Assembly (NCBI GenBank): GCA_028873125.1 | Contig: JAGWMQ010000025.1 | Span: 1 to 33,098 of the forward strand | DNA length: 33,098 nt | Direction: 5' to 3' | Origin: Verrucomicrobiota bacterium | GTDB lineage: Bacteria > Verrucomicrobiota > Verrucomicrobiia > Limisphaerales > UBA11358 | Shown here: in pieces, positions 1 through 33,098 of the stretch | How the letters are laid out: every line of letters begins with the position of its first letter | How positions within the stretch are numbered: position 1 is the stretch's first letter | The notes under the pieces: model-generated | Told to the model about the DNA's origin: nothing | Databases searched by the model: none | The model's input: the letters and a program-made list of their open reading frames with translations, nothing else | Translations under genes and position numbers: made by a program

Positions 1-776
1 AGTTCCTGGACCTTTCGGCCGCCGAATTCCATTTCCACTTTGATTTGCTTTCCCGCGGTGGCCATTTTCAGGACCCTGGCCTTGAGCCGGATTTCCTTGA
101 ACGTCTTGTTCGCCCTGGCGACGACGTAACGCGCCAGGTCGGGATCGGCCCCGGTCAGCACCGCGTCCAGCGCCTCGGCCAGGACGATCCGGCTGCCGAG
201 CGCGGCATACACGGTGCCCAGTTCCATGCCGATGTAGCCGCCGCCGACCACGAGCAGGTTTTCAGGCACGTTCGGGATTTCCAGCGCCTCGGTGGAGGTC
301 ATCACGCGCGGGTTGCCCAGATCAAAGGCCTTGGGCATCGCGGCCAGCGAGCCGACCGCCAGGATGGCCCGTTCGAATTCAATGAACTGCTGGCCCTGGT
401 CGGTTTCCACGCGCAGCGTCTTCGAGTCCTCCAAGTAGCCGCGCCCCCGCACCACCTGGACTCCGCGCATCTGGGCCAGCGACGCCACGCCGCCGCCGAG
501 CTTCTCCAGAATGGACTCCTTCCATGCGCGCAACTTGTCCAAATCCACCGTCGGTTCGGCGAAGGCGATGCCGCGATGGGCCGATTCGCGGGCCGCGCTG
601 ATTTGATGGGTCGCGTAGAGCAGCGCCTTGGACGGGATGCAGCCGCGGTTGAGGCAGACGCCGCCCAGCCGTTTCTCGCGCTCGACCAGGATGACCTTTT
701 TGCCCAGGTCCGCCGCGTAGAACGCCGCCGCGTAGCCGCCCGGCCCCGCGCCGACGACGACGATTTCGGTTTTCAT
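1..776 (-). CDS. lpdA: Dihydrolipoyl dehydrogenase (E3), 3' end cut by window edge
   Basis: This flavoprotein disulfide reductase reoxidises the dihydrolipoyl arm of 2-oxoacid dehydrogenase E2 and passes electrons to NAD+ in the cytoplasm. The 258 residues visible begin with an FAD-binding GAGPGG motif (about residues 9-14). They carry the redox-active pair in CLNRGC (Cys41 and Cys46) and an NAD-binding GGGYIG further on. The C-terminal dimerisation domain with the catalytic His lies beyond base 1. I chose the ATG at 776 because the conserved MKTEIVVVG start follows it; an in-frame ATG at 785 would add three residues. The gene lies directly behind the E2 gene, whose stop is at 788, so the two are almost certainly co-transcribed. 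The family assignment is secure; which 2-oxoacid complex it serves is not visible. Confidence 0.95.
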   Translation of the reverse strand, partial: MKTEIVVVGAGPGGYAAAFYAADLGKKVILVEREKRLGGVCLNRGCIPSKALLYATHQISAARESAHRGIAFAEPTVDLDKLRAWKESILEKLGGGVASLAQMRGVQVVRGRGYLEDSKTLRVETDQGQQFIEFERAILAVGSLAAMPKAFDLGNPRVMTSTEALEIPNVPENLLVVGGGYIGMELGTVYAALGSRIVLAEALDAVLTGADPDLARYVVARANKTFKEIRLKARVLKMATAGKQIKVEMEFGGRKVQE

Positions 777-787
777 CGAATCCATAA

Positions 788-2065
788 TCAAATTTTCAGC
801 GCCGCTTCCTTGAAATTCTCCAGGGCCGCGACCAGGTCCACGGCAAACCGCGCCGCTTCGCCGCCGTCAATCACGCGATGGTCATAGCTCAGGGCCAGCG
901 GCGTCATCAGGCGCGCCACCACCTTGCCTTCTCGGACGACAGGCTTGAGCGCGCCCCGGCCCAAACCGAGGATCGCCACTTCGGGCAGGTTGACGATGGG
1001 CGTGAAATGCCCGCCACCAATCGCCCCCTGATTGGAAACCGTGAACGAGCCGCCCTTCATTTCGTCCGCGGAAATCTTCCGGTCACGCGCCCTGGCCGCG
1101 AGTTGTTCCAGTTCCTTCGCCAGATCCAAAACGGACTTTTTGTCCACGTCGCGGATCACCGGCACGAGCAGCCCCTGCTCGCTGTCCACCGCGATGCCGA
1201 TGTGAAAAAATTCCTTGAGGACGATGTCCCCGGCCGCCTCATCCAGGCTGGCGTTGAAAATCGGATGCCGCTGCAACGTCTCCACCAGCGCCTTGAGCAC
1301 CAGCGGCGTGAGCGTCAGCCGCGCGCCCTTCTTTTCATATCTGGCCCCGAATTTCTTGCGCAAGGCGTTCAACCGCGTGAAATCCGCATCGTCGAACTGC
1401 GTCACGCGCGGCACGGCGTTCCAGCTCTCGGCCATCCGCCGGGCGATGACCTGGCGCAGAGGCGTCAGCGGCTTTCTCACCACCGGCCCCCATTGTGAAA
1501 AATCCACCGGCACGGCGACCGGCTTGGCAGGCGCGGTTGCGGCGGCACCCCGGACCCTGGCCGCGGCGGTGATGAGCCGTTGAACGTAAGCACGCAAATC
1601 GCCGATGACGATGCGTCCGCCCCGCTCGCTGCCGCGGATGGTGCGCAAATCAATCCCCAGTTCGCGCGCGATTTTGCGGATGGACGGCGCGGCGGCGGGC
1701 GGGACGGTTGAAACGGGTTGTTCCTCCTGGTTCTCGATGTTCTCGGTAGGGCGCGTCACTCCGTGCGCGCCGGCCGCGGGCAGCGGACTGCCCGCCCTAC
1801 CAGTCGCCGCCCGTGCCGGCGCGCCGCCGCCGCCGGTTTCATTCAGAGAGAGGATGCACTGTCCGACACTGATGCGCTCGCCGGCCTTCACGAAAATTTT
1901 CGTGACAACCCCCGACGCCGTGGAGGGGATCGAAGCCACGGCCTTTTCATTTTCCAGCTCCAGGATGGCCTGGTCCTTGGCGACCGTGTCGCCTTCCTGC
2001 ACGAAAAGGTTGACCACCACGCCCGAATCGGCCCCTTCGCCCAGCTTGGGAAGTTTCACGTCCAT
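788..2065 (-). CDS. 2-oxoacid dehydrogenase E2 (dihydrolipoamide acyltransferase)
   Basis: E2 core enzyme of a pyruvate- or related 2-oxoacid dehydrogenase complex; it transfers the acyl group from its lipoyl arm to CoA. It has 425 residues. A single lipoyl domain spans about residues 2-75, with the lipoylation Lys41 in ELENEKA. A peripheral-subunit-binding domain lies at about 124-163, and the catalytic acyltransferase domain at about 197-425. The catalytic motif is DHRVIDG, with His396 and Asp400. The gene lies directly upstream of E3 and 51 nt downstream of hisD. The linker between lipoyl and binding domains (residues 89-107) is encoded by a 57-bp inverted-repeat element that looks inserted. 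No E1 gene is visible. The single lipoyl domain does not settle whether the substrate is pyruvate or a branched-chain oxoacid. No good Shine-Dalgarno precedes the ATG. Confidence 0.95.
   Translation of the reverse strand: MDVKLPKLGEGADSGVVVNLFVQEGDTVAKDQAILELENEKAVASIPSTASGVVTKIFVKAGERISVGQCILSLNETGGGGAPARAATGRAGSPLPAAGAHGVTRPTENIENQEEQPVSTVPPAAAPSIRKIARELGIDLRTIRGSERGGRIVIGDLRAYVQRLITAAARVRGAAATAPAKPVAVPVDFSQWGPVVRKPLTPLRQVIARRMAESWNAVPRVTQFDDADFTRLNALRKKFGARYEKKGARLTLTPLVLKALVETLQRHPIFNASLDEAAGDIVLKEFFHIGIAVDSEQGLLVPVIRDVDKKSVLDLAKELEQLAARARDRKISADEMKGGSFTVSNQGAIGGGHFTPIVNLPEVAILGLGRGALKPVVREGKVVARLMTPLALSYDHRVIDGGEAARFAVDLVAALENFKEAALKI
1745..1801. repeat. 57-bp REP-like inverted-repeat element inside the E2 gene
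   Basis: The ends are perfect 9-bp inverted repeats, GGTAGGGCG and CGCCCTACC. Between them sit two further hairpins. One is at 1751-1770: GCGCG/CGCGC plus CAC/GTG around a 3-nt loop, with one bulged T. The other is at 1776-1795: GCGGGCAG/CTGCCCGC around CGGA. Folded, this is a three-way junction. The length is 19 codons and it begins and ends on codon boundaries of the E2 gene, where it encodes Gly/Ala/Pro-rich linker residues 89-107. I recall similar sequence turning up in Verrucomicrobia genomes, but could not search for it. Confidence 0.75.
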
Positions 2066-2116
2066 ACAATCAACAAACGGACAGCATGAAGAAAATTGCC
2101 GCCGCTTTCCAGAAAT

Positions 2117-3406
2117 TTATTTCCGGATTTCAGCGCTGCGGCCGTGGGCGTTCAAGCCCTCGAGTTCGGAGAATTGTTTCACCGCCGGCAGAGCCTTCCG
2201 GAGCGCGGCGCGGTTGTATTCCACCACGCTGGTGCGGCGTTGAAACTGGTCCGCCGTCAGCCCCGCGAAGGACCTGCCCGCGCCGCCGGTGGGCAGCGTG
2301 TGGCTCGGCCCGGCCACGTAGTCGCCCAGCACCGTCGGCGACCACGCGCCGAGGAAGATGGCCCCCGCCGTCAACACGCCTTCGGACACCGCGTGTGGAC
2401 GGCGCGTGAGGATTTCACAATGCTCCGGGGCAAGCCGGTTGGCCAGCGCCACCCCATCCTCCAGGGATCTGACCTGGATCAACCAGCCGTTGATCTCGAG
2501 GGCCCGTCGGATGAATTCCTGGCGCGCCAAGTCCGGCAGTTGCCGGGCCATCTCCCGCTCCACCCCCTTCAAAATTTTGGCCGAGGTCGTCACCAGCCAG
2601 ACGCGCTCGTGGCCCGAACCGTGCTCGGCCTGCGCCAGCATGTCCGCGGCGATGAATTTCGGGTTGGCCGTTTCATCGGCCAGCACGAGCAGTTCGCTCG
2701 GCCCGGGCAGGAGATCAATCGCCACGCGGCCGACCAGCAACCGCTTGGCGGTGACCACGTAGGCGTTGCCCGGCCCGAAGATCTTCTGGACGCGGCGGAT
2801 GGAACGGGTGCCGAAGGCCATCGCCGCGACCGCTTGCGCGCCGCCCACCCGGTAAATTTCCGTCGCGCCCGCCGCCCGCGTCGCAAAGAGCAGGGCGGAA
2901 TTGATGGAGCCGTCCCGGCCGCACGGCGTGCAGACGACGATTTCCGGACAACCCGCCACCTTCGCCAGTGTGACGGTCATCAAGGCCGTGGAGAGGAGCG
3001 GCGCGGTCCCGCCGGGGACGTAAATGCCCACGCGCTGAAACGGATCGAATTTCTCGCCGACGCTGGCGCCGTGCGAGTTTTTGGTCCGCCAGTTTCTGCG
3101 CAGGGACTTCCGGGCGAAGGCGGCGATGTTTTTTCCCGCCTCGGCGACGGCGGCCCGGAGCGGGCCGTCGGCCTTGAGCGATGCGGCCATCAATTCGGCG
3201 CGTGTGACGGCCAGTTGTTCGGCGGCAAGTGTTGCGCCGTCAAATTTCCCGGCAAACTCAAGCAGCGCGTCATCGCCCCGGGCCTGCACGGCGTCCACGA
3301 TCGCGCGAGTGCGCTGCTCGATTTCGGGATCAAACAGGCTCGACGCGCCGGCGGCTTCACGGAGTTTTTCAGAGAAATCGGCGTCGCTGTGGCGCAGGAT
3401 TTTCAT
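2117..3406 (-). CDS. hisD: Histidinol dehydrogenase
   Basis: Zinc enzyme that catalyses the last two steps of histidine biosynthesis, L-histidinol to L-histidine with two NAD+. Counted from the ATG at 3406 it has 429 residues, the family's usual size. Visible marks are GPGNAYV (211-217), DLLPGPSE (231-238), and the zinc-ligand region with Gln259 and His262 in AQAEHG. Also present are the catalytic pair Glu328-His329 in APEHCE, and the HTLPTGG segment near the C-terminus. The open frame extends upstream to a TTG at 3457, but the family starts at MKILRHSD, so the ATG at 3406 is preferred. No other his genes are nearby. It sits between a glycosidase and the E2 gene on the same strand, probably in one transcript but without an obvious functional link. 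Confidence 0.96.
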   Translation of the reverse strand: MKILRHSDADFSEKLREAAGASSLFDPEIEQRTRAIVDAVQARGDDALLEFAGKFDGATLAAEQLAVTRAELMAASLKADGPLRAAVAEAGKNIAAFARKSLRRNWRTKNSHGASVGEKFDPFQRVGIYVPGGTAPLLSTALMTVTLAKVAGCPEIVVCTPCGRDGSINSALLFATRAAGATEIYRVGGAQAVAAMAFGTRSIRRVQKIFGPGNAYVVTAKRLLVGRVAIDLLPGPSELLVLADETANPKFIAADMLAQAEHGSGHERVWLVTTSAKILKGVEREMARQLPDLARQEFIRRALEINGWLIQVRSLEDGVALANRLAPEHCEILTRRPHAVSEGVLTAGAIFLGAWSPTVLGDYVAGPSHTLPTGGAGRSFAGLTADQFQRRTSVVEYNRAALRKALPAVKQFSELEGLNAHGRSAEIRK

Positions 3407-3478
3407 TGGTCCATTGGCAACAAGAAATTGGCGCGCGTCCTTTCGTTTGCCCGCCAATCGTAAAGGGCGATTCGCAAA

Positions 3479-4897
3479 TCACAAAGGGAATTTCACAATC
3501 GCGGCGGAAGCGGCGGGCACTTTCAGGACGCAACGCCCGGCCTCGCTGGATCCGACTGCCTTCCATTTTCCGTGCCACGAACCGTCGTCGCCAATGGTGG
3601 CGCCGCCCAGCGTTACGCCGGTCTTGACCGCCACGTCGCCTACCGGCGCTGTCAAAAAGATCACCCGTCCACGGCGGGAAATTCCGTCGGCGATGATCGT
3701 CACGTCCGCGTCCCGCGCGTCCGGGCCGTGTTCCTTGTTGATCAGGGTCACCCAGAGCGTTCCCGCACCGCGAACGGCGTAGGCGGTCAGGTTGAGGTTG
3801 TCCGCGTTGGACAGGGTCGCGGGTAGCGCGTAACCGTGGCCGCCCAGGTCAAACGCCTTGATGCCGTAGCCGATCGGATGGACGTCGTAGCCGCGGGGCG
3901 AAGTCCAGAACGCGGCGTAACGGCAGGGCTTGTTCATGTCGGCGGCGGCCACCCGGTCGCCGGTGTGAAAATTGACGCCGCCGGCGCCGCGCGCCGCCCA
4001 CCAGCGCATGAAATCCAGCGCCCACAACGCCGAAGCAAAAGTGTCGCTGACGTTCTCGGCGCCGCCGTTGTAAAAGCTGTTCGCCTCGTCAAAGCGAAAC
4101 GGCAGGCCGTTGGATTGCGCAGCCGCGCCAAAGATCCGGTAAAATTTTCCGTAGTGAGCGAGCCACGCGGCCGACAGCATTTTGTCGCGCGCGACGGCGA
4201 AGTTGGTGGCGCGCGCGCCGTTGCCGCCGGGGTAATCGTGCTGCGTGATCCAAACGATCAGCCCCGACTTTCCGAAATCTTCAGCGAACCGCGGCGACCA
4301 GGCCACCCGCGTGGGCGTGGCGCACGGGCCGCAAAACTTCGCGCCGGGCGCGGCGGCGGTGATGGCCTCCGTGTATCTTCTCCATTGGTCGCGATAGATG
4401 GTGTATTGATGGGTGAACACGTCCGGCTCGTTGCCGATGGCGAAACAGGCGAGTTCCGGTGCGTCGTGCTGCTCGATGTATCTGGCGATGGCCACGGCAT
4501 TCGAGGGGCTGCCTTCGCGCAGGCGCAACGTGTAAATGACCTTGACGCCCGCCGCCTTGGCGAAGGCGAACAGGCTGTCGGCGTCCGCCGGGCCGGGCAC
4601 GGCGATGCCCGGCCGGTCGGCGGTGTTGCCGCCCACGCGAAGGCTTTTGATGCCGAGCGTCTTGAAGACGGCAATGAGCGGACGGTTTTCCGGGCTGAAG
4701 AAGTATCTTCCGTGGGGGCCAGGCAAAACATACTCCATCTCAAAACTCAACCCGCTGAAATCGTCCGGGATGGCAATACCGGGCGCCTTTGTGTCAATGG
4801 CGACCATCACGAGTGATTCGGACGGGGCGGTTCCGGTGAGCAGTGCACCCGCACAAACCAACCAGAAAATGAGCGGCCCCAGGTGGGTATGTCGCAT
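3479..4897 (-). CDS. Exported GH79-type glycoside hydrolase (beta-glucuronidase-like)
   Basis: Probable secreted exo-glycosidase of the GH79 beta-glucuronidase/heparanase type, with a TIM barrel followed by a beta-sandwich. From the ATG at 4897 it has 472 residues. A GGAAAG ribosome-binding site stands about 9 nt upstream, which favours this start over the ATG at 4936. A signal peptide (HLGPLIFWLVCAGALLTG) covers about residues 5-23. The acid/base Glu157 is in IGNEPD and the probable nucleophile Glu271 is in FRFDEANSF. The C-terminal 100 residues are the small beta domain that packs on the barrel in this family. GH79 is inferred from these motifs and their spacing; GH39 or GH30 relatives are less likely. 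The substrate (uronic acid-bearing glycans such as proteoglycan or arabinogalactan side chains) is a guess from the family. Confidence 0.82.
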   Translation of the reverse strand: MRHTHLGPLIFWLVCAGALLTGTAPSESLVMVAIDTKAPGIAIPDDFSGLSFEMEYVLPGPHGRYFFSPENRPLIAVFKTLGIKSLRVGGNTADRPGIAVPGPADADSLFAFAKAAGVKVIYTLRLREGSPSNAVAIARYIEQHDAPELACFAIGNEPDVFTHQYTIYRDQWRRYTEAITAAAPGAKFCGPCATPTRVAWSPRFAEDFGKSGLIVWITQHDYPGGNGARATNFAVARDKMLSAAWLAHYGKFYRIFGAAAQSNGLPFRFDEANSFYNGGAENVSDTFASALWALDFMRWWAARGAGGVNFHTGDRVAAADMNKPCRYAAFWTSPRGYDVHPIGYGIKAFDLGGHGYALPATLSNADNLNLTAYAVRGAGTLWVTLINKEHGPDARDADVTIIADGISRRGRVIFLTAPVGDVAVKTGVTLGGATIGDDGSWHGKWKAVGSSEAGRCVLKVPAASAAIVKFPL

Positions 4898-4964
4898 GCC
4901 CGAATCTTTCCCAGCCGGCGAAAATTTGCAATCCATAAAGCGCCTGATGGCGCCCCGAAACCGG

Positions 4965-4993
4965 TTGACTTTGGCCGGCAGGCGGATTAGGAT
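4965..4993 (+). promoter_or_regulatory. Candidate sigma70-like promoter for the Calx-beta/Ig protein
   Basis: A TTGACT box at 4965-4970 is followed after 17 nt by TAGGAT at 4988-4993. This would start transcription near 5000, about 40 nt before the ATG at 5042. The two boxes match the E. coli consensus at 5 and 4 of 6 positions. The region lies between divergent genes. Confidence 0.4.
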
Positions 4994-5041
4994 AAATATT
5001 ACTGGTTAGGTTGGCATCAGCTGCTTTCAAACGCATCGTTT

Positions 5042-8000
5042 ATGAGGACGAGACTTTCAAACGCTGCCGGGGATTGCGGCATCGTTTTGGCGGTTTTGAC
5101 GTTTTCCACATCAAGTCCCGCCCAAACGAATTGGGGCGATTCAACCGTGCCGGTGGTGACCATTTGGGCCACCGACCCAATCGCTTCCGTATCCGGCGAC
5201 ACAGGCACGTTCACGGTGTATCGCTACGGCGACACCAACCTGACTTTGAACGTGTATTATCAGGTCGGCGGCACGGCGTCCAACGGCGTGGACTATGCGC
5301 CGATTTCAAATTGGGTGACAATTCCGGCCGGCGCGCGCATCAATACCATCACCATCACTCCGATCAATTTGGGTCAGTCGAACATCCAGACCGTCGTCCT
5401 GCAACTGGCCCCTTCGCCGATGGCGAATCCGGTCAATTTTTATTCCATCGGCTGGCCCAGCAACGCGACCGTTTACATCGAAGGCAACGGGGTCACTAAC
5501 ATTCCTCCCGATGTGAACATTGTCCATCCAACAAACGGCGAAACCTTTTTCGGGCCAACCAACATTTTCCTGTCTGCGTCAGCCTTCGACCCGGATGGCT
5601 CGTATTACTCCGTCACGAACGTGGAATTTTTTGCCGGCACCAATGACCTTGGCCCCGGGTGGGAACTCCCGATAATGAGTATGCCTTTTATCGGTTATCA
5701 GCCCCCTTATGAGTTCAACTGGCCAGGTGTACTGCCGGGCGACTACGCCCTGACGGCGGTGGCAACGGACGACGGTGGCGACGCGACCACCTCCGCGCCG
5801 GTCAACATCACCGTGCTGCCCGGCCCGCCGCCGACCAACCTGCCTCCGGTTGTGGAAATGACCTCGCCGACGAGCGGTGAAACATTCGTCACGCCGACAA
5901 ACATTCCCCTCTCGGCATTCGCCGACGACTCCGACGGCCAAATCACCAACCTGGAGTTCTTCGCCGGCACCAATGACCTGGGCAGAGGCCTATTTCAGGT
6001 TGGCCCGCAAGGGACGTTTTACTGGTCTTTGGCTTGGGCCTATCCGCGACCTGGAGTTTATGCCCTGACGGCAGTCGCCACCGACAACGGCGGCGTTTCT
6101 ACGACCTCTGCGCCGGTGGACATCAGCGTCCTGTCCCCTTCGGTCGTCAATATCATCAACCCAACCGATGACCAGTCGTTTTACGCGCCGACAAATATTC
6201 CCATCCAGGTTGGTGGGTTGGATGATTGGAACCGCATAACCAACGTCGAGTTTTTTGCCGGAACAAATAGTTTGGGCTTTGCCACCCCGAATTATCCAAC
6301 TGCGAGTTTTCCGGGTCCTTATTTCGCCTCTTTGGTTTGGAGTAATCCGCCCGTTGGCCTCTACGCCTTGACCTCGCTCGCTACAGGCTATGGCGGGGTT
6401 TCGGCAACTTCCGCTCCGGTCAACATCACCGTGTTGCAAGGCCCGCCGCCGACCAACCTGCCGCCCCTGGTTATAATTTCCACCCCGACCAATGGCGAAG
6501 CCTTCACCGCGCCGGCCAATTTTTTTATCCTCGCCCCGGCCTATGACCCGGACGGCCTTGTCAAGACGGTGGCCTTTTTTGAAGACGGCAACCTCCTGGG
6601 CATTTTCACCAATCCGCCCCCGCCGCCGCCCGGCAGCGAAATGCCGGTCATTCTGCCCCAGTTTTACTGGACCAACGTGCCCGCCGGCAATTATGTGTTG
6701 GCGGCGGTGGCTACCGACGACGGCGGCGCCTCCACCACTTCGGCGCCAGTCAACATCAGCGTGCAACAAGGACCGCCGTCGGTTGTCCGAATCATCAGCC
6801 TGACCAATGGCGCCGTATTTTACACGCCGACAAATATTTTTATATCGGCTTTGGTGCCCGACCAATTCCCGGCAACCAACGTCGAGTTCTTCGCCGGGAC
6901 GAACAGTCTGGGTTTTGGCACACAGCCACCCCTTGCCCTTCCTCCGTTTGGGAACTACCAATTATATTTTTTAGTTTGGAGCAATGCGCCAGCCGGCGCT
7001 TATGAATTGACGGCGGTTGCTGAAGGTGTTTCCGGCTCTATTACCTCCGCCCCGGTCAACATCACCGTGCTGCAAGGCCCGCCGCCAACCAACCTGCCGC
7101 CGCTGGTCAGCATCTTCATCCCGACGAACGGAGCCGTGTTCTTCGTGCCGACCAACGCCAACGTTTCGACCAGTATCGAGCTATTGGCCAAGGCCAGCGA
7201 CCCGGACGGCGCCGTCATCGACGTCGAATTTTTTGCCGGCACGAACGATCTTGGCCCCGCTTCGCCGGTGGTGCTCGACCCGCCGGGCGTCAACGGCGTG
7301 ACCGGCCTCGTCTATTTCATTTACTGGCGCAATCCGTCCACTGGTAATTACGCGCTGACCGCCGTGGCCACCGACGATGGCGGCGCGTCCACCACTTCCG
7401 CTGCTGTCAACGTCACCATCCAACCCGGTCCGTCGCCGGTCACCAACCTGCCGCCCGTCGTGCGCATTATCAGCCCGCCCAACGGCGCGGTGTTCCGGGC
7501 GCCCATCAACCTGCCGCTTTTTGCCTATGCGTATGATCCGGGCGCTTCGAGAACGGCAGTGGGATTCTACGACGGAACAAACTTTCTCGGCCTGGGCAAC
7601 CCCATTTCAACGCCACTTCCACTTTCAGCCAGCGGAACCATGCTCGACCCCATTCCCGTGCCGCCGACGGCTCTTTCCACCAATATCTATTTTCTGGTCT
7701 GGAGCAACGCGCCGGTCGGCAATCACGTTCTGACGGCTGATGCCGTGTTTGGTTTCAACAACATTAGCTTGGTTTTGAGGGTTGTTTCCGACCCGGTCAA
7801 CGTTACCATCCTGCCGCCGCTGCCGCCGCCCACCAATCGTCCGCCGGTTGTCAGCATCGTCGCGTCCGATCCGGTGGCGATTGAAGGCACCAATTCTTGG
7901 ACCTGGCGGGGCGAAACCAACACCACCCCAACGTGGGCCGACTGGCGGATGGGAGGATGGCGCTGGTTCACCAATTCCGGTCCCAAGACCGCCACCTTCA

Positions 8001-8506
8001 CCGTGCGCCGCTTCGGCGAGACCAACGACGCTCTGGCGGTGACCTATGACATCGGCGGCACCGCCAGCAACGACGTGGATTACGCCGCGCTGCCCGGTTT
8101 CGTGACCATTCCCGCCGGCCAACGCCGCGCCCTGATCCCGATTGTGCCCATTGACGACGGCCCGCCGGACGTGAACAAGACGGTCATCCTGACGCTGGCG
8201 CCGTCCACCAATTCGCCGCCGGATTATCTGTTGGGCTACCGGCGCCGCGCGGCGGCCCTCATCCTTGACAGCGCCTGTCCGTGGCCGGACACCGGCTTAT
8301 TGCCGGGCCGCTATTTCCACCTTCACGCCTCAGGCCCTGACGCGACGTGGTTCTGCATCGAAGTTTCGACGAATCTGGCGGACTGGACGCCGCTCTGCAC
8401 CAACCAGGTGATCCACGGCTCCATTGATTTCCTGGACCCGGACGTCCAGGACAATGCGGCGCGGTTCTATCGCGCCATTCCGCTGAGCAATCCGCCCTCG
8501 GAGTGA
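5042..8506 (+). CDS. Large secreted Calx-beta / Ig-like repeat protein
   Basis: An 1154-residue exported protein with no enzymatic motif, probably a surface or outer-membrane-associated adhesin or scaffold. A signal peptide ends near residue 27 (SSPA before QTN). A Calx-beta domain occupies about residues 38-148 and another about 950-1085; both show the '(G)GTASN(G/D)VDYA' core. Between them are seven Ig-like repeats of roughly 90-130 residues, each starting around 'V.I..PTNG..F..PTNI' and carrying a variant of FFAGTNDLG. Most are joined by PPPTNLPP linkers that are nearly identical in DNA. The last 70 residues contain the module 'STNLADWTPLCTN ... ARFYRA' that recurs in other secreted proteins here. 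No sortase, PEP-CTERM or Por-type tail is recognisable. The ATG at 5042 has a poor ribosome-binding site, but the signal peptide supports it. Confidence 0.85.
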   Translation: MRTRLSNAAGDCGIVLAVLTFSTSSPAQTNWGDSTVPVVTIWATDPIASVSGDTGTFTVYRYGDTNLTLNVYYQVGGTASNGVDYAPISNWVTIPAGARINTITITPINLGQSNIQTVVLQLAPSPMANPVNFYSIGWPSNATVYIEGNGVTNIPPDVNIVHPTNGETFFGPTNIFLSASAFDPDGSYYSVTNVEFFAGTNDLGPGWELPIMSMPFIGYQPPYEFNWPGVLPGDYALTAVATDDGGDATTSAPVNITVLPGPPPTNLPPVVEMTSPTSGETFVTPTNIPLSAFADDSDGQITNLEFFAGTNDLGRGLFQVGPQGTFYWSLAWAYPRPGVYALTAVATDNGGVSTTSAPVDISVLSPSVVNIINPTDDQSFYAPTNIPIQVGGLDDWNRITNVEFFAGTNSLGFATPNYPTASFPGPYFASLVWSNPPVGLYALTSLATGYGGVSATSAPVNITVLQGPPPTNLPPLVIISTPTNGEAFTAPANFFILAPAYDPDGLVKTVAFFEDGNLLGIFTNPPPPPPGSEMPVILPQFYWTNVPAGNYVLAAVATDDGGASTTSAPVNISVQQGPPSVVRIISLTNGAVFYTPTNIFISALVPDQFPATNVEFFAGTNSLGFGTQPPLALPPFGNYQLYFLVWSNAPAGAYELTAVAEGVSGSITSAPVNITVLQGPPPTNLPPLVSIFIPTNGAVFFVPTNANVSTSIELLAKASDPDGAVIDVEFFAGTNDLGPASPVVLDPPGVNGVTGLVYFIYWRNPSTGNYALTAVATDDGGASTTSAAVNVTIQPGPSPVTNLPPVVRIISPPNGAVFRAPINLPLFAYAYDPGASRTAVGFYDGTNFLGLGNPISTPLPLSASGTMLDPIPVPPTALSTNIYFLVWSNAPVGNHVLTADAVFGFNNISLVLRVVSDPVNVTILPPLPPPTNRPPVVSIVASDPVAIEGTNSWTWRGETNTTPTWADWRMGGWRWFTNSGPKTATFTVRRFGETNDALAVTYDIGGTASNDVDYAALPGFVTIPAGQRRALIPIVPIDDGPPDVNKTVILTLAPSTNSPPDYLLGYRRRAAALILDSACPWPDTGLLPGRYFHLHASGPDATWFCIEVSTNLADWTPLCTNQVIHGSIDFLDPDVQDNAARFYRAIPLSNPPSE
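5799..7099 (+). repeat. Near-identical 46-bp linker repeats within the Ig-repeat gene
   Basis: Three copies of a linker block reading GGTCAACATCACCGTG... through ...ACCAACCTGCC occur at about 5799-5844, 6418-6463 and 7054-7099. They differ by only a few bases. More diverged versions occur near 6745-6790 and 7410-7455. They encode the VNITVL..GPPPTNLPP linker between Ig-like domains. DNA identity is higher than in the domains themselves, which suggests recent duplication or gene conversion among repeats. Confidence 0.7.
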
Positions 8507-8548
8507 ATTGAAGCGAAAGCAACGGGTCGAGATCTTCAGCCCGAATTC

Positions 8549-8683
8549 CTAGGCCCGCCCGCGCGCCGCCGCCGCGACGGACACCGCCGCCGACCCGCAG
8601 AACGGCTCGACCAGCCGCGTCATGTCTGCCGGCAGATACCGCAGAACCAACGCCGCCAGCGCCCGTTGGCTGCCTTGACATTG
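8549..8683 (-). pseudogene. Fragment of a D12-class DNA adenine methyltransferase
   Basis: About 45 residues resemble the N-terminus of Dam-like N6-adenine methyltransferases: GSQRALAALVLRYLP followed by the SAM-binding motif I in LVEPFCGSAAVS. The frame stops at 8549, right after AAARGRA, so the catalytic DPPY part and everything downstream is missing. The upstream part of the same frame is unrelated sequence. I read this as a truncated remnant left by rearrangement. The assignment rests on motif I and its flanks only. Confidence 0.55.
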
Positions 8684-8717
8684 GAAGGGTTGGGGAAAGA
8701 TCACTGAAGCAAAAATG

Positions 8718-8990
8718 TTAATACTCCATGATTTTCCATTGGCCGAATTCCTTGTCAAATTCGACGGGAAATGTGAGCGTTTGCCCCTGCACAACACTCT
8801 TAAAGTAGTATTGGGCGTTATCGCTTTCGATGGTGGCTGGCTTTTGTCTTCCATGTCTTTAATCGTCGAAAGCAATTCGTCCTTTGACAAAGCCCGATAG
8901 GCTTGCTGATATTTATCCTTCGATGCAATGCTAAAATCCGACGTGGCGCCTTGAATGTCAGGGTGAATTCTTTTACGGACTGAAGTGGTT
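8718..8990 (-). pseudogene. Frameshifted remnant of an unrecognised gene
   Basis: Two overlapping frames look like one decayed coding sequence. The first reads IHPDIQGATSDFS... and on through YRALSKDELLSTIKDMEDKS. Near 8845 it would have to shift frame to continue as ESDNAQYYFKSVVQGQ... and ...FGQWKIMEY, ending at the TAA at 8718-8720. The composition (Lys/Asp/Gln-rich, lower GC) differs from the surrounding genes. The 5' end is lost where the insertion sequence begins, near 9000. No family is recognised. Confidence 0.5.
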
Positions 8991-8995
8991 GAAAT

Positions 8996-10864
8996 TCATT
9001 GGTTAAAAATTCCGCTAGCCCGACTTGGGGGATTCGAGCGATAAAAATTTGCAAGTGCTTGCAAATCAAGGCGGGCATCGTCTGGGTCTTCACTACAGCG
9101 CTGTCGCCGGTCGTCTTGGGGCGCACGATTTTGGGCGGCGGCTGCGCCGGCAGTTCCAGCTTGAGCCGTTGCAGCAACAGGCGCACGTCCGCCTCCGGCT
9201 GGGGGTAGCGGCTCAAGATCAGGATTTGTTCGTCGGTGGTCGGCAAATGCACATCGAGCATTTGGATCGTGGCGAATTTTTCCAACGCCGCCCGCGGCGT
9301 CAGACCCGGGGCCAAGTCGCGCAACCGGCGCCGGAGCGTCCCGTGCAGGCCATCGGCCAGAAACGAAATGAAGATGTGCGCTTCGATCCGATGTTCCAAT
9401 TGATGATGAATCGGGCGCAACGCCAAGTCGTCCTTGAGGTCTTTGAACGCGGCTTCCACTTCGGTCAACTGAATGTAGAACTGCCACAGTTCGGCAGCCG
9501 TTTTGCCGCCGGTGATGTTGGTGCGCAACCAATAGCGGCCTTCGCGTTGCCGCCTCCGGCGCAGTTTGTCTTTGCGCAAGGTGAACGTCAGTTTGGCCTC
9601 CCCGGCCGGCACCGTCGTGGCGATCAGGCGCGCCGCCACCGGATACTGGTGCCGGGCCGCGCCCAGTTTCTGGAGCAAGACGTCGCGCGAGAGCGTCATG
9701 GCTTGCAGTTCTTTGAGCCGCTGCCACAGCCCTTTCAATTGGCGGCGGCGGCGCCCGTTCCTTGCTCAGACGATCCTGGCTCTGCGCCAGCACATAGATC
9801 TCCGATCCCTGGGCCAATAATTTCACTGACACCCCTTGGCGCACCGCTTGCCAGGGCAGTTGCGTCAGTTCTTTTTCGTATTGACTCAAGCGTCCGCGCG
9901 GCGTGCCCACCAGGTATGGCACCGGCGGATCGCTGGCGCGCATTTGTTCCAACACTTCCCCGGTGGGAATGCCCCGGTCCATCACCCAGATGCGCTGAGC
10001 CTTGCCGTATTGCGCTTCGATCTTCTGGAGAAAATCCGCCAGCGTGGTTTTGTCGGCGGTGTTGCCGGCCAACACTTCGTAAGCCAGCGGAAAACCTTCG
10101 GGCGTGACGATCAGCGCGAGGACCACTTGCGCGCCATCGGGCCGCTTGTCCCGGCTGTAGCCGAACTGGCGTTTGTCCTTTTGGGGAAACGGCGGATCGC
10201 TTTCAAAGTAGCTGCTGGCCAAATCATCAAGCAGCACTTCAAACCGGGCGTTGAACATATCCTGCCAGCGGCCCGTCAAGTGCCGGAACAAATCCGGTTT
10301 GTGTTCCAGCAACCGCTCGTGGCACCCGTAGAGCTTGTGGATTTGCGCCAAGTCCAAATCCGCGGCCAGCAAATCCGCCATCGCGCCGTGCTCGAACCAA
10401 TGCCGATACAAGCGCCATTCGCTGCCCGGATCCAGCAGCCGACACGTCACCAACACCTGCAACCCCTGATCCCAGCGCGTGCCCTTGCGGCTGGAGGGCA
10501 GGCGTTGCGCCCAAAAGCGATCCAGTTCCAACTGTTCCCAAAGTTGCGCCGCCAGCCAGCAACCGCCCCATTGCCGTGGACGGTGCCGCGACAGTTCGCT
10601 CAAGCGAATCCGCACGATGTCCGGGTCGGCCACCGCGCCCAGGCGCTCGGCCGGGAAGAGCGCCACCGTGCCTGGACGCGCCTGGCCCTCCTCGAAAATC
10701 TCAATAGTCTTGCGCCAGGCCTCCTGCTGGGCGTCGTTGATCTCGCCCAGATACAGCGCGTGCCGCTGGACGACGCGTCCGCCGGGCAGCCGCCGGTTTT
10801 CCACCAGACTACAGTAACGATGTTCCTTGCCGTCTTTCTTCCGCGTGGTGTAGCGCAAAAACAT
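8996..10864 (-). pseudogene. IS1634-type (DDE) transposase, broken by a frameshift
   Basis: The N-terminal part (about 380 residues from the ATG at 10864) is a typical IS4-superfamily/IS1634-like transposase. It has LLDDLASSYFES and FGYSRDKRPDG, followed by the second catalytic Asp in WVMDRGIPT. After the ERA at about 9760 the frame degenerates into Arg/Pro-rich nonsense. The true continuation is in another frame (QLKGLWQRLKELQAM...), which carries FYIQLTEVEAAFKDLKDDLA and the region of the catalytic Glu. The break falls in a GCC/CGG run at about 9745-9765 and equals one extra base or two missing bases. Unless this is a sequencing error or a programmed shift, the enzyme is inactive. The C-terminus runs past the likely element end into flanking DNA. 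Confidence 0.85.
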
Positions 10865-10900
10865 AACGGCGTCCGATTATGCACAGATTTGAATTTTTCA
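9003..10900 (-). mobile_element. IS1634-family insertion sequence, approximate ends
   Basis: The element is defined mainly by its transposase. A weak candidate terminal pair is TTAAAAATTC at about 9003-9012 and GAATTTTTCA at 10891-10900, which match in inverted orientation at 9 of 10 positions. An alternative left end lies near 9040, where ATAAAAATTTGCAAG... also resembles the inverted right end. No target-site duplication could be fixed. On the left it abuts two broken genes, which suggests that insertion and deletion accompanied its arrival. Confidence 0.5.
9047..9066. repeat. 20-bp palindrome near the left end of the insertion sequence
   Basis: ATTTGCAAG-TG-CTTGCAAAT is a perfect 9-bp inverted repeat with a 2-nt centre. 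It lies where the transposase C-terminus would normally end, so it could be part of the element's terminus or a transcription stop that protects it. Confidence 0.5.
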
Positions 10901-11098
10901 GTGGTCTCGTTTCATGTTTCTTTCCATTGCGACCGCGCGCCGGGCGCCGCCGCCGGCGATTTCCGTTGCGGGCGACACGGCCCTTCAGCCCCGCCGACAA
11001 GTCTGCAACCGGCGACAGTCTGGCGCCCCAAACGCCAGCCGAAAGAACAAAAGCCAGAAGCTGAATCACCCCGGACCCTTGGAGTCAACCAAACACGC

Positions 11099-11494
11099 TT
11101 AATTGTTAAGCACGTGGGGATAGTCGGTGTTGCCCCCGTCAATCAAGCAAGTCGGAATCGTGGTCGAATTCCCGATGCTGTAGCTGGTGGTAAAGGTCTT
11201 GTTCGGATCAGCCGGACAAAAGACGCCGTTCACCGACGCCCCGGGGCCGTGGCCCAGGTAGGGCGAGATGTCGGCGAAGTTCAAGGTTGTGCCGACGCCC
11301 CTTTCGAGGATGTACTGCTGCTTGGCTCCGTCAATCAGGCGCAGATTATTAATGCACACACTCATCTGCGATCTGGCGCGCGCCCGGATAAAGTTCGGGA
11401 TGGCGATGGCGGCCACCAGGCCGATAATGGCCACCACCAGCATGACCTCCACCAGCGTGAAACCCGCGTTGCGGGCGGTCCTGGTTGTTTTCAT
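11099..11494 (-). CDS. Type II secretion / type IV pilin-like pseudopilin
   Basis: A 131-residue prepilin-like protein, exported and cut by a prepilin peptidase after Gly11 in NAGFTLVEV. The mature N-terminus would be Phe12, with the conserved Glu at mature position 5. A single hydrophobic helix (about residues 12-33) is followed by a small globular domain with CINNLRLIDGAKQQY. The ATG at 11494 has a clear AGAGGAG ribosome-binding site about 8 nt upstream, so the longer frame starting at 11560 is rejected. No other secretion genes are adjacent. Verrucomicrobia commonly encode many such standalone pseudopilins, probably used with a shared secretion or pilus machine elsewhere. A strong promoter-like pair lies about 115 nt upstream of the start. 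Confidence 0.88.
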   Translation of the reverse strand: MKTTRTARNAGFTLVEVMLVVAIIGLVAAIAIPNFIRARARSQMSVCINNLRLIDGAKQQYILERGVGTTLNFADISPYLGHGPGASVNGVFCPADPNKTFTTSYSIGNSTTIPTCLIDGGNTDYPHVLNN

Positions 11495-11610
11495 GTTGCT
11501 GCTCCTCTGATTGTCTTGATTCGCGAGCGGTATGAACGTTCCGGCAGGCGGGCCACGCATGATTACGGTCTTCGTTCACGGATCGCCTGCCACCCCCGCA
11601 TCCTGCGCCA

Positions 11611-11639
11611 AGTCTAGCAGCCCTGATGCTAATTGTCAA
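11611..11639 (-). promoter_or_regulatory. Sigma70-like promoter for the pseudopilin
   Basis: Reading the minus strand, TTGACA (11639-11634) is followed after exactly 17 nt by TAGACT (11616-11611). Transcription would start near 11604, leaving a 5' leader of about 110 nt before the pseudopilin ATG at 11494. The -35 box is a perfect consensus match. Confidence 0.6.
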
Positions 11640-11840
11640 ATCAAAAAGAAGCGCAGTTTATTGTGTGGTTAAGCGGCGGCGGAAGAGGGCCAAAAAATGA
11701 CGAAACCCGGGCGTTTTTCAAATTCCCGACGCGCGCAACGCCGGCGGCTTGAACGCGCTCAGGGCCTTGGGCAAACCGGCCGAAATTCTGCGTGAGATGA
11801 CAGGGAGAATGTTCGCGGCGTGAAAGAAATTTTGGAACAG

Positions 11841-11923
11841 GGGGGGCGCGCGTCTCGCCTTCGACCGTTCCCAATGCGTTCGGCGCGACGCCGAACGCGG
11901 CAGGCGGGACGCCCGCGCTCCCC
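11841..11923. repeat. GC-rich hairpin repeat-like element
   Basis: It starts with GGGGGGCGCGCG and ends with CGCGCTCCCC, a near inverted pair. It contains a perfect 10-bp stem with a 3-nt loop at 11876-11898 (GCGTTCGGCG/CGCCGAACGC) and a 5-bp stem with a 3-nt loop at 11904-11916. Its minus-strand translation has the 'AGVPPAAFGVAPNALG' flavour that I recall from spurious repeat-derived ORFs in Verrucomicrobia. Copy number elsewhere could not be checked. Confidence 0.55.
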
Positions 11924-12030
11924 AAACCTTCTGTGCCTGACGGCTGGCGGCGGGTGAAACGGGGCGGGGTGATTGATGAAACGCCGCATGGCTTCGCATT
12001 TGAGGGACGCGACTCGAACGGCGTGATTGA

Positions 12031-12187
12031 ACCGCGAATAAACTCTCCGCCTGGTTCCAGTCAGCAGTGGTTCACCAACAGGAGCCTCCATTTCACCGGC
12101 GCCCCCGATCCGGACGCCGCGCAGCGGTTTTATCTTTTGAAATTGCCTGGAGAATCGGACAACATGAACGCATATCTGAACGAATGA
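12031..12187 (+). pseudogene. C-terminal fragment of a secreted Verrucomicrobia-type protein
   Basis: The frame reads SQQWFTNRSLHFTGAPDPD followed by AAQRFYLLKLP, then stops at 12187. This resembles the last 40 residues of the secreted proteins nearby (an 'FTD......RFYR' ending), but there is no body of a gene upstream. It overlaps the alpha-galactosidase start by ATGA. It may be a remnant of a gene that once preceded the galactosidase in an operon. Confidence 0.45.
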
Positions 12188-14406
12188 AACCGTTCCCGAA
12201 CGTCTGTTACGCCATATTTCTGTCCGCCGAGGTCCTGACCGGCCGCGCCGACCAGGCCGGCGTCGCGCCGACGGACCCGCCGATCATCCAAATTGCCACG
12301 GCGCATTCGGCCCTGACCCTCCGCGCGGGTGACGACGGGCGCCTGTATGAGCTGGGTTACGGCCGCGCGGAGAAAAATTCATCCACGACCGACCGGCCGC
12401 CGCGCGAGTCGGAGTTTTATCCGCAATACGGGGACGGCTTTGTCTGGGAACCGGCCCTGCAGGCGGCCCACGTGGACGGCAACACCTCCACCGACTTGAG
12501 GTACGTGAGAGAGGACAGCCGGACCCTTGGCACCAACGTCACGCTCACGCGGATCGAACTGAAGGACAGCCATTATCCGTTCTACGTCACGCTCTGCCTG
12601 GAACGTTTCCGGAACGAGGACGTGATTGAGCAATGGGTGGAGATTCGGCATCAGGAACACGGCGTCGTGGTTCTGCGCCACTTTGCCTCCTCCGCTCCCG
12701 TGTTCAACGCCCGGGAGTATTGGCTGACGCAATTTTACGGCGATTGGGCGCGCGAGGCGACGATGGAGGAGGAAAAACTGGGACCGGGGATAAAAATTCT
12801 CGATTCCAAACTCGGCGTACGCGCCAGCCGCTTCCGCTTTCCCTCCTTTGCGCTGTCGGAGAACGGCCCGGCGCGGGAGGACAGCGGCGAGGTGATCGGC
12901 GGCTCGCTCGCCTGGTCGGGCAGCTATCAGTTGGCCTTCGACATGGATTCCGACAACCACCTGCGCGCGTTGTGCGGCATCAATCCTTCCGGGGAGGCGG
13001 TGCATTTGGAGCCGGGCCGGATTTTCAAAACGCCGGCGATGCTCTGGACCTGGAGCGCCCACGGCGCAGGGCGGATGACCCGCAATTTTGACCGTTGGGC
13101 GCGGCGTTACGGCATTCGCGACGGCGACCAGCCGCGCCCCGTGCTGCTCAACAATTGGGAGGCCACCGGATTCAACTTCGACGAGAAAGCCATCGTGTCG
13201 CTGTTCGACGGCGCCCAAGCGATCGGCGCGGACGTGTTTTTGCTGGACGACGGCTGGTTTGGCAACGCGCACCCGCGCAACGACGATCACGCCGGCCTGG
13301 GCGACTGGCAGGTCAACACCAACAAATTGCCGCGGGGACTCTCCTACCTGGCGGCCCAAGCCGGCCGGCGCGGCGTCAAGTTCGGGATTTGGATCGAGCC
13401 GGAAATGGTCAATCCGCGGAGCGATCTTTTCGAGAAACATCCCGACTGGGCGATCCAACAGCCGCACCGGCCATTGGAATTGAGCCGCAACCAACTGGAC
13501 CTCGATTTGAGCAACCCGGCCGTCCAACAATTCGTCCGGCGCGTCGTGGACGAGGTGTTCGGCACGCCGGGGGTCAGCTTTGTCAAGTGGGATTGCAACC
13601 GTTACGTCACCCAGCCCGGCTCGACGTATCTGCCGCCGGGCCGGCAATCCGATCTGTTGATTGATTACAACCTGGCCCTCTACAACATCATGGCGCGCAT
13701 GGCCAAAAAATATCCGCGCACGATGGCCATGCTGTGCTCCGGCGGCGGCGGCCGCGCGGATTACGGGGCGTTGAAATACTTTGATGAAATGTGGCCCAGC
13801 GACAACACCGACCCGCTCCATCGCGTATTCATCCAGTGGGGCTACAGTTATTTCTTTCCCGCCGAGGCCGTCTGCGACCACATCACGCGCTCGGGGAATC
13901 GCCCGCTCAAATTCGCCGAGGACGTGGCCATGAGCGGCGCGCTGGGCGTGGACATGGACCTGCGCAAGCTTCCACCGGCGGAACTCGAACAACTGGCCTC
14001 GGCGGTCGCCCTTTACAAGAAGGAAATCCGGGACGTGGTCGAGCAGGGGGATCTTTACCGATTGAGGTCGCCCTATGAGCATCCCTGCGCGGCGCTGGAT
14101 TATGTCTCCGCCGACCGCTCGCGCGCGGTGTTGTTCGTTTATCAGGTCAAGGATGGCGATGACGGATCGGTCAGGCCCCGGGGACTGGATCCGCAGGCGC
14201 GCTACCGCGTCCGCGAAGTCAATCTGCCAGCCGGGGCCAACTCACAACTGGCGGGCGACGGCCGGGTCATGGATGGCGTGACGTTAATGCGCGACGGCCT
14301 CCGGCCGCCCTGCCACAAACCGTGCGACAGCGCGGTGATTGAACTGGTAAAAGGGGGCGCTATGGCCCTACCGTCAGACGAAAGTACCCGGCCCTCGTTC
14401 CGCTGA
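12184..14406 (+). CDS. Alpha-galactosidase (GH36, melibiase)
   Basis: Retaining GH36 alpha-galactosidase that hydrolyses terminal alpha-1,6-galactose from melibiose, raffinose or galactomannan side chains. From the ATG at 12184 it has 740 residues, the usual size. An N-terminal beta-sandwich (about 25-310) leads into a TIM barrel starting at NWEATGFNFDE. The nucleophile is Asp470 in FVKWDCNR and the acid/base is Asp540 in MWPSDNTDP. The GIWIEPEMVNP and CSGGGGRADYGALKYFD motifs of the family are present. The first 20 residues are only weakly hydrophobic, so export is uncertain. The start has no strong ribosome-binding site; a longer in-frame start at 12067 would add basic sequence not expected in the family. 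The last 47 bases overlap the convergent gene ending at 14360. Confidence 0.93.
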   Translation: MKPFPNVCYAIFLSAEVLTGRADQAGVAPTDPPIIQIATAHSALTLRAGDDGRLYELGYGRAEKNSSTTDRPPRESEFYPQYGDGFVWEPALQAAHVDGNTSTDLRYVREDSRTLGTNVTLTRIELKDSHYPFYVTLCLERFRNEDVIEQWVEIRHQEHGVVVLRHFASSAPVFNAREYWLTQFYGDWAREATMEEEKLGPGIKILDSKLGVRASRFRFPSFALSENGPAREDSGEVIGGSLAWSGSYQLAFDMDSDNHLRALCGINPSGEAVHLEPGRIFKTPAMLWTWSAHGAGRMTRNFDRWARRYGIRDGDQPRPVLLNNWEATGFNFDEKAIVSLFDGAQAIGADVFLLDDGWFGNAHPRNDDHAGLGDWQVNTNKLPRGLSYLAAQAGRRGVKFGIWIEPEMVNPRSDLFEKHPDWAIQQPHRPLELSRNQLDLDLSNPAVQQFVRRVVDEVFGTPGVSFVKWDCNRYVTQPGSTYLPPGRQSDLLIDYNLALYNIMARMAKKYPRTMAMLCSGGGGRADYGALKYFDEMWPSDNTDPLHRVFIQWGYSYFFPAEAVCDHITRSGNRPLKFAEDVAMSGALGVDMDLRKLPPAELEQLASAVALYKKEIRDVVEQGDLYRLRSPYEHPCAALDYVSADRSRAVLFVYQVKDGDDGSVRPRGLDPQARYRVREVNLPAGANSQLAGDGRVMDGVTLMRDGLRPPCHKPCDSAVIELVKGGAMALPSDESTRPSFR

Positions 14407-17400
14407 TTGAATCGGTGAACCAGAGCGAACGGTTGGAGGGCGCGCTCCAGAGGTCCAGCAGTTTGGCCCAGTCGCCCGCGGTGAGGCTGCCGCGAGATTG
14501 AACGGTGTAGTCCAGGTTGGATTCCGCATTGAAGTTGAAGGCCACGTGGGTCTTGTCCGGCCAGCGGAAGGCGCCGAAGCCCGGGCGCGGCGGACGCAGC
14601 GTGGCGTTCACGATCCAGTTCACGGTGTCCACCATGATCCAGGAGCCTTGCGGGCCGGAAAGGAGCGTGGACCACACGTAAAGGATCCTGCCACCGCTGG
14701 CCGGACCGGTGTTGAAGGCGATGAACGCGGCGGCATCCCCGTAGTCATTGCCTTGCGGATCCACGGCCTTGACCAAGGGGAGGTAGCGATCGTCCGGGTT
14801 GACCAAAGCGCGTTCGATGGAGCGCAGACGTTGATCGCCCGGAGGGAACGGGAAGTCCGCGGGCACGGAAAGAAGCACGGATTGGTTGGTGTAGCGTTGC
14901 ATGTAGATGCCGGCGGGAGCTTGCTCGAACGTCACCTGTATGGGCAGCCCCAAGGCCGGCAACAACGGGTCGGCGGGGCCGGGCTGGTCGGCCGGACCAT
15001 AGCCGTAGTAAAAGGGGAATGGTCCGCTCGCCAGGATCACCAGGGTGCCGCCGCCGGCCAGATACCGGGTGATGGCGGCCTTGCCGTCGCCATTGGTGAC
15101 GACTGTTTTGACGTAATCCTCGCCGCCCAGATAAAACGCCAAAGGATACTTGGCGGCGTTGAACTGGTTGCTGTCCACCAACTGCTGTTCGGTGAGCACA
15201 TCCCATTTCTGATCCAGGCCGGTGGCGGCGGCGAAGTTGGCGCCGGCGCCCTCCGTGCTCAGCGGCAACAGCGCAATCCTGCCGGTCGGCAATTGGGCGA
15301 AGCTGGCTTTCAACGCTAGCACGGCCAGCCTTTGCCGCTCCGACTCGACAAACGCGGCGGAGGCGTTGGTCAACGCCGCCTGGACCGGCTGCCAGGCGGC
15401 CTGGCCGCCGGTAAACGTGGTCACGCCCATGACCAAGGTGCCGTTTGGGTTGACCTGGCGGAGCGAATGTCCGTCGGGCAGCACGGCATAATCGAGCAAC
15501 ACCATTTGATTGAAAATGATCGGCCATCCGCGCCAGCCGTTCACCGGGTGGCCGCTCATGGGCAGAATTGAGCCGTCATCCAGCGTCAGTCTCGGTTCGC
15601 GGCTCAAGGTCTGGGACTCCGGCGGCGCGTAGGCCACCAACACCGCGGTCGCGGACGCATTGACCATCACGGCATTGGTAAACGCGTGCAACCCCTGTTC
15701 ATACGGCACGCCGCAAGTCCATCGCAGCCCGGGAATGATGCCGGCGAACGAATCCAGGTTGGTCCAGTCCTGCGGAAGCGGGTAATCGCCGATCAACGGC
15801 AGGGTGATGAAATCTCCGTTCGTTGCGGCCGCGGCGTTGGTCTCGTCATAGACCAGCGAGGTGTCGAAGACGTTGGTGGGGGCGTCGGACGGCACCGTGC
15901 CGATCGTGATCACGTCCCCGTTCTGGAGTTGAGACAGGTAAAGCGAACTGGGCGATTGCGGCGGGCGCCGGACCTGGCTGGTCAGCACATTGGTGATGCC
16001 GTCTCGCACCCGGGTCACGGCGAGGCCGGAAATGTTCACGCAGGGATAGGAAAAGCTGACGTCAAACGCTCCAGGCAGGTCCGAGACGATACGGAAGGAG
16101 CAGGCCCCGTCGCCGGCGGCCCGGTAGTCGGTCACATCGGTGCTCTGATCGCCCCGGTCAAAGGCAACGCAGGCCCGCTCGCCGGCGACGACGCGCATGG
16201 TGGAGTTGCCCACCGGATCGTTCAACGGGAGGCTCTGGCAGTTGCCATAGGGATAACGATAGCCGCGTCCCGGACCGGAACCGTCAAAGAGCCCGAGGCC
16301 CTCGGTAAAATCGCCGCTGCCATAATCGGCCACGGCATTGCGGTAGTAGGGCTGATAGAGCGCGGGCCAGCGTTGCAACACGCCGCGCAGGTAATAGCGC
16401 AGGCGCGGGTCGCCGGTGTGGACATAGACCTGGGTCAGGGAGTCGAGCAGCCAGGCGACTTCATTGGCGCAGGCCAGTCCGGCCCAGTCGCGTCCGCTGT
16501 TGGGCTCGAGCAGAAACGCGCTGTCGAGCGCGGCGTCGGAGCGGTCCGAATCCATCGTCCAAATCTGGAGGTAACGCCAGATGAGATTGTCCGCCAAGTG
16601 GAGAGCGAGTTGGGCATTCGCCGCGCGCTGGGGGTCGTTCTTGAAGGTGAAGTAATAATCCAGCAGAAAGGCGGTGCTCAACGTGCCGCCGATGGCGAAG
16701 GGTGATGAGGGGACATCCGCGAACTCGTTGCGGGTCCAGACAAAACGCCGGGCCCAATTGAAAAGCATGTCAATGGCCACCAGGTCCTGGGCCTTGGCCT
16801 GGCCGCGGTTGCGGTCGTAACGGAAGAGTTCCACCAGGACGCGCGCCGCGTACCACCCCTCGGTCTCGTGCAGGGTGGTGACCGCCGGACCGCCCCAGTT
16901 GGTCCGCCAGGCGCCGGCCAGCGGCTTTTGCCAGAAAAGGCAGGCGTCTCCGCCGACGGTGAAGGTCCTGGCATAATTGGTGAGCAGGGATTCAACCTGG
17001 CTGCGCGCGAGATCGAGCGCGGCCGTGTCCCCCTCGCGGACGGCCGTGTCAATGGGCATCTCGACTTCCCCGCGCCAACCGTTCAGGAGGAGCGTCCCGG
17101 GCAGATAGAAATTGGTTTCGCTGCCGGCGCCATACAGGGTCACTCCGAGCGGCCCGGCGAAATCGGCCAGATGGACCAGGCCCGGAATCCATCCGAGATC
17201 GTTCATGGCCGGCACGCGAGGCAGGGCGTTGGTGTACCGGGCAAAAAGCCGCTCCTGAAAGCGTTCATTGGGGTCTTCCGTGGCGGGCAGATTCGGGTCA
17301 ATGATCAGGTTGAACCACGAGGCCAGCACTTCGCCGCCCTGAGGATAAACCTGACTTCCGTAGCGCACCCCGCCGTAAGGATAGGCCAGCGTAATAAAAT

Positions 17401-18124
17401 TGGTCAGCGTTCCCTGGCGCCAGCAATAGGCCGTGGCGATGTAACGCGCGGATTGGTCGGTCGCGCGTGCCCCTTCAAAATCAAAGCCCACGTATAAGGC
17501 CGCCGTCGGGTCCCACAGGCCGATCATCGGGATTGGCTGCCCGCCCAGGGGACAGATGTAGCTCCAGTTCCGGTTCCAGAGGCAGGAGATCTCCGGCGAC
17601 CCGGCATGCACGTCCTGCAGCAGGGGAAACGGATCGGCGTAAGGCGTGGCATTGAGCCAGCCGCGTTGATGCCACAATTGGGCCGTCGGCATCGAACAGA
17701 CCAGGAAGTGAAAGGGAGCCGGTCCGTCGGGGAAGAGCGCCAGCCAGCGGTTAGTGTTGAACTGCTCCAGCGTCAGGTGGAATCGGACCACCGGATCCGC
17801 ATTCGTGTCTGCGGGCACCGGCAGCGTGATGCTCACGTAGTCGTTGGTCGCGAACGTGACCGCGAGGGGATCGCTGGTGTGCAGCCCCGAGAAAAATAGA
17901 CCGGCGGCATTCGATACCACGTTGTCCGCCATAATTGCGCCATTGGCCGCCAAACGGATTGGCGCCACCAGCCTTCCATTTGCGTAAACATCGAAGCCCT
18001 GGTTCCCGGCGGGTTGAACCGTGATCTGCGCTGCCAGAGACGGCACCAGCGCCAGCAGACCGAGGATGAACCCGGCCCGCCATCCGCACGGGGGTGCTCC
18101 GGCACGGTGGACGATGTGGGTCAT
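14360..18124 (-). CDS. Large secreted protein of unknown function (possible glycan-active enzyme)
   Basis: A 1254-residue exported protein not assigned to a family. A signal peptide ends near residue 32 (LVPSLAA before QIT). Residues 35-240 look like a beta-rich domain. Residues 280-660 are helical, with repeated Trp/Asp/Asn-rich segments (FWQKPLAGAWRTNWGG, LHETEGWYAARVLVELFRYD, WTMDSDRSDAALDSAFLLEP). This is the look of an (alpha/alpha) toroid glycosidase or lyase. Residues about 680-880 are beta-rich again. Residues about 950-1160 resemble a class I glutamine-amidotransferase/ThuA-like fold (FYLGGEDYVKT, YLAGGGTLVILASGPFPFYYG). The last 65 residues carry the '..DYTVQSRGSL..W..L......FRL' module. 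Fold assignments are by eye. It is convergent with the alpha-galactosidase, so a role in polysaccharide use is plausible but not shown. Confidence 0.8.
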   Translation of the reverse strand: MTHIVHRAGAPPCGWRAGFILGLLALVPSLAAQITVQPAGNQGFDVYANGRLVAPIRLAANGAIMADNVVSNAAGLFFSGLHTSDPLAVTFATNDYVSITLPVPADTNADPVVRFHLTLEQFNTNRWLALFPDGPAPFHFLVCSMPTAQLWHQRGWLNATPYADPFPLLQDVHAGSPEISCLWNRNWSYICPLGGQPIPMIGLWDPTAALYVGFDFEGARATDQSARYIATAYCWRQGTLTNFITLAYPYGGVRYGSQVYPQGGEVLASWFNLIIDPNLPATEDPNERFQERLFARYTNALPRVPAMNDLGWIPGLVHLADFAGPLGVTLYGAGSETNFYLPGTLLLNGWRGEVEMPIDTAVREGDTAALDLARSQVESLLTNYARTFTVGGDACLFWQKPLAGAWRTNWGGPAVTTLHETEGWYAARVLVELFRYDRNRGQAKAQDLVAIDMLFNWARRFVWTRNEFADVPSSPFAIGGTLSTAFLLDYYFTFKNDPQRAANAQLALHLADNLIWRYLQIWTMDSDRSDAALDSAFLLEPNSGRDWAGLACANEVAWLLDSLTQVYVHTGDPRLRYYLRGVLQRWPALYQPYYRNAVADYGSGDFTEGLGLFDGSGPGRGYRYPYGNCQSLPLNDPVGNSTMRVVAGERACVAFDRGDQSTDVTDYRAAGDGACSFRIVSDLPGAFDVSFSYPCVNISGLAVTRVRDGITNVLTSQVRRPPQSPSSLYLSQLQNGDVITIGTVPSDAPTNVFDTSLVYDETNAAAATNGDFITLPLIGDYPLPQDWTNLDSFAGIIPGLRWTCGVPYEQGLHAFTNAVMVNASATAVLVAYAPPESQTLSREPRLTLDDGSILPMSGHPVNGWRGWPIIFNQMVLLDYAVLPDGHSLRQVNPNGTLVMGVTTFTGGQAAWQPVQAALTNASAAFVESERQRLAVLALKASFAQLPTGRIALLPLSTEGAGANFAAATGLDQKWDVLTEQQLVDSNQFNAAKYPLAFYLGGEDYVKTVVTNGDGKAAITRYLAGGGTLVILASGPFPFYYGYGPADQPGPADPLLPALGLPIQVTFEQAPAGIYMQRYTNQSVLLSVPADFPFPPGDQRLRSIERALVNPDDRYLPLVKAVDPQGNDYGDAAAFIAFNTGPASGGRILYVWSTLLSGPQGSWIMVDTVNWIVNATLRPPRPGFGAFRWPDKTHVAFNFNAESNLDYTVQSRGSLTAGDWAKLLDLWSAPSNRSLWFTDSISGTRAGYFRLTVGP

Positions 18125-18436
18125 GACTTCATGGCTGTGCCGCCGCGTTTCTTGACGCTTCGAAAGCGGGGACTGATTCTTTCATTTGCGCGCTGGTTGT
18201 CAACTCGGGACGGTGCGGACCGACGGAGCATCAGGGCTGCGCCGGGCGCGGAGGGCGCTTGCAATGCGTCCTTGCGGTTGATACGTTTGGCGCGGGCCAA
18301 GCCGTCACCGCGGGCGGGTTGAAGCATGCGGGCGCCGGTTGGCGGCCGATTCAAATTGAGTGAACCGAGGATGATGCCTTGCGTCCGGGGCTGTCGCCTG
18401 GTTCCGGCACGGCCTGCATCCTGGTTCGCGCGAGCG
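18125..18436. other. Divergent intergenic region before the 1254-residue protein and the protease
   Basis: A 312-base stretch between two divergent starts. Besides the minus-strand promoter candidate at 18176-18203, nothing specific is seen. Frames open across it (from 18326 on the plus strand) lack coding character and are taken as upstream extensions of the protease frame. Confidence 0.5.
18176..18203 (-). promoter_or_regulatory. Candidate promoter for the 1254-residue secreted protein
   Basis: On the minus strand, TTGACA (18203-18198) is followed after 16 nt by AAGAAT (18181-18176). This would start transcription near 18169, about 45 nt before the ATG at 18124. The -35 box is perfect; the -10 box matches 4 of 6 positions. 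Confidence 0.4.
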
Positions 18437-19873
18437 ATGAAAACCGGTGTCAAATCTCTCCTGGTCTGGGCGGCTTTGGCCGCCACGCCTGTGCTGGCCC
18501 AGCATGAGCAGGCGCCGGGAGAGAGGCCATCCGGCACCGGGGCGCTCACGCCCCTGATGCTGCGGACGCTGAAAGAGTCGGTTCCCATGACGCCGCAACT
18601 GCAGGCCGACCGGAATGCGCTGGCCGACCACAGTGTCCGTTCGCTGGCCATCAACGCGGACCTGGAGAATCGCACGGACACATTCTTTAACCACGTGATC
18701 CAGGAGCCCGGCTCGATAGCCAATCAGAAGCAGTCCGGCCGCTGCTGGCTGTTTGCCGGCCTCAACGTGCTGCGGCCCGAGGTCATCGCCGAACACAAGA
18801 TGAAAGACTTCATGCTCTCGCAGGCCTATGAGCAGTTCTACCAAAAGCTGGAGGCTGCCAACCGCTCGCTGGAGCTGGCCATCAGCCTGCGCCAGGAACC
18901 CATTCACAGCCGCCGCTTGGACACCTTCCTCCAACACCTGATCAGTGACGGGGGCAATTGGAACTATGTCCAGGCCTTGATCCAGAAATACGGGGCGGTG
19001 CCCGAATCCGTGATGCCGGATGATTATGCGGCCTCCCATTCGGGCGAGATGGACGCGCTCATGGCCGCCCGATTGCGCAAGGCGGTGGCGGAGATCCGCC
19101 GCTCGGCCCGCAACGGCGCGGATGCGGCCCAACTCCGGGAGGTGAAAATGAGCGCGCTCCGGGACGTGTACAAGATCCTGGCGCTGTGCCTGGGCAAACC
19201 GCCGGAGACCTTCCAGTGGCGATATCAACGCAAGGACGGCAAAGTCAGCCCGCTGAAACGCTACACGCCCCAATCCTTCTGCCGGACATTCCTGGGCGAC
19301 GACTTGAGCCGCTACGTGAGTTTCGTTAACTACCCGGGCGAGCCGATGCACGCCCATTTGGAATGGGCTTGGGAACGGAACATGGCGGACGGGCCAAACA
19401 TGGACGCGGTGAATCTCCGAATGAAGGAAATGGCGGCCATGGTGCTCAAATCCATATTGGCGGACCAGCCCGTCTGGTTTGGCGCCAATTCCTCCGCCGA
19501 GGGAGATGTCAAAAAGGGACTCTGGCTGCAGGACATCGAGGACACCAGGGACTTGTTTGGCATTGATTTCTCGATGAGCAAGGCGGACACCCTGGCTTAT
19601 GACAACGGCACGCCCAACCACGCCATGGTGATTACCGGCGTGGACGTGCAGGAGGGGATCCCGGTCAAGTGGAAGGTCGAGAACTCCTGGGGAAAGAAGT
19701 CCGGCGATAAAGGCTGGTTCACGATTGACAGCCAATGGTTTGACCGGCACGTCTTCCAGGTGATTGTTGACCGCCGCTTCGCGCCTCCCAAACTGCTGGC
19801 GTTGATCAAGCAGAAACCGATCCTGCTGCCGCCTTGGGATCCGTTCACCGACTGGGTCAACGGACAAGAATAA
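18437..19873 (+). CDS. pepC: Exported C1B-family cysteine aminopeptidase (PepC / bleomycin hydrolase-like)
   Basis: Papain-fold aminopeptidase of the bleomycin hydrolase/PepC family, which normally trims peptides from a hexameric chamber. From the ATG at 18437 it has 478 residues. The catalytic triad is complete: Cys103 in SGRCWLFAGLN, His395 in PNHAMVITG, Asn416 in VENSWG. Unlike the usual cytosolic members it begins with a signal peptide (MKTGVKSLLVWAALAATPVLA, cleaved near residue 21), so it should act in the periplasm or outside. The C-terminus is PFTDWVNGQE, a few residues longer than the self-capping tail usual in the family. The upstream frame to 18326 adds Arg-rich sequence and is rejected as a start. 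Neighbours are not functionally linked in an obvious way. Confidence 0.9.
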   Translation: MKTGVKSLLVWAALAATPVLAQHEQAPGERPSGTGALTPLMLRTLKESVPMTPQLQADRNALADHSVRSLAINADLENRTDTFFNHVIQEPGSIANQKQSGRCWLFAGLNVLRPEVIAEHKMKDFMLSQAYEQFYQKLEAANRSLELAISLRQEPIHSRRLDTFLQHLISDGGNWNYVQALIQKYGAVPESVMPDDYAASHSGEMDALMAARLRKAVAEIRRSARNGADAAQLREVKMSALRDVYKILALCLGKPPETFQWRYQRKDGKVSPLKRYTPQSFCRTFLGDDLSRYVSFVNYPGEPMHAHLEWAWERNMADGPNMDAVNLRMKEMAAMVLKSILADQPVWFGANSSAEGDVKKGLWLQDIEDTRDLFGIDFSMSKADTLAYDNGTPNHAMVITGVDVQEGIPVKWKVENSWGKKSGDKGWFTIDSQWFDRHVFQVIVDRRFAPPKLLALIKQKPILLPPWDPFTDWVNGQE

Positions 19874-20049
19874 CGGGCCAACAGGCGCAACGAAACCTCC
19901 TGCTCATTCTGGAACGGCTCGACCATCGCGGTGACCGCCGACAAAGGATGATCAAACTGCGGCAGGTTCGTCGGCAAAAAATTGGCCAACGATTTTCCTC
20001 GGGATGCCCGAGTGACGCCCCGCCAAGAAAAACCGACCAGTGAAACGTC

Positions 20050-20826
20050 ATGAAAGCCCGGCCTTTGAGCGGTTCACAGTGCGCCAGAGGCGCGGTCATA
20101 CTCCTGGCCTCGCTTTACTGGGAGGGGAACGAGCCCGCCCAGGACGGTGAGCAGGACAAGCGGCGGAAAGCATGGAGGGAGAGCGAACTCGACCTGGCCA
20201 CTTTCCGCGGCTTGCCGGGCATTCCAATCCGCTATGGCCGGCGCAGCGCAAGCCGCAACGGGGAGTTTACCATCGTCCTGGGTGGTGAACCGGCGGGCCT
20301 GGCCAAAATTGTCAACCTGCGGCATTCACTGCCCGTCGAACATGGCGCGCTCGCCGGAAAAGCGGTGGCGACTTTGCGGCGGCAGGTGAAAGCCTTGGCG
20401 GAGGCTGAAGGCATCTGGAGTCTTCGGAACCCGCAGCCTTTCAACTCCTGGGGTCTGGTTTGCATCGCCATCAATCCGCGTTGCAAATTCCACGGGCGAT
20501 TGCGCGAGGTCTGGACCAGGCATTTCCGACCACAGTTCACGCCTGCCGAGTATGGACCGGGAATCCTGGACCGGGACGGCCTCCTTCAAATCCCATTGAG
20601 TGCTGAAGCCTGGAGCGGGCTCGATTATTGCCTGGCTGCTCCCACAAAGCCAAATTGCCCGGTTCCGACGCCAAAGGAGATCGCCGAGGCCGCAAAATGG
20701 GGGTCGTATTTTCGCAGGACATCCGAATCGGGGATCACGACCGCGGACGACGCTGAGATTCGAAAATATCTCCGCAACCTGTTTTTGCCGGCGGCTTGTT
20801 CATCAGCGGCGGCCAATTCCAGATGA
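20050..20826 (+). CDS. Hypothetical protein, unrecognised
   Basis: A 258-residue frame with no family I recognise. The N-terminal 45 residues are hydrophilic after a short apolar patch (AVILLASLYW). The central part (about 65-200) looks like a folded mixed alpha/beta domain with FTIVLGGEPAGLAKIVNL and an FNSWGLVCIAIN segment. The end (NLFLPAACSSAAANSR) reads like run-on sequence and may be the product of a frameshift into an adjacent secreted-protein remnant. Codon use in the central part fits coding DNA. The gene could be a degraded 5' portion of something longer. Confidence 0.5.
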   Translation: MKARPLSGSQCARGAVILLASLYWEGNEPAQDGEQDKRRKAWRESELDLATFRGLPGIPIRYGRRSASRNGEFTIVLGGEPAGLAKIVNLRHSLPVEHGALAGKAVATLRRQVKALAEAEGIWSLRNPQPFNSWGLVCIAINPRCKFHGRLREVWTRHFRPQFTPAEYGPGILDRDGLLQIPLSAEAWSGLDYCLAAPTKPNCPVPTPKEIAEAAKWGSYFRRTSESGITTADDAEIRKYLRNLFLPAACSSAAANSR

Positions 20827-21000
20827 CGCCGTCCGGTCGTTCAGTTGGAGAAACGGTTGTGCTCTACAGTTCCACGGACTTGAAGGATTGGACGCCAGTT
20901 CAAACCAACGTCGCGACTGGTTGGACATTCACATTTACGCCTGAAGTCAATCCGGCCATGCAGGCCCAATACTTCCGCGTGGAAGCGCAGTGGAACAAGT
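20745..21000 (+). pseudogene. Decayed C-terminal end of a secreted Verrucomicrobia-type protein
   Basis: Two adjacent frames together read TTLRFENISAT, then after a shift GGLFISGGQFQM, then LYSSTDLKDWTPVQTN and AQYFRVE. This is the same C-terminal module as in the complete secreted proteins of this window. There is no start, no body and no stop near the end; the frame simply runs on into antisense of coxB. It is therefore a remnant. Confidence 0.55.
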
Positions 21001-21083
21001 TACAGGAATTGAATGCGCCGCCTCGTGAAATGGGGAGGCTGAAACAAAACACGGGGCCTTTGCGACACACCGTGCAACGTCGC

Positions 21084-21147
21084 GGAGGGGGCGCCGGTTT
21101 TCAACCGGCTTGCGGGAGACGGGCCGTTTGCAACACGGCGCTCCTCC
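21084..21147. repeat. 64-bp REP-like element downstream of coxB
   Basis: The ends GGAGGGGGCGCCG and CGGCGCTCCTCC form a near-perfect inverted pair. Inside are two hairpins: 21093-21109 (GCCGGTT/AACCGGC with a TTC loop) and 21123-21139 (GCCGT/ACGGC with a 7-nt loop). The overall fold is a three-way junction like the element in the E2 gene, although the sequence differs. It begins 36 nt after the coxB stop and could act as a transcript end or as a 3' stabilising structure for the oxidase operon. Confidence 0.65.
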
Positions 21148-21182
21148 GAAGCCAGGGCTGGCGGCGCGGCCGGCGCACCGCC

Positions 21183-21956
21183 TCATTCAAAACTGGCCGA
21201 GGAGGTCGCGGGGCTTTGGGACTGGATCCATTTGTCAAAATCCGCCTGGCTTTGAACAATCAGAAAGCCGCCGGACATCGCCGAATGCCCGGGGCCGCAG
21301 AGTTGGGCGCAGTTGACCTGATAACGGCCGATCTTGTCCGGAATGAACCAAAGGGGAATGCGCAGCCCGGGGATGGCGTCCTGCTCCACGCGCATGGCCA
21401 GGATTTTGAGGGAATGAATCACGTCCTTGGAGGTCACGTAAATGATGACCGGCTTGTTGACGACGCAATGAATGTCATTGAGCGTCTGAATGTCGTCCTT
21501 GCTGTGCGGGTCGTTGAAGTCCACGCCGAAGACGTTCGTGTCGCTTACCAGGTCCATGTCCTCCCGCCCAAACACGCCGTCCGGGCCCGGATAGCGGACA
21601 TTCCAGGCATATTGCTGCGCGACGATTTGAATGACGGTGGACTTGTCGGCGGGGGGAAAGTGGCTCTCATTCCTGGCCCAAAGCGGAACGGCGATGACGA
21701 TCAACAGCAGGGCTTCGATGGCCGCGACGGTCAGTTCGAGATAGTTGGAGGCGTGGTTTTTGACGCCCGCGTAATCCGCCCTGGGATTGCGCGATTGGCG
21801 GAACCGATAGAGCGCGTAGAAGAAATAAATGATCCAGCCGATGAACAGCGCGAACATCAGCAGATGGACATAGACCATCAAGTCGTCCACGCCCACGCCG
21901 TTTTTGGAGGCCAGTTCGGGCAGGCGGAGGACGTTGTGGGCAAACCATTGGGTCAT
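21183..21956 (-). CDS. coxB: Cytochrome c oxidase subunit II
   Basis: CuA-bearing subunit that accepts electrons from cytochrome c for the aa3-type oxidase. It has 257 residues, with two N-terminal membrane helices (about 26-50 and 73-93) and a periplasmic cupredoxin domain. The CuA ligands are visible: His181, Cys216, Cys220, His224 and Met227, in CAQLCGPGHSAM. The backbone-carbonyl position usually filled by Glu is Gln218. There is no C-terminal cytochrome c domain, so this is not a caa3 fusion. The gene overlaps the preceding small gene by 4 nt (ATGA) and is the last gene of the oxidase operon, whereas coxB usually comes first. A long linker between the Trp-rich YAWNV segment and the CuA core carries extra acidic residues. 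Confidence 0.97.
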   Translation of the reverse strand: MTQWFAHNVLRLPELASKNGVGVDDLMVYVHLLMFALFIGWIIYFFYALYRFRQSRNPRADYAGVKNHASNYLELTVAAIEALLLIVIAVPLWARNESHFPPADKSTVIQIVAQQYAWNVRYPGPDGVFGREDMDLVSDTNVFGVDFNDPHSKDDIQTLNDIHCVVNKPVIIYVTSKDVIHSLKILAMRVEQDAIPGLRIPLWFIPDKIGRYQVNCAQLCGPGHSAMSGGFLIVQSQADFDKWIQSQSPATSSASFE

Positions 21957-22225
21957 AGGTCGGCGGGCCGGTCGGGGGACGGCGGCGGGGCGGCGGATTC
22001 TTCCTTGCGGACGATATGCACGAAGAACAGCGCGATGCCCGCCAGCACGGTGACGATGACGCCCATCAAGGTAAAGATGCCCGCGTTCATGCCGTGGGCG
22101 AGCTGCGACTCGGAATGGGCGCCGCCGCAGACCGCGCAGGCCAGCAACGGCGCGGGCACGGCCGCAGCCAGGGTCGTTGCGCCCGGAACGTTTTCCAGGC
22201 GGGACGGTTTCGGATGGGATTTCAT
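21953..22225 (-). CDS. Small membrane protein of the oxidase operon
   Basis: A 90-residue protein with one hydrophobic segment near residues 19-34 that contains CAVCGG, a second membrane helix (about 46-69, FTLMGVIVTVLAGIALFFVH), and a short charged Pro-rich tail. The start at 22225 has an AAGGTGAG ribosome-binding site and overlaps the end of the preceding gene; the longer frame to 22339 is rejected. It overlaps coxB by ATGA, so translation is probably coupled. Not assigned to a family. Position in the operon suggests an oxidase accessory or assembly role; the CxxC could bind metal, but that is speculation. Confidence 0.75.
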   Translation of the reverse strand: MKSHPKPSRLENVPGATTLAAAVPAPLLACAVCGGAHSESQLAHGMNAGIFTLMGVIVTVLAGIALFFVHIVRKEESAAPPPSPDRPADL

Positions 22226-22407
22226 AGATAACTCACCTTTTTTAGTTTCTTCAAAAAATAGATGCCGTAAAGGATGACGAGGAGGCCGGCGACAATGCCG
22301 CACGCGCCAAAAAACACGCGGCCGTCGGCAAACGCCCACACCGCGCAGCCGAAGGCCAGCAGCGTCAGCAGGCTCACAAAAACCAGATGGACGGCCTTGA
22401 GGGACAT
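22222..22407 (-). CDS. Small two-helix membrane protein of the oxidase operon
   Basis: A 61-residue protein made of two membrane helices (about residues 5-27 and 31-51) and a basic tail KKLKKVSYL. It starts 1 nt after the coxD stop and overlaps the next gene by 4 nt, so it is an integral part of the operon. No family recognised. Such short hydrophobic proteins are common in oxidase operons as extra subunits or assembly helpers. Confidence 0.75.
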   Translation of the reverse strand: MSLKAVHLVFVSLLTLLAFGCAVWAFADGRVFFGACGIVAGLLVILYGIYFLKKLKKVSYL

Positions 22408-22408
22408 C

Positions 22409-22780
22409 TCAGTGAAACACCGTGCCCACGGGCATGTCGTGCATCGCGTAGATCGTCAGCCCCATCAGGCCGGCGAAAAAAAAGGCGGTGAACCCCAGCA
22501 GGGTGTAAATCAGTTTCTTCTCCGAAAGCAGGTGCATGAGAAAGCCCGCGACCAGGAAGGCGTTGACGCAGGCGACGGCAAGAATGAGCGCCACCTTCGC
22601 CGCCCAGCCGTAGTGCGGCAGATAGGAGGCGAAAATCATCAGCCCGATTGCGCACAGCACGGCCAGGAACACGTAGAGGCAGCGCCGGAGATACTGGTGG
22701 AAGTCCACCGCATGTCCGGACGGGTCCGCGCCAGCCGCCGCGCGCGCCGTGCCAGGTTGAGCCGTTTTCAATTCGTCCAT
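22409..22780 (-). CDS. coxD: Cytochrome c oxidase subunit IV-type protein
   Basis: A 123-residue membrane protein with three hydrophobic helices (about 35-53, 60-84 and 91-113) and an N-terminal soluble stretch. The helix pattern and the FLMHLLSEKKLIYTLLGFTA segment match the prokaryotic cytochrome c oxidase subunit IV family (CtaF/CyoD type), a small structural subunit next to subunits I and III. It lies 9 nt after coxC and 1 nt before the next gene. Family assignment is by helix layout and context. Confidence 0.85.
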   Translation of the reverse strand: MDELKTAQPGTARAAAGADPSGHAVDFHQYLRRCLYVFLAVLCAIGLMIFASYLPHYGWAAKVALILAVACVNAFLVAGFLMHLLSEKKLIYTLLGFTAFFFAGLMGLTIYAMHDMPVGTVFH

Positions 22781-22789
22781 AAAGTCACA

Positions 22790-23569
22790 TTACGTCAAAT
22801 ATAAGACCGGAAACAAGAATATCCAGACCAGGTCCACGAAATGCCAGAACAACCCGGAGACCTCGACGCGGTTGGTGAAGCGTTCGGGATCGGTCTTCCA
22901 CAGCCGCCGGCCCGGCCCCCAGAGGTAGCCGATGACGATGCTGCCGCCCAGGATGTGCAGGGCGTGCAGGCCGGTCAGCGTGAAGTAGAGCGCCAGGTAA
23001 TCGTTGTGCCAGGGGCCGTAGCTTTGCATGTCCTTGATCTGCGAGCGGGGGATCTTGATCTCGGTTTCCTTGAGGTTCTTCTGCGCGCGCAGGTCGTACA
23101 AGTCCTCCTCGTAGGCCGCGTAGCGCCCCTTGATCACGACGTAATCCTGCTTGGGATTGTTCTGCAGCATGTCGCCGTCGGCGATCCGCCCGTCGGTGAG
23201 GTGGATTTCGTAATGGTTAAGATGCTGGTGATACTCCACCATTTTGATGCACAAAAAGGTCAGGCCCAGCAGCAGGGTGCAGCCGTGGAAGAACTGGAAT
23301 TTGCCGAACTGCCGGATTTTGCAGGCCACCCAGGCCATGAGGGTGGTGATGGCCGAGAGGGCCAGAACGACCGTGTTGAGGGTGCCCAATGTCAGGTTCT
23401 GCCAGCCGTGCGGCCATTCCCCAGCCGGAGTGCCGACGCGGATCAGCACGTAGGCGGAGAACAAAGCGCCGAAGAGCATCACTTCGGAGGACAGGAAGAG
23501 CCAGATGCCGACCTTGGCATTGTAAACGCCGGTGTCGGGCCGGGCCTCGACGGTGTAGGGAATGTCCAT
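22790..23569 (-). CDS. coxC: Cytochrome c oxidase subunit III, with a large extramembrane insert
   Basis: Structural subunit III of the aa3-type oxidase, 259 residues from the ATG at 23569; the longer frame is overlap with coxA. It shows the five-helix form (lacking the first two helices of the seven-helix type): WLFLSSEVMLFGALFSAYV, the TLNTVVLALSAITTLMAWV helix, the FHGCTLLLGLTFLCIKMVEY helix, TLTGLHALHILGG, and the final FWHFVDLVWIFLFPVLY. Between helices 3 and 4 lies an unusual hydrophilic insert of about 70 residues (115-188) rich in Asp, Lys and Tyr; homologues I know have about 20-30 residues here. Spacing to coxA is 8 nt. Confidence 0.96.
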   Translation of the reverse strand: MDIPYTVEARPDTGVYNAKVGIWLFLSSEVMLFGALFSAYVLIRVGTPAGEWPHGWQNLTLGTLNTVVLALSAITTLMAWVACKIRQFGKFQFFHGCTLLLGLTFLCIKMVEYHQHLNHYEIHLTDGRIADGDMLQNNPKQDYVVIKGRYAAYEEDLYDLRAQKNLKETEIKIPRSQIKDMQSYGPWHNDYLALYFTLTGLHALHILGGSIVIGYLWGPGRRLWKTDPERFTNRVEVSGLFWHFVDLVWIFLFPVLYLT

Positions 23570-23577
23570 GAAATTTG

Positions 23578-25449
23578 TCAGTGCGCGGGGGTGGAAATGC
23601 GGGGCGCCGCGGGCTTCGCGATCTCCGGCTCGTTTTGCGGCGTGAAGTCGGTGTCGTGGCCGGGCACGCTGTATTCGTAGGGGCCGCGATAGACGCGCGG
23701 AACCTGCGCGAAATTGCCGTGCGGCGGCGGCGTGGGCGTCTGCCAGTCCAGCGTCGTGGCCTGCCAGGGATTGTCGCTGTGGGTTTCCTCGCCGTGTTTG
23801 AGGCTCCAGAACAGGTTGATGATGAACGGAATCTGCGCCAGGCCCAGGCACATGGCGCCCCACAGGATCCACGTGTGCAGGGCCATGATGTCGTTGGGCA
23901 GCGTGTCGGGCACGCCGGGCACGCGCGCCGCCGAATAATTCGCGCCGCCATCGGCCATGCGCCGCAACATGCCTTCCATGCCCTGGGCGAACATCGGCAT
24001 GAAGACGACGTTCATGAAAATGAACGAACCCCAGAAATGCACCCGGCCCCAGAACTCATTCATCCGCCGTCCGGTCATCTTGGGCAGCCAGTAATAAATC
24101 CCGGCAAAGAGAGCAAAAATCGTCCCCGGCGCCACCACGTAATGGAAGTGCGCGATGACGTAATAGGTGTCGTGCAGGTAAATGTCCGCCGGCGCCAGCC
24201 CCAGCGGCAGGCCGGTCAGACCGCCGATGCCGAACATCGGCAGAAACGCAAGGCAAAAGAGCATCGGCGTGTTGAACCGGATGGAGCCGCCCCACAACGA
24301 GATCAGCAGGCACGTCAGAATGATGACCGAGGGAATGGAAATCGCCAGCGTCGTCGCCTGGAAAAACGTGGCGATCTTGGTGCCCATGCCCGTCAGATAC
24401 ATGTGGTGGGCCCAGACGATGAACGAGAGAAACCCGATGGACAGCGTCGAATAGACCAATGATTTGTAGCCCCAGATCGGCTTGCGCGTGTTGTTGGCGA
24501 TGATTTCGCAAACGATGCCCATTGCCGGCAGGATCAACACATACACTTCCGGGTGGCCCAGGAACCAGAACAGATGCTGCCAGAGCAGCGGGCTGCCGCC
24601 GCCGCTGACGTGCGCCAGTTGGCCGCCCGCCGCCAGGCCCGTCGGCAAAAAGAAACTCGTGTGCGCCACCCGGTCCATCAACTGCATGATGCCCGCCGCC
24701 TCCAGCGGTGGAAAGGCCAGCAGCAGCAGGAAGGCCGTCACGAACTGCGCCCAGACGAAAAACGGCAGCCGCAGCCAGGTCATGCCCGGCGCGCGCAGTT
24801 GAATGATCGTGGCGATGAAATTCACCGCGCCCAGGAGCGACGACGTGATCAGCAGGATCATGCCGATCAGCCAGAAGACCTGTCCGTCGGTCGGAATCGA
24901 GGTCGCCAGCGGCGAATACGAGGTCCAGCCCGCCTGCGCCGCGCCGCCGGGGATGAAGAAACTCACCAGCATGACGATGCCGCCCAGCACGTAGGCCTGA
25001 TAACTGGCCATGTTCACCCGCGGAAAGGCCATGTCCGGCGCGCCGATCATCAGCGGCACGACGTAGTTGCCGAAGGCGGCGAAGGCCAGCGGCACCACAC
25101 CCAGAAAGATCATGATCGTTCCATGCATTGCCCCGAAGGAATTGTACAGCTCCGCCGAGATCGCCCCCTTGGGCGCCTGGGTCGGGCCTAGCATCTTTTC
25201 CAACAGCGGCCCCAGGACGGGGACCGGCTGGCCCGGATGCGCGATCTGCCAGCGCATCATCAGCATCAGGAAAAATCCGAACAGCAGGAAACACAGCGCG
25301 GTGAAACCGTACTGGATGCCGATGACCTTGTGGTCGGTGGAAAAGACGCAGCCGCGCCAGAAACCCGGCTCGTGATGAGCATGCCCGTCGTGCGCCGCGT
25401 GCGCCTCGCGCTCGCGATAGGGCGGAAATTGCTCAACGATGGCGTCCAT
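23578..25449 (-). CDS. coxA: Cytochrome c oxidase subunit I
   Basis: Catalytic heme-copper subunit that reduces O2 to water and pumps protons. It has 623 residues from the ATG at 25449; the frame upstream is repeat sequence. Visible ligands are His109 in AMHGTIM (heme a) and His299 with the cross-linked Tyr303 in GHPEVY (CuB). His348-His349 in WAHHMY complete CuB, and His434 and His436 in IAHFHYV bind heme a3 and heme a. Glu301 in GHPEVY marks the type A1 D-channel exit. The N-terminus has a His-rich stretch (HAAHDGHAHHEPG). No fusion to subunit III is present. It lies 103 nt downstream of ctaB, behind a hairpin repeat. Confidence 0.98.
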   Translation of the reverse strand: MDAIVEQFPPYREREAHAAHDGHAHHEPGFWRGCVFSTDHKVIGIQYGFTALCFLLFGFFLMLMMRWQIAHPGQPVPVLGPLLEKMLGPTQAPKGAISAELYNSFGAMHGTIMIFLGVVPLAFAAFGNYVVPLMIGAPDMAFPRVNMASYQAYVLGGIVMLVSFFIPGGAAQAGWTSYSPLATSIPTDGQVFWLIGMILLITSSLLGAVNFIATIIQLRAPGMTWLRLPFFVWAQFVTAFLLLLAFPPLEAAGIMQLMDRVAHTSFFLPTGLAAGGQLAHVSGGGSPLLWQHLFWFLGHPEVYVLILPAMGIVCEIIANNTRKPIWGYKSLVYSTLSIGFLSFIVWAHHMYLTGMGTKIATFFQATTLAISIPSVIILTCLLISLWGGSIRFNTPMLFCLAFLPMFGIGGLTGLPLGLAPADIYLHDTYYVIAHFHYVVAPGTIFALFAGIYYWLPKMTGRRMNEFWGRVHFWGSFIFMNVVFMPMFAQGMEGMLRRMADGGANYSAARVPGVPDTLPNDIMALHTWILWGAMCLGLAQIPFIINLFWSLKHGEETHSDNPWQATTLDWQTPTPPPHGNFAQVPRVYRGPYEYSVPGHDTDFTPQNEPEIAKPAAPRISTPAH

Positions 25450-25460
25450 ATTTGTTAACT

Positions 25461-25547
25461 CGCAATGCGTTGAAGCGTTGAAGCATTGAAGCGGAAGGCC
25501 CGACCAACGCGCTTCCACGTTTCACGCTTTAACGCTTCCACGTTTGT
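25461..25547. repeat. Imperfect inverted repeat with TTGAAGC units between ctaB and coxA
   Basis: The left arm has three TTGAAGC units (GTTGAAGCGTTGAAGCATTGAAGCG). The right arm carries CGCTTCCACG, CGCTTTAACG and CGCTTCCACG, roughly its reverse complement. The element fills most of the 103-nt gap between the ctaB stop and the coxA start. I recall similar 'FNAST'/'EALKRE' repeat-derived sequences in Verrucomicrobia. As RNA it would form a long imperfect stem just before coxA, possibly affecting the balance between ctaB and coxA. Confidence 0.6.
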
Positions 25548-25552
25548 CATTT

Positions 25553-26455
25553 TCACTTCACTTTGTCCAGCACCGCCAGCACCAGGAGCAGCGGCAGATA
25601 CAAGATCGAGGCCAGAAACAACTGCCGCGCGCGGGCGAGCGTCAATTGCCGCGCAAACTGGACCGCGCACCACAGGAATCCGGCGCTCAAAAGGACCGCG
25701 CCGATGAGGTAAAGCATTCCGGCCATCTTGAGCAGGAACGGCCACAGGCTCACGATACACAGCGCCCAGGCATGGCTGACGGACTGGCGTCCGGTCCGCC
25801 GGCCATCAGCGTCCACGACCGGCAACATCTTGAAGCCGGCCCGGGCGTAGTCGTCGCGGTAAATCCAAGCGATGGCCATGAAATGGGGGATTTGCCAGAA
25901 GGCGACAATCGCAAACAACGCCCAGCCTTCGCTGTCCAATCCGCCCCTGGCCGCCGTCCAGCCCATCAGCGCCGGTAGCGCCCCGGGCACCGCGCCGACC
26001 GCCGTGTTCAGCCAGGTGGCGCGCTTGAGCGGCGTGTAAAGGAAGAGATAACTGGTCAGCGTCACTGCGCCCAGCACACTGGTCAGCGGATTGACCGCCA
26101 GCGCGAGGTAAACCAGACCGGCGACCGAGGCGAGGCCGCCGAAAACCGCGGCCGTCAGGGGTTGGAGCCGGCCCGACGGCAGCGGCCGGTCCTGCGTGCG
26201 GCGCATCTTCGCGTCGTAGTCGCGTTCGAGCCACTGGTTCAATGCCGCCGCGCCGGACGCGACCAGCGCCGTGCCCGCGAGCGCGTTGAAAAAGAGCATG
26301 AAATCCATCGCCCGTTCGCCGAAGTAAAACCCGACGGCGGTCGTCAGCAACACCAGCGTGGTCAGCCGCGCCTTGGTCAGGTCGGCCAAAACCGCCGCCC
26401 AGCTTTTCTCCACGATGGGCGTCGCGCCCAGAATTTCTACAGAGATCTCTTTCAT
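25553..26455 (-). CDS. ctaB: Heme O synthase (protoheme IX farnesyltransferase)
   Basis: UbiA-type membrane prenyltransferase that adds a farnesyl group to heme B to give heme O, the precursor of heme A. It has 300 residues from the ATG at 26455 and about nine membrane helices. The first Asp-rich prenyl-diphosphate motif is Asn73..Asp79..Asp81, followed by MRRTQDRPLPSGR; the second is WIYRDDYARAGFKMLP. It starts 1 nt after the ctaA stop. The longer frame to 26569 is overlap with ctaA. Together with ctaA it supplies heme A to coxA downstream. Confidence 0.97.
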   Translation of the reverse strand: MKEISVEILGATPIVEKSWAAVLADLTKARLTTLVLLTTAVGFYFGERAMDFMLFFNALAGTALVASGAAALNQWLERDYDAKMRRTQDRPLPSGRLQPLTAAVFGGLASVAGLVYLALAVNPLTSVLGAVTLTSYLFLYTPLKRATWLNTAVGAVPGALPALMGWTAARGGLDSEGWALFAIVAFWQIPHFMAIAWIYRDDYARAGFKMLPVVDADGRRTGRQSVSHAWALCIVSLWPFLLKMAGMLYLIGAVLLSAGFLWCAVQFARQLTLARARQLFLASILYLPLLLVLAVLDKVK

Positions 26456-26456
26456 G

Positions 26457-27605
26457 TCACTTGTTTGCCGCCAGCGCCGGGTGCGCGCCAATCGGCGCGG
26501 CGTCTGCGGCGCGCGGTTCTTCAGGGCCAAGATCACGAACCGCGGCCATGGCCGTCCGGCGGAAGGCAATCAGACACCACATCGCGCCGGTCGCCAGCGA
26601 CAACGCGCCACCCAGGACGTGCAGCGTCGCCACGTCGGCAGCCTTGTTCGACCAGGTGGTCCAGGCGCCCAGCGCGATTTGCGCGAGGATCAGCGCCAGC
26701 CAGAAGAGCGACAGGCGCCGGTAAAGTCTGCATTCAAGTTCCGGGCCGCTTCCCGATTTGCGCGGATGCGGACGATGCGCCATCCAAGCGCACCCTGCCA
26801 CGGCAAGCAAAATCAAAACCGCGGTGATGCGATGCGCCATTTGCAAAATGATCTGGAAGGCCGTGATCGGATTTTCCGCGATCGCGCTGATGCGATGTTC
26901 GTTGTAACCGGCCACGGCGGCGGCGCTGGTGTCCGGCCACAGTTTTCCATAGGCCAGGGGAAAATCCGGGATCGCCAGGCCGGCGTGCGCCTGGCGCATC
27001 GTGGCGCCGATGATCAATTGGCCGAAAATCAAAAGGGTCGTGAACAGGACCAGCCGGCGCAAATTTGTCCCGGCAGGGTGGACTGTTCCGCCCGTGTCAA
27101 GGGCGGACGGAGAGCCGACCGCCTGAACGGTTTGCAGATTCTGCCAAAACCGGCTGGTGAACAGCGCGATGGCCGCCATCAACACGAAAAACAATTGCCC
27201 GACGATGGCATGAATAATGCCGAGATGGGCGTTCAACAAAACCACGCGCAACCCGCCCAGCACGCCCTGCGCGACCACGCCCAAAAGCGCGGTCACGCCC
27301 AGCCAGCGCATCCAACGCCGGGGTTCCTTGACCCAGAGCCACACCGCCAGAATCGTCGTCAGCAGCCCGACCCCCGAGGCCAGCAGGCGGTGGGTGTGCT
27401 CGTAAAAAATGCCGCCGACCCAGTCCTTGATCGGGAAGAAAAACATGTTATACCCGTAGCTGTTGGGCCAGTCGGGCACGGACATGCCGGCGTTGTGGCT
27501 GGTGACCAGTCCCCCCAAGCCGAGGAGCAGGAACGTCACGACCGCGGTCAGCGCCGCAAACCGGCGCAGCCACGGATTGTCCTGTATCGGCTCGTTTTTG
27601 AGCAT
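26457..27605 (-). CDS. ctaA: Heme A synthase
   Basis: Cox15/CtaA-family membrane monooxygenase-like enzyme that oxidises the C8 methyl of heme O to a formyl group, giving heme A. It has 382 residues and eight helices in two four-helix halves. Heme-ligand histidines are in FYEHTHRL (His70, His72), LNAHLGIIHA (His127, His132), QMAHRI (His258) and TLHVLGG (His329). An N-terminal conserved LVTSHNAGMSVPDWP segment is present. The loop at 158-182 contains a GC hairpin (GGGCGGA/TCCGCCC), judged coincidental. It lies 46 nt downstream of the cupredoxin-like gene. Confidence 0.96.
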   Translation of the reverse strand: MLKNEPIQDNPWLRRFAALTAVVTFLLLGLGGLVTSHNAGMSVPDWPNSYGYNMFFFPIKDWVGGIFYEHTHRLLASGVGLLTTILAVWLWVKEPRRWMRWLGVTALLGVVAQGVLGGLRVVLLNAHLGIIHAIVGQLFFVLMAAIALFTSRFWQNLQTVQAVGSPSALDTGGTVHPAGTNLRRLVLFTTLLIFGQLIIGATMRQAHAGLAIPDFPLAYGKLWPDTSAAAVAGYNEHRISAIAENPITAFQIILQMAHRITAVLILLAVAGCAWMAHRPHPRKSGSGPELECRLYRRLSLFWLALILAQIALGAWTTWSNKAADVATLHVLGGALSLATGAMWCLIAFRRTAMAAVRDLGPEEPRAADAAPIGAHPALAANK

Positions 27606-27651
27606 TCGGAAAAAGCGCCCCGGCGCGCCCGCCGGAGCTTCCCCACTTAAA

Positions 27652-28353
27652 TTACTTGATGTGGTAGGTGAAATTCACCGTCACGTCGCTGTCCTTGACG
27701 TCCACTTCCTTGGTCTGTACGCCAAGTTTGCGGTGGTCGGCCTCCACGGTGTAGTGGCCGGGGGGCACGTTTTTGATGACGAATTTGCCGGTTTTGTCGC
27801 TGACGCCGTAGTAAGGACTGTCCATCACACTCACCCAGGCGAACATCCACGGATGCACGTCGCACTTGAAGGTGATGAACATCTCCGGCTTGAGAAACGT
27901 AAAGGTCAGGTCCGGACTGCCGGGCATCTGCACGTTGTTGTGCTCGGGATTGCCCGCCACGGTGGTGATCACGTGGACGTTGTGGATGCACTTGTCCGAA
28001 TTCCGCACCAGAAGTTTTTGTCCGGTCTGAATGGCCAGGATCTGGGGTCGGTAAAGCCCGCCCTTCTGGTCAAGCAAGGCGGGCGGCTGACTGGCGCCGG
28101 TGGATTTGCCGGTGACATTTTTCAAAAAGACCACCACGTCGCCCAAGCCGTGATTCGGTCCCACGACGTAGAAATGCGTGGTGGGAGTGCTGGTGTACAT
28201 CTTGCTGAAATTCGGGTCGTTCATCAGCGGCGTGTAGGGCACTTCGGGGGGCGGCGTGCCGTCGAGGGTGATGGTGCCGATGATGTCCGCCGCGCGCACC
28301 GCTGTTTGAACCGCCAGCGCCGCCATCAAAACCAACACTGAAAAAGCTTTCAT
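27652..28353 (-). CDS. Periplasmic cupredoxin-like protein with carboxypeptidase-regulatory-like C-terminus
   Basis: A 233-residue exported protein, probably a copper electron carrier or copper-handling factor for the oxidase. The signal peptide ends near residue 21 (TAVRA before ADI). Residues about 22-180 form a cupredoxin-like domain with likely copper ligands His124/His127 (CIHNVH), Cys164, His167 and Met170 (FKCDVHPWM). Residues 183-233 are a carboxypeptidase-regulatory-like beta domain (YYGVSDKTGKFVIKNVPPG). The ATG at 28353 has an AGAGGA ribosome-binding site. It is the first gene after the TGTGA-N6-TCACA palindrome and 46 nt upstream of ctaA, hence the probable first gene of the oxidase operon. 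Whether the site binds copper as type 1 is inferred. Confidence 0.82.
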   Translation of the reverse strand: MKAFSVLVLMAALAVQTAVRAADIIGTITLDGTPPPEVPYTPLMNDPNFSKMYTSTPTTHFYVVGPNHGLGDVVVFLKNVTGKSTGASQPPALLDQKGGLYRPQILAIQTGQKLLVRNSDKCIHNVHVITTVAGNPEHNNVQMPGSPDLTFTFLKPEMFITFKCDVHPWMFAWVSVMDSPYYGVSDKTGKFVIKNVPPGHYTVEADHRKLGVQTKEVDVKDSDVTVNFTYHIK

Positions 28354-28423
28354 CTTTATTGTCCTCTCAATCGCAAAATACAGTCACACCCTATCACTGG
28401 CCTCCGGGCCGGGCAAGAAAATA

Positions 28424-28439
28424 TGTGAAAATTTTCACA
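28424..28439. promoter_or_regulatory. Perfect CRP/FNR-family-like operator palindrome
   Basis: TGTGAAAATTTTCACA is a perfect 16-bp palindrome and matches the E. coli CRP consensus TGTGA-N6-TCACA exactly. It lies 71-86 nt upstream of the cupredoxin ATG, in the 161-nt gap after ribH. A weak promoter-like pair follows on the minus strand: TTGCCC at 28416-28411 and TAGGGT at 28393-28388, 17 nt apart. The spacing would place the site about 50 nt before the start of transcription. Regulation by a Crp/Fnr-family protein is inferred. Confidence 0.6.
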
Positions 28440-28514
28440 AGCCCTCATCCACGCCATTTCTTTTTGTTTTGATGATGCGGCCGCCCAGGGTGTTCAATCC
28501 GTTTTTTCTGGAAT

Positions 28515-29018
28515 TCAACCGCACAGTTTTTCCATAACCCGCGCCATCTCCAGGGCGGTCTGCGCCGCCTCGGTTCCGCGATTGTGCTGGGGATCGAGGC
28601 AGCGGACGCGCGCCTGGGCCTCATTTTCCAGGAGCAGGACTTCGTGAATGACGGGGATTCCGTGTTCCAACTGGATTTTCATCAGCGCCTGGCTGACGGC
28701 CTCGCCGATGTGCGCGGCGTGGACGGTCTCGCCGCGCAAAATGACGCCCAGGCAGATGATGGCGGACAGGCGTGAGCCGCCGGAGGCCTGGCGCGCCGCC
28801 GGCGAGGAGGCTGCCCGTGCCAATTGCGCCGCCGCGACCGGAATTTCATACGCGCCGGGCACACGGATGATTTGGGCCTTCCCGGCGCCGGCGCGCTTCA
28901 ATTCACTTTGCGCGGCGCGCAGCAGGGCGTCCACGTAGCGCGCGTTGTAGCGCGAGGCGACGATGGCAAAGGCACCGTCCGGCCGCTGAATCCTGGTTGG
29001 CTGAACCCGGCGAAGCAT
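28515..29018 (-). CDS. ribH: 6,7-dimethyl-8-ribityllumazine synthase
   Basis: Penultimate enzyme of riboflavin synthesis; it condenses 5-amino-6-ribitylamino-uracil with 3,4-dihydroxy-2-butanone 4-phosphate. It has 167 residues, a common size. Family marks are ASRYNARY (about 21-28), VPGAYEIP, the catalytic-His region LGVILRGETVHAAHIGEAVS, and the end HNRGTEAAQTALEM. About 10 extra residues (ARAASSPAARQASG) stand in the loop before the LGVILRG strand. It lies between a cytochrome c gene and the oxidase operon and may be transcribed with the cytochrome genes; flavin supply has no direct tie to the oxidase. Confidence 0.95.
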   Translation of the reverse strand: MLRRVQPTRIQRPDGAFAIVASRYNARYVDALLRAAQSELKRAGAGKAQIIRVPGAYEIPVAAAQLARAASSPAARQASGGSRLSAIICLGVILRGETVHAAHIGEAVSQALMKIQLEHGIPVIHEVLLLENEAQARVRCLDPQHNRGTEAAQTALEMARVMEKLCG

Positions 29019-29113
29019 CGCGGGGATTTAACCACGAAGCCAGGCCGACAGGCACGAATAATTTTGAAAATTGGCGACGAGACGCCCTGGTTCCGCCCCA
29101 TGCTGAGCCTGTT

Positions 29114-29962
29114 TTACTCGAATGGGTTTTTGGGTGCGGGCGCTGCAGAAGACGCGGGCGCGGGCGCGGGCGGGTGCGAACGGAGAGCCGCGACTTCTTC
29201 GGGCGTGACTTTAAGCCCGGCGTTTCCGAACGAATTGTAAACGTAGGTCAGGACGTTCGCGATGTCTTGGTCGTTGAGCGGAAGCGCCGGCATGGTGTTG
29301 TTGAATTTCTGCCCGTTCACCACCACTTCCCCCTGCCGGCCAAAGATGACGGTTTGAATCGCCCGGTCCTTGTCGGCGTTTAAGAAGTCCGATCCCGCCA
29401 GCGGTGGAAACACATTTGGCAGTCCCCGGCCGGTAGGTTGATGACAGGCGGCGCAAATGGAGGTAAAGATCCGCTTGCCCCGTTCGATCTGCTCGGCCTT
29501 CGATTCGGAAGCGCCGGGCGGTGGCGCCACCCCGCGCGGCGCTCCGTCGTCCGCCCAGTTCCGGATCGTCAGCCTATCCTCTTTGGTGATGGACAGCGCT
29601 TCCGGGCTGTTGGCAACCGGCATTGACTCCTTGTAATACGTTCCTTTCCAACTGTCCCATACGCGCCGCCGGATCTCCCAGCGATTGGCATAGGCAGTCT
29701 TATAGTTCAGCCAATCATAAATGAATCGGTCCTGCCGGTTATGGCATCGGGCACAATGCCCCATGATGATCGGGCGAATATCGTGCAGATAAGTCGGGGC
29801 TCGGTTTGTCGCCTCGGGAGTGTTGCTTCCATTCTCGTATGTGGCTATCGGCGCGCTCTGTGCCAAAGTCTTTGCGAACAGAATGCTCCCGAGCGCCACC
29901 GACGCACACGCCCAAACCAATCGTCCCCACCGCCGCGGTTTCAGCAATCGTAATATTTGCAT
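29114..29962 (-). CDS. Exported diheme cytochrome c
   Basis: A 282-residue periplasmic cytochrome with two CxxCH heme sites: CARCH at 70-74 and CAACH at 170-174. A signal peptide or anchor covers about residues 13-35 (LVWACASVALGSILFAKTLA). The N-terminal half (60-140) is of the planctomycete/Verrucomicrobia type with SMPV (Met115) as a likely axial ligand. The C-terminal half is a class I cytochrome c domain with NTMPALPL providing the Met. An Ala/Pro-rich tail follows. It is 46 nt downstream of the porin gene and probably in the same transcript. It could feed the oxidase subunit II; the donor is unknown. Confidence 0.9.
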   Translation of the reverse strand: MQILRLLKPRRWGRLVWACASVALGSILFAKTLAQSAPIATYENGSNTPEATNRAPTYLHDIRPIIMGHCARCHNRQDRFIYDWLNYKTAYANRWEIRRRVWDSWKGTYYKESMPVANSPEALSITKEDRLTIRNWADDGAPRGVAPPPGASESKAEQIERGKRIFTSICAACHQPTGRGLPNVFPPLAGSDFLNADKDRAIQTVIFGRQGEVVVNGQKFNNTMPALPLNDQDIANVLTYVYNSFGNAGLKVTPEEVAALRSHPPAPAPASSAAPAPKNPFE

Positions 29963-30008
29963 GGGTGCCGTTGGTTCGAATAACTAATCGCGATGTTCAT
30001 GACCGGGT

Positions 30009-31424
30009 TTAAAATCCCAAGGAAAGCTGCAACAATAGTTGGTTGGCTTGGGAGGGATCGGTGCTGTGGAGAAACTCATAGTCGCCTTCAACGAGCAGAG
30101 TGTTCGTGATGTAGTAGATGAAACCCAGGGTGTATCGCTGCGTTGAAGTCCCAAGCCCGTCGTGCAGCGAGTCGTAGCGTCCGACGAGTTCCACGTTGTT
30201 GACGACGGGCATCTCCAGATCCAAGCCAGCCAGTTTGTAGCCAGTCTGCACCCACCATCCTTGTTGATGGATCTGACCGCTATCGCTTCCAAAGCGGGTC
30301 ATGACATATTCACCTTTCGTCTCGAAATAAGGTCCCAAGTGCAGGGCCGCGTCGAGCACTCCCGCCGACCAGAGGTGATTGCCGGCGTCATCCCATTCCC
30401 CCGATTGGCCGGAGATTCCGACCTCCAAATCGTAATGAGGTTTATACGGGAACGGCAAAAACACGCCGAGGCGCGCGCCTCCTGACGGTTGACCGTGCAG
30501 ATTCGCCACGGTGTTATCGGATCGGAGCCCCACGTTCCCCCCCAAATCCAGCGCGTCGGGATTTCCGGTCCCGTTCGACGAACTCGGCCCGTTCACGCCA
30601 TACACCTGATAATTAACGAACGAGCCGGAGTCGCCCAGCGGAACCGCCCCTTGCAACTGCGCTCCCACGCCTGCGCCGGGAACAAGACCCACAGCCAGCG
30701 GATCATCGGGGATCTCATTCAGCCACCCCGCGCTCCGCTCGCTATAGGTTCCGAGCGGCAGCAACAGGTCTCCGGCCATGAAGGTCAGGTAGTCATTCAT
30801 CACATAATCCAACTGCGCGAAACTCAAGTCGAATGAGGCCGAGGCGCCGCTGTCGTGGGTTCCGGGAGTCATCACTGTCTGACCGCTTGCATTGGTTGTC
30901 GTCCCTTCGGAAGACCCGTTCTGCAACGTGGTGTCAAAGCCGGCCTCAAACAAAATGTTGTCCCCGGCGCGATACAGAAAAATGGGCGCAAAATCGGCCA
31001 GCAAAAACGCCCCGTGCTGTCCTGATGTTTTGGCGTATTGAACCTCCGCGTCGCCCAAAATCATGAAGTTGTGATTGACAGTGGCCTCGTCAATGGGCTG
31101 CCTCGGAATCGGTTGCGTTTGGGCGGCCTCGACGATTCTCTGTTCCGTGTTCGTAGCCAGTTGCTGTGTTTCGGCCAGCTTCTGCTGAAGCTGTCGGATT
31201 TGTTCCTGATCCCGTTGGTGGACCTGTGCCGCAACGGCATTCGTCCGTTCCAAACCGTGAAGCTCCTCGCTCAACTTCTGCACCGTCTCCTTCAAGGCGT
31301 TGAAGTCAGCGTCGCTCACCTCGGCCACCGCACGCGGCGGCAGCGACATTCCCATGGCGCAGCCCGCGACCGCCAGCCCGAGGGTCCAGCAGCGGGCCTT
31401 GGTTGTTGTTTTCATTCGAGGCAT
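30009..31424 (-). CDS. Outer-membrane porin with N-terminal coiled coil
   Basis: A 471-residue outer-membrane beta-barrel protein from the ATG at 31424 (a second ATG at 31415 is possible). A signal peptide covers about residues 4-35. It is followed by a coiled coil (about 38-100, LNALKETVQKLSEELHGLER-like heptads), then a long barrel of alternating aromatic/polar strands ending in a terminal Phe (LQLSLGF). This layout is that of phosphate-selective OprO/OprP-like or other periplasm-anchored porins. The substrate is unknown. It stands between two cytochrome c genes (20 nt and 46 nt apart). The longer frame to 31853 overlaps the monoheme cytochrome and is rejected. Confidence 0.85.
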   Translation of the reverse strand: MPRMKTTTKARCWTLGLAVAGCAMGMSLPPRAVAEVSDADFNALKETVQKLSEELHGLERTNAVAAQVHQRDQEQIRQLQQKLAETQQLATNTEQRIVEAAQTQPIPRQPIDEATVNHNFMILGDAEVQYAKTSGQHGAFLLADFAPIFLYRAGDNILFEAGFDTTLQNGSSEGTTTNASGQTVMTPGTHDSGASASFDLSFAQLDYVMNDYLTFMAGDLLLPLGTYSERSAGWLNEIPDDPLAVGLVPGAGVGAQLQGAVPLGDSGSFVNYQVYGVNGPSSSNGTGNPDALDLGGNVGLRSDNTVANLHGQPSGGARLGVFLPFPYKPHYDLEVGISGQSGEWDDAGNHLWSAGVLDAALHLGPYFETKGEYVMTRFGSDSGQIHQQGWWVQTGYKLAGLDLEMPVVNNVELVGRYDSLHDGLGTSTQRYTLGFIYYITNTLLVEGDYEFLHSTDPSQANQLLLQLSLGF

Positions 31425-31444
31425 GTAAGTGGTGGACGGGCCGC

Positions 31445-31831
31445 TCAACGCCCGCTGTTTTCCTGGAGGTACTGCAAAATCAGTTTTGCCTGTTTTGCGG
31501 GAATGTTCGCGCGCGCCTGCATGTGGAGCATGATGGTTTTCCATTGCGCCCCGGTGCGCTCGGTTGGATAGCGCTCCTGGTGGCACCGGTTGCAGTTGAT
31601 CGAATAAAGCTCGGCGCCGGTGATCTGCCTTTTGAGCAACGGCTTCTTCGCCTCCGGCACTTTGGCCTTCACGGCCACGGAATTGGTCGGCGCCGGCGCG
31701 GACTCCGCCTCCGGCGGCTGGGCCAAGGCCCAAGTCCAACCGAAGCTGATCAAAGCGACCAGGCAGACGCCGCCCAGCACTGGCGCGCGCCACCCAATTA
31801 CGCAGTGGTGTTTTCTTTGTGTCGTGTTCAT
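31445..31831 (-). CDS. Small monoheme cytochrome c
   Basis: A 128-residue exported or membrane-anchored cytochrome. A hydrophobic segment at about residues 18-37 is followed by a Pro/Ala-rich linker and one heme site, CNRCH at 80-84. The ITGAELYSINC lead-in and the downstream MLHMQARANIP segment (possible axial Met) are typical. It is first in the cytochrome-porin transcript, just behind a good promoter. Its partner is unknown. Confidence 0.88.
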   Translation of the reverse strand: MNTTQRKHHCVIGWRAPVLGGVCLVALISFGWTWALAQPPEAESAPAPTNSVAVKAKVPEAKKPLLKRQITGAELYSINCNRCHQERYPTERTGAQWKTIMLHMQARANIPAKQAKLILQYLQENSGR

Positions 31832-31874
31832 ATCGTAAAGCTTGGATGTTCAATGAAGTGAATACCTGATTCGC

Positions 31875-31902
31875 CTTATATTCAACATTTTTTGGCCGTC
31901 AA
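31875..31902 (-). promoter_or_regulatory. Sigma70-like promoter for the cytochrome-porin operon
   Basis: On the minus strand TTGACG (31902-31897) is followed after 16 nt by TATAAG (31880-31875); each box matches 5 of 6 consensus positions. Transcription would begin near 31868, about 37 nt before the monoheme cytochrome ATG at 31831. Confidence 0.6.
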
Positions 31903-31981
31903 GTGGCAAAATACGGCTTGAGCCGATTTTCATTGCCTCTTCTGCCGTGTCAACGGCCCACGAATTCCGTCTGCATTAGAA

Positions 31982-32184
31982 CGGCAGGAGTTAACACGAA
32001 AACCAAGGTGGGCGGGCTGGCGCGCTATGTTGTCACCGCGCCGTTCAAGTGCGGAAGTGTTCCGGCGAGGCACCGCAACTCTGCCCCGTTCGTCCGGCAA
32101 CTGAACACGATTGGGAACAGCGCGGCGCCCTGTCCCGGCAAAAGCCGTTAACATCCCTCCTTCAGTTTTCGTGTTTACTCGCCG
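31982..32184. repeat. Possible miniature inverted-repeat element
   Basis: GAGTTAACACGAAAAC (from about 31988) and its near reverse complement GTTTTCGTGTTTACTC (32165-32180) form ends about 200 nt apart, agreeing at 15 of 16 positions. With a small gap the arms extend to CGGC at 31982 and GCCG at 32184. No gene is supported inside. The layout fits a MITE-like element, but a target duplication is not evident. The rest of the 455-base gap between the two cytochrome genes holds only the promoter at 31875-31902; bases 32185-32286 show nothing. Confidence 0.45.
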
Positions 32185-32286
32185 ATGACCGAAGGATTAG
32201 CCGGGCGGGAATCGCCGCCGCAACTTTCTCAGCCCAAAGAGGGTGGCGTGGGATGCTCGCTTTGAGGAAGGCGTGGAAGAACCGGA

Positions 32287-33098
32287 TTAAAAGCCCAAGT
32301 CTTGCTCTTTCGGTTTCAAACTGAAGAGATAGTCCGCCAAATAGTCGAGGTTGCTGCCGCTGATGACGCCGCCCCAGGCCGGCATGAATCGCGGCGGCGG
32401 CGGTCCATTCGGGTCCATTCTTGGAACGTTGCGCTCGCCTTTGCTGATGAAGGCGATCAGCTCCGACTTGCTGTAGCCATCGGCGACGTGGATCAGGGCC
32501 GGCACCTGTTGCGCCGTCTTGGCGTTGGCATTGGGCACCCCGCCTTGGCCGTCGGGACCGTGGCATTGGGCGCAGCCATACTGCTGATAAATTTCGCGTC
32601 CGCGCTCAATCGGCGTCATCTTCGCCCAGGCCGCCGGGGACGGCAAGTTGCCGCCTTGTCCGGCGCGTACGGCCTTGATTTGGTCCGCCGTAACCGCGTC
32701 GCTTTTATTGCCCCACGAGGACCGGATGTAACTGAGCACGGCGGCGAGCTGGGCGTCGGACAAGGCCGCGCCCATGGGCGGCATCGAAAGGCTCCACGTC
32801 CGGCCTTTCACCTCGATGGAACCGCTCAGCCCGGCCAGGGGCACGTGGGCCAATTTCTGGATGTCGCCGGCCACCCATTCCGAGCCGGCCAACGGCGGCG
32901 CCTGGGCGGGCTTGCCCAGGCCGTCTTCGCTGTGGCACGCGCTGCAAACATTGTCGTAAACCGCGCGACCCTGCGCCAGCAGGTCCGCCTCGCCCGACTT
33001 GGGCTGATACAGCGCCAGATCATGGGCGGACTCGTAGGGCGCATACACCTGGGAGTTGAACCAGGCGCCGTGGGTGTCAAAATAAACGGCCCCGACGA
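32287..33098 (-). CDS. Diheme cytochrome c, 5' end cut by window edge
   Basis: About 270 residues are visible; the frame is open to the right edge (…AVYFDTHGAWFNSQVYAPYES), so the start, with any signal peptide or anchor, lies outside. Two heme sites, CSACH and CAQCH, stand about 125 residues apart in two class I cytochrome c domains. Candidate axial Met residues are in SMPPMG and RFMPAWGG. The protein ends KEQDLGF. It is separated from the next cytochrome by 455 nt that include a promoter, so it belongs to a different transcript. The GTG at 33048 is not the real start. Confidence 0.9.
   Translation of the reverse strand, partial: VGAVYFDTHGAWFNSQVYAPYESAHDLALYQPKSGEADLLAQGRAVYDNVCSACHSEDGLGKPAQAPPLAGSEWVAGDIQKLAHVPLAGLSGSIEVKGRTWSLSMPPMGAALSDAQLAAVLSYIRSSWGNKSDAVTADQIKAVRAGQGGNLPSPAAWAKMTPIERGREIYQQYGCAQCHGPDGQGGVPNANAKTAQQVPALIHVADGYSKSELIAFISKGERNVPRMDPNGPPPPRFMPAWGGVISGSNLDYLADYLFSLKPKEQDLGF

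Follow-up and report, generated by a model that had tools for sequence, protein, structure and literature searches.

A 57-bp block within the gene for a dihydrolipoyl acyltransferase (E2) of a Verrucomicrobiota bacterium is very probably a RAYT-type REPIN, a copy of which entered the E2 linker and survived there as an open, small and flexible peptide in a place that tolerates change. We infer from the sequences that a RAYT moved the element, that selection acting on the peptide let it survive, and that the present-day E2 is a working protein. In the mechanism that we propose, a RAYT would move a REPIN copy into the E2 gene and selection would remove those copies that lie in frames with a stop codon or a disruptive peptide. 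The surviving copy would then be one in a stop-free orientation and frame, encoding a small flexible peptide, in an inter-domain linker that is free in length and sequence.

The block and its host gene

The window, i.e., the whole stretch of DNA analysed, comprises 33,098 nucleotides at the start of contig JAGWMQ010000025.1, and the source genome is an assembly of 3.74 Mb in 205 contigs, 94% complete. The block at 1745-1801 is bounded by perfect 9-bp inverted ends, GGTAGGGCG at 1745-1753 and CGCCCTACC at 1793-1801. As DNA it forms two hairpins (-22.3 kcal/mol, z -2.7; 2 of 200 shuffles equal); together the ends and the fold confirm the terminal inverted repeats and paired hairpins described for it in an earlier note on this DNA. 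The mRNA strand folds into a single long hairpin (-39.9 kcal/mol, z -3.6), a value equalled by none of 200 shuffles. Both halves of the block start with GTAG, a head of the GT(A/G)G form, and continue as a folding GC-rich palindrome.

On the minus strand the block makes up exactly 19 codons on codon borders, corresponding to residues 89-107 (GRAGSPLPAAGAHGVTRPT) of a 425-aa E2 ORF. It lies between the Pfam domains Biotin_lipoyl (residues 2-73) and E3_binding (residues 124-157), so that the ORF and the domain matches together bear out the earlier description of an in-frame segment of 19 linker residues between the lipoyl and subunit-binding domains. The best solved relatives of the 425-aa protein are pyruvate dehydrogenase E2 chains. 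The features of this region are as follows.

1745..1801, minus strand: REPIN of 57 bp, two inverted GTAG-headed palindromes with a 3-bp spacer (inverted ends, copies, folds)
1745..1771, plus strand: left palindrome (type L), GTAG head at 1746-1749 (copies; head and palindrome as described in the part of PMC2817692 used here)
1775..1801, minus strand: right palindrome (type R), inverted, GTAG head on the minus strand at 1800-1797 (copies)
788..2065, minus strand: E2 dihydrolipoyl acyltransferase gene, 425 aa (Pfam domains, solved relatives)
1847..2062, minus strand: lipoyl domain, residues 2-73 (PF00364)
1595..1696, minus strand: peripheral subunit (E3) binding domain, residues 124-157 (PF02817)
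803..1480, minus strand: acyltransferase catalytic domain, residues 196-421 (PF00198)
1..785, minus strand: 5' part of the next gene, read from its N-terminus as a putative dihydrolipoyl dehydrogenase and truncated at the contig end (translation)

An Rfam scan of window positions 1500-2100 returned no family at the gathering score. Elsewhere in the window, positions 5504-7510 contain several imperfect direct repeats spaced about 300-350 bp apart, perhaps encoding a protein with repeated domains.

Copies of the repeat and a cognate transposase

With up to 3 mismatches, the source genome holds 45 left-half sites vs 1 for the reversed control and 35 right-half sites vs 0 for the control, so the objection that the block might be single-copy in its own genome fails; the window itself contains only one full copy. 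The left half (up to 2 mismatches) is present in 39 of 49 genomes of the genus, with 0 control matches in every genome, and a stricter left-half pattern detects the repeat in 82 of 293 genomes sampled from the order, with up to 244 strict matches in a single genome. Among the copies read in the source genome were 44 inverted pairs and 11 solo palindromes; the pairs occur as L/R, R/L, L/L and R/R, with spacers of 2 to 34 bp. Judged by its copies and their anatomy, the block is a dispersed REPIN, and its family is spread through the order Limisphaerales. Among the loci compared, neither a rule for the target site nor a clean base-level empty site was found.

The cognate RAYT was located by reading an array locus, to which the route through PF01797 did not lead. 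In a related genome, G009, tandem REPIN arrays flank a 157-aa ORF on both sides. The encoded protein narrowly passed the NCBIfam model NF047646 (REP-associated tyrosine transposase; 81.2 bits vs a cut-off of 80) and matched no Pfam family at E 0.001. In the locus L165 (G009:C59:49500-54500) the arrays on either side of the RAYT gene have a period of about 85 bp. Six RAYT homologues with at least 79% identity were found, one of them with a stop codon. Five of these six loci were fetched (L200-L204), and in all five the RAYT is flanked by the block's REP on both sides, in inverted arrangement; the sixth, on contig 34 of G009, has left-half sites on both sides. A RAYT locus at 62% identity shows a single REP match, as does one among 24 more distant loci. 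Because the close loci are flanked while those at 62% identity and beyond hardly are, the block palindrome and one RAYT clade go together. Of 34 Y1_Tnp (PF01797) loci scanned in the genus, only one has REPs nearby, and three others have bare GTAGGGCG octamers.

The source genome assembly (205 contigs, 94% complete) yielded no RAYT of the cognate clade; its best match has 32% identity and carries a stop. Similarly, genome G055, despite its 93 left-half sites, gave just two short RAYT matches and no hit to PF01797. Where no cognate RAYT was found, the transposase may have been lost, left unassembled or active only for a time. The flanking REPs and arrays suggest that the REPIN was very probably moved by a RAYT transposase. 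In a further locus of G009 (L164, G009:C36:8500-12000), a methyltransferase-like ORF at 1815-2711, with no Pfam match, contains two in-frame REPINs, and a Y1-type transposase gene lies just upstream. The earlier note had proposed a mobile repeat turned into coding sequence: a dispersed, transposase-associated repeat in frame agrees with this, and the translation of the 19 repeat-derived residues as E2 linker is read from sequence only.

REPINs inside and outside genes

We assessed coding with a codon score, for which long ORFs from the fetched loci served as training set, and counted a REPIN as lying in a gene when both flanks were coding in one frame through the REPIN. Of the 44 REPIN pairs in the source genome 41 were scored, 3 being omitted for short flanks. 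Eight of the 41 lie in frame in genes (scores of at least 13; the other 33 score at most 4). Pooling eleven genomes (the source genome and samples from ten others) gave 29 of 127 REPINs in genes at a score of at least 5; another 14 REPINs, from a set with one locus per genome, were left out of this pool as such. In G055, 0 of 27 sampled REPINs lie in genes. REPINs are depleted from genes yet not absent there, because 8/41 and 29/127 compare with 273 of 358 random positions coding at score 5 in the same source-genome loci and with 199 of 312 control positions in loci of nine of the ten other genomes. The expectation that repeats of this kind are normally intergenic holds for 33 of the 41, but the block is no single oddity, with seven more in frame in its own genome.

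The 29 REPINs in genes are strongly biased in frame, with 21, 5, 2 and 1 in the four open orientation and frame classes, counts that are not all independent. Short spacers of at most 7 bp are commoner inside genes (9/29) than outside (5/98). Outside genes, 65 of 98 spacers are multiples of three, with modal lengths of 15, 21, 33 and 36; these REPINs belong to few subfamilies, and descent may explain the pattern.

In-frame insertion affects many unrelated proteins, with 8 cases in the source genome and 21 among the sampled copies of the ten others. In the source genome the hosts are E2, a MutS-domain protein, DnaE, a DEAD/DEAH-box helicase with HA2, UvrB, an AcrB-type transporter, XdhC and lipoamide dehydrogenase. 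Across the genus, Pfam matches identify a radical-SAM/TRAM protein, RsmB/F, zinc alcohol dehydrogenase, YbeY, type ISP and Eco57I domain proteins, MetH, leucyl-tRNA synthetase, a Mur ligase, RecG, UvrA, a lipoyl ligase family protein, EPSP synthase, a DEAD RNA helicase, an amine oxidase and XdhC. Two of the 19 host proteins of the genus had no Pfam match, one of which, the protein with two inserts, is methyltransferase-like. Hosts acting in replication and repair are prominent (MutS-like, DnaE, UvrB, helicase, RecG and UvrA; L005, L030, L045, L062, L314, L329). Two genes carry a REPIN at an identical place in two genomes, namely YbeY in G042 and G009 (L272, L330) and XdhC in the source genome and G044 (L052, L099).

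Comparison with solved structures places the inserts at interruptions of the alignment. In lipoamide dehydrogenase the insert coincides with an alignment gap, and the alignment of UvrB is split into residues 4-405 and 438-689 around residues 409-434. The insert-bearing lipoamide dehydrogenase is encoded on contig 189, near another E2-like gene; the idea that two subunits of one complex both carry the insert was weakened, since the E3-like gene adjoining the E2 of the window appears by eye to have none in the loop that the contig 189 enzyme has filled.

We then compared the UvrB loop across the genus. UvrB was matched in 45 of 49 genomes, and 30 loci were fetched, 28 of them with both anchors. 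In the loop that follows the SATP motif (L336-L354), the anchors are separated by 4 residues in 11 of the 28 loci and by 20-81 residues, repeat-like in character, in 17. An insert of the block's family was recognised only in the source genome. Ten of the 17 loop inserts match other fetched loci at E < 1e-5, and at least three palindrome families could be distinguished by eye. These matches indicate that the UvrB loop holds unrelated repeats in different species.

Recurrence of the insert in the E2 linker

The E2s of relatives within the genus were compared, as the earlier note had in view: the linker could be read in 45 E2 genes, and the block is present in two of them (source genome and G023) and not in the other 43. 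Both blocks are 57 bp long and differ at 6 bases and 2 residues. A lengthening of the swinging arm by the insert, as had been suggested, is weakly supported. Between two fixed columns the source linker measures 54 residues vs a median of 57 (range 45-66) in the 43 insert-free members of the genus; in the wider E2 set, the carriers' median is 50 vs 43 residues, a gain of 7 and not of 19.

Beyond the genus, we searched with two queries, scoring 8000 candidates and keeping the best 120 of 5,679 homologues for the source E2 and the best 120 of 6,093 for the insert-free protein P0057. The same peptide occurs in the linker of 49 among the 120 homologues listed for the source E2, a count biased by the insert in the query, and of 40 among the 120 listed for P0057. 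The pooled set comprises 169 rows (152 proteins and 17 genome rows; the insert-bearing metagenome E2s are protein sequences only), in which a linker-only scan counted 51 rows with the REPIN peptide, 22 with a second peptide (for example VAQASRLPAP and VGQASRLPAP), 94 in which neither occurs and 2 that are unclear. A palindrome in L124, GTAGGGCAGGCGTCTCGCCTGCC, gives a matching sequence to the second peptide when translated, and L124 also holds an inverted near copy of it, suggesting that it is probably another GTAG REP. Seven motifs of the other frames were found in none of the 169 linkers; P0134 may hold a decayed copy.

How did so many E2s come to share one insert? A single old insertion into the E2 linker, handed down, repeatedly lost and spread among relatives by linker recombination, comes close to being an even prospect, and falls somewhat short of it. 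All 51 recognised rows have the insert at one linker spot, in one orientation and one frame, and homologous exchange could make use of the lipoyl and binding domains on either side. Among 41 carriers, the mean pairwise identity of the block (0.84) is close to that of the core (0.86), which also speaks for such a history. Residues between the insert halves number 1 in 41 rows, 8 in 9 rows and 7 in 1 row, and these spacing forms require at least two copies or internal change, which counts against a single insertion.

The trees speak on both sides. On a core tree built without the linker, the REPIN state changes 32 times, at least 10 of these changes falling on branches with SH-aLRT of at least 95. 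Over the whole set, shuffled labels need 44 changes on average and in 0 of 500 trials as few as observed, a clustering of the state that favours the single old insertion. A thinned tree of 87 rows around P0057 needs 25 changes (23-25 in a bootstrap that had not fully converged), of which at least 9 are forced, and there the rows are almost as scattered as under shuffling, which counts against that account. Because 79 of 500 shuffles were as low as observed, REPIN presence within this inner clade appears nearly unrelated to descent. Sisters only 2-4% apart in the core, for example P0053 and P0107, have different linkers.

The two carriers of the genus provide a closer view. Fourfold sites of the source genome and G023 differ at 4 of 15 positions in the block and at 65 of 159 outside the linker (p 0.41), the similar divergence expected of an old shared insert, and from these sites we first read the two as sharing the insert by descent. 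The trees have weakened this reading without making it untenable. When the linker is left out, the E2 tree joins G023 to its neighbours G022 and G045, both with insert-free linkers, apart from the source genome. Holding the source genome and G023 together is not rejected on E2 alone (AU p 0.086) and is just rejected on E2 and UvrB combined (AU p 0.036). Since the tree of UvrB alone makes the source genome sister to the group of G023, G022 and G045, one gain followed by two losses in the genus would be possible.

Setting the E2 linker beside the UvrB loop, it is tempting to speculate that both are landing pads, where unrelated GTAG palindromes are repeatedly gained, lost and exchanged, with orientation and frame held constant in E2. 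The REPIN peptide, the second peptide or none would then be interchangeable linker modules, swapped among sister lineages by insertion or recombination and possibly kept because a peptide or an mRNA hairpin at a domain border helps. We put this forward tentatively, as a conjecture more doubtful than the single old insertion. Repeated insertion, linker swapping and selection are each compatible with the protein data as causes of the E2 scatter. Earlier accounts of intragenic repeats show them spread across many different genes. Should the E2 and UvrB sites take up palindromes repeatedly, in E2 always in one frame, they would amount to a naturally replicated test of whether the linkers that mobile DNA contributes to proteins are neutral or useful, and the same recurrence would inform the target choice of RAYTs. 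Annotators would in that case also gain a peptide signature, GRAGSPLPA...GAHGVTRPT, for repeat-derived segments.

A third account, in which the peptide is a functional linker module under selection and E2s benefit from gaining it, seems unlikely to us. The confinement of all 51 rows to one frame, with none of the seven other-frame motifs in any linker, would fit such a role, as would the finding that 18 of the 19 insert positions keep a single residue in 33 or more of 41 rows, in an otherwise variable linker. Recent gain also accounts for this conservation and for the near-equal identities of block and core, however, close sisters differ in whether they have the insert, and the same peptide occurs in unrelated proteins.

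Other origins of the block

That the block is a MITE of an ordinary DDE transposon, and not a RAYT-type REPIN, is very improbable. Its shortness, its inverted ends and the abundance of strict left-half matches, up to 244 in one genome, would suit a MITE, and G055 is rich in copies without a PF01797 hit. A GTAG head and a hairpin in both halves, the solo halves, the L/L and R/R pairs, the tandem arrays beside the RAYT and the specific flanking of one RAYT clade all argue for the REPIN. An ordinary Ala/Pro/Gly-rich linker that resembles the repeat by chance, such linkers being normal in E2 and the neighbouring sequence being of that kind, was rejected as practically untenable on the copy counts against near-absent control matches, the DNA identity to the dispersed repeat over both halves and the perfect inverted ends.

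Comparison with known systems

The association of REPs with RAYTs was described by Nunvar et al. (2010; PMC2817692), and REPINs were defined by Bertels and Rainey (2011; PMC3116915). On the portions of these two papers used here, our elements resemble theirs in consisting of inverted REP doublets with spacers, in having a RAYT flanked by the same REPs and in clustering beside the RAYT. In Pseudomonas fluorescens SBW25, according to the excerpted text of PMC3116915, only 14 of 1,067 16-mers overlap genes, unlike the present family with 8 of 41 REPINs in frame in genes.

GTAG REPs were reported from Verrucomicrobia by Di Nocera et al. (2013; PMC3733652), together with REPs lying within genes of several species. 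In the sections of that report available to us, the verrucomicrobium O. terrae has the most intragenic GTAG repeats, and many of the host genes act in replication and repair, e.g., uvrA and DnaE2, with uvrB a host for the CGTC kind. Flexible linkers or loops are proposed there as neutral sites for REPs, and different REPs are noted near one recB site in two Xanthomonas species. Among the open-licence papers listed in our literature searches, judged by title and opening of the abstract, none dealt with REPs in E2, and a shared gene site was remarked on only for this Xanthomonas recB (PMC3733652, as excerpted). REPs inside genes are a known kind of element; their recurrence at one place of E2 in one frame seems to be new.

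The present family is like the GTAG REPs of Di Nocera et al., as far as the excerpts of PMC3733652 describe them, in being made of GTAG palindromes, often in head-to-head pairs, that lie in conserved genes, many of them for replication and repair. It differs from that set in belonging to another verrucomicrobial order, in having an identified cognate RAYT, in its E2 and lipoamide dehydrogenase hosts and in the one-site recurrence in E2 and UvrB. It also works in a manner similar to the Rickettsia palindromic elements, which the parts of PMC10969869 and PMC3733652 used here present as dispersed palindromes that sit in frame within numerous unrelated proteins, without being a member of them. The Rickettsia REP-like elements, as the same portions of PMC3733652 have it, carry a CGTC head and have no known transposase, whereas the block in the E2 linker combines a GTAG head with a RAYT.
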